Source of the DNA: a virus
DNA: 40,914 bases
Direction: 5' to 3' (one strand)
Virus record (IMG/VR): IMGVR_UViG_3300044612_002484
Span: 1 to 40,914 of that record
The notes beneath the pieces were generated by a model that had not been told where the DNA came from, did not search any database, and saw only the letters and a list, made by a program, of their open reading frames with translations. Shown one piece after another: positions 1-40,914 of this stretch (its first letter is position 1; every line of letters begins with the position of its first letter). Made by a program: the position numbers and the translations under genes.

Positions 1-12
1 GGCATGATTGCC

Positions 13-26
13 GAGCCGCACGGCTC
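13..26. terminator. Small inverted repeat downstream of the decoration gene
   Basis: GAGCCG and CGGCTC form a six-base inverted repeat with a two-base centre, just past the stop of the leftward decoration gene. It could be part of a terminator, but there is no T tract and the spacing is too tight for a normal loop. A leftward ATG lies at 5-3 and would open a further gene outside the window. Little else can be said of bases 1-41. Confidence 0.2.
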
Positions 27-41
27 CTAGAGCGAACTGCA

Positions 42-410
42 TCAAGCACCGGGAGCGAGCAGCACGTTCACCGTGTTGTCGGTGGTCGCCGGCTTCGCAG
101 CCACGTAGCCCATCGCTGTGCCGGTGGCACCGGTGACGGCCTGGCCGTTGAAGAGCGAAACCTTGCTGCCCTGGGCGTAATCGGTCCCGGCGCCGGTCGG
201 CTTCGGGACAGAGAAAATGCCCTCGACGTTCAGATTCCCGAGCTCGTTCGCAACGATCGGCCGCGAGGCCACGCCAACGATCGAGCCGACCACCACCGCC
301 TCCCCCGCGGCAACGCCCGTGGTGGGCGTGAACCGAATCTTGCAACCTTCGTACTCGTAAGCCACTGGATCACCTCGTTTCTGGGAAATGAAAACTGTTT
401 CGGTCGTCAT
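42..410 (-). CDS. Capsid decoration protein (DUF2190-like)
   Basis: This 122-residue protein is rich in Gly, Ala, Val and Thr and looks like the DUF2190 family, small proteins that trimerise on the outside of HK97-fold capsids and stabilise them after expansion. Visible cues are the N-terminal stretch ending in GDPVAYEYEG, the repeated short beta-strand blocks (VVVGSIVGVA) and the C-terminal TVNVLL strand. It starts at an ATG directly downstream of the capsid gene, which is the usual place for a decoration protein. The match is by overall composition and position rather than by a catalytic motif, so the exact family is likely but not certain. Confidence 0.75.
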   Translation of the reverse strand: MTTETVFISQKRGDPVAYEYEGCKIRFTPTTGVAAGEAVVVGSIVGVASRPIVANELGNLNVEGIFSVPKPTGAGTDYAQGSKVSLFNGQAVTGATGTAMGYVAAKPATTDNTVNVLLAPGA

Positions 411-461
411 GCCGGCCGGCGGCGCTTGGGCACGCCGCCGACCGGCTACGGTTTGTCACGC

Positions 462-2306
462 TCAGGCCGTTGCCATCCGGTAGCAGCCGTTCTTCTCGGC
501 CTTCGCCACGCCCCACGACCAGTGGCCGCGGACCATGATGCCGAGGGTGTTGAAGTCGGCGTCGGCCGACTCGACCATCGGCTGCCGCTGCCCGTTGAGG
601 AAAGCGACCTCCATCGCGGGGACCGCTCGCGGATCCGCTGCGAGCCACCAGGTGCTGGCACTCGACAGGTAGGACGAGCTCACGACCCGATACCGACCGG
701 CAAACACGTTCGCGTTGCCGCGGACCGTGTCCGAGCCGGTGATCAGCAGGCTCGACGAGATCGCTTCGGCAGCCGCCACCTCGAGCTCGGCCGGAACGAG
801 CAGCACGCTGGGCGGAACGCCGAGCGGGTTGTTGTCCGGGTTCTTGAGCTTCCGGAAGCCCGTTGCCGCCGTCTTCAGCGACGTCATCGAAAACGCGTTG
901 CCAGCGCCCGCGGTTTCCTTCGCGTAGTATGAAGCGTTGGAAGCTTCAAACTCCGTCCAGAAAGCCTTGTTCAGCCCGATCGCCGCCCCGTAGCCGAGCC
1001 GCGAGCTCACCTGGGTGAGAGCCCCGAGGTCATCGTTCACCAGGTCGACCATCGAGATGCTCGACAGCCGGCCGTACAGCTTCGCTTTGATGGTGCGGCT
1101 TTCCTCGCCGGCATCCGCACTGCGGAGCTCGCCGTCGTTGGCCACTTCCTCAAATTCGAAGCCGCCCGTCAGCCGCACGCCCGTGACCGACTTGTAGTCG
1201 CTCACGTTGCGAGTGCTGGCGATCGCATCCCAGTTCTGCTCGACGGCCGTGAAGCCGTCGAGAAGGAACTTGCCGTAGGTCGCCGAAAGGATCGTCGAGA
1301 TGCTGTGCGTCGCGAACGCGGCACGCAGCACCTGGCGGCAGTTGCTCTCGGAGATCCGGTGGCCAGCTTCCGCATAGCCGTTGGCACGGGCAGCGGCGAG
1401 CACCACCTGCGACAGCGTCGCCTCGCCCCGACGGGCGTGGGCGGCCTCGAGGGTGCGCTCGTCATACTTCTTCTCGACGTCGGTCAGACCGCCCGCCATG
1501 CAGAGGGCGGCCTCCACCACCTTCGCGTCGTTGGCGGGCTTCGCCACGACGTGAATCGCCGGGGCAGCCGGGCGGGAAGCCCGAATGTCGGCGAGGAGCT
1601 CGCTCTTGAGCTCGGCCATCAGAGTCTTCTTCATCTCGTCCACGGACACCTCCGGCTTTTCGGCCGTTACGGTTTCGGGCTTCGGCTCCACGGCGACGCT
1701 CGCCGTGGCTTCCGCGACGACCGGCTGGTCGACGTCGGGCTTTTCGTTGGCGTGGTCCGCCATGAGCACTTCCTCGCTCGCTTCGGCAGCGATTGCCGCG
1801 GACGTATTGGCGTCCGCTCCAAACAGAACTACAGAAACTTCTCTCAGGGTGCTGGCACGCACCACGGAGATCGGACCGGTGAACTCCCGGCCGTTTACGG
1901 TGACCATTTCGCCCGGGGCGACGTTCTCAATGCGATTGACGTCGGCACCGATCGACGCTTGGAACTTCCAGCCCTTGCGGGCATAGCCGAGCACCTTGTC
2001 GACCAGCGGGCCGTCGCCAATCACGTCGCCGGCGACCACCAGGTCTTGACCAGAGTTGTCAACGCGACTGGCTTGCCCGATGGCAGCTTCCAGCGAGTAG
2101 TCGTGGCCATACATCACGGCCACGCTGCCGCTTGTGTCCATGCCAGCCAGGTCGACCACCAGCGGGTTGCGGCTCCACGACTGCCGGATCGCCCGGCCGG
2201 TGTAGCCGACGAGCTCAAACCGCGGCATGCCGCCGGCAGCGGTGCCATCGGCGGCCACGCCGGGCATCGAAACAGAAAACTGTGCGTCGGTTGTGATGCG
2301 CTTCAT
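462..2306 (-). CDS. Fused prohead protease / major capsid protein
   Basis: This 614-residue polyprotein builds the phage head. Residues about 1-190 look like an HK97-type prohead protease: a GHDY motif supplies the candidate catalytic His, ASIGAD the candidate Ser, and a Gly-rich NGREFTGPISVV segment is followed by STLREVSVVLFGAD. A charged, Ala/Glu/Val-rich linker (about 190-270) resembles a scaffold or delta domain. The remaining 340 residues have HK97-like capsid features, ending in a domain with AADPRAVPAMEVAFLNG. The protease would cleave itself away during maturation. I chose ATG 2306 rather than the earlier in-frame start at 2360, because the earlier one would lie inside the portal gene and gives low-quality residues. 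The start overlaps the stop of a 19-residue ORF (ATGA). Confidence 0.85.
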   Translation of the reverse strand: MKRITTDAQFSVSMPGVAADGTAAGGMPRFELVGYTGRAIRQSWSRNPLVVDLAGMDTSGSVAVMYGHDYSLEAAIGQASRVDNSGQDLVVAGDVIGDGPLVDKVLGYARKGWKFQASIGADVNRIENVAPGEMVTVNGREFTGPISVVRASTLREVSVVLFGADANTSAAIAAEASEEVLMADHANEKPDVDQPVVAEATASVAVEPKPETVTAEKPEVSVDEMKKTLMAELKSELLADIRASRPAAPAIHVVAKPANDAKVVEAALCMAGGLTDVEKKYDERTLEAAHARRGEATLSQVVLAAARANGYAEAGHRISESNCRQVLRAAFATHSISTILSATYGKFLLDGFTAVEQNWDAIASTRNVSDYKSVTGVRLTGGFEFEEVANDGELRSADAGEESRTIKAKLYGRLSSISMVDLVNDDLGALTQVSSRLGYGAAIGLNKAFWTEFEASNASYYAKETAGAGNAFSMTSLKTAATGFRKLKNPDNNPLGVPPSVLLVPAELEVAAAEAISSSLLITGSDTVRGNANVFAGRYRVVSSSYLSSASTWWLAADPRAVPAMEVAFLNGQRQPMVESADADFNTLGIMVRGHWSWGVAKAEKNGCYRMATA

Positions 2307-2362
2307 AGGAATTCGATCAACTCCTCGAGGTCGTCGTCCCATTCCCAATCGAAGTCCCACAT
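2303..2362 (-). CDS. Short acidic peptide coupled to the capsid gene
   Basis: A 20-codon ORF begins with ATG at 2362 behind a strong ribosome-binding site (GGAGG, four bases before the start). It ends in a TGA that overlaps the capsid ATG at 2306 as ATGA. The peptide of 19 residues starts MWDFDWEWDDDLEEL and is almost entirely Asp, Glu and aromatic residues. It is nested out of frame over the last codons of the portal gene. The capsid gene itself has only a distant GGAG-like site, so translation of this peptide may drive capsid initiation. Whether the peptide has its own function is unknown; I infer a coupling leader. Confidence 0.5.
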   Translation of the reverse strand: MWDFDWEWDDDLEELIEFL

Positions 2363-3885
2363 TGGTCCTCCGCTGCGTCTTGGAGCTCGTTCACTTCGCG
2401 TTCAAGCTTGGCAAGCCGCGCCGCCGAAGCAGCTGCGTTGGGATCCTCTCCTCCGCCGTAGTTCACGTCTGGTGCAATGTCGACAAACAGCCCGAGCTCC
2501 TTGCAGAGCGCGACCTCTTCGGCACGCTGAACAAGCTCCTGCCGCCAGTCGCGGCCGAGCCGCTGGTACTCCGCTGCGAGCGTCGTCGTGTTCGTTCGCA
2601 AGCGCGTTTCCATCGCGTCTGCTTCCTTCTTGGGGTCGACGTGTTCAAATCCGTCCCACGTCCACTGCCATGTCCATTCGGCCATCGGCGGTAGACCGTC
2701 AGGAATCAGCCCCGGCACCAGCGCGGCTTCATCAAGCCACTTGCCGACGAGCGGGTCGAGCATCACCCGCTCAAGGTCCACTCGCTCGCACTGAAGGTGC
2801 TTGCGGTAGACCAAGTAGTCGCCACGCATGGACGAGTAGTTTGCGGCCGAGGAGTCCATCGCGGCCACGATGTACGGCATGTTCAGACAGCGTGCGATCT
2901 CGTTGATCAGACGCTTCACGAACTCGCTGTAGGTGGCGGTGGGCTGTTCCGGTTTCATCTGCAGGGCATCCCAGCCGTCGGGGATGCTCGTGGCCATACC
3001 ACGCATCAGCGGCATGGTTTCCCACGCCGGCTGGGCCGTCGCGATGCCGTCGGCGGGGAGGTTTGTCTTGATGATCGCGGCGAAGTCCGCAGCCGTCTCG
3101 GCGGCCGTCACCACCGCGAGCGTGTAACGCCGCAGCATGGCGAAGAGCTCAAGGGCCGGGACCACCTCGCCGACGCCGCGGTGCTGGCCAGGGCGGAACG
3201 CATGGAACCAGTGCAGCACGTTGTCGGCCGGATACCACTGGCCGTCGCCAACCCATCCCGACAGAGTGGCACCTGGGTGGTGCTTGAGAACATAGTATTC
3301 CGAGACATTGCCGTCTTCGTCGAACCGCAGCCCGTCAACGCTCGCCGCGTAGAGTTCCGGCACCGGGCTTGTCACCTGGTCAGCCTCGACGAGCTTCACG
3401 TCCAACTGCACGCCGCGGAGCCGGCGATTGGTCGTCTCAATGGCAAACACCTCGCCATCGGTCACCTTCGCGAGCTTCGCGAGCCGCAGCTTGCGGGCCA
3501 TGTCGATCGACAGGAACCACTCAAACACGGCATCCTCAACGCGGCGGACGCTGGCGGCATCCGCGTCGCGACCGCAGTCCAGCTGCAGCCGCGGGCCGGT
3601 GCCGATGAGGTCAGACGCCAGCGTGCTGGCCATGCCGGCGAGGTACGCGTTGTTGTCGCGTTCGTAGCGAGCACGGGCTCGCATCTTCCGGCGGATTTCA
3701 GGAGCCAGCGCAGCGTCGGCGGAATAGTAATCCGCCATCGACCAGTGGTGGCGATTGTGCTCGGTGGTCTGCGCGGCGTCATACCGTGCCCGCACCAGCT
3801 TGCTGATGACAGACTTCTGCTCGGCCACCTGCTGCTTGAGCGTGGGGCGAGCCCGCGTCGGCTTGGCTGCGGCACGCTTGGCCAT
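2317..3885 (-). CDS. Portal protein, lambda gpB family
   Basis: This 522-residue protein forms the dodecameric ring at the capsid vertex through which DNA is packaged. The N-terminal part carries the hallmark lambda-portal stretch: a run of Arg/Ala (RRKMRARARYERDNN), then AGMASTLASDLIGTGPRLQ. The middle contains the YVLKHHPGA and VLHWFHAFRPGQHRGVG motifs typical of this family. A basic N-terminus and a coiled, Glu-rich C-terminal end (KLEREVNELQDAAED) are visible. Length fits the family. It starts with ATG overlapping the stop of the upstream small gene (TGATG) and lies between terminase and capsid as in lambdoid head modules. Confidence 0.9.
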   Translation of the reverse strand: MAKRAAAKPTRARPTLKQQVAEQKSVISKLVRARYDAAQTTEHNRHHWSMADYYSADAALAPEIRRKMRARARYERDNNAYLAGMASTLASDLIGTGPRLQLDCGRDADAASVRRVEDAVFEWFLSIDMARKLRLAKLAKVTDGEVFAIETTNRRLRGVQLDVKLVEADQVTSPVPELYAASVDGLRFDEDGNVSEYYVLKHHPGATLSGWVGDGQWYPADNVLHWFHAFRPGQHRGVGEVVPALELFAMLRRYTLAVVTAAETAADFAAIIKTNLPADGIATAQPAWETMPLMRGMATSIPDGWDALQMKPEQPTATYSEFVKRLINEIARCLNMPYIVAAMDSSAANYSSMRGDYLVYRKHLQCERVDLERVMLDPLVGKWLDEAALVPGLIPDGLPPMAEWTWQWTWDGFEHVDPKKEADAMETRLRTNTTTLAAEYQRLGRDWRQELVQRAEEVALCKELGLFVDIAPDVNYGGGEDPNAAASAARLAKLEREVNELQDAAEDQCGTSIGNGTTTSRS

Positions 3886-4100
3886 CAGCTACTGGCCCCC
3901 GGGGAGGTAATGACGGCCCGACGCAGCATGGCGAACGGGCTGCCCGCCGTGATCGCGTTCCGCTGCTGGATCACCCACTTTGCAGCTTCCAGCTGCTTGT
4001 CGAGCTCGTGCTGCTCGACTTCGCCGGCGTCAGTGCGTGCACGCTTCGGCTGCGCGAGATTCGCGGCGAGAGCGTCAACAACGTCATCGGCGGCTGCCAT
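3885..4100 (-). CDS. Small head-tail joining (gpW-position) protein
   Basis: This 71-residue protein lies between the terminase side and the portal gene, where lambda keeps gpW, and its stop overlaps the portal start. It is mostly helical with a central LDKQLEAAKWVIQQRNAITAG helix, a size and character compatible with gpW-like connectors. I start it at ATG 4100, six bases inside a possible GTG, because GAGGT sits four bases upstream. Homology to gpW is not obvious by eye, so the role rests mainly on position. Confidence 0.55.
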   Translation of the reverse strand: MAAADDVVDALAANLAQPKRARTDAGEVEQHELDKQLEAAKWVIQQRNAITAGSPFAMLRRAVITSPGASS

Positions 4101-4137
4101 TGGCACCTCATGAGCGGAAGATTCCGCTACTCATGAG

Positions 4138-4151
4138 TGTACCATTGTTCA
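4138..4151 (-). promoter_or_regulatory. TGTAC-N4-GTTCA box upstream of the portal/capsid unit
   Basis: The sequence TGTACCATTGTTCA is an imperfect palindrome in the gap upstream of the leftward gene starting at 4100. Read on the minus strand it is TGAAC-N4-GTACA followed by CT, so a -10-like TACACT overlaps one arm, about 36 bases from the start codon. The same motif recurs at 17341, 18088 and 23994. It may be an operator (LexA-like) or a phage promoter signature. Confidence 0.5.
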
Positions 4152-4189
4152 CGTGCTAACTCGGTGTTTCGCGGCCACTTGCGAAGCGC

Positions 4190-4230
4190 GGCAGTGGGCG
4201 ACGGCGAGCGAAGAACCGCCACCCACTGCC
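4190..4230 (-). terminator. Inverted repeat downstream of the secreted-protein gene
   Basis: GGCAGTGGG and CCCACTGCC form a perfect nine-base stem with a 23-base loop, starting 17 bases after the stop of the leftward gene at 4247-4555. No T tract follows on the minus strand. It may end or stabilise the transcript from the terminase side before the box at 4138 restarts transcription. Confidence 0.35.
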
Positions 4231-4246
4231 GGCTCCGGCAAGGGGG

Positions 4247-4555
4247 TCAGTTGCCGTATCGGATCACAGCGAACCAGCCGCGGCGGGTTGGAGAGTACGC
4301 GACGCCCTTCTCGACAATGCGATAGCGGCCGTAGTAGCAGCAGTTGCGCTCGGCTGCGTCGGGGCCAGCAGACGAGAAGCCGATGCCCTCGCGTCGGCCG
4401 CCGGCGCGGCCACAGTGACGCAGCACGCCAGTGCGGGCCATGAGCTCGGCGTCGTCCTGGGCGGTGGAGATTGTGACGTTGCGAGCGTAGATGTTCGTGT
4501 CAGCCGCGGCGACCGACGACAGCGTGAGGAGCAGGAGCACAGCAAGAAAACGCAT
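4247..4555 (-). CDS. Small secreted protein of unknown function
   Basis: This 102-residue protein starts with a clear signal peptide (MRFLAVLLLLTLSSVAAA, cleavage expected after the Ala run) and would be exported. The mature part has HCGRAGGRREGIGFSS, then RNCCYYGRY and a C-terminal GWFAVIRY segment, with conserved-looking Cys and aromatic residues. From memory this resembles a small family scattered in Planctomycetota genomes and their phages; its function is not known. ATG 4555 was chosen over an upstream in-frame start because the signal peptide begins there. It sits between terminase and portal genes, an unusual place for a secreted protein, and may be a lysogenic conversion (moron) gene. 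Confidence 0.6.
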   Translation of the reverse strand: MRFLAVLLLLTLSSVAAADTNIYARNVTISTAQDDAELMARTGVLRHCGRAGGRREGIGFSSAGPDAAERNCCYYGRYRIVEKGVAYSPTRRGWFAVIRYGN

Positions 4556-4635
4556 GGTGAATTCCTTTTTCTGGAAAGTGGAAAACCAACGTCCCAGCAG
4601 ACTGCCACGGAATTGACTGCCCGCCAATAGCGTGA

Positions 4636-6750
4636 CTACCTACCCATCTTCGCTAGCAGGGCTGCACGCCGGGCCGCGAGATCCTCGCGAGTGATGACCT
4701 TTCGCGGTGCCGCGGGCTTCGCTTCCGCACCGACGGCCGATATGCCTGCGTAGGAAGCCGCCACGGCAGCGCCAACGACGCAGTCGAGCAAATGGTTGTC
4801 ACGGCCCGGGATCAGCTTCCACTCGTCGCACGCTCGCATCTTCGACTCCACACGCACCGGCACCTCGCTCGCCAGGTGGTCGGCGAGCATGTCGTGGTTG
4901 CCGTCGTGGATCGTCAGGGCTTGAGGATCTCCAGCCGGCAATTTCAACCGTGCCATCAGAAACGTCTTCCAAGCGTTCGTGTCGTACAGCACGTGCCGCT
5001 GGCGTTGAATCGTGCTGGTCCGCCAGTTGGCGCCGATACGCTCGCCGCGGTCGGGCTTCTTGTCGCTGATCGTCTGGCCGCTGGCACCGACGAACCGGCC
5101 GTGGGTCGGCAGAACCCGCGGGCCGTAGCTCGAGCGGCGTGCGAAGTCTCTGATCACGCCCTGCGTCTGTGCCCAGTTCGCGTCGATGAACAGCTGCCCG
5201 ATGCGCAGCACGGCGTCGTCGTTCTCGCGGGCGAACTCGCGGCCCAGGAGCTCGGCCGCCACCGCTTCCAGCCCCGCGTGGATCGCGGCTTCGACATTGT
5301 TGCCGTGGGCACGGGAGAGCGTCTTTTTGGCGTCACGGAGCGAGAAATACGCCCGGCCCTGCTCCGGGTAGGTGCCGTAGCTGACGACGTGTCCGCGGAA
5401 CTGGTGCCCCCATGCCACGACGGCCCAGTAGAGGAGTTCCTTCTGCACGTCGACAAAGCAGGTCAGCGTGTCCAGCCCGCGTGGCACCAGCCACCGCGGG
5501 ACGTGGATCGCCCGGCCGCGCACCTCTTCGGCCGAAATCCCGGCGGCCGCCCCCTCGTCGCGGATCGGCTCCTGCTGGAACTCGGACGCGAACACGCTCG
5601 GACCGTCGTCGAGGTACGCGTTGTAAGCATGCTGGATCGCGCTGTGTTCTCTTTCCGGGTCAAAGCACGCTGCCCACGAGACCTGGCAGCCGTCGTCCAT
5701 CGCGTCACGGTTCGCGAGGTAGAAGTCGTTCGCTTCGCGGTGGGCGCGGGCTTGGTCGCCGACGAGGTCTTTCGCAAACGTCCGCCGGAGCGTCGCGTAC
5801 TGCTCGAGCCACATGTCCTCGTGCCGCGTAGCCCAGTGCCGCACCATCGGGATCCGCTCGCCCTGCCATGCCGGATGTTTCCCTGAGTCCAGCAGCTGGT
5901 CGACCATGTCGCCATGCTCGATCACGGTGGCGTTGACGACGCATGCCATGCTGGTTGTGTGGCCGGAAAGCTTCATGACCGACTTGAGCAGGATCTCCAT
6001 GCGGGCCTGGCACTGCACCGGGCTGCGGGCACTGTCGCGCGTCTGCGGGTCGTCGACGATGCAGACGTCGGGACGCAGTTGCCGGCCGTCGGGAGTCTTC
6101 CAGCGGAGCCCGAGGATCGATCCGGTGAGCCCGCGCGACATGATGATGGCACCGCTCGATGGCGAGCCTTTTATGTGCGGGAGCACAAGCGTGTCTTTCT
6201 TCCACTGGATGTGCGTTCGCTGGCCGTTGTGCGTCTGGCTGTTGCACCGCTGGGCTTTGCCCTCCAGGGCACGGACGGCGTGGCACACTTCCGGAAAGTC
6301 TTCGTAGAGCATGTCGTTGTCGCTCAACTCCGTGCGGATGGAGTTGATCGCTTTTGCCGCAAGGTCGCTCTCGGCCGCGAAGATCGCACCGAATGAGCGG
6401 TGGCCGTAGAGCACGGCCCACAGCAACGCGAGCTCGGAGATCGTGCTCTTGGCGAATCCACGGTAGACCGCGTTGACGAACCGGCCGCCGCGTGTCGAGC
6501 AGTCTTCGATGCGGCCGATCACGCGTTTGTGGTCGTCGGAGAACGGCGAGAGGCCGGTGGAGTAGGGGAAGTAGGTGGTAAGAAAAAGTAGCAAGCTTTT
6601 CCCGCACGCATCGCGACGTGTACGGTTGACCACCGGCGGGATTTCGCCGATGTCGGACCCCTTCCGAGTGCGTTCGCGGGACCGCTCGACGTCCGCCAGA
6701 CGCTTCTGATCGCGGCTGGCGGCTGGATCAGCCGACTTTGGGCGAGCCAT
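4636..6750 (-). CDS. Terminase large subunit, GpA type
   Basis: This 704-residue packaging motor cuts concatemeric DNA and pumps it into the prohead. The N-terminal ATPase half has a deviant Walker A (VYRGFAKST, about residues 98-106) and a Walker B CIVDDPQT with the acidic pair before a Gln/Thr coupling motif. The C-terminal half has the nuclease-like features of lambda gpA, including LFIDANWAQTQ and a GNHDMLADHL segment. Length and domain order fit GpA terminases. No small terminase gene is recognised beside it. The start ATG 6750 gives the natural basic N-terminus. It is divergent from the rightward Gp88 block across a 460-base control region. Confidence 0.9.
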   Translation of the reverse strand: MARPKSADPAASRDQKRLADVERSRERTRKGSDIGEIPPVVNRTRRDACGKSLLLFLTTYFPYSTGLSPFSDDHKRVIGRIEDCSTRGGRFVNAVYRGFAKSTISELALLWAVLYGHRSFGAIFAAESDLAAKAINSIRTELSDNDMLYEDFPEVCHAVRALEGKAQRCNSQTHNGQRTHIQWKKDTLVLPHIKGSPSSGAIIMSRGLTGSILGLRWKTPDGRQLRPDVCIVDDPQTRDSARSPVQCQARMEILLKSVMKLSGHTTSMACVVNATVIEHGDMVDQLLDSGKHPAWQGERIPMVRHWATRHEDMWLEQYATLRRTFAKDLVGDQARAHREANDFYLANRDAMDDGCQVSWAACFDPEREHSAIQHAYNAYLDDGPSVFASEFQQEPIRDEGAAAGISAEEVRGRAIHVPRWLVPRGLDTLTCFVDVQKELLYWAVVAWGHQFRGHVVSYGTYPEQGRAYFSLRDAKKTLSRAHGNNVEAAIHAGLEAVAAELLGREFARENDDAVLRIGQLFIDANWAQTQGVIRDFARRSSYGPRVLPTHGRFVGASGQTISDKKPDRGERIGANWRTSTIQRQRHVLYDTNAWKTFLMARLKLPAGDPQALTIHDGNHDMLADHLASEVPVRVESKMRACDEWKLIPGRDNHLLDCVVGAAVAASYAGISAVGAEAKPAAPRKVITREDLAARRAALLAKMGR

Positions 6751-6843
6751 AAGTCCTTGTCTCAGGGGCGTTTCGGGAGAGAATCAACGCAGAGGGGGAG
6801 TTCGAAGCCGGGGCAGGGGCGCGGCGGGCCGCCGGAAGGACCC

Positions 6844-6886
6844 CACCCCCCCTGCGGGGGGGTGTAGCATAATGCAACACCCCCCC
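6844..6886. repeat. Direct repeat R1: hairpin plus GCATAATGC and C run
   Basis: A hairpin with arms of C and G runs (CACCCCCCC / GGGGGGGTG) is followed by the near-palindrome GTGTAGCATAATGCAACAC and a run of seven Cs. The 20 bases starting GCATAATGCAACAC recur exactly at 9288-9307 behind another hairpin of similar build. R1 and R2 therefore sit ahead of the two rightward transcription units. Confidence 0.7.
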
Positions 6887-6942
6887 GTCGTGGGGGTTCT
6901 GCCATTGTGGCATACCCCGTCGTGGGGGGTATGGTGTTCGTC

Positions 6943-6956
6943 TGTGCACGTGTTCA
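6943..6956 (-). promoter_or_regulatory. Degenerate TGTGC-N4-GTTCA box upstream of terminase
   Basis: TGTGCACGTGTTCA differs by one base from the TGTAC-N4-GTTCA motif seen at three or four other places. It lies in the divergent region upstream of the leftward terminase gene and overlaps a GTGCACG motif. It is the weakest of the five sites. Confidence 0.3.
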
Positions 6957-7010
6957 TACGTGCACCTGTTTTACGTGCTGCTCGATTTATGAGCAATCCC
7001 GCGGCCGTTG

Positions 7011-7040
7011 ACGTTGACGCGTCAACGTGCTGCAGCACGT
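7011..7040. repeat. Two overlapping perfect palindromes (18 and 16 bp)
   Basis: ACGTTGACGCGTCAACGT (7011-7028) is a perfect 18-base palindrome. ACGTGCTGCAGCACGT (7025-7040) is a perfect 16-base palindrome sharing the ACGT between them. They lie about 25 bases upstream of the first TGGATAT box and could be paired operators or part of an origin. Confidence 0.7.
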
Positions 7041-7064
7041 GCCGAGATTCTCAAATGCCAAGTG

Positions 7065-7077
7065 TCCAACTGGATAT
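7065..7077 (+). promoter_or_regulatory. TCCAACTGGATAT box 1
   Basis: This motif recurs as TCCAGTTGGATAT at 7127 and TCCGACTGGATAT at 9555, each time upstream of a rightward gene. The core TCCA-N2-TGGA is palindromic. It may be an operator or the upstream part of a rightward promoter whose -10 is GGATAT-like. Confidence 0.5.
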
Positions 7078-7126
7078 TCTTTCCAGAAATCCGCGGCCGA
7101 TTGCCGATACCCCTTGCCATGCTGTA

Positions 7127-7139
7127 TCCAGTTGGATAT
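7127..7139 (+). promoter_or_regulatory. TCCAGTTGGATAT box 2
   Basis: This second copy lies within TATCCA-GT-TGGATA, a six-base-arm palindrome, 71 bases before the start codon of the Gp88-like gene. The corresponding box at 9555 is 63 bases before its gene, so spacing is conserved. The downstream leader also matches the 9.6 kb leader around CACCAC/CAGAAA and the bases just before ATG. Confidence 0.5.
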
Positions 7140-7146
7140 AGTCTTC

Positions 7147-7173
7147 TCGTGGTCGGCACAGTGTCGACCACGA
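7147..7173 (+). other. Perfect stem-loop in the leader of the Gp88-like gene
   Basis: TCGTGGTCG and CGACCACGA form a nine-base perfect stem with the loop GCACAGTGT. It lies in the 5' leader, 37 bases before the start codon, and could act in the RNA (stability, translation control) or as an operator. The second rightward leader at 9570-9629 has no equivalent hairpin. Confidence 0.45.
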
Positions 7174-7209
7174 TTGAACCGAGAACACCACAGAAAAGGA
7201 TTCCCCACC

Positions 7210-8139
7210 ATGTCGACAACTGCCACCATCGTCAAAGCCGTTTCCGCAACACTGCTCGCATATGCCGAAGACTGGAATGGTAAATGCAAAACGCTGCTCG
7301 GCGAGAATGCCAAACTGACAAAACTGCCCGGCGGCGCCCCCGTGCTCGCGCAGGGTGTTTCAATGTCCCCCGGCATTCATTCGCTTTTCGTCAACGTGTG
7401 CGAATTTCTCACGAAAGGTTGTTTCAACTCGTGTGTCCTGCAGTTTGCCGGTCGCACAACCGGCGCCGCAGTCCGTGCAGCTGCTCGAGCACGGACCGGA
7501 CTCTGGCATTTCATGCCCGATGTGTTCTATGCCCGGCTGCGAAATGAGTTGAAAGCTTTTGCCCGACGATGTGCACGGCTGGGCGTGGTCGGATATATCC
7601 GGCTTAACACTGCTTCCGACATCGACCACGGCTCAGAATTGCCCAACATGTTTCCCAACATCGTGTTTTACCACTACACGAAATCAATCAAACGGTGCAT
7701 TCAATATGCCCGGGGGCTTCGACCGGCCAACGAACACTACTCGTTTTCCGTATCTGAGCGAACCACGTTTGACGACGTCCAGCGGCTGGCCGGGCTCCGT
7801 TGCAACCTAATTCTCGTTGTAGACGCGTGGTACCACGCTCAGTATCGGTGCCGAAAGACTGGCGCTAAAGGCCGATATGCCCCCCTCCCGTCGGTCGTGA
7901 CGTTCCAGAATGCGGCCGGTGACACTGTGACACTGCCGGCCGTGGATGGCGACGTGCACGACCTGCGAGTTCCGGAATTCGATGGTAGGGGCGTGGTGGT
8001 CTGCTTGCGGCTAAAAGGGTCGAAAAAAGCCAAGCAGAATGCACGGGACACCGGCTTTGCAAAGCCGTGGCAGCACGGGCTTGAAAAGGTAACGGGTGAG
8101 CTCACCCAAAAAGGGACGATCGTCGTCGACATGAAGTAG
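7210..8139 (+). CDS. Gp88-like phage protein (DUF7227 type)
   Basis: This 309-residue protein matches the phage Gp88 / DUF7227 family, whose function is not established. Visible family features are the opening GENAKLTKLPGG, a cysteine cluster C64-x6-C71-x3-C75 (VCEFLTKGCFNSC), the segment YIRLNTASDID with the following LPNMFPN, and FYHYTKSIKRC; a long C-terminal half ends in TGELTQKGTIVVD. The three cysteines could bind a metal or cluster, but this is a guess. I start at ATG 7210 rather than further upstream, since the leader hairpin and AAGGA-like site lie before it. It is the first gene of the only rightward block between terminase and the early operon and is followed at once by a conserved palindrome module. 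Confidence 0.8.
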   Translation: MSTTATIVKAVSATLLAYAEDWNGKCKTLLGENAKLTKLPGGAPVLAQGVSMSPGIHSLFVNVCEFLTKGCFNSCVLQFAGRTTGAAVRAAARARTGLWHFMPDVFYARLRNELKAFARRCARLGVVGYIRLNTASDIDHGSELPNMFPNIVFYHYTKSIKRCIQYARGLRPANEHYSFSVSERTTFDDVQRLAGLRCNLILVVDAWYHAQYRCRKTGAKGRYAPLPSVVTFQNAAGDTVTLPAVDGDVHDLRVPEFDGRGVVVCLRLKGSKKAKQNARDTGFAKPWQHGLEKVTGELTQKGTIVVDMK

Positions 8140-8143
8140 CCGA

Positions 8144-8196
8144 CGGCCGGCCGTTGTCCCCCCGGGCGCATGCCCGGGGGGCATACGGCATGCCGT
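8144..8196 (+). repeat. Intergenic palindrome module, copy 1
   Basis: The module has a constant left flank of 16 bases (CGGCCGGCCGTTGTCC, 8144-8159), a central palindrome (8158-8181, ten-base C/G arms with GCAT loop) and a constant right flank of 17 bases (8180-8196) containing the palindrome ACGGCATGCCGT. It begins four bases after the stop of the Gp88-like gene. Copy 2 at 8398-8456 has the same flanks but an unrelated central palindrome. Confidence 0.75.
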
Positions 8197-8229
8197 CGGC
8201 ATGCATTCACAACCCCGGGGAGTTTTGCC

Positions 8230-8397
8230 ATGTGCGATGAATTCGACGATATGCCCACCGAGCTCGAGATCCTAGAAACCTATGCCGACATGGGTGAGCC
8301 CACGGCCGTTGCCGAGCTCGCGCGACGTCGTGCGGCCGGTGAAAAGGTCCAGCCGGCCGGGCTAATTGAAGCCCTAGTTGGCCGCGGTTTTCTGTAA
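8230..8397 (+). CDS. Small acidic helical protein, unknown
   Basis: This 55-residue protein begins MCDEFDDMPTELEIL and is acidic and probably all helical, with a basic RRRAAGEK turn and a C-terminal LIEALVGRGFL. I do not recognise it. The start at ATG 8230 is supported by GGGGAG upstream and by the parallel GGAGGCTTTTCCC before the next gene. Its first residues, CDEFDD, and the later AELARRRAAGE helix suggest a small binding protein. It lies between two copies of the palindrome module, so it is probably expressed with the Gp88-like gene or separately tuned by the hairpins. Confidence 0.55.
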   Translation: MCDEFDDMPTELEILETYADMGEPTAVAELARRRAAGEKVQPAGLIEALVGRGFL

Positions 8398-8456
8398 CGG
8401 CCGGCCGTTGTCCGCACCAGGTGCTCGAGCACCTGGTGCGGCATACGGCATGCCGT
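8398..8456 (+). repeat. Intergenic palindrome module, copy 2
   Basis: The left flank (8398-8413) and right flank (8440-8456) are identical to copy 1, but the centre is a perfect 26-base palindrome (8414-8439) built on CACCAGGTGCTCGAG and its complement. It starts at the base after the stop of the 55-residue gene. Conservation of position and flanks with a fully replaced but still perfect palindrome points to selection on the folded form. Confidence 0.75.
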
Positions 8457-8467
8457 TGACGTCATGC

Positions 8468-8494
8468 CCGGCCGGCCCAGTGTGGGCCGGCCGG
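8468..8494 (+). other. Perfect 12-bp stem hairpin before the third small gene
   Basis: CCGGCCGGCCCA and TGGGCCGGCCGG pair perfectly around a GTG loop. It lies 33 bases before the start codon at 8528. With the module just upstream it makes the whole 8398-8494 interval foldable. Confidence 0.6.
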
Positions 8495-8527
8495 ATCCCG
8501 TTTTGCGACCCCCTGGAGGCTTTTCCC

Positions 8528-8731
8528 ATGCTACGTGCCGAATGCTGTGCCGATAGTGGCGCCTGCGATTGTGTCGCATGCCGGCCAGATCCGTTGACGG
8601 CCGCCCACGTGGTGGCCGTCTACGCTCGTGCTGGCAATCCCCTGGACGTCGACGACGTCCAGGTGCTCGAGCACATGACGACGGCCCAACTGGTCGACCA
8701 GCTGGCATTCCTGGAAGACTTCCAGGGGTAG
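8528..8731 (+). CDS. Small Cys-rich protein, unknown
   Basis: This 67-residue protein has five cysteines in its first 18 residues (CCADSGACDCVAC), which could bind zinc, then a helical acidic part with LEHMTTAQLVDQLAFLEDF. I do not recognise it. The ATG at 8528 follows CTGGAGGCTTTTCCC, a good ribosome-binding site matching the one before the previous gene. It is the last gene of the first rightward unit and is followed six bases later by a long nested inverted repeat. Confidence 0.55.
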   Translation: MLRAECCADSGACDCVACRPDPLTAAHVVAVYARAGNPLDVDDVQVLEHMTTAQLVDQLAFLEDFQG

Positions 8732-8736
8732 ACGTT

Positions 8737-8796
8737 GACCAGGTGCACGCATGCGACGCCGGCCCAGCTGGGCCGGCCGGCGCCGTGCACCTGGTC
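8737..8796 (+). terminator. Nested inverted repeat after the third small gene
   Basis: Outer arms GACCAGGTGCACG (8737-8749) and CGTGCACCTGGTC (8784-8796) are perfectly complementary over 13 bases. Inside lies a perfect 20-base palindrome (8758-8777). It begins six bases past the stop codon at 8731, so it is placed like a terminator or 3' stabiliser, though no T tract follows. Confidence 0.5.
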
Positions 8797-8898
8797 GATC
8801 GGCAACACTGCGCGGCCGCGGCCGCACAGCATGCGCCCACATGCCCGTACACTTCCGACGGCTGGCAGACTGCCGGCCGCGGCCGCACATGGCCATAG

Positions 8899-9006
8899 GT
8901 GACGCGTGAGCCCGTAGGGGCTCACGCAGGCGCCGGCCGTGCACGGCTGCGCACATAACAGCACAACACATTCCCGCGACGCGTCACATGAGCCCCTACG
9001 GGCTCG
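8899..9006. repeat. Pair of mirror-loop hairpins with flanking inverted words
   Basis: TGAGCCC-GTAG-GGGCTCA (8907-8924) and TGAGCCC-CTAC-GGGCTC (8989-9006) are two hairpins with the same stem and complementary loops, so each is close to the reverse complement of the other. GTGACGCG (8899) and CGCGTCAC (8980) add a further inverted pair. The loops could pair with each other. Confidence 0.6.
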
Positions 9007-9261
9007 TGCACGGCCGGGCATGCCACAGCACAACACGAGCGACGCCGGCCGCACAGCGGCCGGCCGGGCTCGTGCACGATCGACAACGGAGCAGCCGACC
9101 AGGTGGGCCGGCCGATTGTGCACGTAGAAAATCCGGCCGGCAGACTTGCCCGACTGCGCGCGCACAACTCGAGACACGACCGACGACACGAAAAACGGGA
9201 AGCGGGCATGCATGCCCGGGGATTGTGCACGCATTCCGCGGCCGTCGGCCACGGCATGCGG

Positions 9262-9308
9262 CACACCCCCCTTGCGGGTGGTGTGCGGCATAATGCAACA
9301 CCCCCCCC
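9262..9308. repeat. Direct repeat R2: hairpin plus GCATAATGC and C run
   Basis: A hairpin with CACACC / GGTGTG arms is followed by GGCATAATGCAACAC and a C run. Twenty bases are identical to R1 at 6867-6886. R2 lies ahead of the second rightward unit, as R1 lies ahead of the first. Confidence 0.7.
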
Positions 9309-9337
9309 AACGGCACCCCCCACCCCCCCTCGGGCAC

Positions 9338-9363
9338 CCCCTCCCCCCTGCCGGGGGGAGGGG
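9338..9363. terminator. C/G-run stem-loop
   Basis: CCCCTCCCCCC and GGGGGGAGGGG form an 11-base perfect stem with the loop TGCC. It sits between R2 and the second rightward promoter and may insulate the downstream unit. The uninterrupted G and C runs could also form a quadruplex or i-motif. Confidence 0.4.
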
Positions 9364-9554
9364 TCTGCCCCCCCCATCAAGGAGGGTAGAGAAGAACCAA
9401 ACTTTGAAAGCCTCCTGCTAGTGAATTCTTCTGACATTTTTTTTTGAAAACCGCAATGCCGTTTTGCGGCGATGCTTCAACGCGGCTGGGCAAAAGACGC
9501 CCCACAATTCTTTTCGGAATTCACCAGAAAAACTGCTCCAGAAAACCCAGTATT

Positions 9555-9567
9555 TCCGACTGGATAT
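9555..9567 (+). promoter_or_regulatory. TCCGACTGGATAT box 3
   Basis: This copy differs by one base from the box at 7065. It lies 63 bases before ATG 9630, similar to the 71 bases between box 2 and the Gp88-like gene. The leader that follows shares CACCAC, CAGAAA and a CC before ATG with that gene. Confidence 0.5.
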
Positions 9568-9629
9568 TTGTCGGCCATCGCGTAATAATCTCGCTCAGTT
9601 CCACACCACCACGCAGAAAGGTTCCAGCC

Positions 9630-9857
9630 ATGCCCAGCCCTCCGTCGGATGAATTGCTCGTCGAGTTCCAGGGGAGAATGAGTTTTCTTGAGACCATGTG
9701 GGGCTGCAAAACGGCCTACGATGTCGACATTGAGACCGGCCGCGGCTGGCTCGAGGTCCGGATGCCTGGCACCGGCGCCGTGCTGCGCATCAACAAGTTC
9801 AACGTCAAGGACGTGATGGTTCCTGGGGAGGGCGGCGTGCAGCCGTCGGCAACATGA
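9630..9857 (+). CDS. Small protein, unknown
   Basis: This 75-residue protein begins MPSPPSDELLVEFQGRMSFLETMWGCKTAYDV and contains a beta-rich middle (WLEVRMPGTGAVLRINKFNV). I do not recognise it. ATG 9630 was chosen over the longer frame from 9444 because the leader up to it matches the leader of the Gp88-like gene and AAAGG lies upstream. It is the first gene of the second rightward unit and its stop overlaps the start of the HTH gene (ATGA), so the two are co-translated. Confidence 0.55.
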   Translation: MPSPPSDELLVEFQGRMSFLETMWGCKTAYDVDIETGRGWLEVRMPGTGAVLRINKFNVKDVMVPGEGGVQPSAT

Positions 9858-10066
9858 CCAAACCCAAGCTCATCGATCCGACGAAATACGTGCGTATCGG
9901 CACCGCCGCAGAAATCGCTGGTGTGACGCGAGCGTATTTGAATCGAATGATTGTGGCCGGCACCTTTCCCGGCATCGAAATCGACGGCCAGCATTTTGTG
10001 CTGCGATCCGACGCCGAGAACTTTGAGCGTCAGCCCGGCATGGGCCGGCCGCGGCTCACGAAGTAG
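9854..10066 (+). CDS. Helix-turn-helix DNA-binding protein (excisionase/MerR-like fold)
   Basis: This 70-residue protein has a winged-helix type motif: RIGTAAEIAGVTRAYLNRMIVAGTFPG is a helix-turn-helix, followed by the wing IEIDGQHFVLRSDAENF and a basic tail GRPRLTK. Such proteins act as small regulators, recombination directionality factors, or as the DNA-binding part of small terminases. It is translationally coupled to the gene before it. A role as regulator of the TGGATAT boxes that precede both rightward units is a reasonable guess; a Nu1-like small terminase role is possible because no small terminase was found elsewhere. It converges on the next leftward gene, overlapping it by 11 bases. 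Confidence 0.65.
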   Translation: MTKPKLIDPTKYVRIGTAAEIAGVTRAYLNRMIVAGTFPGIEIDGQHFVLRSDAENFERQPGMGRPRLTK

Positions 10067-10391
10067 CTCGCACGATCTCGCGTGCGAGCTCAAGCAAACG
10101 CGACGTCTCGACGATCATCACGCTCCCCCTCCGGTTGCTTTTGTGCCACACCACAGGAGTTTTGCCGGGGGGGGAGTCTTTTTGCGCCTGCTCGATCGCG
10201 GCCCACAGCTGCAGCCGCTCGACACGCTTGGCTTCGACGTGGATCGCCACGCCGTCGAGCACCACGTCAGGGGAATCCGGTCCGCCCTGGAATTGCACAC
10301 CCCGGCGGGCTTCAACGCCCAGCAGCTGCCCGAGCTCGGCTGCGCATTCACGTTCCCCACGCTTTCCCTTCTGGCGGCTCATGCGTCCCAT
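10056..10391 (-). CDS. PD-(D/E)xK nuclease, Holliday-junction-resolvase-like
   Basis: This 111-residue protein has the N-terminal KGKRGERECAAEL helix typical of archaeal/phage resolvases of the PD-(D/E)xK superfamily. Catalytic residues expected are E14, D42 (in SPDVV) and E53-x-K55 (HVEAKR). A later segment, TPVVWHKSNRRGSVMIV, gives the next strand pair. It probably resolves branched DNA before packaging, or cleaves recombination intermediates. The start ATG 10391 follows AAGGATGGGGCA. It is the last gene of the long leftward early operon and overlaps the convergent HTH gene by 11 bases. Confidence 0.7.
   Translation of the reverse strand: MGRMSRQKGKRGERECAAELGQLLGVEARRGVQFQGGPDSPDVVLDGVAIHVEAKRVERLQLWAAIEQAQKDSPPGKTPVVWHKSNRRGSVMIVETSRLLELAREIVRATS
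10065..10090. terminator. Hairpin at the convergent gene ends
   Basis: AGCTCGCACG and CGTGCGAGCT form a perfect ten-base stem with the loop ATCTCG, straddling the stop of the rightward HTH gene inside the end of the leftward nuclease gene. It could terminate either transcript. There is no T tract. Confidence 0.45.
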
Positions 10392-10454
10392 TGCCCCATC
10401 CTTATGGCTATGTGTGTGTTTTTCGTCGGTTTTCAGATATGAGTCGGGGGGGGC

Positions 10455-10790
10455 TTATTTCATTCTTTTCAGCAGCGAGCGGAGCGTGACACCGGGCTTG
10501 CTCCCGATGAGCAGGTCAGCGGCAGTGAGAATCGCATCCCGCTCATCGTCGGTGAGCGTTGGTTGTGGCTTCTGCTTTGCCAGCATTGAAGACCCAAGCG
10601 GCACGGCAAAAAGACCGTAGAGAAACGTCACAATCCAGAAAAACATGTATTGGATGCCCATCGACGGATCGTCGCTGGCGTCGAACAGCCATCCCATGAA
10701 CTCCCACAATCCCCATTCCTGCGGCAGGAACGGCCACGCGATGGAAATGGCACCCGTGACTACAAGAAAGATGGCGATGGGTCGTTTCAT
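10455..10790 (-). CDS. Small membrane protein with a shared C-terminal motif
   Basis: This 111-residue protein has a first membrane segment (PIAIFLVVTGAISIAWPFL) and a second one around IQYMFFWIVTFLYGLFAVPL, then a cytoplasmic helical tail with LTDDERDAILTAADLLIG and LRSLLKRM. The same kind of tail (LTDEEREAIG ... LRKLLEK) ends the next upstream gene, so the tail is likely a shared interaction domain. ATG 10790 overlaps the stop of that gene (ATGA). Its function is unknown. Confidence 0.6.
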   Translation of the reverse strand: MKRPIAIFLVVTGAISIAWPFLPQEWGLWEFMGWLFDASDDPSMGIQYMFFWIVTFLYGLFAVPLGSSMLAKQKPQPTLTDDERDAILTAADLLIGSKPGVTLRSLLKRMK

Positions 10791-11065
10791 TTCGTCTTCT
10801 CCAGCAGTTTGCGGAGCGTGGCGGCTTCCCGGCCGTAATCTTCGTGCTGGCACTCAATCAGGTGGATCATGTTTCCAATCGCTTCCCGCTCCTCGTCGGT
10901 GAGTCGCAGCCGCTCGACCTCTGCCGACAGTCGAGCGATCACGTTGGCGTGTACCTTGCTGCGCCACTCAAGCCCTTCAATCAACGCGGCGGCTTCCTCG
11001 CTCAACGGATCTCCGGCTTTGGTTGCGTATGCCCGGTCTCGCAATTGGTCGACGATCGTGCTCAT
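10787..11065 (-). CDS. Coiled-coil protein with LTDEER tail
   Basis: This 92-residue protein is helical, with a coiled-coil-like middle (VIARLSAEVERLRL) and the C-terminal motif LTDEEREAIGNMIHLIE ... ATLRKLLEKTK, which resembles the tail of the membrane protein encoded next. I recall the pattern as common in uncharacterised Planctomycetota proteins. It starts at ATG 11065 (MSTIVDQLRDRA) a few bases past the preceding gene. Function unknown. Confidence 0.6.
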   Translation of the reverse strand: MSTIVDQLRDRAYATKAGDPLSEEAAALIEGLEWRSKVHANVIARLSAEVERLRLTDEEREAIGNMIHLIECQHEDYGREAATLRKLLEKTK

Positions 11066-11068
11066 TGT

Positions 11069-11212
11069 TCACCTCGCAGCCATGTACAAACGCACGTTCG
11101 CGAACGCGTACCCCGCATACGCTATCGCCAGCCCAGTCTTGCCGTGCACCGCCAGGTCGACGGCCACGAATAAATAAATCACGCCGCAGATCGCAATCAG
11201 GTGGGGGGACAT
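11069..11212 (-). CDS. Small single-pass membrane protein
   Basis: This 47-residue peptide has one strongly hydrophobic stretch, LIAICGVIYLFVAVDLAV, and a second mild one (GLAIAYAGYAFANV), so it may cross the membrane once or twice. ATG 11212 is preceded by GGAGGTGCAAC, a strong ribosome-binding site, and it overlaps the end of the upstream gene by 16 bases. Function unknown. Confidence 0.55.
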   Translation of the reverse strand: MSPHLIAICGVIYLFVAVDLAVHGKTGLAIAYAGYAFANVRLYMAAR

Positions 11213-11463
11213 GTTGCACCTCCGATCACTCTGAGGGTACGGGCTTTGCCCTGCTTCCACGTCACGACACCGTCCCGCCGGAGCCGGTTCAACTTCTGCT
11301 GGACGTCACCACAACGCGTGCCGGTGGCGGCCGAGAGCTCGCGTACCGTTGGCGGCAGCCCGTCGGCTGCGGCCGTGAGCCGGCGGATGGTTGCGACGAG
11401 CTCGAGTTGGATCGCCGTGGTGCCGGCGGACTTGGCCGCCGGGATTTGCTGGAGCGTGTTCAT
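11197..11463 (-). CDS. Winged-helix DNA-binding protein
   Basis: This 88-residue protein looks like a LexA-N or MarR-like winged helix. The helix-turn-helix is LELVATIRRLTAAADGLPPTVRELSAATGTRCGDVQQKLNRLRRDG, followed by the wing VVTWKQGKARTLRV. It probably regulates transcription or sits in a replication initiation complex. ATG 11463 overlaps the stop of the replication-like gene (ATGA), showing coupling. A LexA catalytic domain is absent, so it is not a self-cleaving repressor. Confidence 0.65.
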   Translation of the reverse strand: MNTLQQIPAAKSAGTTAIQLELVATIRRLTAAADGLPPTVRELSAATGTRCGDVQQKLNRLRRDGVVTWKQGKARTLRVIGGATCPPT

Positions 11464-12326
11464 GTTGCTGGCTCGCTGCTGAGTGAGATTGATGACGCAA
11501 CAGACGCAGCCAGGCCACCTTGGCGTCGATCCCGGCGCCACGCCGCATGTTCTGCGTCGGTCATGGATCGCTGCGCGTCAGAGCGGTAGTACCGCTTCTT
11601 CGCAGCATCTACCGGGGGCGGCGCCCCCGGTCGTGCAACCTCTCGGTGGGTGCCACCACGATCCTGGCATCTGGTCAACCACGTGATGGTGAGCCATTTT
11701 CGCCAGTTCGATTTCCGCGCCTTCTTCGGGTTCGCTTTCAGCCATTGGTGGGCTTTGGCGAGTTCGACGGGAAGGTCAGCCGCCGGGTAAGCCTGTGACC
11801 ATTCCGCACGGTCAGCGTCGGTGATTCCTTCCCAGCCTGATTCCGACCACCGAAGCGGATCAGCTGGCTTCGAGCGAGACCGCGGAGCGGCGCTGCTCGG
11901 AGCAGTAGAGGGAAGAGGATTAGAGGAAAGAGGAAAGAGGAAAGAGGCGCAATTCGCCGGGAGATTTCCCGGCTCGCCGGGAAAAAACACGGCTTGCCCA
12001 TCTTCACACGGGGGGAGCCCTTCAGAACGCTCCTCCGGATGGCACCGTTGGTGCTCCCCAAACTTCGGAATCTCTAGGATTTTCTTGCCGCCAGCCTCGT
12101 AGGCGACGACGAACCCCCGGGCCTGCAGCTGCCCGAGCATGACGACGATGTCGCAGTTGTCATACGGAAACAGTTCCGCCTTGATCCGCAGCGGGCGGCA
12201 CTCCAGCCGGCCGTCGCGGTCCGCGAGCGTCCACAGGCCAATGAACAGCAACCGGGCGAGTGGATCGCACTCTGCCAAGAATTCGTTTTTGAAGAATGAC
12301 GGTTTGATGTTACGAGCGCGTGCCAT
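11460..12326 (-). CDS. Phage replication-initiation-like protein
   Basis: This 288-residue protein starts with the stretch RNIKPSFFKNEFLAE.DPLARLLFIGLWTLADR.GRLECRP, followed by RIKAELFPYDN and an LEIPKF.EHQ segment. This is the common N-terminal domain of phage replisome-organiser (DnaD/O-like) proteins and their uncharacterised relatives. A low-complexity Ser/Pro/Ala stretch links to a C-terminal region with WSQAYPAADLPVELAKAHQWLKANPKKARKSNWRKWLTITW, as in proteins that contact helicase loader or DNA. It would recruit host replication enzymes; no phage polymerase or helicase is seen. ATG 12326 follows GGAGGGCC. Confidence 0.7.
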   Translation of the reverse strand: MARARNIKPSFFKNEFLAECDPLARLLFIGLWTLADRDGRLECRPLRIKAELFPYDNCDIVVMLGQLQARGFVVAYEAGGKKILEIPKFGEHQRCHPEERSEGLPPCEDGQAVFFPGEPGNLPANCASFLFPLSSNPLPSTAPSSAAPRSRSKPADPLRWSESGWEGITDADRAEWSQAYPAADLPVELAKAHQWLKANPKKARKSNWRKWLTITWLTRCQDRGGTHREVARPGAPPPVDAAKKRYYRSDAQRSMTDAEHAAWRRDRRQGGLAASVASSISLSSEPAT

Positions 12327-12337
12327 CCGTGGCCCTC

Positions 12338-12775
12338 CTAGTCAATCGAAAACTCGCGGCCGCACACTATGTCCAATGCAGTGCTGAAATCGCATTCAAC
12401 TGAAGGACCGATCCCGGCAGATGTAACGTGCTGCAGTTTCACTTTCGCAACATAGTTGCCGTGTTCGTCTTTGATTGGATCGCAATCCCGTTGCCACCAA
12501 ATCAACACAAATACGCCACTGTCTGGAGACAAAAACCCGGCTACCTTGCCGAGTTGTATTAAGCGCGCCAGCAGAGGAAGAATCCTTTTTTGTGATGGCT
12601 TGACCTGCTCACCAGCGATCTTTTCTTCAACGAACCGAAGGCAATTCCGTGATGACTTCCACACCACGTAATCGATGTCGATGCCGTCGAATCTGACTGG
12701 CTCATTGTCGTGAAGCCATTGTCCGATTTTGCTCGCCGACTGATGAAATTCTTTTCTGTAAATCGTCTGCGTCAT
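12338..12775 (-). CDS. Putative PD-(D/E)xK nuclease-like protein
   Basis: This 145-residue protein is not a family I can name, but it has a possible PD-(D/E)xK core: D33/D35 in GIDIDYVVW, then E50 and K52 in RFVEEK, with Q57 and a following helix LLARLIQLGK. The N-terminal YRKEFHQSASKIGQWLH helix and C-terminal strands (VFVLIWWQ, YVAKVKLQHV) would complete a small nuclease fold. ATG 12775 overlaps the stop of the ParB-methyltransferase gene (ATGA), so the two are made together. The pairing recalls a modification enzyme with its partner nuclease, but this is inference. Confidence 0.5.
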   Translation of the reverse strand: MTQTIYRKEFHQSASKIGQWLHDNEPVRFDGIDIDYVVWKSSRNCLRFVEEKIAGEQVKPSQKRILPLLARLIQLGKVAGFLSPDSGVFVLIWWQRDCDPIKDEHGNYVAKVKLQHVTSAGIGPSVECDFSTALDIVCGREFSID

Positions 12776-14028
12776 CGTTTGCCGTCCTGGTGTGAGCCGT
12801 TGTCGGAACCAATGAAATGCCGCCCGCACTCGTTGGCGGCCCTGCCGAATGACCCGGAGCCGGCAAACGGATCAACGACCATCTCGCCGGCTTCGGTGAG
12901 GGACTCGATGATGGGCTTGACTTCGCCGAGCCCCTGCGCCCACTCGTGAAGGTCTTTGCGTGGTGGCGTGCCAACGATCACGTCATCGATGTAGTGCTTG
13001 GTGCTTCGCCGCTGGTTCACAAACCACACGATCGGCTTCCACCTGACCTGCACCCACTTTCCCGGCAGCTGCTGCGGCATGGCACTGTGCGTCAGAGCAA
13101 AACACCACCAGTATTTGAGGTGCGGCGACATGGCCGCGATCACCTCACCAAGGGTGGCTTGACCGCAGTACGCGACCAGCGAGCCGCCGGGCTTCAGCTT
13201 GTCGGCAGCCCACAACGCGAGCTCGCCGTACAACTTCGTGGCACTGTCGCCATACGGAGGATCAGTCAGCACCAGGTCGATTGAGCCGCGAGCGACGTCG
13301 GCGAGAACAGACTGAAAGTCTCCGCGACGCATGTCGAATATCAAGCCACCGGATTGCTGTATCGCAGACAGCGTTTCGGATTCCGCGTCTTTTCTCTTTG
13401 CTTTGCGAAGCTCAGAGTAAGCCCGACTGACTTTACCGGTGCGGTCCATCTCCTCGACCAGATGGCCGTACCTTTCCGGCTCAGACCGAGCAGCCTCGTC
13501 AACGGCCTTCGCTTTCTCGTAGGTGCGGCGATCGACACCGCAAGCGGCCGCCGCCACCGACGACGTGCGCTTTGACTCGTCGCGAGGCTGCGAAAAGGTG
13601 GGGGAAGTTCCCCCACCTTTTTTGGGCCGGCCGGGCGATTGCTTTTCTGCCGCCTCCGCAATCGGCCGCTGAAACTCCTCGATCTTTTTGCCGAGCGCCA
13701 CCATCTCGCTTGGCTTAAACGGCTCGCGGCAAACATTCTCGTCACGCTCGGCCAGCACTCGCTGCCGCAGTTCCGACAGACTCACGGCCGTGACAGCCGG
13801 GATCGTGAGCATGCCAAGTTGCTTGCATGCCTCAAGTCGCCTCCCGCCGACAAGCAGTCGGTTATCGCCATCAATGACGACCGGATGCAGCAGCCCGATT
13901 TCGGTGATCGACTGCTTGAGTGGCTCAAGGTCGCCAAGGTCTTTCCGATAACGATCCACAACGACGATCTGGTGGATGGCAACAGGCTGGCTGTTGCTGT
14001 GCTTCTTTAAAACGCTCGTGTCGCTCAC
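12772..14028 (-). CDS. ParB-like / DNA methyltransferase fusion
   Basis: This 418-residue protein joins two domains. Residues about 16-120 are a ParB/sulfiredoxin-like domain: LEPLKQSITEIGLLHPVVI, then LLVGGRRLEACKQLG and ENVCREPFKPSEMVALG. Residues about 225-415 are a DNA methyltransferase of the N6-adenine/N4-cytosine type, with the catalytic TDPPYG (DPPY 256-259) and the SAM-binding loop VDPFAGSGSFG (386-396). The linker contains Pro/Lys/Gly and HTH-like AACGVDRRTYEKAKAV. The enzyme would methylate phage or host DNA, probably to avoid host restriction. It starts with ATG 14028 and is translationally coupled to the nuclease-like gene after it. Confidence 0.85.
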   Translation of the reverse strand: MSDTSVLKKHSNSQPVAIHQIVVVDRYRKDLGDLEPLKQSITEIGLLHPVVIDGDNRLLVGGRRLEACKQLGMLTIPAVTAVSLSELRQRVLAERDENVCREPFKPSEMVALGKKIEEFQRPIAEAAEKQSPGRPKKGGGTSPTFSQPRDESKRTSSVAAAACGVDRRTYEKAKAVDEAARSEPERYGHLVEEMDRTGKVSRAYSELRKAKRKDAESETLSAIQQSGGLIFDMRRGDFQSVLADVARGSIDLVLTDPPYGDSATKLYGELALWAADKLKPGGSLVAYCGQATLGEVIAAMSPHLKYWWCFALTHSAMPQQLPGKWVQVRWKPIVWFVNQRRSTKHYIDDVIVGTPPRKDLHEWAQGLGEVKPIIESLTEAGEMVVDPFAGSGSFGRAANECGRHFIGSDNGSHQDGKR

Positions 14029-14054
14029 CGTTCACCTCCGTGTGTGTGTTGTCC

Positions 14055-14291
14055 TCAGTCCCCGGTCCACGTCGGCCCGGGGTGCACCACCGTCGCTTGC
14101 TCCGGTTCGTACTTCCGCAGCCGCTGCCGCAACTCGCGTACCTCAACGTGCAGCCGCTCGACCTCCGGCTCCTGCGAAAGGTAGGAATTGATCACCGCAG
14201 CCACCGTGCTGGCGGCATCGTCGCCCCACGCATCGGACACAAGTGTGCGCAACCGCCACTTGCGTTCAGCAATCCATTCGGCCGGGCTCAT
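14055..14291 (-). CDS. Small coiled-coil protein, unknown
   Basis: This 78-residue protein begins MSPAEWIAERKWRLRTLV and has a coiled-coil segment VERLHVEVRELRQRLRKYEPE. I do not recognise it. ATG 14291 overlaps the stop of the upstream gene (ATGA) and is preferred over an in-frame start six codons earlier. It is followed by a 26-base gap before the ParB-methyltransferase gene. Confidence 0.55.
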   Translation of the reverse strand: MSPAEWIAERKWRLRTLVSDAWGDDAASTVAAVINSYLSQEPEVERLHVEVRELRQRLRKYEPEQATVVHPGPTWTGD

Positions 14292-14545
14292 GATCTGCCC
14301 TCCTGCCATCGTTGGGCCTGCGATGTGATCCTCGCCACGATGTCCACCAGCTGCGGCGCTGCCGCTCGGTACGCAGCCTCTGCGGTTTCGTGCCAGTCGT
14401 CGCGGGCTGGCACGAGCGAACCACCGGAGCGGCGTGCGTACCGCTGACCATCAATCGTCACGGCATCGCCGTGGTCAAGGAATCCGACCACGCCGCCGTC
14501 TCCGAGCTCCCGAAAAACGCTGACACGGTAGAGATGCGCGCTCAT
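14288..14545 (-). CDS. Small protein, unknown
   Basis: This 85-residue protein starts MSAHLYRVSVFRELGDGG and contains FLDHGDAVTIDGQRYARRSGGS then a helix WHETAEAAYRAAAPQLVDIVARI. It could be a small two-layer alpha/beta protein. I do not recognise it. It overlaps both neighbours by ATGA junctions, at 14545 with the SSB-like gene and at 14291 with the next. A much longer frame starting at 14986 is rejected, since it runs over the SSB-like gene. Confidence 0.55.
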   Translation of the reverse strand: MSAHLYRVSVFRELGDGGVVGFLDHGDAVTIDGQRYARRSGGSLVPARDDWHETAEAAYRAAAPQLVDIVARITSQAQRWQEGRS

Positions 14546-15090
14546 GCGGCACCGCCGATCAGCGCCACCAGGAGCGGCACCATCCAGAGGAACGGGACGT
14601 CGTCGGCACCGCCACCAGCCACGAACTCCGATTTGGCCTTCTGCGGGAGCGTCTTCCTGGGGGCCGACTCGCGGATCGCTTTCGGCAGCATCTCCGGGCC
14701 GGGCTTCCACGCCACGACCTTCACGTACTCGTTGCCGGCCTTGCTCAGGGCCAGCACCGTCTCGACGGTCGCCATCTGCCCCTTGAGCACGCGCTCGTCC
14801 CACTCGCCTTGCGGTGGATCGACACGCGCCGCGCGACAAACCTGCTCGACCTTGCCACGCTGGTGACAGGGGATCGACTCCCACACTGGCTTGTACTTCG
14901 CCGAGACCTCGAGCTTCACCGTGAGCACCTTGCCCTCCGGGTTGCCGCCACTCTTCGCCCAGTCCTTTGTCTGAATGCCGGCCCACGCAATCTTGGCCAC
15001 GTGCGTGCCGTCCGGGCAGAAGCCCTGCGGCTCCCCGGCGTCGCCGGTGCCAGCGTCAAACTCGTCGTCGCCGAATTCATCCCAATTCAT
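14542..15090 (-). CDS. SSB-like protein (DUF669 type)
   Basis: This 182-residue protein has the build of phage DUF669 proteins, which are OB-fold single-strand DNA-binding proteins found next to Sak4-type ATPases. It opens with acidic MNWDEFGDDEFDA, then PDGTHVAKIAWAGIQTKDWAKSGGNPEGKVLTVKLEV, a strand pattern typical of the family, followed by VARVDPPQGEWDERVLKG-like text and a hydrophobic VPLLVALIGGAA end. It would coat single-stranded DNA during recombination and replication. ATG 15090 overlaps the stop of the preceding small gene. Confidence 0.65.
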   Translation of the reverse strand: MNWDEFGDDEFDAGTGDAGEPQGFCPDGTHVAKIAWAGIQTKDWAKSGGNPEGKVLTVKLEVSAKYKPVWESIPCHQRGKVEQVCRAARVDPPQGEWDERVLKGQMATVETVLALSKAGNEYVKVVAWKPGPEMLPKAIRESAPRKTLPQKAKSEFVAGGGADDVPFLWMVPLLVALIGGAA

Positions 15091-15296
15091 GATTGCACCT
15101 CCGGTTCATGTTGCTTGTTGCCCACCCGCACGATGCGGTTGGCGTCACCGTTCAGCAGTTCTTCGATAGCGTCCTTGGCTTTGTCGAACGCGAGCTCCTG
15201 CGACTCATACATCCGCGTCACCGCGGCGATCTTTCGCATGAGCTCGGCCCGCTGGTCCTGGCGGACCTTCCACGGTGGGTTGTCAGACCACGACAT
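15087..15296 (-). CDS. Small helical protein between Sak4 and SSB-like genes
   Basis: This 69-residue protein begins MSWSDNPPWKVRQDQRAELMRKIAAVTRMYESQELAFDKAK and is mostly helical and charged. I do not recognise it. ATG 15296 lies inside the end of the Sak4-like gene and is preceded by GGAGGTCGCCA, a good ribosome-binding site. Position suggests a recombination accessory. Confidence 0.55.
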   Translation of the reverse strand: MSWSDNPPWKVRQDQRAELMRKIAAVTRMYESQELAFDKAKDAIEELLNGDANRIVRVGNKQHEPEVQS

Positions 15297-16239
15297 TGGC
15301 GACCTCCGTCGGCTCGATGACGTCGTGCCGGGCGTTGATCGCACGCGCGAGCTTGTCCGACTCGTCTTGGGTCAGTTGCTCCTCCGACAGCAGCTGATCG
15401 ATGCGGTCCGAAATCTTCCCCAGAGTCCGCACGGTGGTGGCTTCGGAGATGTGGGCCACGATCCGATCGAACAGCTTCGGCTCCTCCAGACCGGCAGCCG
15501 GCACCTGGGCCGGGGCCGGCCCGGAGAAAATCGTCTGCAGATGGCTGATGTCCATCGGCATTTCGGCGGGCAGCCCGAAGCGGTTCTTCGCAGACCATGC
15601 CGCAGAATGCTCCGCGTGCATGACCCTCTCCTTGCCCCCTTGGGCCTTGAGCCTGCCGTCCCCGCCCTCGACGAGCTTCATCTTGTAGGTGCAGAACAGC
15701 AGCAGATCGCACCACTCGCGGAGCAGGGGGCTCACCTGCTTGGTCAGCTTGAGTTCGTAACGATCGTAGCCGTCGGTCTGGTCCGGTGGGCTCACACGCT
15801 TCACCGTGGAATGAGCCACCCACACCACATTGATCCCCTGAGCGACGAGCACGTCGCACGAAGCGAGGAACCGTGTCCAATGCTCGGCGAGCATCGTGTA
15901 GCCGCGGCCAAAGCCGAAGTCTTCGATGCTCTTTTTGCCGCTCGTCTTCAGCAGCCATTCGATTAGCAGCTTCTCGGCCCAGTCGGCCGAGTCGATGACG
16001 ATCGTCTGGAATCCCTGCGGGTTCACCGCGAGCTCGGTCACGGCGAGCGTCAGGGTTTTCCAGTCGTGAACCGAGACGCGAGCCACGTCGAGGTGGTGCG
16101 TGCCGTCCTCAGTGTCGAGCACCAGCGGCGCCGGGAACTGCGTTGCCAACGTCGTCTTCCCGATGCCCTCGTCGCCGTAGATCGTCGCCCGCGCTGCGGC
16201 CTGCTTTCGGCCACGTGTGATCTGCAAAACTCCGCTCAT
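15283..16239 (-). CDS. Sak4-like AAA ATPase (recombinase)
   Basis: This 318-residue protein is a RecA-fold ATPase of the phage Sak4 (AAA_24) kind. Walker A is YGDEGIGKTTLA (about residues 21-32), the core DTEDGTHHLDV follows, Walker B is TIVIDSADW (about 79-87), and NVVWVAHS with KLTKQVSPLLREWCDLLLF completes the ATPase. A C-terminal helical part has the KISDRIDQLLSEEQLT pattern. It would anneal or exchange DNA strands together with the SSB-like gene two positions downstream. ATG 16239 overlaps the stop of the upstream small gene (ATGA). Confidence 0.8.
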   Translation of the reverse strand: MSGVLQITRGRKQAAARATIYGDEGIGKTTLATQFPAPLVLDTEDGTHHLDVARVSVHDWKTLTLAVTELAVNPQGFQTIVIDSADWAEKLLIEWLLKTSGKKSIEDFGFGRGYTMLAEHWTRFLASCDVLVAQGINVVWVAHSTVKRVSPPDQTDGYDRYELKLTKQVSPLLREWCDLLLFCTYKMKLVEGGDGRLKAQGGKERVMHAEHSAAWSAKNRFGLPAEMPMDISHLQTIFSGPAPAQVPAAGLEEPKLFDRIVAHISEATTVRTLGKISDRIDQLLSEEQLTQDESDKLARAINARHDVIEPTEVANVVV

Positions 16240-16466
16240 TTCGAGCTCCTTTCGTCGTGAGAAATAACAATCGCCGCTTCAGCCAACGCCGTCCTGAGCG
16301 CCAGCACATCAACAGGTTCGATCCGATACACACCACGCTGCAGCTGCTCCATCCCCGACTCCATCACGCGTGCCAGCCGGTACACGCGTTGCAGTGCGGC
16401 CCCGCGGTCACAGTTCCGCTGGGCACGACTCCGGGCCGCTAGGTCCGGCATGAAATTCGTTGCCAT
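16236..16466 (-). CDS. Small helical protein, unknown
   Basis: This 76-residue protein begins MATNFMPDLAARSRAQRNCDRGAALQRVYRLARVMESGMEQL and ends in VLALRTALAEAAIVISHDERS, all helical. I do not recognise it. ATG 16466 has AAGGAG nine bases upstream. It overlaps the end of the CsrA gene by 59 bases in another frame, an unusually long overlap in this operon, so either the CsrA tail or this start may be different in reality. Confidence 0.5.
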   Translation of the reverse strand: MATNFMPDLAARSRAQRNCDRGAALQRVYRLARVMESGMEQLQRGVYRIEPVDVLALRTALAEAAIVISHDERSSK

Positions 16467-16665
16467 TGCTTCCAACTCCTTCTGGTTTCTTTTGAATCAC
16501 CCACGGATCCATCCGCTCGAGGAGCTCGTGCCGCAGCACCGTCACCCCCGGGGGGGCTTTGACGCCGAGACGCACGCGACCTCGCTCAATCGCACACACC
16601 ATCACCTCGATTCCGAGACCTTCGAAAACAAGCGACTCGTCGACCTTCCGGCTGAGAATCAGCAT
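16408..16665 (-). CDS. csrA: CsrA homologue
   Basis: This 85-residue protein is a clear CsrA/RsmA homologue. The first 60 residues match the family: MLILSRKVDESLVF, then a second beta segment IEVMVCAIERGRVRLGVKAPPGVTVLRHELLERM, containing the RNA-contacting Arg in VLRHEL. CsrA binds GGA motifs in mRNA leaders and blocks or activates translation. The C-terminal 25 residues after QKKPEG are an extension rich in Gly, Asn and Pro, not found in the 61-residue enterobacterial protein. ATG 16665 is inside the end of the preceding gene. A phage copy could redirect host carbon or motility control, or tune phage leaders. Confidence 0.9.
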   Translation of the reverse strand: MLILSRKVDESLVFEGLGIEVMVCAIERGRVRLGVKAPPGVTVLRHELLERMDPWVIQKKPEGVGSNGNEFHAGPSGPESCPAEL

Positions 16666-16937
16666 GAGCGTTGTGCCCCTTTCTTGGCGGCCAGCGCCGC
16701 GAGACGTGCCATCGCTTGGGCACCGAGCAACGTCTCGCCCAACTGCTCGCGAAACGCTTCCAGGTCGTCGATGCATGACGTGATCACGTCATACGCGACG
16801 AGCCGGTCGCCACGGGCGATGCGCTGATCGAGGTCGTGGTCTTCGGCGTCGACCCCAGGGCCGTCGCCGGCGAGGGCTCGGCATCGCTTCAGACGCTCGA
16901 CTAGCAGCAGCGCGGATGCGGCCGCGGCGAGGATCAC
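16659..16937 (-). CDS. Helical protein, unknown
   Basis: This 92-residue protein begins with GTG at 16937, which overlaps the stop of the preceding gene as GTGA. It reads VILAAAASALLLVERLKRC, then a helical rest with DVITSCIDDLEAFREQLGETLLGAQAMARLAALAAKKG. I do not recognise it. A far longer frame from 17327 is open here, but its upstream part is Arg-rich junk overlapping a better gene, so I reject it. Confidence 0.5.
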   Translation of the reverse strand: MILAAAASALLLVERLKRCRALAGDGPGVDAEDHDLDQRIARGDRLVAYDVITSCIDDLEAFREQLGETLLGAQAMARLAALAAKKGAQRSC

Positions 16938-17146
16938 CGGACCCCGAGAATCCTCTCCGCGAGAGCCGAGTAGTGTTCCGGCACCACCCACTCCTCGCGT
17001 CCCTGCTGCAGCCTCCACGCTGGCCAATCCCGCCGGATCATCTCGCAAAGCCGCTCGATCTCCTGCGGGGAGGGGTCGTCTGGGCGTGCCGTGCCGCCGC
17101 CCCGTCGCCCGCGATTGCAGGCCAGTCCGTTGTCGTCCGTGATCAC
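16934..17146 (-). CDS. Small protein with W-x-VP tail, unknown
   Basis: This 70-residue protein starts with GTG at 17146, behind a strong GAGGAGG site five bases upstream. It contains PSPQEIERLCEMIRRDWPAWRLQQGREEWVVPEHYSALAERILG, a pattern I have seen in uncharacterised proteins of Planctomycetota (an EI..RC..I...W helix). Function unknown. It is one of the first genes of the leftward early operon. Confidence 0.6.
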   Translation of the reverse strand: MITDDNGLACNRGRRGGGTARPDDPSPQEIERLCEMIRRDWPAWRLQQGREEWVVPEHYSALAERILGVR

Positions 17147-17355
17147 GTTTGCCTCCTCGAGATGCGGAGGGTTTCGGCTGGCGTCGCTTTGTCGTCGGCA
17201 TCCGTTGCCTCCTGGTAAAAAGACCCGCTCGGCGTCGTGCTTTGCGGGATCCGTGCTTCCTTGCCATGCCGGCTCCGCCGGCTCCTTCCGCTCGTCGTCT
17301 CCGACGTCGAGCGGTCCTGTCGCCCACCCCGAACGACTAGTGTACAGACGTTCAC
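17143..17355 (-). CDS. Doubtful first ORF of the early operon
   Basis: An open frame ends at 17143 with a TGA overlapping the next GTG start, as expected for a real operon gene. Its best start, GTG 17355, lies inside the TGTAC-N4-GTTCA box and has no ribosome-binding site, and its residues are Arg/Ser/Thr-rich. The C-terminal end (YQEATDADDKATPAETLRISRR) is more protein-like. Another frame has a perfect AGGAGG site before ATG near 17203 but runs on through two better genes. The true content of 17147-17340 is unresolved. Confidence 0.25.
   Translation of the reverse strand: MNVCTLVVRGGRQDRSTSETTSGRSRRSRHGKEARIPQSTTPSGSFYQEATDADDKATPAETLRISRRQT
17341..17354 (-). promoter_or_regulatory. TGTAC-N4-GTTCA box upstream of the early operon
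   Basis: TGTACAGACGTTCA, with one more pair of matching bases outside (G at 17340, C at 17355), lies 17 bases downstream of the TATGCT element of the leftward promoter. On the minus strand it reads TGAAC-N4-GTACACT. This is where an operator would block transcription of the early operon. Confidence 0.55.
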
Positions 17356-17371
17356 ATGTGGACTTCTGGCC

Positions 17372-17399
17372 AGCATATTCACGCTGGCGCTGCTGTCAA
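17372..17399 (-). promoter_or_regulatory. Leftward early promoter
   Basis: On the minus strand a perfect TTGACA (17394-17399) is followed after 16 bases by TATGCT (17372-17377), four of six matches to a -10 consensus. It faces the early operon beginning at about 17146. A second leftward promoter with the same TTGACA and 16-base spacing is at 17655. Confidence 0.5.
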
Positions 17400-17472
17400 T
17401 AAACTTTTCCGTGTGGGTGTTTTGTGCGGGGAAATGCGGTCGATTCGCTTGTTTGTGGCTTTGCGTACAAAC

Positions 17473-17625
17473 CTAGCCAGAAAAAAAACGGCTAGTGAAC
17501 GAAATCAGGAAGTCAAGCACGCCTGCCACCGTCTGTGCGGTGGCGGTGTCGCTTCCGAGCTCTTGGCCAAGACGAACCAGCACAAGAGACTGCATCGCTT
17601 CGCTCCATCGAATGCGAGAAATCAT
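17473..17625 (-). CDS. Small protein, unknown
   Basis: This 50-residue peptide begins MISRIRWSEAMQSLVLVRLGQELGSDTATAQTVAGVLDFLISF and is helical with a hydrophobic end. ATG 17625 has GGAGG six bases upstream, and a TTGACA-TACATT promoter lies at 17655-17682, so the gene looks genuine though short. It sits between the early operon promoter and the excisionase-like gene, the usual place of an immunity or Cro-like gene, but it has no visible DNA-binding motif. Function unknown. Confidence 0.5.
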   Translation of the reverse strand: MISRIRWSEAMQSLVLVRLGQELGSDTATAQTVAGVLDFLISFTSRFFSG

Positions 17626-17654
17626 CAACGTCCTCCGTGTCGTTGTTGGCGGGC

Positions 17655-17682
17655 AATGTATCGGATCGTACAAACCTGTCAA
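17655..17682 (-). promoter_or_regulatory. Leftward promoter for the 50-residue gene
   Basis: On the minus strand TTGACA (17677-17682) is followed after 16 bases by TACATT (17655-17660). Start codon 17625 lies about 30 bases downstream. The spacer contains AGGTTTGTACG, which also occurs at 17463-17473. Confidence 0.5.
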
Positions 17683-17723
17683 CGCCAATCACAAAAAAAC
17701 TCGCTGGCGGGAAAATTCACCAC

Positions 17724-17957
17724 TCATTCGCCCTTGCGTGGGCGTCCGCCCTTGCCGGGATCGCGGTCACGCTGATCTCGCTCGAGGAACTCGCGGACAA
17801 CCTTGCCAGAGAAAACCCAAGGCCCTGTTCCATCGGCAAGACGGTGGCCTTTTAGCTGCCCCTCTTCGGCCCATATGCGGACCGTCTTGCTAGTGGTCTT
17901 CATCAGCTTCGCCACGTCGGCCGTGCCCAGCACGTCAGTGTCTTCAATCTTTGCCAT
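17724..17957 (-). CDS. Excisionase-like helix-turn-helix protein
   Basis: This 77-residue protein has the helix_turn_helix_17 / MerR-like layout: LGTADVAKLMKTTSKTVRIWAEEGQLKGHRL, then a wing GPWVFSGKVVREFLE and a basic tail GKGGRPRKG. Small proteins of this kind beside an integrase are usually recombination directionality factors or regulators. ATG 17957 starts at MAKIEDTDVLGT; the ribosome-binding site is poor. The gene is divergent from the integrase, and the site at 18088 overlaps its likely -10 (TACAAT on the minus strand), suggesting repression of excision. Confidence 0.7.
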   Translation of the reverse strand: MAKIEDTDVLGTADVAKLMKTTSKTVRIWAEEGQLKGHRLADGTGPWVFSGKVVREFLERDQRDRDPGKGGRPRKGE

Positions 17958-18188
17958 GATTTCATGCTGCGGCCGCCACAAGGCCGGCAAAACGCGGTAA
18001 ATAGCTAAAGTTTGACGCTGAATTGGCCGCCAGCGTAGGGTTATGGCAGCCGATAGTTTTCGAGCGGAGGGCATGCACATTGCAAATTGTACGCATGTAC
18101 AGTACGCTCGGTGACGTCGGCAAGGATGCCGGTCTGACTGCGATGGCGGTCGGCGGCAGACTGAAACCCTGCCGCGAAGGACGTCGCC
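17958..18188. promoter_or_regulatory. Divergent HTH / integrase control region
   Basis: No gene is seen in this gap. It contains the palindrome TGTACGCATGTACA with an extra GTAC next to it, a minus-strand TACAAT, and a plus-strand TTGACG near 18010. It is the most likely place for attP, but without the host sequence no core can be pointed out. Confidence 0.45.
18088..18101. promoter_or_regulatory. Palindromic TGTAC-GCAT-GTACA box
   Basis: TGTAC and GTACA are perfect arms around a four-base centre. One arm overlaps a minus-strand TACAAT, the probable -10 of the leftward HTH gene. This is the only one of the four boxes with both arms fully symmetrical, as expected for a strong operator between divergent genes. 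Confidence 0.6.
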
Positions 18189-19145
18189 ATGCTGGTTCGC
18201 TCTCTCCTCCTCGACCGATACGCTCCCCACCACATGCTGGCCGACCGCACGGTCTTGCTGTACATGCAGACCCTCGACCGGTTCCGCGATTACCTCGCGA
18301 CGGTGCCAGGCCGAGTCGATCCTGAGCCCACGCTCGACGACCTCGACGACCTGGTCGTGTCTAAGTTCCTGCGGTATCGCGAGACCACGCCGCACCGCGG
18401 GAAAATCTGTGCCCGCAACAGCGTCCTCAAGGATCGCACGCAGCTGATCGCCATCTGGTCCTACGCAAGTAAGAAGAAGTTGAAAAACAGCAGCGGTGAG
18501 CATGTCGAGTGGCCGTCGCTGCCGCCGTATCGTGCGATTGAGCGCGTGCCGCGAGCGTATTCATCCGACGACGTGGCGAAGCTCATTCGACTCGCAAAAA
18601 CGCGGAGCGACTCCTACAAGGGGCCGATCGCTGGCGTGCCAAACGCGTGGTGGTGGTCGACGCAAATCTACGTTTCGTGGCTGACGGCCGAGCGGCTGGG
18701 GGCAATGCTGGCCCTGCGATGGGAGCAGGTCGACTTTGATGCCCGCGAGATCACGTTCCTCGGTGCGACACGCAAAGGAAAAACCCGCGACATCGTCCGC
18801 GGAATCAACCAGCAGGCCGCGGACATGCTGCTGGCCGGCCGCCGCCGGCCGGAGGATCTCGTCTGGCCGTGGGATCGACAGCCGTCCTCAATTTGGTCGT
18901 CCCTCAAGGTGCTGTGCAAACGTGCCGGCGTCACCTACCGTGGCTTCCACGGCTTCCGCAAAGCGTCCTTGAGCTACTACCACGCAGCTGGTGGAGATGC
19001 CACGCGGCTGGCTGATCACGACCGGCCGTCCACAACTCGCAAAAGCTATTTCGATCCCGGCATTGTGCGAGACGGGCCGACGGCACCGGACCTGCTGCCA
19101 CCGCTCGATCTGGGCGAAGAGCCGCCAGAGCGGCCGGCGGCGTGA
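18189..19145 (+). CDS. int: Tyrosine recombinase integrase
   Basis: This 318-residue integrase inserts and, with a directionality factor, excises the phage genome. It has a core-binding N-terminal domain (DRTVLLYMQTLDRFRDYLATVPG) and a catalytic domain with the expected residues: Arg I R169 (TAERLGAMLALRW), the beta-hairpin Lys K196 or K198 (TRKGKTRD), H254-x-x-R257 (HGFRKAS), H277 and the nucleophile Y287 (TTRKSYFDP). Length is normal. ATG 18189 follows AGGACGTCGCC. It is divergent from the excisionase-like gene and is the main evidence for a temperate life style. Confidence 0.9.
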   Translation: MLVRSLLLDRYAPHHMLADRTVLLYMQTLDRFRDYLATVPGRVDPEPTLDDLDDLVVSKFLRYRETTPHRGKICARNSVLKDRTQLIAIWSYASKKKLKNSSGEHVEWPSLPPYRAIERVPRAYSSDDVAKLIRLAKTRSDSYKGPIAGVPNAWWWSTQIYVSWLTAERLGAMLALRWEQVDFDAREITFLGATRKGKTRDIVRGINQQAADMLLAGRRRPEDLVWPWDRQPSSIWSSLKVLCKRAGVTYRGFHGFRKASLSYYHAAGGDATRLADHDRPSTTRKSYFDPGIVRDGPTAPDLLPPLDLGEEPPERPAA

Positions 19146-19270
19146 TGGCACTCTGTGACACCAGCTGGCACGTTGCGGCACGTTGATCGCAATTGACGTC
19201 GATTGAAGCGTTTGCAACTTGTCGCGCTGCCGCTATGGTTGCGTGCGTCACTCGCGAAAGGAGTACACGA

Positions 19271-19582
19271 ATGGACTGCGAAACAAAAGGTTCTGAGTTT
19301 GAGTTGGCGACGCGATTTGGCCTGCTGTACAGACTGAATGACGAGGACCGCATCGCGGTCTGCCATGCCATTGCCGAAGCCTGCGAGCAATCATTTCGCC
19401 GTGGGTTCATGCAAGGATGGATGGGGAGCGGAGATGTTGAGGTCGACGTAATGGACTGGAGATTCAACACGCCGCTATCAGAGTCTCCATCTCCACACGG
19501 CACGTATGACAACTCGTCGCTGGCGAGGCACACGCACGAGGTGGGCCTTCCCAGCCGCTGCGCTCCGCTCGTCGAGTCGTGA
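19271..19582 (+). CDS. Small protein after the integrase, unknown
   Basis: This 103-residue protein begins MDCETKGSEFELATRFGLLYRLNDEDRIAVCHAIAEACEQSFRRGFMQGW; the helical half is followed by a less ordered Ser/Pro/His-rich end. I do not recognise it. ATG 19271 has AAAGGAG seven bases upstream, which decides against the longer frame from 19193. It is the last rightward gene before the convergent junction and may be a lysogeny-expressed gene. Confidence 0.55.
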   Translation: MDCETKGSEFELATRFGLLYRLNDEDRIAVCHAIAEACEQSFRRGFMQGWMGSGDVEVDVMDWRFNTPLSESPSPHGTYDNSSLARHTHEVGLPSRCAPLVES

Positions 19583-19600
19583 CCGGATTTCCCACGCCAA

Positions 19601-19623
19601 GGATCACGACTCCTACGTGATCC
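19601..19623. terminator. Hairpin 1 at the convergent junction
   Basis: GGATCACG and CGTGATCC form a perfect eight-base stem with a seven-base loop, 19 bases after the stop of the rightward gene. It is followed directly by a second hairpin. Confidence 0.5.
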
Positions 19624-19624
19624 G

Positions 19625-19654
19625 CGACCAGCCGGGGTGAGATCCGGCTGGTCG
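19625..19654. terminator. Hairpin 2 at the convergent junction
   Basis: CGACCAGCCGG and CCGGCTGGTCG form a perfect 11-base stem with an eight-base loop, between convergent genes ending at 19582 and 19666. It is probably a bidirectional terminator, without T tracts. Confidence 0.6.
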
Positions 19655-19665
19655 CCGCGGGAAAT

Positions 19666-20052
19666 TCACGTCTGCTCCGCGATCTTCCGGCTCAACACCT
19701 TCAGCGTCACCCGGAAATCCGTGTCGCGAAACCAGAGCTCGAGCAGCACCAGCCAGCACGCGTTGGCGGCTCTCGCCAGCACCAGATCCCAGTCGGGGGA
19801 GATGCCGTTACGGGCTTCCCACTGCTCGCGGACCTGGGCGGCGAGCAGCCGGCCGACGTGCACCAGGTCGGCGTGGTTCTTGCCGCCGGAGCGAGCGATG
19901 ATGCGCAGGTGCTCGTGGGGCCAGTGCCGAATGACAAGACGGATGATGGCCCCGAGCCGCTGCTCGCCGCAGTCTTCGGCGATGCTGCCCAGCTGGCTGG
20001 CAATCTGATCAGTGAGTCGCTGCACGGGCTCCACGATCACCTCTGCGGGCAT
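19666..20052 (-). CDS. Helical protein, unknown
   Basis: This 128-residue protein begins MPAEVIVEPVQRLTDQIASQLGSIAEDCGEQRLGAIIRLVIRHWPHEHLRIIARSGGKNH and ends in VLLELWFRDTDFRVTLKVLSRKIAEQ. It is helical with a few Trp residues and I do not recognise it. Start is uncertain: GTG 20067, ATG 20052 or a later GTG overlapping the upstream stop are all possible; I use the ATG. It is the last gene of the late operon and lies next to the hairpins. Confidence 0.5.
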   Translation of the reverse strand: MPAEVIVEPVQRLTDQIASQLGSIAEDCGEQRLGAIIRLVIRHWPHEHLRIIARSGGKNHADLVHVGRLLAAQVREQWEARNGISPDWDLVLARAANACWLVLLELWFRDTDFRVTLKVLSRKIAEQT

Positions 20053-20294
20053 TTGCCAGTCGGGCACGTCTTACATGGGCACGCCCATCGCGAGCCGTCA
20101 GGTCGCACCGTGTAGCCCTTGCCGTTGCACGGGCACGTCGGCTTCTCCGGGGCCGCTTGTGGAGGTGGCGTCGGCTCCGTGGCGAGCGACGCGTATGCGA
20201 CGTTCACGCTGCCGGCGGTGCGTGCCCGCTCGAGCTCGACAAGGTCGGGGGCGGCCGCGGCTGCGGTGAGCGTGTAGAGCAACCAGTGCCACAT
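20037..20294 (-). CDS. Membrane-anchored Cys-rich protein
   Basis: This 85-residue protein has an N-terminal hydrophobic segment (MWHWLLYTLTAAAAAP) and a C-terminal cysteine-rich part, CPCNGKGYTV.PDGSRWACPCKTCPTGKC, resembling a DnaJ-type zinc ribbon. It may be an envelope protein with a metal-binding knuckle. ATG 20294 has GAGAGG upstream and follows the stop of the previous gene with no gap. Function unknown; its neighbours are membrane proteins and a candidate lysis protease. Confidence 0.55.
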   Translation of the reverse strand: MWHWLLYTLTAAAAAPDLVELERARTAGSVNVAYASLATEPTPPPQAAPEKPTCPCNGKGYTVRPDGSRWACPCKTCPTGKCPQR

Positions 20295-20576
20295 CTACCA
20301 CCTCTCGTTTCGCAGCTGCTGGTGGCCGTCGGGGCCGAGCACGGCGTGAGCCATGTGCACCTCGTCGGCATCCTGCGGAGCCGGCTCGCAGAACACCAGG
20401 GCAGTCAACCCGAGCTTCGCCGCGACGGCCGCCAACCGGCCGACGAACCGCAGCACCGGCCGGTCTGGTCGCGGCGGCTGCGGATGGATCGGCGAGTCGG
20501 GCGACGTCGCTGCCCACCATGTGAACGCGGCAATAGCGACGGCGGCCACGACAAGCTTCTTTTGATTCCCGTTCAT
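20295..20576 (-). CDS. Single-pass membrane protein, unknown
   Basis: This 93-residue protein has one hydrophobic helix near the N-terminus (KKLVVAAVAIAAFTWWAAT), a Pro-rich hinge (SPIHPQPPRPDRP) and a helical end with LGLTALVFCEPAP. I do not recognise it. ATG 20576 overlaps the stop of the GlsB-like gene (ATGA). A spanin or accessory lysis role is possible from position alone. Confidence 0.5.
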   Translation of the reverse strand: MNGNQKKLVVAAVAIAAFTWWAATSPDSPIHPQPPRPDRPVLRFVGRLAAVAAKLGLTALVFCEPAPQDADEVHMAHAVLGPDGHQQLRNERW

Positions 20577-20800
20577 TCCGAGTCGCTCCACATGCGGTGC
20601 AGATACAGAACCACGACGGCCCCGATGATCGATCCAACGAGCCCGGCTGGGCCGGTGCCGAATGGCAGCCCGCCGGCCACGCTGCCAAGCACCCCGACGG
20701 CGATCGTCGGCAGCCAGCCGGCCGGCATCTTGGATGGCAGCAGGGCACGGGCGATGCCGCCAACGATTGCCCCGAAAACGGCCCACATGATCAGATTCAT
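20573..20800 (-). CDS. GlsB/YeaQ/YmgE-family membrane protein
   Basis: This 75-residue protein matches the transglycosylase-associated (GlsB/YeaQ/YmgE) family: MNLIMWAVFGAIVGGIARALL, GWLPTIAVGVLGSVAGG and a third helix GLVGSIIGAVVVLYL. These are small hydrophobic proteins with Gly-zipper motifs, thought to act in envelope stress. In a phage next to a protease it could work as a holin-like membrane protein. ATG 20800 overlaps the end of the protease gene (ATGA). Family is fairly sure; phage role is inference. Confidence 0.75.
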   Translation of the reverse strand: MNLIMWAVFGAIVGGIARALLPSKMPAGWLPTIAVGVLGSVAGGLPFGTGPAGLVGSIIGAVVVLYLHRMWSDSE

Positions 20801-21864
20801 AGTGCCAGCCCCCAGTCAGCGTTTTGCAGATCCCGCCATTCGTAGCTGGTGCCGATTGCCCACGAGTCGCCCTGCTGCAGGGCCGCTTCGACGTCACGCC
20901 GGCGAGCCCAAAAGCTCCCATCCGGTTGATCGTCGGGCCACTTTGGACCGGAGCACCAGGTAGTGTTCCAGCTGTTCTGTATCAGCCCCATGTCGTCGGG
21001 CGAGCCGTTCGCTTTATGGCGCACGCCCCACACCAGCATCGCATGAGACCAAGACGAGCCACGCGAAAGAGCGCCGTCAGCGTCACGCACTCGCGGCGTG
21101 GGGCCGTAGCCAACCTGCGAACAGATTGCCACGGGCGTGCCCCGTTCAATCGCCGCGCAAAGCTCCTGCCACGTCTGCACCTGCACGCACTTCGCTCGAC
21201 GCTTCGCGGCCTCGCGGCCGAGCTCGAGCGGCACGCCGTCGCGGCCCCACTCGCGCGAGCGAGCGATTGAATACGTGCTCAAATCGAACGCACCATACCT
21301 CGTGCGGTAAAGCACGCCACCAACAGACTTGTCCTTACAGTTACCAGTGAGCCAGCGGGCCGCGGCACCTCCATAGCTGCCGTCCCCTCCGAGATTTCGC
21401 TCTAAGGGAGGTAGTCTGCCCTGAGTTCTGGAGCCCGCGTAAATTGGTTCGCTCGCGCATTCCAACGGCGGCTGCTTCGTCTTTCCGGCGACGTGGTCGA
21501 CCGCTTCCGCTGCGTATTCCCCCAACCCGAAAGCCATGCTCACGCACGTGCCCGCCGCCCCCTGGTCCCACGACTTCCACGGCTTTCCGTAGCGTCTCTG
21601 GTGCGAGATGGCCACGGCACGATAGAGAAACGTGTCGCGGCCGGTCGCGTTGGCCATCGCATCAGCACCGGCTTCCGCGAACGTCGGCTCATTGAGCTCA
21701 CGCAGGAACGCACGCACACCATCCGGATTCGGGGTGTAGCCGAACGAAGCATCGACGCGCCTGAGGAGTCGGTGCGTGTAGTGGTCGATCACCGCGCCGA
21801 TGATGGCAGCGACACAGACGAACGCGATCGCCGACCAGGTCCACGCGCGGACTATGCGACTCAT
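20797..21864 (-). CDS. Membrane-anchored papain-like cysteine protease
   Basis: This 355-residue protein has an N-terminal membrane segment (WTWSAIAFVCVAAIIGAVI) and then a papain-fold domain. The expected catalytic set is visible: Q101 and C107 in SWDQGAAGTCVSMAFG, H274 in SWSHAMLVWG and N297 in LIQNSWNTTW. Extra cysteines (C136, C176, C226, C236) could form disulfides outside the cytoplasm. A C1-type peptidase beside GlsB-like and membrane proteins suggests cleavage of envelope protein or peptide crosslinks during lysis; no conventional lysozyme or amidase was seen in the window. It starts at ATG 21864. Confidence 0.75.
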   Translation of the reverse strand: MSRIVRAWTWSAIAFVCVAAIIGAVIDHYTHRLLRRVDASFGYTPNPDGVRAFLRELNEPTFAEAGADAMANATGRDTFLYRAVAISHQRRYGKPWKSWDQGAAGTCVSMAFGLGEYAAEAVDHVAGKTKQPPLECASEPIYAGSRTQGRLPPLERNLGGDGSYGGAAARWLTGNCKDKSVGGVLYRTRYGAFDLSTYSIARSREWGRDGVPLELGREAAKRRAKCVQVQTWQELCAAIERGTPVAICSQVGYGPTPRVRDADGALSRGSSWSHAMLVWGVRHKANGSPDDMGLIQNSWNTTWCSGPKWPDDQPDGSFWARRRDVEAALQQGDSWAIGTSYEWRDLQNADWGLAL

Positions 21865-22109
21865 TCAACTACCCCCTCGCCAATCCGACGCACGCGAGGG
21901 AGAACCCGGGGCAGCACCGGCCCGGGGCCGTCTTCGCGGCGGCATTCGCACGGCTTGATCTGCTCACGGATGGAAACGACCTCGCTGTGGATCATGGCCA
22001 GCCACACCGGGCACGCGATTGCTGCAACTGCGACGACTAGAGCCGCAATGAGGTGCAGCAGAAACATGCTGTTGTCGATGATTTCCCAGAGCAGGTCGGA
22101 AAACTTCAT
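21861..22109 (-). CDS. Membrane protein, unknown
   Basis: This 82-residue protein begins MKFSDLLWEIIDNSMFLLHLIAALVVAVAAIACPVWLAMI, one or two hydrophobic helices, then an Arg/Pro tail with a CEC pair. Size and layout would suit a small holin. ATG 22109 overlaps the stop of the upstream gene, and its own stop overlaps the protease start, so the three are translated together. Confidence 0.5.
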   Translation of the reverse strand: MKFSDLLWEIIDNSMFLLHLIAALVVAVAAIACPVWLAMIHSEVVSIREQIKPCECRREDGPGPVLPRVLPRVRRIGEGVVE

Positions 22110-22573
22110 CGGACTGAGTCCTCCGCAAGTTGCGCGAGATCCCGAAGTGACTTCACCCACCGTCCGCGGCTCTCGGCGTCAATCGGGCCACCGCTCGTGC
22201 CGGCGTGCTCGTCGAGGTAGCGGCCGGCGACCGCTACGGCATGCGGTTGGTCCTGCGTGAGCTTCCGTGGCAGGAACCGGCCCTCGGCGGCTGCGATGCG
22301 AATGTCCTCGATCTGCACGCCGCTTGTGATCCGCGGCTGCGACGCAGTGCCGTCGACCTCCAGGGCATCTGCGAGCCCCCTGCAGAGCCCAGCGAACGCT
22401 GCTGCGTCTTCGGCGGCTCGCGGGCCAACCCACCGGCCGCGGAGGGAATACCCGGCATCCGGCGACGGGGCCGGGGCAGGGGCAGGGGATGTCCGCGGAG
22501 CGAACTCCAAGACGGCAGCCACGGCGGCCACTGCGAGCACGGCCGAGAGGATGGCGAGTTTCTGGCGACTCAT
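22106..22573 (-). CDS. N-terminally anchored protein, unknown
   Basis: This 155-residue protein has an N-terminal hydrophobic helix (KLAILSAVLAVAAVAAVLEF), a Pro/Ala linker (SPAPAPAPSPD) and a soluble domain with a helical segment (AEDAAAFAGLCRGLADALEVDG) and a C-terminal LRDLAQLAED. I do not recognise it. ATG 22573 was chosen over an upstream in-frame start since it overlaps the preceding stop (ATGA). It could be an inner-membrane spanin-like protein. Confidence 0.5.
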   Translation of the reverse strand: MSRQKLAILSAVLAVAAVAAVLEFAPRTSPAPAPAPSPDAGYSLRGRWVGPRAAEDAAAFAGLCRGLADALEVDGTASQPRITSGVQIEDIRIAAAEGRFLPRKLTQDQPHAVAVAGRYLDEHAGTSGGPIDAESRGRWVKSLRDLAQLAEDSVR

Positions 22574-22887
22574 TTCTTGGCGCTCCCGTGGAGGAGGTCC
22601 AGCCACAGCACGTCCACGGCTTTCGTCGACTCCTCGTCGAGCGTGTCGGTGGCCGCCAGCCGGTCGCGGACCTCGAGCAGGGAATCAATCGCGTCGCGAG
22701 CCGCGGGTGGGGCTGGCGCCGCAGGAGGGGCTTGTGGGGCTACAGGTGCCAGCGGCTCGGACTCTGCCACTGCAGCGGTCATGGACGCAATCTGGTCGGC
22801 AAGAGCTTTGCCAACGTCTGCCGGCTGTTTGCCAGCCGGCCAGAACAAATAGACGGCAGCCGCGGCGAGGATGAGTGCTGTGATCAT
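22570..22887 (-). CDS. N-terminally anchored protein with Ala/Pro linker
   Basis: This 105-residue protein starts MITALILAAAAVYLFWPAG, a membrane anchor, then has an Ala/Pro linker (PAAPAPPAA) and a helical end with LLEVRDRLAATDTLDEESTKAVDVLWLDLLHG. It resembles the next gene in layout. Function unknown. ATG 22887 overlaps the stop of the preceding gene. Confidence 0.5.
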   Translation of the reverse strand: MITALILAAAAVYLFWPAGKQPADVGKALADQIASMTAAVAESEPLAPVAPQAPPAAPAPPAARDAIDSLLEVRDRLAATDTLDEESTKAVDVLWLDLLHGSAKK

Positions 22888-23240
22888 GCTGACCTCGTGA
22901 TGGGGAGCAGGGATTCAATGGCGCCAGACGCGATCGCGAGCACGAGCGTTCGCGTGGCCGGGCGGATAATGGCCCAAAATGCGTACAGGGTGATCGGCAC
23001 GCACCGGTCGGCAACGGAGTCGAACAGCGCCCCCACCGCCGTCAGCACCAAAGCTTTTTTCTCAGGGCCGGTGAGCCCCGAGATCGCGTCGAGACCGGCG
23101 ACGGCTTGGTGGAGCAGCTGCACGAGCATCTCGCCGAACTTTTGCCAGTTCATGCCGCTGGCTGCTTGTGTGCGTGCGGCGGCCAGAAACGCAGTGATCT
23201 GCGTCACGACCGCATGCAGGTTGTCGCCGACTGCCACCAT
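22884..23240 (-). CDS. Helical protein with hydrophobic C-terminal helices
   Basis: This 118-residue protein begins MVAVGDNLHAVVTQITAFLAAARTQAASG and continues with amphipathic helices (GEMLVQLLHQAVAGLDAISG) and a hydrophobic helix around CVPITLYAFWAIIRPATRTLVLAIASGA. I do not recognise it; a holin-like role is possible. ATG 23240 overlaps the stop of the beta-rich gene (TGATG). Confidence 0.45.
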   Translation of the reverse strand: MVAVGDNLHAVVTQITAFLAAARTQAASGMNWQKFGEMLVQLLHQAVAGLDAISGLTGPEKKALVLTAVGALFDSVADRCVPITLYAFWAIIRPATRTLVLAIASGAIESLLPITRSA

Positions 23241-23746
23241 CAGGAGTTGTCCGAGTAGGTGCCCACGCCGGAAAGAGCGAGGTCGAACGTGACGCTCCCG
23301 GCAGACGGGTTTGCGATGTAGAGCGTCTTGTTGCCGGCGTTGATCGCTATGCCGTCTTGGTAGTCGGTCCAGCGGTAGCTGCCGCCACGGTTGACGCGGG
23401 CCGCGTAGCCGGTCGTGTCGTTGGCCGCGATCACCCCGTAGAGCAGGTAGCGGTTGGCGACCGTCTCGTTGTTGACGACGATCACGTCCTTGAGTGTCGC
23501 TACGTTGACCTTGCCCACGTAGCCGAACGCCGACGCTGGCAGGTTCGTCAGGTCGAGCGAGTAGACCTGCCCGGCCGGTAGGGTGACCTGCGCTGCCCAC
23601 CCGACGTTGGCCTGGCCGGCCCCGGTGCCGTTGGCCACGGTCTGCGAAGCCCTCACGGTGACGTCACCGGTGACGCTGCCGATAAGCTGCGTGTCAGCAA
23701 GTGAAAACGTGAGCCGGTTGTAGCCGGTGAGCGTCAGCGTGGGCAT
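23240..23746 (-). CDS. Beta-rich structural protein, probably tail-associated
   Basis: This 168-residue protein is made of short strands with many Gly, Thr, Asn and Val residues (TVRASQTVANGTGAGQANVGWAAQV, DVIVVNNETVANRYLLYGV, GGSYRWTDYQDGIAINAGNKTLYIANP). This looks like a phage tail or fibre jelly-roll domain. It starts with ATG 23746 just after the 74-residue gene. Function unknown. Confidence 0.5.
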   Translation of the reverse strand: MPTLTLTGYNRLTFSLADTQLIGSVTGDVTVRASQTVANGTGAGQANVGWAAQVTLPAGQVYSLDLTNLPASAFGYVGKVNVATLKDVIVVNNETVANRYLLYGVIAANDTTGYAARVNRGGSYRWTDYQDGIAINAGNKTLYIANPSAGSVTFDLALSGVGTYSDNS

Positions 23747-23749
23747 CGA

Positions 23750-23974
23750 TTACCTCGGCGGCAGCTTTGAGTGGTCGACGTGAAAGCCGATGCGGCATGC
23801 CCAGCACCGGCACGTGTTTTCAGCCGTCTGCGGTCTCGAGGTGATCACGCCAATTCCGGCCCGCCGGAGCGGCTGGTAGTGCACGTGCTCGCCGCTCGGC
23901 GGTGCCAGCGGTTCCCGCCCGCGGGCACCATGCCGAAACAGGGTATCGGCCATGCGGTGCTGGTCGGGTTTCAC
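23750..23974 (-). CDS. Small His/Cys protein, unknown
   Basis: This 74-residue protein starts with GTG 23974, behind AGGAG six bases upstream. It has His-rich parts (GEHVHYQPLRR, GFHVDHSK) and a CRCWAC cluster, possibly metal-binding. I do not recognise it. The gap before it carries the TGTAC-N4-GTTCA box at 23994, so it may begin its own transcript. Confidence 0.45.
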   Translation of the reverse strand: MKPDQHRMADTLFRHGARGREPLAPPSGEHVHYQPLRRAGIGVITSRPQTAENTCRCWACRIGFHVDHSKLPPR

Positions 23975-23993
23975 TGGGTGCTCCTACTGCCAT

Positions 23994-24007
23994 TGTACCT
24001 TTGTTCA
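23994..24007 (-). promoter_or_regulatory. TGTAC-N4-GTTCA box upstream of the 74-residue gene
   Basis: TGTACCTTTGTTCA lies at the end of the dATP/dGTP diphosphohydrolase-like gene and before GTG 23974. On the minus strand it reads TGAAC-N4-GTACAAT, so a good -10 hexamer TACAAT overlaps one arm. A start from it would leave a leader of only about 11 bases, so the site may serve as an operator rather than the only promoter. Confidence 0.5.
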
Positions 24008-24835
24008 GGTCGGCGGCTTGCAGCCCGGCTCACGCAGATGGCCGTCGTTCAAGTGCGGCCAGAGCTCGTGCGAGTGAATCGCCGCAAGTAGGTTCCATCC
24101 GGCGTGGCCGAGATGCGGTTCGCTGCGGTCGCCGGCGAGAAACTGGTAGATGTGCGCGATCGCGTGGTTGAGCAAGTCGTTGACCGGCATGCCACGTTCC
24201 CAGTTGTAGTCCGAGTATTTCTGAGCCCCTTCGGCACACGCCCTCGCCACCTCGCGAAGCCCGATCGGCGACACGAGGTCATACCGGAACTCCTCGAACG
24301 TGTCCGACCTGACAGCACCCGTCCCAAACTTCGCCGTCGTGCCCGGCTGCGGGGCCGCGGTCGGCGGCACAGCAGCTGCGTCACCGACCACGCGTCGCCC
24401 GAGGGGCTCGGCTGCGGAGGGATCGCGGATCTTGGCGTGCATGCTCGCGAGCCGCTCCTTGACGCCGCTCCACGCGGCCTCGAGTTGCTCTGGTTTCATG
24501 CCGGCCACCGGGATCGGCTCGTCGAACGTGGCTTCGGGGACAGGGGCGGCCGGCGTCAGTGTGTAGTCCGCGTAGCCCTCCGGCAGATCGAGGGCCGGGG
24601 GCGAATGGCACTTCCCGCCGTCGCAGCAGCCCCCAGCGTCTAGCCGTGATTCGACGGCGGCCCGCATGGCCGCGTTGTCCTGCTCCAGTTGTGCAATCGT
24701 CGCCATAAGTTCCGTCCTCTCGGTGATCATCCTTGCCACGTCTGCGGCCAGCGACCCGCTAGTTCCGCACCACGATCCCTGAAACCGATACGCCCGCCGC
24801 CGGGCTTCCGCGATGTATTCGTCTGTGAGTCTCAC
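24005..24835 (-). CDS. dATP/dGTP diphosphohydrolase-like protein (DUF5664)
   Basis: This 276-residue protein ends in a domain (about residues 170-265) matching the dATP/dGTP diphosphohydrolase N-terminal family: RYDLVSPIGLREVARACAEGAQKYSDYNWERGMPVNDLLNHAIAHIYQFLAGDRSEPHLGHAGWNLLAAI. Members hydrolyse dNTPs, and related enzymes (MazZ) support base-modified phage genomes. The N-terminal part has a predicted coiled coil and a Cys cluster (GGCCDGGKCHSP). No PurZ-like gene occurs here, so base replacement is not implied. ATG 24835 overlaps the stop of the metallophosphoesterase gene (ATGA). Confidence 0.75.
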   Translation of the reverse strand: MRLTDEYIAEARRRAYRFQGSWCGTSGSLAADVARMITERTELMATIAQLEQDNAAMRAAVESRLDAGGCCDGGKCHSPPALDLPEGYADYTLTPAAPVPEATFDEPIPVAGMKPEQLEAAWSGVKERLASMHAKIRDPSAAEPLGRRVVGDAAAVPPTAAPQPGTTAKFGTGAVRSDTFEEFRYDLVSPIGLREVARACAEGAQKYSDYNWERGMPVNDLLNHAIAHIYQFLAGDRSEPHLGHAGWNLLAAIHSHELWPHLNDGHLREPGCKPPT

Positions 24836-25833
24836 GACGTCCGCACCACGCCGTGTTTCGTGATCCGCATGTTCTGCACGTCGAAGCTGCCGTCGTCGTG
24901 CACGTCGACCGTGGCGAAGCCCCAGTTGTATTTGTTCAATCTCGCGTACTCAGGACGCAGGTCAGCCAGACAGCCGGTCGACCAGCAGAACACCTCGTTG
25001 CCGAACATGTCGGGCTCGCAGTGCCCGCTCGTGCGGTGGCCGTGGCCCTCGAGCACCGTGTGGTGCAGCCGGAGGAACGCGCCGCGGGCTTGGTTGACTG
25101 GGGCGCTGATGCCCTTGCCCTTCTCGTGGCCATGCAACACTGGCAGCTTGCCGAGCATCACCGGCAGCTGGTCGCCAACCATGTGGATGTCGAGGATTGT
25201 GCAGTGCAGCCACACGTCCAGACTCATCTCCGGCTGGAGCGAGAGCTCGGCGGCGTGTTGCCATAGCCAATGCTGATACCTCTCCTCGTGATTTCCCTGC
25301 TTGTAGACCATCCGCACGCCGGGAAACTCTTGCCGCAGCCACTTGAGTAGCTGCCGTACCTGGGCGAGCTCGTCGCCGAAGTCTCGGTTGGCCGGGTTCT
25401 TCACGTACCTACTGATCGAGTAGAAGTCGGCGATGTCTCCGTTGAGCAGCAGACCGACAATCTTCTGGGCTTTTAGGTGCTCGACGGCTGCCCGCAGTGC
25501 CATCTCCGAGTGGTACGGCACGTGGACGTCGGATAGCACGCCCCATAAACCAGTCAGCTTTGGGTCATATGGCTCCCACGGCGCGGCTTTGCTCTGCGGC
25601 ATGGCCACGCCCTCCCCGGGGGAGCGCGCTGGCCGCTCGAGGCCAGTAGCGCGTCGGGGACGTCTCTTGTCTCCGTGCTGCCCGATCTGCTGGCGGATAC
25701 GGCTCCTGGCCGCGTCCAGCGTGATCGCACCGTTGCTTGCTTCCACAAGCCGGCGGGCCAACGAGCGCGCAGGATGCTGCGGGTACTGACGAATGATTTC
25801 GACTGCCATTCGTGTGATCTCGTCGCCAGCCAT
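24832..25833 (-). CDS. Calcineurin-like metallophosphoesterase
   Basis: This 333-residue enzyme has the metallophosphoesterase motifs in order: D102-x-H104 (LSDVHVPYH), GD at 132-133 (LNGDIADFY), GNHE (N181-H182), LHGHEKG (H234/H236) and GHGHRT (H264/H266). They bind two metal ions and cleave phosphoester bonds. An N-terminal helix-rich region (ITRMAVEIIRQYPQHPARSLARRLVEASNGAITLDAARSRIRQ) may bind DNA. Coupling to the diphosphohydrolase-like gene suggests a joint role in nucleotide or DNA-end metabolism. ATG 25833 follows GGAGGACTC. Confidence 0.85.
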   Translation of the reverse strand: MAGDEITRMAVEIIRQYPQHPARSLARRLVEASNGAITLDAARSRIRQQIGQHGDKRRPRRATGLERPARSPGEGVAMPQSKAAPWEPYDPKLTGLWGVLSDVHVPYHSEMALRAAVEHLKAQKIVGLLLNGDIADFYSISRYVKNPANRDFGDELAQVRQLLKWLRQEFPGVRMVYKQGNHEERYQHWLWQHAAELSLQPEMSLDVWLHCTILDIHMVGDQLPVMLGKLPVLHGHEKGKGISAPVNQARGAFLRLHHTVLEGHGHRTSGHCEPDMFGNEVFCWSTGCLADLRPEYARLNKYNWGFATVDVHDDGSFDVQNMRITKHGVVRTS

Positions 25834-25905
25834 GAGTCCTCCGTGCGAGGGGCGTATCCCAAGAGTGCCAGAACCGGAATAGGGGGCAATAGCAGCGGCT
25901 GGCGG

Positions 25906-26334
25906 CTATTCGGGCCGCTGGGATTTGCGGGCGTTTTTAATCGCCCGCCGCACGAGCATCCGCCCGGCCAAGTCGAGGAACGGCAGCCCGCGAGCCTCGG
26001 CCTGCTCGCGGAGCCAGCCCACGATCGTGTCGAGGTTTGTCTCGCACCACTCGCACCCCTGACGGTCCATCTCCGCGGCCCGGGCATTGCACGAGCAGTT
26101 GGGCGTGCTCATGATCCCGACGCGGGCGAGTAGCTTTTTTAATTCCGTGCCGGGGCCGCCAGCTGGAGTCGGTGCCGGCTCCGCCAGCCGCGAGACTCGC
26201 GGGTACGCAGGATGCTCCACGTCAATCGTCCACTCGTCGCCGTCCTGCGCGACGACGCACGGCAGCACCTCGTCCAGCGTGTAGCCACGCTCGGTGCAAC
26301 GGGCTTCAAGATGTGCAGGATGGCAAACAATCAT
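25906..26334 (-). CDS. Small Cys-motif protein, unknown
   Basis: This 142-residue protein has NCSCNARAAEMDRQGCEWCETNLDTIVGWLREQAEARGLPFLDLAGRMLVRRAIKNAR at its C-terminus, a pattern I recall from phage-encoded proteins of Planctomycetota; the Cys residues may bind zinc. The first half has a VCHPAHLEARC motif. ATG 26334 overlaps the stop of the upstream gene. Function unknown. Confidence 0.55.
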   Translation of the reverse strand: MIVCHPAHLEARCTERGYTLDEVLPCVVAQDGDEWTIDVEHPAYPRVSRLAEPAPTPAGGPGTELKKLLARVGIMSTPNCSCNARAAEMDRQGCEWCETNLDTIVGWLREQAEARGLPFLDLAGRMLVRRAIKNARKSQRPE

Positions 26335-27131
26335 GGCAGCGGATTGCACGTGTTGCGCTCGCTCAACACGAGCGTGGCCGTAAAGCTAGAAAAGTGAGTG
26401 TTGTATACCTCGCCAATCAGACTTTGCTCGCCAAACTGCGAAGACGAACCCGCAAATGCCATGCCGTTTATGGCATCTTTCGAAAAATTGAAGACTGCCA
26501 CTGCCGGCAGAAACTCTTTCGTAGTGTCTGGGTTGAACGCTGGCGACCTGTTGCTGCACAGCCTCCCTACTGACGACGAGCACTTGTACGCTGATTGGTC
26601 AATGATGAAATCTCTCGCTTTGGTAAAATTTCTTCTACCAATCAGGAAGCCGCGAAAACCTGTGTAGTGTGCCATTTCGAGCACGACTCGCGTGTAGAGG
26701 AATGGCAGGCGTTGCGAGGTGTTGTCGCACCCATAAACAAATGAGTACCTCAAGCTCGCATAGACCGACTCCCTTAGTCCTTCGTTGAACTCCCGAGCGT
26801 AGTCTTTGGTCACGCCGTTCCTGAAATTCGTGCTGTCCCCTACAGCGTTGAGCGTCGTGGTATATGAAACAATCACGCGACCCGCTGGCGTGTCTCGTTC
26901 GCCACTGTCAGAAATCGTGTTGACAACAGGCGGGCACGCTGGATTTGATCCAAAAGTTGCAACGCAGCTCGGACCGCAAACGCCAATGTCTGCCTGTGCT
27001 GGGGAGACAAACTGCATTCCTATAGTGCAGTTTTCGGGACATGTGCAGGCTCCGTCGCCGCAGCATCTACAGCTCTCTGCAAGCTTGCCGTCCTTGACGA
27101 TCAGCTGCCCGTTTCTCGTAGCCAGTGGCAT
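26331..27131 (-). CDS. Cys-rich tail-region protein, unknown
   Basis: This 266-residue protein begins MPLATRNGQLIVKDGKLAESCRCCGDGACTCPENC, a cysteine-rich start, then continues with beta-strand patterns (RVIVSYTTTLNAVGDSTNF, LEMAHYTGFRGFLIG, FSSFTATLVLSE). The long open frame upstream of 27131 is not used because ATG 27131 overlaps the stop of the preceding gene (TAATG). It lies among minor tail genes and is probably a structural or baseplate-like component. I cannot name the family. Confidence 0.5.
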   Translation of the reverse strand: MPLATRNGQLIVKDGKLAESCRCCGDGACTCPENCTIGMQFVSPAQADIGVCGPSCVATFGSNPACPPVVNTISDSGERDTPAGRVIVSYTTTLNAVGDSTNFRNGVTKDYAREFNEGLRESVYASLRYSFVYGCDNTSQRLPFLYTRVVLEMAHYTGFRGFLIGRRNFTKARDFIIDQSAYKCSSSVGRLCSNRSPAFNPDTTKEFLPAVAVFNFSKDAINGMAFAGSSSQFGEQSLIGEVYNTHFSSFTATLVLSERNTCNPLP

Positions 27132-27781
27132 TACGCACACCCCGTCGTGCCGATGACAGAACCAGAAATGCCGGTTGGACCGTAGACCCAAGCACGCTTT
27201 CTCTCGACCGTTATTCCGCCCGTGGCAAGCGTGACGTTGGTCACGACGTCGATCTGCGTGCCGCGGCCGTTCCCGAGCCGCACCAGCGCCCACTGTCCCG
27301 ATCCCGTGCCCTGCTTCCACAGAATCACGCCCTCGCCGTTGTCTGTGCTGACGAGCTCCGCCGTTGAGCTCTTGCACCGGACGAACTGGTGGTCGGAGCT
27401 CCTGACGTCGACCTTGGCCTGCACAGCACCGCCAACGGCCACGCGGCCGATCGACCCGGCCGGGATGGGCTCGACGGCAATACACCACGCCGTCGTCGTG
27501 TCGCTGGGTATGCCGCCAGTCACGACCGGCAGCTGCTCAAACTGAGCGGCCCCGCTGCCGGCTGGCGATATGGCCATGCCGGTGATCGCGAGCACGCCCC
27601 ACCGGCTCACGGCCCCGCCCGTGTTGTTCTGCGCCATCACCCACGTGTAGGGCGTTGGCTGCTCGAGTGCCGGCGGCGCCCCGAAGCCAACGTCCAAAGA
27701 CAGTAGCCGGTTCAGTCCGTTGACCTGCGACGCGGCCAGCCGGATTGGATCGCCGGGGTTTACGTGTTGTCGTGGGTCCAT
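27131..27781 (-). CDS. Minor tail/structural protein
   Basis: This 216-residue protein starts MDPRQHVNPGDPIRLAASQVNGLNRLLSLDVGF and continues in short strands (WVMAQNNTGGAVSRWGVLAITGMAISP, AWCIAVEPIPAGSIGRVAVGGAVQAKV). This pattern is common in capsid- or tail-associated beta proteins. It lies between other minor tail genes. ATG 27781 is six bases from the preceding stop. Confidence 0.5.
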   Translation of the reverse strand: MDPRQHVNPGDPIRLAASQVNGLNRLLSLDVGFGAPPALEQPTPYTWVMAQNNTGGAVSRWGVLAITGMAISPAGSGAAQFEQLPVVTGGIPSDTTTAWCIAVEPIPAGSIGRVAVGGAVQAKVDVRSSDHQFVRCKSSTAELVSTDNGEGVILWKQGTGSGQWALVRLGNGRGTQIDVVTNVTLATGGITVERKRAWVYGPTGISGSVIGTTGCA

Positions 27782-27786
27782 AGCGA

Positions 27787-28767
27787 CTACCGTTCAAAAA
27801 ACGCGTCGACCTGATCCTGCGTCTCGGCGTTTTCTGCCGTGCCCCGGTAGCGGCGACCACCAGGAGCAGAGTCGACGATGCCGAGCCCACCCCAATCCCG
27901 TTCTTCGTAAATCTTGTCGATAACGAGTGCCCGTGGCTTTTGCACCAAAATGCCAGACGCAGACGCGAACGGCTCGTAGACGACCCAAGGGTATTCCCAA
28001 CCCTTCTTAGTGGTCGTCTGCAAACCTTTCACGTAGTACGCGTCGTTGTTTGCTCGGCACTGAAAATCAAACGTCACGGTCGTGTAGGGCTGGTCGCCGC
28101 TCCACTGGGCGCGCCCCCCCATGAACAATGCTTCGCCGGGATCAAAAGCCCGGAAGGGCGAAAGGTTTACGGTTCCCGTGAGCGAATACACTGCGCTGAT
28201 GAACTCGTTGGACAGCCCAACCGCAGACGGCATGATCCATGTCTCGGAATACTTCATTGCTGGCACGAACTTATCAATGCCCTGCACGGTCGTGCCGTTT
28301 ACGTTGATCGCATGCTGGAAGTCGTCGCTCACTTGGGAACTGATAACCCGCTCGCTGATCGCGCTTGTGATGTGCTCGGTTGCTCCGGTTGTGTCCCACG
28401 CTACAGAGCCCGGCACAAGCTGACGGCTGTCCTCTGGACTGCCGCCACCATCATTACCTCCGCCACCGCCACCGTCGCCCGCGCTGCCGGGCAGCACCGG
28501 TACCAGCGTCGTGTACTCGCCGGTTACCTCAAAGACACCCTTGCCGACACCCTTGATCGCCATCGACTTGCGCCGCCAGTAGCCGGCATAGGAGTCCACA
28601 TACCGTGGCAGGTACTGTGAGATCGCATCCTTAACCTCCGTAAACCCACCGAAGCACTGGCCGATCAAATACCGCTTCGTCAGACTCCACACTTCGCCGG
28701 ACTCAAGCCCTTGGGTATCAACGCTGCCACTCTCGGAGTCACGGAGCTCGTAAACTGTGTACGTCAT
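27787..28767 (-). CDS. Minor tail protein
   Basis: This 326-residue protein has two domains joined by a Gly-rich linker (GDGGGGGGNDGGGSP). The N-terminal one has VYELRDSESGSVDTQGLESGEVWSLTKRYLIGQC; the C-terminal one is beta-rich (LTGTVNLSPFRAFDPGEALFMGGRAQWSGDQPYTTVTFDFQC). Placement right after the tape measure gene suggests a distal tail protein. ATG 28767 overlaps the tape measure stop (ATGA). Confidence 0.55.
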   Translation of the reverse strand: MTYTVYELRDSESGSVDTQGLESGEVWSLTKRYLIGQCFGGFTEVKDAISQYLPRYVDSYAGYWRRKSMAIKGVGKGVFEVTGEYTTLVPVLPGSAGDGGGGGGNDGGGSPEDSRQLVPGSVAWDTTGATEHITSAISERVISSQVSDDFQHAINVNGTTVQGIDKFVPAMKYSETWIMPSAVGLSNEFISAVYSLTGTVNLSPFRAFDPGEALFMGGRAQWSGDQPYTTVTFDFQCRANNDAYYVKGLQTTTKKGWEYPWVVYEPFASASGILVQKPRALVIDKIYEERDWGGLGIVDSAPGGRRYRGTAENAETQDQVDAFFER

Positions 28768-31253
28768 GAGAACACCGCCTCCACGGGCTTCTTGTCAGCG
28801 ATCTTGGTGAGAGCGGCGAGCATCTGCTTTGAAACTTCCGTGCCCGCGGTGATCGCAGCCACGACCTCGCTACCGACCTGTCGCAAAGTGACGCCAATCT
28901 GCGACGCTTCCATGCCGGTCTGCATGCCGCGCTCGGCGGCTTGCTGCCCGCCAGCTGCCAGAGGGGCGACGGCATCGAGTGCAACCGTAGGTGGAGTCGT
29001 CGCGATGGCTGCGGGGATGTTTGGCTGCTGCCCGCCGGCGATCGCGGCCGCGGCCAAGCTGCTGTTAGTAGATCCGAACAACGCGCGAAGCGTTTCGGCC
29101 GTGGCGGCCGTGTTGGCGGCTGTTTGTCGGGCCGGATCCTGCAGTGCCACGAGCTCCGGACCAACGTCGAGCCCAACGCCGCTCCAGTTGCCGGCAGACG
29201 AGATGCCGAGATCCTTCTCCGGCACCACCTTCTTGGGCTTGATCATCTCGTCCTGGTCCTGCTGCTTCTTCTTGCCGTCAGTCGGCATGAACGCGCCGGG
29301 GGGCGCCGCAGGAGTCGTGGACGTCGGCAGTGCGTTGCTCTTACTGACGGGCGTCTCGGCCGTCGCCACCTGCCCCTCGCCCAGGGCACGCTTGATGGCA
29401 CGCTCCCTGTCCCCGCGAAGCCGTGACAGGGTTTCCTCAAACGCTTTGTCCCGCTCGTTGTTAACGGCTGCTCTGTTGTCGGCAGCTTCCTGCCGGAGAC
29501 GCGTCCGCTCGTTAGATCGCTCGTTGACGTCACGCCCACCCATCCTCGCGGCATCGACTCTGCGTTCGATGTCCTCGAACGCACGACTGAGGTCGGCCGT
29601 GTCGAACGACCAATCGAAAGCCCACCGGATCAAGTTGCCGAGCTTCTCAAAGCCCTCCTGCAGGCGCAGGATGTCGACACCGAACATGGACATGAATCGG
29701 TCCATGCCCTCGACCATCATGTCGCCCATGAATCCGGCCGTAGCCGATATGGTGTCCAGCACAAAGTCGAATGCTTGAGCGAAACTCTGCCGCATCTGCA
29801 CCAGCCCGATTGCCAGGCTGGCGTTCATGACATCCCAAGCCGCACCGAAATCCAGCCGCATTAGGGCGGCCGCGATTGCGTCTGTTTCCTCCCGAAACGC
29901 TGGTGAGAGCGTGCGCGCGATGACCACGCTGCCGGCCAGCCCGGCAGTCAGTGCGGCGACGGCGAGCCCGACGGGGGTGAATAGGGCCGGGATGAGTGCC
30001 AGCCCGCCCTGCACGACGCGCAGCCCCGTAGCAAGCCCCTGGATGGCGACGCCAGCGGCCAGGGCTGCCACGCCGAACCCAAAGAGAGCGGCGGCACTGC
30101 CGGCCACCAGGGCCACCAGCTGGCCGTTTTGGGACACGAATTCCCCTAGCGTCTGCATGACAGACGTCAGTGACTGAACCGTCTGCGTGGCGATCGGCCC
30201 CATCGACTCAATGACCTGAATCTTGAACACGCCGAACTGCGCGCCCAACTGGGCGACGGCACCGCCGAAGCTGCTCATCACGGCCGTCGCTTTGCCAACG
30301 GCCGTACCGCCGGAGTTCTGAATTGTGTTCAGCACGTCGTCGAACTTGTCACGCATCTTGGAGAGTGACATTGCCGCGTTGGCACCGCGAATCTCAAAGA
30401 TGTCTGTGAACAGCCGTATGCGGTCCGTGTTGCCGAGGTTGGCAGTCTTATTGCCGAGGTCTTGCAGAACGTCCATAAACGGCCGCATGCGGTTCCCTGC
30501 GTCCCTCGTGCTGACGCCGAGCGCAGCGATCTTCTCCTCCTCGTTGGCCAGCGACTCAATCACGCGCGCGAGCCCAGTGCCGCCGAGTGACCCGCGAAGA
30601 CCGGCGTCGGCCAGCGTCGCGAGCGCGGCGGCAACGTCATCAAACGACTGGCCCGCTTCCTGGGCTTTCGGTCCGACGTAGCTCAGTGCTTCGCCGATTG
30701 AGTCGACGCTCGAGGTCGACGCGTTCGCGGTGGCTTGCAGCTTGTCGGCGATTACCCCGAAATCGTTGGTCGTCATGCCGAACTGGGCCATCGTGCTGAC
30801 GGCAACCTCGACGGCCCTCGCCAGATCCATGTTGTCGGCTGCTGCCACGGCCAGAATCGGACTGATGGATCTCATCACCCCTTCGGCGTCGAGACCGGCT
30901 TTGGCTAGCTCGCTCATCGCTCCGGCCACCTCTTCCGGCGAGCGGCCGAACTGAGTTGCCATACGTTTTGCAGATTCGTTTAGCGACGCGAACTGGACGT
31001 CCGTTGCACCTGTGTTTGCCCGCACCCGCGCCATCTCCAGCGAGAACGCAGCAGCCGTTCGTGCCGCTAAGATGAACGGCGCCCCGATCGCCGCGCCGCC
31101 GAGCGTCATGCCGGTGCCGGCTTGCCGCAGCTGCGTGCCGAGCGCCATCATGCGAGTGCGGATCCGCGTCATCCCTTGCTGAAACTGCCCGTCGCGGGCG
31201 AAGATTTCAACGTATGCAGATCCGGCCCGGATTGCCCCTGCGCTAGCCGTCAT
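28764..31253 (-). CDS. Tail tape measure protein
   Basis: This 829-residue protein sets tail length and enters the cell with DNA. The N-terminal third matches the TP901-type tape measure core: MARVRANTGATDVQFASLNESAKRMATQFGRSPEEVAGAMSELAKAGLDAEGV, then LADAGLRGSLGGTGLARVIESL. The middle holds a long hydrophobic run (LVALVAGSAAALFGFGVAALAAGVAIQG), as usual, and the end is helical with a coiled coil (RMRQEAADNR-like). Roughly 0.15 nm per residue would give a tail near 120 nm. ATG 31253 follows GGAGGTGCCAA and overlaps the chaperone frame. Confidence 0.9.
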   Translation of the reverse strand: MTASAGAIRAGSAYVEIFARDGQFQQGMTRIRTRMMALGTQLRQAGTGMTLGGAAIGAPFILAARTAAAFSLEMARVRANTGATDVQFASLNESAKRMATQFGRSPEEVAGAMSELAKAGLDAEGVMRSISPILAVAAADNMDLARAVEVAVSTMAQFGMTTNDFGVIADKLQATANASTSSVDSIGEALSYVGPKAQEAGQSFDDVAAALATLADAGLRGSLGGTGLARVIESLANEEEKIAALGVSTRDAGNRMRPFMDVLQDLGNKTANLGNTDRIRLFTDIFEIRGANAAMSLSKMRDKFDDVLNTIQNSGGTAVGKATAVMSSFGGAVAQLGAQFGVFKIQVIESMGPIATQTVQSLTSVMQTLGEFVSQNGQLVALVAGSAAALFGFGVAALAAGVAIQGLATGLRVVQGGLALIPALFTPVGLAVAALTAGLAGSVVIARTLSPAFREETDAIAAALMRLDFGAAWDVMNASLAIGLVQMRQSFAQAFDFVLDTISATAGFMGDMMVEGMDRFMSMFGVDILRLQEGFEKLGNLIRWAFDWSFDTADLSRAFEDIERRVDAARMGGRDVNERSNERTRLRQEAADNRAAVNNERDKAFEETLSRLRGDRERAIKRALGEGQVATAETPVSKSNALPTSTTPAAPPGAFMPTDGKKKQQDQDEMIKPKKVVPEKDLGISSAGNWSGVGLDVGPELVALQDPARQTAANTAATAETLRALFGSTNSSLAAAAIAGGQQPNIPAAIATTPPTVALDAVAPLAAGGQQAAERGMQTGMEASQIGVTLRQVGSEVVAAITAGTEVSKQMLAALTKIADKKPVEAVFS

Positions 31254-31572
31254 TTGGCACCTCCGGCTTTATCGGGCGGAAGCCAAATGCCATGAGCAGG
31301 TCTGGCGTCGCCTCCGGCAGTTCCGGTTTCGGCAAATCGTAGAAGGGGTGAAATGTGTACATGGTCGGCGGCGGCTCACTGCTCTCTGCGTCGTGATGGA
31401 TCTGTGCGTGCATCGCCATCAGCGACGCCGTGTGCGTCCAGTTTTCGTGCTGCCGTCCTTCTGCCATCCAGACGAGTTGCCGGAGGGTGAATCCCCACGG
31501 CTCGACTCCGACGATTCCTGCGAGGTAGAACCCGAGTTCCCATGCGTCACCAGGGCTGCCTCGAAGTCGCAC
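31243..31572 (-). CDS. Tail assembly chaperone, downstream frame (T-like)
   Basis: This 109-residue frame lies in the -1 frame of the upstream chaperone, overlapping its last 154 bases, and starts with GTG 31572 if independent. It has the typical motif LRGSPGDAWELGFYLAGIVGVEPWGFTLRQLVWMAEGR, seen in C-terminal halves of siphovirus chaperone pairs, where it is normally made by a programmed -1 frameshift. The frame is open back to the candidate slippery site at 31650-31656. Such proteins bind the tape measure during tail assembly. Confidence 0.6.
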   Translation of the reverse strand: MRLRGSPGDAWELGFYLAGIVGVEPWGFTLRQLVWMAEGRQHENWTHTASLMAMHAQIHHDAESSEPPPTMYTFHPFYDLPKPELPEATPDLLMAFGFRPIKPEVPNDG

Positions 31573-31976
31573 TGGGACAGCACCTGGTCGATCGCCAGCG
31601 CCGCTTTCTCTTCCATCTGGCGCTCCGTCTCCCTCAGTTTCGCTATCACCTTTTTGACCAGCCCCTTCCTGGGCTCGCGGAAAAAATCTGTTACCACATC
31701 CACAAGCCGTTCCACCGCTTCATGCAGCACGCTGCCGTCGCATACGGCAAAAAACTGCTCGTCAGACATGTCGAGCGCGGCCAGCTGCGGCCGCACGACG
31801 GCACAGACAACCTCGAGCACCTTCAGGTCGTCGCTCACCCAGCCGGCGAGCGTCTCGCGGTCGAGATTGCAGATGTCCAGCACATTGACGCCGCACAACT
31901 CGCGGACGCGCTTGACCGTCAGGTAGGTGATGTCGATCACCCATTCGCGGCCGTCGATTGTTTTGAACTTTGCCAT
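31419..31976 (-). CDS. Tail assembly chaperone (G-like)
   Basis: This 185-residue protein precedes the tape measure gene, as in nearly all siphoviruses, and has MAKFKTIDGREWVIDITYLTVKRVRELCGVNVLDI, a DUF-type chaperone opening, then helices rich in Asp, Glu and Lys, and a low-complexity Ser/Gly end after the point where the second frame begins. It would help tape measure protein stay soluble. ATG 31976 overlaps the stop of the preceding gene (TGATG). Confidence 0.7.
   Translation of the reverse strand: MAKFKTIDGREWVIDITYLTVKRVRELCGVNVLDICNLDRETLAGWVSDDLKVLEVVCAVVRPQLAALDMSDEQFFAVCDGSVLHEAVERLVDVVTDFFREPRKGLVKKVIAKLRETERQMEEKAALAIDQVLSQCDFEAALVTHGNSGSTSQESSESSRGDSPSGNSSGWQKDGSTKTGRTRRR
31650..31656 (-). 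promoter_or_regulatory. Candidate -1 slippery heptamer in the chaperone gene
   Basis: On the minus strand CAAAAAG spans codons GTC-AAA-AAG, the only A-rich slip site in the overlap region. Slipping one base back would join the upstream chaperone to the T-like frame with no stop in between. It is a weak site by the usual A-AAA-AAG rule, so independent initiation at GTG 31572 cannot be excluded. Confidence 0.3.
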
Positions 31977-32332
31977 CAATTGTAGGGCCAGAGTTTTAAG
32001 ACGACCTCATACGCAAGCACGCCAGAGAATTGCCCAGACACCTTCACCTTGTGAACCAAGAAATTCGCTTCAGCGCCATCGATTCTGATCTTCACTGGCT
32101 GCGGCGGGAACTTGTTCCACTTCCGCATGAAGCGACGCACATCTTCGGCGTGGTAAATCTGCAGCGTGACCGTGTTCATTTCGGCGAGAGTGAGCTCACC
32201 GCGTGCCGCAGAATCCCAGCGCGTCACGTCGACCGTGTCAAGCTCCAGATCGAACTCAAAGTCCCTCGTGCCCAACAGCACAATGCCGTCGGCTCGAACG
32301 GACTGCGATCTGGCGAGGCGGACCTTTCCCAC
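31976..32332 (-). CDS. Tail protein, unknown
   Basis: This 118-residue protein begins MGKVRLARSQSVRADGIVLLGTRDFEFDLELDTVDVTRWD and continues as alternating strands (TVTLQIYHAEDVRRFMRKW, VKIRIDGAEANFLVHKVKVSG). Its place, just upstream of the chaperone genes, is where siphoviruses keep tail tube or tail-end proteins. It starts with GTG 32332 behind AGGTGACCT. Confidence 0.5.
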   Translation of the reverse strand: MGKVRLARSQSVRADGIVLLGTRDFEFDLELDTVDVTRWDSAARGELTLAEMNTVTLQIYHAEDVRRFMRKWNKFPPQPVKIRIDGAEANFLVHKVKVSGQFSGVLAYEVVLKLWPYN

Positions 32333-32347
32333 AGGTCACCTGTTCGA

Positions 32348-32674
32348 TCAGGACGAGGTCGGTGCGTAGCTGATGGTGTACTCGTTCCGCCCTTTCGGGG
32401 TGACTTTGTTTTTGACGTCCAAAACCACACAACCAACGGCAGTCATGCCGCCGACCGTGACAGGTCCGGTCGCTCCAACCACGGCAGAGTGCTGCGTGGC
32501 CGTCACCTCGACAGTTATATCCAGCAGGCCGCATCCGATCTGCTTCTCCGTGTCGCCAAACACGGTGATGTCGACCTCGTCGCCGCTGGCGTTCAAGTCG
32601 ACGTCGACCACGTTGTCCAGCGTGACGCCAGGTGCTGTGACGAGCGCGTTCTTTCCAAGCTTGTATTTGGCCAT
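32348..32674 (-). CDS. Tail tube-like protein
   Basis: This 108-residue protein (MAKYKLGKNALVTAPGVTLDNVVDVDLNASGDEVDITVFGDTEKQIGCGLLDITVEV...) has the all-beta pattern of tail tube or head-tail connector proteins, with a repeated Asp/Val strand design. Together with the next gene it may supply the tube subunits. ATG 32674 is the obvious start. Confidence 0.5.
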   Translation of the reverse strand: MAKYKLGKNALVTAPGVTLDNVVDVDLNASGDEVDITVFGDTEKQIGCGLLDITVEVTATQHSAVVGATGPVTVGGMTAVGCVVLDVKNKVTPKGRNEYTISYAPTSS

Positions 32675-32692
32675 AATACCCCCGCGTGGTTG

Positions 32693-33058
32693 TTAGACGG
32701 TGACCTGGTCGCCGGCGTCGAGAGCGAGACCCGGCTTGATCGTGATCGAGACGGCTTCGGCGCCACCGATCGGCTGCGTCCGTTTTGCGCTGGTGATAAC
32801 GCCAGTCATGGCAAACGCAGTGCCGCCGCTTGGCGCGACGGTGACGATCACCTGCTTGCCGTATGACTGCGTCGAGTCGCCGAGCACGGTGGCCTCAAGC
32901 GTTCGCGATTGCAGCCCGGCGACTGTTCGCTTGTAGACGCCGGTGGATCCCTTGGTCGTGGCGTCGACCTTCTCGGCCTCAATCGTCATCGAGACGTCCT
33001 GCACGCCCGTCAGACCCGAAATCGTGGTGTCTTTTCCGAGCAGAATGGTAGTGGGCAT
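32693..33058 (-). CDS. Major tail tube-like protein
   Basis: This 121-residue protein (MPTTILLGKDTTISGLTGVQDVSMTIEAEKVDATTKGSTGVYKRTV...) is beta-rich with Thr, Gly and Val, and resembles small tail tube proteins. ATG 33058 has GAGGACTAA upstream, and a TATACT hexamer lies at 33091-33096 on the minus strand, so it may have its own promoter. The family is likely rather than certain. Confidence 0.55.
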   Translation of the reverse strand: MPTTILLGKDTTISGLTGVQDVSMTIEAEKVDATTKGSTGVYKRTVAGLQSRTLEATVLGDSTQSYGKQVIVTVAPSGGTAFAMTGVITSAKRTQPIGGAEAVSITIKPGLALDAGDQVTV

Positions 33059-33109
33059 TTAGTCCTCGCTGAGAGTTAGCACCTACAGTCAGTATACCTG
33101 AACGGTTGA

Positions 33110-33832
33110 TCAGCCAGACCTGAACCTGCCAGCGAACTGTGGCGCGATTCGGCCGCGGCGGATGCCCTCAAGCAGTGCTGGTCGCATGAATGCTCGCTGC
33201 GGATAGACGAATGTCTCGCGGAAGCTTGACGTGAGTTCCCAGTTGGATTTGTTCCGCGGCCCCTTGCCGATGCGATACCACGCGATGATCCCCTTGTAGC
33301 CGCGGTCATAGCGCGGGATCCACGCCCACGCGGCCATCCGCTGCGTTCCGCCGTGCTCGTGAAGCGACGCGATGTACGGTGCCCCATCCATGAACCCGCC
33401 CACGACCACCGACTCTGTCGATGGATCGTACTGGTAGGTGATAGAGCGACGCAGGGTGCCGGCGTGCGTGTGCGGTGGCGTTCCTGGCTGCGACGGCGGC
33501 TTGAACCGGATCTCAAACATCCTGTCTCGTATCTTCCGCTTCGTCCTTTCAGTTACGTCGCTCCTTCCCAGCAGCTGCCGGAGCGTGGCGTCTGGGCTTG
33601 CCCGCATGACCTTCAACTTGGGCTTCGCCATGCCCATCTTCTTGATCGACCGTCGAGAGATCTGCATCACCACGGAGCCAGTACGGTAAAGCCCTTGGTA
33701 AATCGCTTTGTCGAGTGTCCTTTGGACGCTCGCCCGGTCGAAGAAAAAGTCGAAGTTGATCCGGACCGGAGTCGGCATCGACCCCTGCAGACCAGCACCA
33801 AGCGGATTCCGGCCGGCGTCAAGGAAACTCAT
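33110..33832 (-). CDS. HK97 gp10-like head-tail joining protein
   Basis: This 240-residue protein matches the HK97 gp10 / minor capsid type: DKAIYQGLYRTGSVVMQISRRSIKKMG, then KPPSQPGTPPHTHAGTLRRSITYQYD and VVVGGFMDGAPYIASLHEHGGTQRM, ending in FRETFVYPQRAFMRPAL. These connect the head to the tail tube. The PGTPPHTH..LRRSI and LHEHGG motifs are diagnostic. ATG 33832 overlaps the stop of the preceding gene (ATGA). Confidence 0.75.
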   Translation of the reverse strand: MSFLDAGRNPLGAGLQGSMPTPVRINFDFFFDRASVQRTLDKAIYQGLYRTGSVVMQISRRSIKKMGMAKPKLKVMRASPDATLRQLLGRSDVTERTKRKIRDRMFEIRFKPPSQPGTPPHTHAGTLRRSITYQYDPSTESVVVGGFMDGAPYIASLHEHGGTQRMAAWAWIPRYDRGYKGIIAWYRIGKGPRNKSNWELTSSFRETFVYPQRAFMRPALLEGIRRGRIAPQFAGRFRSG

Positions 33833-34338
33833 GCTCCGGTGGCTCCTGTCGCGCCGGTGGGCGATGCCGGCACCCACTTATCGACCGGCACGTCCCACTG
33901 CACCGCGATCTGTGCCATGAACACGTTGCGCGCCTCAAGCAGTTCCGGATCGTAGGGCATGGGGTTGCCGACCTCAGTCCAATCGGTGAACTCCGGCAAC
34001 CCAGCTGGCTTGATATAGTCCGACCTGATCGCGTCCACGATCTCTTGGCATAGGTCTTCTAGCGCATCTATATCGGCCTCACTGCCAACGTGCTTGGCGA
34101 CAACGATGCCGGTTGTCACGTCGGCCAGCTCCATCCCCTTTGTCTCTGTCTTCATCGTGTACGGCCCTGGCACCACGGACACGCGTAGCATGCCGAGGTC
34201 TTCCAGACCGTAGTCTGGCTTGCGCTGCATGGACGCTGCGATCACGCCGCCCGGCACGCTGCCCCAAGTGAATGCCGAGAGGGCGGCGGCCAGTTGCTTG
34301 GCGACGTTTCGCGAGATGTGCGGCAATAGGGTGGGCAT
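33829..34338 (-). CDS. Tail terminator or neck-like protein
   Basis: This 169-residue protein begins MPTLLPHISRNVAKQLAAALSAFTW and has the alternation of helix and strand seen in tail-completion proteins, with VSVVPGPYTMKTETKGMELADVTTGIVVAKHVGSEADIDALEDLCQEIVDAIRSDY. Its last residues, SPTGATGATGA, are collagen-like and may only reflect the bases needed for the next ribosome-binding site. ATG 34338 begins one base after the upstream stop. The role is inferred from position next to the gp10-like gene. Confidence 0.5.
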   Translation of the reverse strand: MPTLLPHISRNVAKQLAAALSAFTWGSVPGGVIAASMQRKPDYGLEDLGMLRVSVVPGPYTMKTETKGMELADVTTGIVVAKHVGSEADIDALEDLCQEIVDAIRSDYIKPAGLPEFTDWTEVGNPMPYDPELLEARNVFMAQIAVQWDVPVDKWVPASPTGATGATGA

Positions 34339-34339
34339 G

Positions 34340-35398
34340 TCAACGCTCCTGCGGGCCGGGGATGTTGGTCGTGAGCTCGAGCTCAATCTTGGCCAGTGCC
34401 GCGGCAGTCTCCTGCGACGCATGTCGCCGAAAAGCCTCGCGGGCGTGCTCTAGGGCTTCCTGCTTGAGTCCGAGACTGTATGCCGCGGCGGCGGCCATCT
34501 CAGGGGGTCGGTGCCCGTATGCGACCGGCTCGCTGGTGTGCGTCTGCCGGTTGGGATTTGCCATCGCGGCCCGCCGTGACCAGTGCAGCGCCCCTACGGC
34601 ATCGCCGTCGTCCCAGCACGCTTCCCCGAGGGCCAGATATGCCTCTGGCTCGTGGGGAGACTCGTCGATCGCCCGGAGCAGCCAGTTGCCGGTCTTCTCC
34701 GGCTGGCGGCGGGCTAGGACGCGATACGCATAGGCCCGCTCGCACGCGGCCCCCCCGGGGAGCGTCAGGTAGTGCTCAAACGCTTCCACGATCCCTGGCT
34801 GGTCGTGGTAGTCGAGCTCGCGGGCGAGATACCAATTCATCCGGGCGTCGTGCGGCGCTTCGTGCACGGCCTGGCGCAGGAGCGTCAGGTCGCTCTTGTG
34901 CTGCTTCCCCGGCTGCCGGTGGTGCCGGATCAGCAGGGCGTCGGTGTGCGTCTGCGTCTCCTCGCCGCTCCACCGCACCAGCCCCTCGTGCGTGGCCCCT
35001 GTCCACCGGTATCCGGCCCGGAGGTGGATGCGGTCTGATTTGAACTTCAGTTCGTCGGACCACGCGTACCAGTAGCGAAGCTTGGTCGTCTCCTGCTTCC
35101 AAGCTTGCTCCAGCTGCCCCCGCCACCCGGGCTCCAGCACCTCGTCGAGATCCAGCCGGATCGCCACGTCCACATGGCTGGGCAGGTGCTGCATGGACAG
35201 ATTGTGGGCGTCGTCCCACCGCCACGGAACCACGTTGCCGCGGGCCACGGCCACGCCCTGGTCCTCGAGCAGCTGCACCGTGTCGTCGGTTGACCCGGTA
35301 TCCGTGACGACCCGCACGTCGGCTTCGCGGCACGACGCTTCCCATGCCGCCACGTTCGCGGCTTCGTCTTTTGCGAGTGCGTAGATGCCGACGATCAT
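34340..35398 (-). CDS. Glycosyltransferase family 2 with TPR tail
   Basis: This 352-residue enzyme has the GT2 fold: MIVGIYALAKDEAANVAAWEASC, DTGSTDDT for nucleotide binding (33-40), and the DxD-like RLDLDEVLEPGW (about 80-92) for metal and sugar. A WTGATHEGLVRWSGEE motif follows. The last 170 residues are tetratricopeptide-like helices (NWLLRAIDESPHEPEAYLALGEACWDDGDAVGALHWSRRAAMANP). It would attach sugars, probably to phage fibre or host surface structures. ATG 35398 overlaps the stop of the methyltransferase (TAATG). Confidence 0.85.
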   Translation of the reverse strand: MIVGIYALAKDEAANVAAWEASCREADVRVVTDTGSTDDTVQLLEDQGVAVARGNVVPWRWDDAHNLSMQHLPSHVDVAIRLDLDEVLEPGWRGQLEQAWKQETTKLRYWYAWSDELKFKSDRIHLRAGYRWTGATHEGLVRWSGEETQTHTDALLIRHHRQPGKQHKSDLTLLRQAVHEAPHDARMNWYLARELDYHDQPGIVEAFEHYLTLPGGAACERAYAYRVLARRQPEKTGNWLLRAIDESPHEPEAYLALGEACWDDGDAVGALHWSRRAAMANPNRQTHTSEPVAYGHRPPEMAAAAAYSLGLKQEALEHAREAFRRHASQETAAALAKIELELTTNIPGPQER

Positions 35399-35952
35399 TA
35401 CCCCTCCACAAGCACAGCGACCTTCCGCAGACCGTCGTGGTAGTAAACCGGCTCGCGTCCAGACTCTTCGCCGAACTCCTCGACGGCACGCTCCACGTCC
35501 GCGTTGCAGCAGTCGTCCGCCAGGATCACGGGCACGTGTGCCACCAGTCGCAGGTCGGCCAGTGCCCCTTCGTAGGAATGGTCACCGTCAACGTGAGCGA
35601 AGTCGGCCGGGGGGAGTTGCCGTATGTCGTGGCTGTCGCCCACTATCCGAACGGCGTCGATCCCGAGCAGCGCGACAACCTTCTCCCAGTGCTCCATGCA
35701 CGCCGGGGAATCTGCATCGACCGCACCGTCGACGCAGAGAAACCGAGCGTCAGGGACGACCGCATGAAACGCCGCGAGCGAGTAGCCGCAACGTGTGCCG
35801 ATCTCAATCACGCGGGCCGGCTTGTACTCGCGGCAGACGCGCGCTTTTGCTGCGTAGTGCGAAACGGCTTCGGGAGAACACGGGAACCAGTCGCCCGGCA
35901 TCCAGTGCATCCGCAGTCGGTCGCCCACACGGTCCTCGAGCTCGTCACCCAT
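35398..35952 (-). CDS. SAM-dependent methyltransferase, class I
   Basis: This 184-residue enzyme has the class I fold: VIEIGTRCGYSLAAF (motif I), LCVDGAVDADSPACMEHWEKV, then FAHVDGDHSYEGALADL and VILADDC, the typical order of Methyltransf_24-type small-molecule or sugar methyltransferases. It sits between glycosyltransferase and propeller genes, so the substrate is probably a glycan. ATG 35952 follows GGAGGAAACG; the earlier TTG is not needed. Confidence 0.8.
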   Translation of the reverse strand: MGDELEDRVGDRLRMHWMPGDWFPCSPEAVSHYAAKARVCREYKPARVIEIGTRCGYSLAAFHAVVPDARFLCVDGAVDADSPACMEHWEKVVALLGIDAVRIVGDSHDIRQLPPADFAHVDGDHSYEGALADLRLVAHVPVILADDCCNADVERAVEEFGEESGREPVYYHDGLRKVAVLVEG

Positions 35953-37012
35953 CGTTTCCTCCAATCATGGCTAGCACGTCCGCAAGACTCATCTCAGCCA
36001 TCCACGCTTCCGCGTCACGCACGCCAAATGTTGCCACCAGCTGGTCGCCGGTTCGAGCCAGCCCAGCGGCAAACTCAATCGCCCGCAATTCGCGAAACGC
36101 GAACGCCGGTGACCATCCGACGATCCGCCACCCGTCCTCGTGGAATAGCACGAACCGATGTTCATAGATGCGGCCGCCGGCGTCGTCGGCCACCTCGTGC
36201 ACGAGGGCGAGCCGGCGGCCGTCGCCGATGTCGACCAGCTGCGAGCCACCACGCCACCCGCGGGCGATCGCCGGCGATTCGGCGTGCTTCTCTACGCACC
36301 ACGCCCAGCCGTCGCGGCGAACGGTGGCCACGTGGCCGTCTTCCCAGCACGCGTATAGAAATGCCCTATCTCCAACGATCGGCATCCAATTCTTCTCGTG
36401 GCGGCCAGGGCAGGGCTCGTCGATCATTGCTGCATCGATCATGGCCGACGCGTATGGCAGCACCGTTGCCGTCGCGATCCGGCACGTGCCGTCGCGGCCC
36501 ATCCAGTTGCGCACCGTCGCGCTGGCAATGATGTCGCCGTCGACGGCATTCAGCCGGCAGTCCTCAAAGCCGTCGACAGGGTAGTCGGACGACGGGTAGG
36601 GGGGGGGCGGAGCCGGGGTCGGCTGCGACAAAATACTGAGATCCTCGCCCAACCGAACCACGACATTGACTGTGCGGATTCTGTCGCCGTCGGAAGGTGG
36701 GATCACGTATCGGCCGTCGACTATCTGGTAGTTGCTCGACCGCACGATCGCCAGATAGCCGCCGTCGTGCGAAAGGATTGTCGGATTGAACGTCGACCAT
36801 CCCTCGCGGGCCGGCTCGACGTCGAAACGCAGAAACCTGCAGCCGACCAGGTCGTCGAGCCGCTGCGTGTACCAGCTGCGGTTGCGTCGCACGACACGCT
36901 CCTTCTCCGGAGTCAGTTCCATCGCGAGCAGCCGCTCGCACGCCCGACGGCCGGCGTCGAGTTCGCCCGCGTAGTACGCGTGCACGGCCAGCTGGTGGAG
37001 GTGCTCGATCAC
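35945..37012 (-). CDS. GH130-like glycoside phosphorylase/hydrolase
   Basis: This 355-residue protein looks like a five-bladed propeller of the GH130 kind: NPTILSHDGGYLAIVRSSNYQIVDGRYVIP, VDGFEDCRLNAVDGDIIASATV, GRHEKNWMPIVGDRAFLYACWEDGHVATV, and GSQLVDIGDGRRLALVHEVADDAGGRIYEHRFVLF. A short helical TPR-like start (IEHLHQLAVHAYYAGELDAGRRACERLL) precedes it. GH130 enzymes act on mannose- or glucose-containing oligosaccharides. I chose GTG 37012 over earlier ATGs since GAGG lies five bases before it; earlier starts would overlap the fibre gene. Confidence 0.7.
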   Translation of the reverse strand: MIEHLHQLAVHAYYAGELDAGRRACERLLAMELTPEKERVVRRNRSWYTQRLDDLVGCRFLRFDVEPAREGWSTFNPTILSHDGGYLAIVRSSNYQIVDGRYVIPPSDGDRIRTVNVVVRLGEDLSILSQPTPAPPPPYPSSDYPVDGFEDCRLNAVDGDIIASATVRNWMGRDGTCRIATATVLPYASAMIDAAMIDEPCPGRHEKNWMPIVGDRAFLYACWEDGHVATVRRDGWAWCVEKHAESPAIARGWRGGSQLVDIGDGRRLALVHEVADDAGGRIYEHRFVLFHEDGWRIVGWSPAFAFRELRAIEFAAGLARTGDQLVATFGVRDAEAWMAEMSLADVLAMIGGNDG

Positions 37013-37019
37013 CGCAGCC

Positions 37020-37667
37020 TCATGAGTTGGCGGCAGACTTGATTGCCGCGCGGAGCGTTGCATTGCTGCTAATGGCATCGATCACGTCAGCGATCGTGAG
37101 CGAACCCGTCGGCCCTGTCGGCCCGGCGATCGACGTCGCAGCCGGCCACGACCCGTTCACCTTCGGGCCGAAGAACTGTTTGCCATCGACGTCGAACGCG
37201 AGATCCCCGTTGCGACCGACGAATGAATTGGGCGTGCCGCCGACGGTCACGATCGTCGCACCGTCGACGCCAGACGGCCCCGTAGAGCCGACGCTCCCCG
37301 TCGGGCCGGTGACACTCTGACCGGCCGCCCCCGTGGCTCCGGTGACGCCAGACGGCCCCTGAGCTCCCGACTGGAGTTGCAGCGGCGAGCCCCACGACCC
37401 GCTACTCTTCGGCCCATAGAGCCGACCGTTGGTCGTGTCGAGCCAGAAGTCGCGACTGTTGCCGAACGCGGCAGACGGTGCGCCAGAGCCACCGTAGAAC
37501 TGCGAGCCGTCAGCGCCGGTCGGTCCGGTCACGCCAGTGGCTGGCAGCCACGCCGACCCGCTCCACGCGAGCACCTGGTTGGCGGCTGGAGCAGTCGCCG
37601 AAACGGCTCGCCCCTGCAGCTGCGTGGCATTGCCGCTCAACGTCGCTGGGATCGAAAAGAAGGGCAT
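37020..37667 (-). CDS. Collagen-like tail fibre protein
   Basis: This 215-residue protein has a short unique start (MPFFSIPATLSGNATQLQGRAVS), then two blocks of Gly-x-y repeats of the GPTG/GATG kind (about 43-55, 100-136 and again at 180-187), with a beta-rich insert containing NSRDFWLDTTNGRLYGPKSSGSWG. Phage collagen-like proteins form trimeric fibres for host binding. Thr-rich Gly-x-y units are potential glycosylation sites, which fits the neighbouring glycan genes. Confidence 0.8.
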   Translation of the reverse strand: MPFFSIPATLSGNATQLQGRAVSATAPAANQVLAWSGSAWLPATGVTGPTGADGSQFYGGSGAPSAAFGNSRDFWLDTTNGRLYGPKSSGSWGSPLQLQSGAQGPSGVTGATGAAGQSVTGPTGSVGSTGPSGVDGATIVTVGGTPNSFVGRNGDLAFDVDGKQFFGPKVNGSWPAATSIAGPTGPTGSLTIADVIDAISSNATLRAAIKSAANS

Positions 37668-37720
37668 GTATTAACTCCCTGAGTCGGTTGTGCCACAGGT
37701 CGCGTCGGCTGCCAATAGCG

Positions 37721-37891
37721 TCAGGTGGCAGGTGCAACCCACACGCAGTTCACCTCGTCGAGCGTCCAGCAGGGGCCGGGGCATGGCGGGAATGGCGATT
37801 GATTCTTGCCGATCACGATGCCGCTCTCGTCCCGCACTTCCCATGTGTGCAGCCCGTCGATCACGCCGAGGTAGGTGGTGGTGACGCTCAT
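37721..37891 (-). CDS. Small protein between fibre genes
   Basis: This 56-residue protein starts with ATG 37891, overlapping the stop of the long collagen-like gene (ATGA). It reads [28 protein letters not shown] and then [28 protein letters not shown], with four Cys that could form disulfides or bind metal. It is too short to be seen in a length-limited gene list but has good codon use and coupling. Function unknown; a fibre accessory is likely. Confidence 0.55.
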
Positions 37892-39414
37892 GAGAGCCTC
37901 GCGAATGGTGCTTGGCTGTTTTGGTTTGGCGTGAGCGAAGCGGGCAGATCGCTAAGACCTGTTGACGAACCACCAGACAATCGCGGAGGCAATACGCCAA
38001 CGGCCGTCTGTACCGAGCGACCAACCAACTGCGGCTGCGTCGTCCCAACGCAGATATACGCCACGCCGTAGCGAGTGCCTGCATTGAGCGTGTAGGTAGA
38101 CGGGTATCCGCCAGTGGTGTCCAGCGACCGCGTGTAGGTGGTGTTGGTTGCCGCGAAAAGACTTGTGTCTGATGCTGTGCGTGCCACCAGCGTTGCCGTG
38201 CCACCCTCTGTGTACGTGTAGATCCCCATCCGTGCGAGCGTCAGCCCAGCAGCGACAGCACCCGTGGCGTTAGACATCGCGATTTGAGATACCGTGATCG
38301 TCGTCGTCGGCGTGAAGAACGCAAACAACGCCTGACCGGCTGCGGCGGTCACGCCAGCGGCGGATGTGGTGCGTGGGATGGCATCGATCACACCGGCAGC
38401 CTGCCCGAGCGTGGTGTTGATCTGCGAATGCAAAGCGACCGCGGACGAAAGTCTGGCATCCGGCAGCGTGCCACTGGTGAGATCGGAAGCTGATGTCGTG
38501 GCGATCCCGCCGCCAGAGGTTCCGACCTCCACGTATACGGGCGATTCCCATTGGTAGATTCGCGAGGAGGATTCGTCCAAGTACAGGGCAGAGCTCGCCC
38601 CAGTCGCGGGGAAGTTGGCGACAGACGCATAGTTGAGCGAGGCTGCCGGGCCAGTTGCTCCTTGGCCTCCAGCGGCGCCAGTCGGCCCCGTCACCGTAGA
38701 CGCAGCGCCGGCACTGCCGGTCGGGCCGGTCACAGTGGACGCGGCGCCTGCCGCGCCGGTCGCACCCGTCGGCCCCGTCACTGTAGATGCAGCGCCTTGC
38801 GCGCCGGTTGGCCCCGTCACTGTCGACGCGGCGCCCTGGCTCCCGGTCGCTCCAGTTGGTCCGGTCACCGCAGACGCCGCACCTGCGGCCCCTGTCGACC
38901 CAGTCGGGCCGGTGACGGTCGATGCAGCGCCAGCACTGCCAGTCGGCCCGACAGCGCCATCGCTACCTCGAGCACCAGTGGCACCTGTGCTGCCGGCGAC
39001 CCCGGCTGCGCCGTCGCCCCCACGCGCGCCCGTCGGTCCGGTGACGCTCTGGCCCGCGGCCCCGTCGCTGCCGCGAGCGCCAGTGGCGCCCACGCTGCCG
39101 GTCGGTCCGGTGACGGTAGACGCCGCGCCGGCGGCCCCGGTCGGGCCGGTGATCGACTGCCCCGACACGCCCGCGGCCCCCGTCGGACCGGCGACGCTTG
39201 ACGCGGCGCCCGTGGGACCGACGGCGCCGATCTCGCCCTGCAAGCCGCGAGGTCCGGTGACGCCGACGTCACCTCGAGGTCCAGTCGGGCCGACGCCGGC
39301 AAGCTGGACGGCGAACGTGTTGCCGTTCGTGATAACTGGCGACACGCCGGTCGCACCCGTCACGCTCACGGCGAACGGTGCTGGCCCTGTGACGCTGACG
39401 CGAATGTCGCTCAT
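37888..39414 (-). CDS. Long collagen-like tail fibre protein
   Basis: This 508-residue fibre has an N-terminal attachment part ([20 protein letters not shown]), about 220 residues of near-perfect Gly-x-y repeats dominated by [10 protein letters not shown] and related units (about 45-265), and a C-terminal globular part ([37 protein letters not shown] and later [19 protein letters not shown]). It should form a trimeric collagen helix with a receptor-binding head. ATG 39414 overlaps the stop of the preceding gene. Fibre repeats usually vary in length between related phages. Confidence 0.85.
38630..39290 (-). repeat. Collagen-coding DNA repeat tract
   Basis: Inside the fibre gene many near-identical units of 27-54 bases repeat, mostly coding for GPTG-x-x-G-x-x units with the words GGCCGGTGACGG and GACGCGGCGCC. 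Such tracts are prone to length change by recombination. Confidence 0.75.
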
Positions 39415-39764
39415 GGCGCCCTCATGGTGAAGGTGCCAGACGTCACCGCTCTATCAAGGGCAGACGACCGCAGGAACCATCGGTAGCTCTTGGCGAGCGA
39501 AAGACCTTTGACGGTGGAAGCCGAGAGCGAGAGCGTAATGGCACCGATGGAATTGTCGACGCGGGCGATTGACCAGGTCGCAGCCGGGGCTGGCGTCGCA
39601 GCGATCGCAGCTGCGTAGCCGGCGGCCGTGTCCTCGTAGATCACTGCCGTGAGTGTGTCGCCAGCAGTCGAGAAACCGAGCGAGCCGGTGATAGCCAGCC
39701 CATCACCGTGGGCCACAACGACGTGCAGATCGCCGGGCAGTTGCGTGTACGTTGCATTGCTCAT
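39411..39764 (-). CDS. Small beta-rich protein, fibre-associated
   Basis: This 117-residue protein ([50 protein letters not shown]...) is all beta, with Thr- and Ala-rich strands and a C-terminal [23 protein letters not shown]. It resembles small fibre or baseplate parts that sit at the attachment end of collagen-like fibres. Its stop overlaps the fibre start, so they are translated together. Confidence 0.55.
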
Positions 39765-39765
39765 G

Positions 39766-39855
39766 TCACCACTCCGCTGACAAATGTGCCGCGATCACGC
39801 CCGCTGCGAGCGAGAACGTGAGGAGAGCGGCGAGGGGGATGGGGGCGCGGGTCAT
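39766..39855 (-). CDS. 29-residue membrane peptide
   Basis: A 29-codon ORF begins at ATG 39855, overlapping the stop of the LamG gene (ATGA), and ends two bases before the next ATG. The peptide is MTRAPIPLAALLTFSLAAG followed by a short hydrophobic end, a single membrane helix. Its coupling to both neighbours argues that it is translated. Function unknown. Confidence 0.4.
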   Translation of the reverse strand: MTRAPIPLAALLTFSLAAGVIAAHLSAEW

Positions 39856-40733
39856 GAAGAGACTGTTAGTGTGACATTACCAAGCGTATACGGAGCGCTG
39901 TTTGGGTACGCCTCAGTCGGAGCGGTGAACGTGGACGTATAGCCACGCCCGCTGCCCTTGGTGATACGGACCTCGTCAATGCGGCCAAAGTATTGGTACC
40001 GGTAAGTCGCATCAAAGCCTAGGCGGCCGACTCGTACCTCTGCCGAAGAGTCCTTGACATTCGTCGTGAATGAAGTGCCTCCGGCGTTTTGAAGAACTCC
40101 GTTTACGAACAGATAGAGCACGCCAGAGACGCGACTAACGGCAACGTGATACCACTGATTTAGCGAGAAGGAGTACGATGCCGACACAGTTTGCCCTGCT
40201 CCGTTGTCGGGCATGCCCGTGAACGAGAGCGACGTAAACGACGTGGCAGTGCCGATCAAATCAAAACGCCAGCAGTGATCTAGCGGTGCCTGCCTCGACA
40301 GGAAAGTGGACACATACCCACCCGCGTTATCTGCTGGGTATGACGTTGGGTATAGCCACGCCTCAATGGCGAAGTCGCCAGTGCCGAACGTAAACGCCGA
40401 CGACGATGGCACTGCCAAATAGTCGCCGTCGTTCGCCAGCAATATTGAGCCTGCACCAAATTTCGGCGTTCCAGAAACGCTCGCAGAGCCATATGCCGTC
40501 ACTGCCCTAGCGGCTGACGACGAATCAACTAGCGAGTCGCCGTGCAGCAACAGCGATACGCTGCCGAACTGATCGTCCCCTGCAACGCTCAACGACCCTG
40601 TGATGGTGCTCGGCAGACTCCCGCTACCACTCGCCGCGACGAGTTCCCACGCATAGCCAGTCCACGAAAACGTGCGTCCGTTTTGTGTCGACTGCTGGCC
40701 CACACTTGGCGATCCGGGGAAAGATAGTGGCAC
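39852..40733 (-). CDS. LamG-domain fibre protein
   Basis: This 293-residue protein contains a laminin-G / concanavalin-A-like jellyroll: LLLHGDSLVDSSSAARAVTAYG, then FTFGTGDFAIEAWLYPTSY, WYHVAVSRVSGVLYLFVNG and IDEVRITKGSGRGYTSTF, the normal strand order of LamG. Such domains bind sugars. It starts with GTG 40733 behind AGGAG and lies next to the fibre genes, so it is a likely receptor-binding part. Confidence 0.75.
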   Translation of the reverse strand: MPLSFPGSPSVGQQSTQNGRTFSWTGYAWELVAASGSGSLPSTITGSLSVAGDDQFGSVSLLLHGDSLVDSSSAARAVTAYGSASVSGTPKFGAGSILLANDGDYLAVPSSSAFTFGTGDFAIEAWLYPTSYPADNAGGYVSTFLSRQAPLDHCWRFDLIGTATSFTSLSFTGMPDNGAGQTVSASYSFSLNQWYHVAVSRVSGVLYLFVNGVLQNAGGTSFTTNVKDSSAEVRVGRLGFDATYRYQYFGRIDEVRITKGSGRGYTSTFTAPTEAYPNSAPYTLGNVTLTVSS

Positions 40734-40741
40734 GATGACTC

Positions 40742-40914
40742 CTACGAGATGCTGAGTGTTGCAGTTACGCGGTCGTTAAGCTCACTATCCTCGCCATCCT
40801 TCATGTATACCAAGACTAGATGCTGCCCGGCGGTGACCGACGCCGTGCCGCTCGTCGTCTGCGTGCCGCTTACCTCACTGGACAAGGCCGTTATAGCCGC
40901 GCTGCTGGATGGAG
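40742..40914 (-). CDS. C-terminal end of a further fibre gene (cut by the window)
   Basis: The frame runs in from beyond the right edge and stops at TAG 40742-40744. The visible 56 residues include PSSSAAITALSSEVSGTQTTSG and VLVYMKDGEDSELNDRVTATLSIS, again beta-rich, as in tail fibre proteins. Its start lies outside the window. Confidence 0.5.
   Translation of the reverse strand, partial: PSSSAAITALSSEVSGTQTTSGTASVTAGQHLVLVYMKDGEDSELNDRVTATLSIS

Follow-up and report, generated by a model that had tools for sequence, protein, structure and literature searches.

A covarying hairpin at stop codons in a plus-strand operon of a small phage group

A hairpin of 22-25 bp whose base is constrained in sequence and whose tip is constrained mainly as a helix recurs in the intergenic gaps of a phage operon, and our comparison of related viruses suggests that it acts in mRNA. 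The window, by which we mean the whole stretch of DNA analyzed, is a 40.9-kb virus record (IMG/VR IMGVR_UViG_3300044612_002484) with head genes on the minus strand in its left part. The operon lies on the plus strand downstream of a promoter-like site and comprises a GP88-family gene, a 55-aa gene, and a 67-aa gene (Table 1), the latter two with good ribosome-binding sites. The GP88 start codon was taken from homologues. No protein family matched the 55-aa gene; homologues of the 67-aa gene occur in the related records L003, L004, L008, L012, L013, L014, and L018. Elsewhere in the window, positions 12772-14028 encode a ParB-like domain fused to an N6/N4 DNA methyltransferase, and a 13-bp AAAAGGTGGGGGA/TCCCCCACCTTTT hairpin lies within this reading frame (13593-13621).

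Table 1. Features of the operon region, with positions in the window.
Feature	Position	Strand	Remarks
Promoter-like site TTGCCA-17-TATAGT, overlapping the TATCCAGTTGGATA palindrome	7114..7142	+	Upstream of the operon
GP88-family gene, operon gene 1	7210..8139	+	PF17338, E 2.6e-26
Module 1: flank, CCCCGGGC-GCAT-GCCCGGGG center, flank	8143..8196	+	8139-8200 including the outer GCCG/CGGC pairs
55-aa gene, between both modules	8230..8397	+	In the window, L003, and L004 only
Module 2: flank, GCACCAGGTGC-TCGA-GCACCTGGTGC center, flank	8397..8456	+	First base shared with the end of the stop codon
Second hairpin, 12-bp stem, GTG loop	8468..8494	+	11 nt past module 2; in all relatives
67-aa gene, operon gene 3	8528..8731	+	Open reading frame and homologues
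Branched long hairpin behind the 67-aa gene	8736..8800	+	Partly covarying: three pairs changed on both sides, some broken

The element, which we call a module, is present twice in the window, each copy consisting of a center between two flanks. An earlier note on this DNA had described flanks of 16 and 17 bases that match exactly in both copies; the identity and the right-hand length stand, while the left flank is also 17 nt long. The left flank, ACGGCCGGCCGTTGTCC, lies at 8143-8159 and 8397-8413, the right flank, GGCATACGGCATGCCGT, at 8180-8196 and 8440-8456, and each has just these two exact occurrences in the window. With up to three mismatches allowed, we found four left-flank and three right-flank matches compared with 0.45 and 0.19 expected; no shuffle equalled the observed number, part of the excess being self-overlap of the near-palindromic flanks. 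Both centers had been called perfect palindromes, which is true of module 2, whose center (8412-8441) holds a perfect palindrome of 26 nt, or 30 nt counting the CC/GG of the flanks; the center of module 1 (8158-8181) is instead an inverted repeat of 10 bp that forms a stem, with GCAT as its 4-nt loop. As the note had observed, both modules begin directly at a stop codon.

A pattern scan revealed a double module in contig 3300010885_041081 (L003), and protein-level searches that started from GP88, the 55-aa protein, and a downstream 75-aa protein yielded more records: L004, L008, L012, L013, L014, L015, and L018. These eight related IMG/VR contigs carry the module at the same place, twice in L003 and L004, as in the window, and once in the other six, and in all relatives the modules lie at stop codons of co-directed genes. 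Counting the window, there are 12 copies in nine phage records; ten are distinct, the L015 module being the same as that of L014 and the L018 module the same as that of L013. A covariance model detected no further strong copy in any of the module-bearing records. Similar DNA was absent from 50,697 deposited phages, among which GP88 protein matches were distant only and came from phages of Pelagibacter and Roseobacter. In the genome collection, a search with the GP88 profile turned up no relative, and comparisons of terminase, portal, and capsid pointed to no host. The module-bearing phages are a small, undescribed group. Given the homologues in eight other virus records, the flanks are not chance matches within one genome, a possibility the earlier note had raised. 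Its claim that the two centers are unrelated in sequence describes the window, where they differ, but does not hold throughout, as the centers of L008 (GCCCGGGC) and L012 (GCCCTGGTGC) bridge both types.

The note had proposed searching related phages for the flanks and asking whether the enclosed centers vary and remain palindromic. Indeed, the centers change yet stay fully paired in all ten distinct modules, mostly via compensatory change, and no homologous locus has an unpaired center. The flanks pair with each other, so that each module forms a single hairpin with two offset bulges. From flank to flank, the basal stem consists of 5 bp, a 2x2 mismatch, 7 bp, and the two offset single-nucleotide bulges; above it stands an upper stem of 10-13 bp with a four-base loop at the top. 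RNA folding puts the two bulges on opposite sides, two pairs apart; the 5' bulge is variable (U, A, or C), and the 3' bulge is invariably U. In an alignment of nine modules (module 2 of the window, with one extra base pair, was left out), 99% of the cells are paired and six pairs have changed on both sides, with 14 such cells. None of 500 shuffles scored as high in pairing and covariation, and pairing falls to 31-44% when the partners are slid along the alignment. One flank pair covaries as well, from U-A to C-G in L012-L014, with U-G in L008. Self-folding of each flank is a worse fit, because a left-flank A-U pair is then lost in three sequences. As a control, we scanned genomes and viral contigs with a degenerate inner-flank pattern and took matches outside the clade; in this sample of the matches listed, about 220 distinct and unrelated stretches, none has a fully paired center. 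On this comparative evidence, the hairpin fold is maintained through compensatory change and the module appears to be a real RNA element, in keeping with the selection on folded form that had been suggested.

Selection on form and not sequence, as that suggestion was worded, is nevertheless too strong: the flanks, and partly the centers, are more conserved than fourfold synonymous sites. Between the window and L004, 63 of 68 flank bases are identical, compared with 48% of fourfold sites in GP88, 56% in the 55-aa gene, and 59% in the 75-aa gene; the two other genes were added because fourfold sites of GP88 exaggerate the neutral divergence of its two alleles. Between the window and L003, the figures are 67 of 68 flank bases, with fourfold identities of 54% (GP88) and 80% (55-aa gene). 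Because the flanks exceed fourfold sites in conservation, the base of the hairpin is under constraint in its sequence, beyond what pairing demands. The tip is not free either, because centers of the module 1 type are fairly conserved (16-20 of 20 bases); its changes are slow and come in pairs.

The kinds of change also bear on whether the module works as RNA or as DNA. The 11 copies compared contain 257 pairs: 250 Watson-Crick, five G-U (four of them independent), no A-C, and two A-A, both at the outermost position. All four independent one-sided changes give G-U on the plus strand and none gives A-C, an argument that rests on four changes and has a chance of about 1 in 16. The folding energy of the plus strand equals or betters that of the minus strand in nine of the ten modules. 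Plus-strand RNA is favored over a folded-DNA site, because every one-sided change gives G-U when read on the coding strand. This supports the RNA control element that the note had offered and disfavors its other candidate, a site for a DNA-hairpin nuclease, since the one-sided changes are of a kind tolerated in RNA and no Y1 transposase was found. We also rejected a REP/RAYT system, the Y1 transposase family PF01797 having no match in four records; the transposase could be in the host. More broadly, the module might be a protein-binding or single-strand-folding DNA site for replication, packaging, or recombination, its transcript being incidental. The locus does lie within the palindrome hotspot of the genome, the flanks are near-palindromic, and a conserved non-coding stretch of ~0.6-0.7 kb follows. 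We consider this reading unlikely, however: flank changes disrupt the self-palindromes and preserve flank-to-flank pairing, the modules are placed at stop codons of the coding strand, where their one-sided changes give G-U, and a search for a GC-skew switch at the locus found none.

The hotspot spans 7.0-9.4 kb. Seven of the 15 strongest hairpins fall between 8.1 and 9.4 kb, and perfect palindromes of at least 8 nt number 22 at 8731-9620 compared with 5.3 expected. The palindrome-rich non-coding stretch (8732-9440) is kept in seven related phages, ends in an invariant TCTGACATTTTTTTTT, and might encode a long structured RNA or serve as an origin or in packaging; it is C-rich, so that comparing plus- and minus-strand folding is uninformative. 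Within it, L012 carries about a dozen 10-nt tandem repeats of the ACACCGCACA type (L012:2262-2380), and other relatives have two to three such units or related repeats. On either side of the operon, at 6844-6935 and 9263-9363, are C-run/G-run hairpins (ACCCCC...GGGGGT) with a shared GCATAATGCAACACCCCCCC block, which differ among relatives in number and sequence. An operator-like palindrome, TATCC-N4-GGATA, occurs in three copies (7063-7076, 7125-7138, and 9553-9566) at promoter-like sites and is conserved in relatives; these copies are probably sites of a phage regulator controlling both transcripts. All related loci show the arrangement of promoter-like site and palindrome seen here upstream of the operon.

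What might such a hairpin do between genes? We give about an even chance to an intercistronic mRNA hairpin that processes or protects the ends of upstream messages. The modules would be copies of one structured RNA in the polycistronic plus-strand transcript of the GP88, 55-aa, and 67-aa genes. The hairpin could be read in the mRNA by an RNase III-type double-strand-specific nuclease or by another RNA-binding protein that reads the conserved base and bulges; this reader would separate the cistrons and/or leave the hairpin to protect the 3' end of the upstream message, making the mRNA level of each gene separately adjustable. We favor a processing or 3'-end-protection site because there is no U-tract, the setting is an operon, and the bulged base is conserved. 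With 22-25 paired positions that covary, between co-directed genes, the modules exceed the length of at least ~20 bp required of an RNase III-type hairpin. On the other hand, a generic RNase III site would not need so conserved a base. No RNase III-like domain turned up in the phage records searched, and the nuclease would thus be a host enzyme. A bolder proposal, which we hold to be doubtful, is a new class of phage cis-acting RNA: a specific RNA-binding protein or nuclease, of the phage or of the host, would recognize the conserved bulged base, the interchangeable tip would prevent neighboring copies from pairing or recombining with each other, and the element would also offer a seam for gene exchange in the operon.

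The main rival is partial termination, in which hairpins without a U-tract, alone or clustered, stop some polymerases and step expression down the operon. A canonical intrinsic terminator was rejected, as no U-tract directly follows the GC-rich stem. Strong GC-rich hairpins at stop codons, with module 2 trailed by a second hairpin, are what partial termination would lead one to expect, and for several bacteria a terminator role has been proposed for hairpins free of a U-trail, often clustered near the stop codon (PMC8355165). That study found no conserved sequence near its hairpins, whereas the modules have a conserved base. The tails after the modules, CGGCATGCATTC and TGACGTCATGCC, are GC-rich and lack a U run, none of the terminator-like sites of the region falls at a module, and two further genes with good ribosome-binding sites lie downstream. 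We regard partial termination as possible, though well short of an even chance.

The earlier note had seen the palindrome as a variable slot; instead, the gene between the modules is the variable part. In the window, L003, and L004, the order is GP88, module, 55-aa gene, module, second hairpin, and 67-aa gene. In L008, L013, L014, L015, and L018 there is one module without the 55-aa gene, and in L008 this module has the left context of module 1 and the right context of module 2. In L012, a single module is followed by an ASCH-like gene (L012:1441-1797; Pfam ASCH E 0.006, below the cut-off), with no second module; the leader of this gene resembles that of the 55-aa gene. The inter-module gene is therefore present in three phages, absent in five, and replaced in one. 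This pattern, together with the fixed ends, variable tip, post-stop position, and bulged bases of the modules, recalls integron-like cassette sites, folded single-stranded DNA at which a recombinase inserts or excises small genes, and the window has a tyrosine-recombinase-like gene at 18189-19145, below the family cut-off; matches to this family (PF00589) occur in three of four records, all below the cut-off. We find such sites very unlikely here. Homologous recombination between modules can, we infer, account for the loss of the 55-aa gene with no need for a dedicated recombinase; no module lies behind the replacing gene of L012; and the L008 record has a module but no such recombinase match. 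With one or two strong copies per record, the modules do not form an integron attC array. As intercistronic mRNA hairpins, the modules would serve as homologous seams, and gain, loss, or exchange of the intervening gene would be a side effect.

In Rfam, nothing matched at or above the gathering threshold, and there were sub-threshold matches only, under relaxed settings. The module thus offers a comparative case that is absent from Rfam, with ten distinct copies in nine phage records combining a base fixed in sequence with a tip fixed in shape, and it connects intercistronic hairpins with the turnover of genes in phage operons. As a short element that is easy to clone, it allows processing, protection, and termination to be distinguished.

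Among known systems, the R-sites of T7 are intercistronic RNase III processing hairpins of phage mRNAs. The modules resemble them as irregular stems roughly two helical turns long that lie between genes within a phage operon and are maintained as structure; unlike them, the modules are conserved in sequence at the base, vary only at the tip, and are specific to one phage clade. Integron attC sites (PMC2727003) likewise have conserved ends, a variable terminal structure, extrahelical bases, and a position after the stop codon of a small gene, but the modules come with no array and no integrase above the family cut-off, and the evidence points to RNA. In cluster K mycobacteriophages, the extended start-associated sequences (ESAS) consist of two imperfect inverted repeats of 17 bp around a spacer of 4-13 bp; they lie upstream of start codons beside a 13-bp repeat, at no more than about half of the 11-19 sites in a genome, and are not described as a covarying hairpin (PMC3203893). 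The modules share with ESAS the paired 17-bp repeats, the variable spacer, the nearness to phage genes, and, in some phages, partly symmetrical halves (PMC3203893). In contrast to repeats upstream of translation starts, they begin at stop codons, are present in one or two copies, and have a center of 20-26 nt that is itself a stem. Finally, the clustered U-less hairpins argued to terminate transcription (PMC8355165) are also stable hairpins directly after stop codons, some of them paired and without a U-trail; unlike these, the modules have a conserved base and lie between co-directed genes of one operon.
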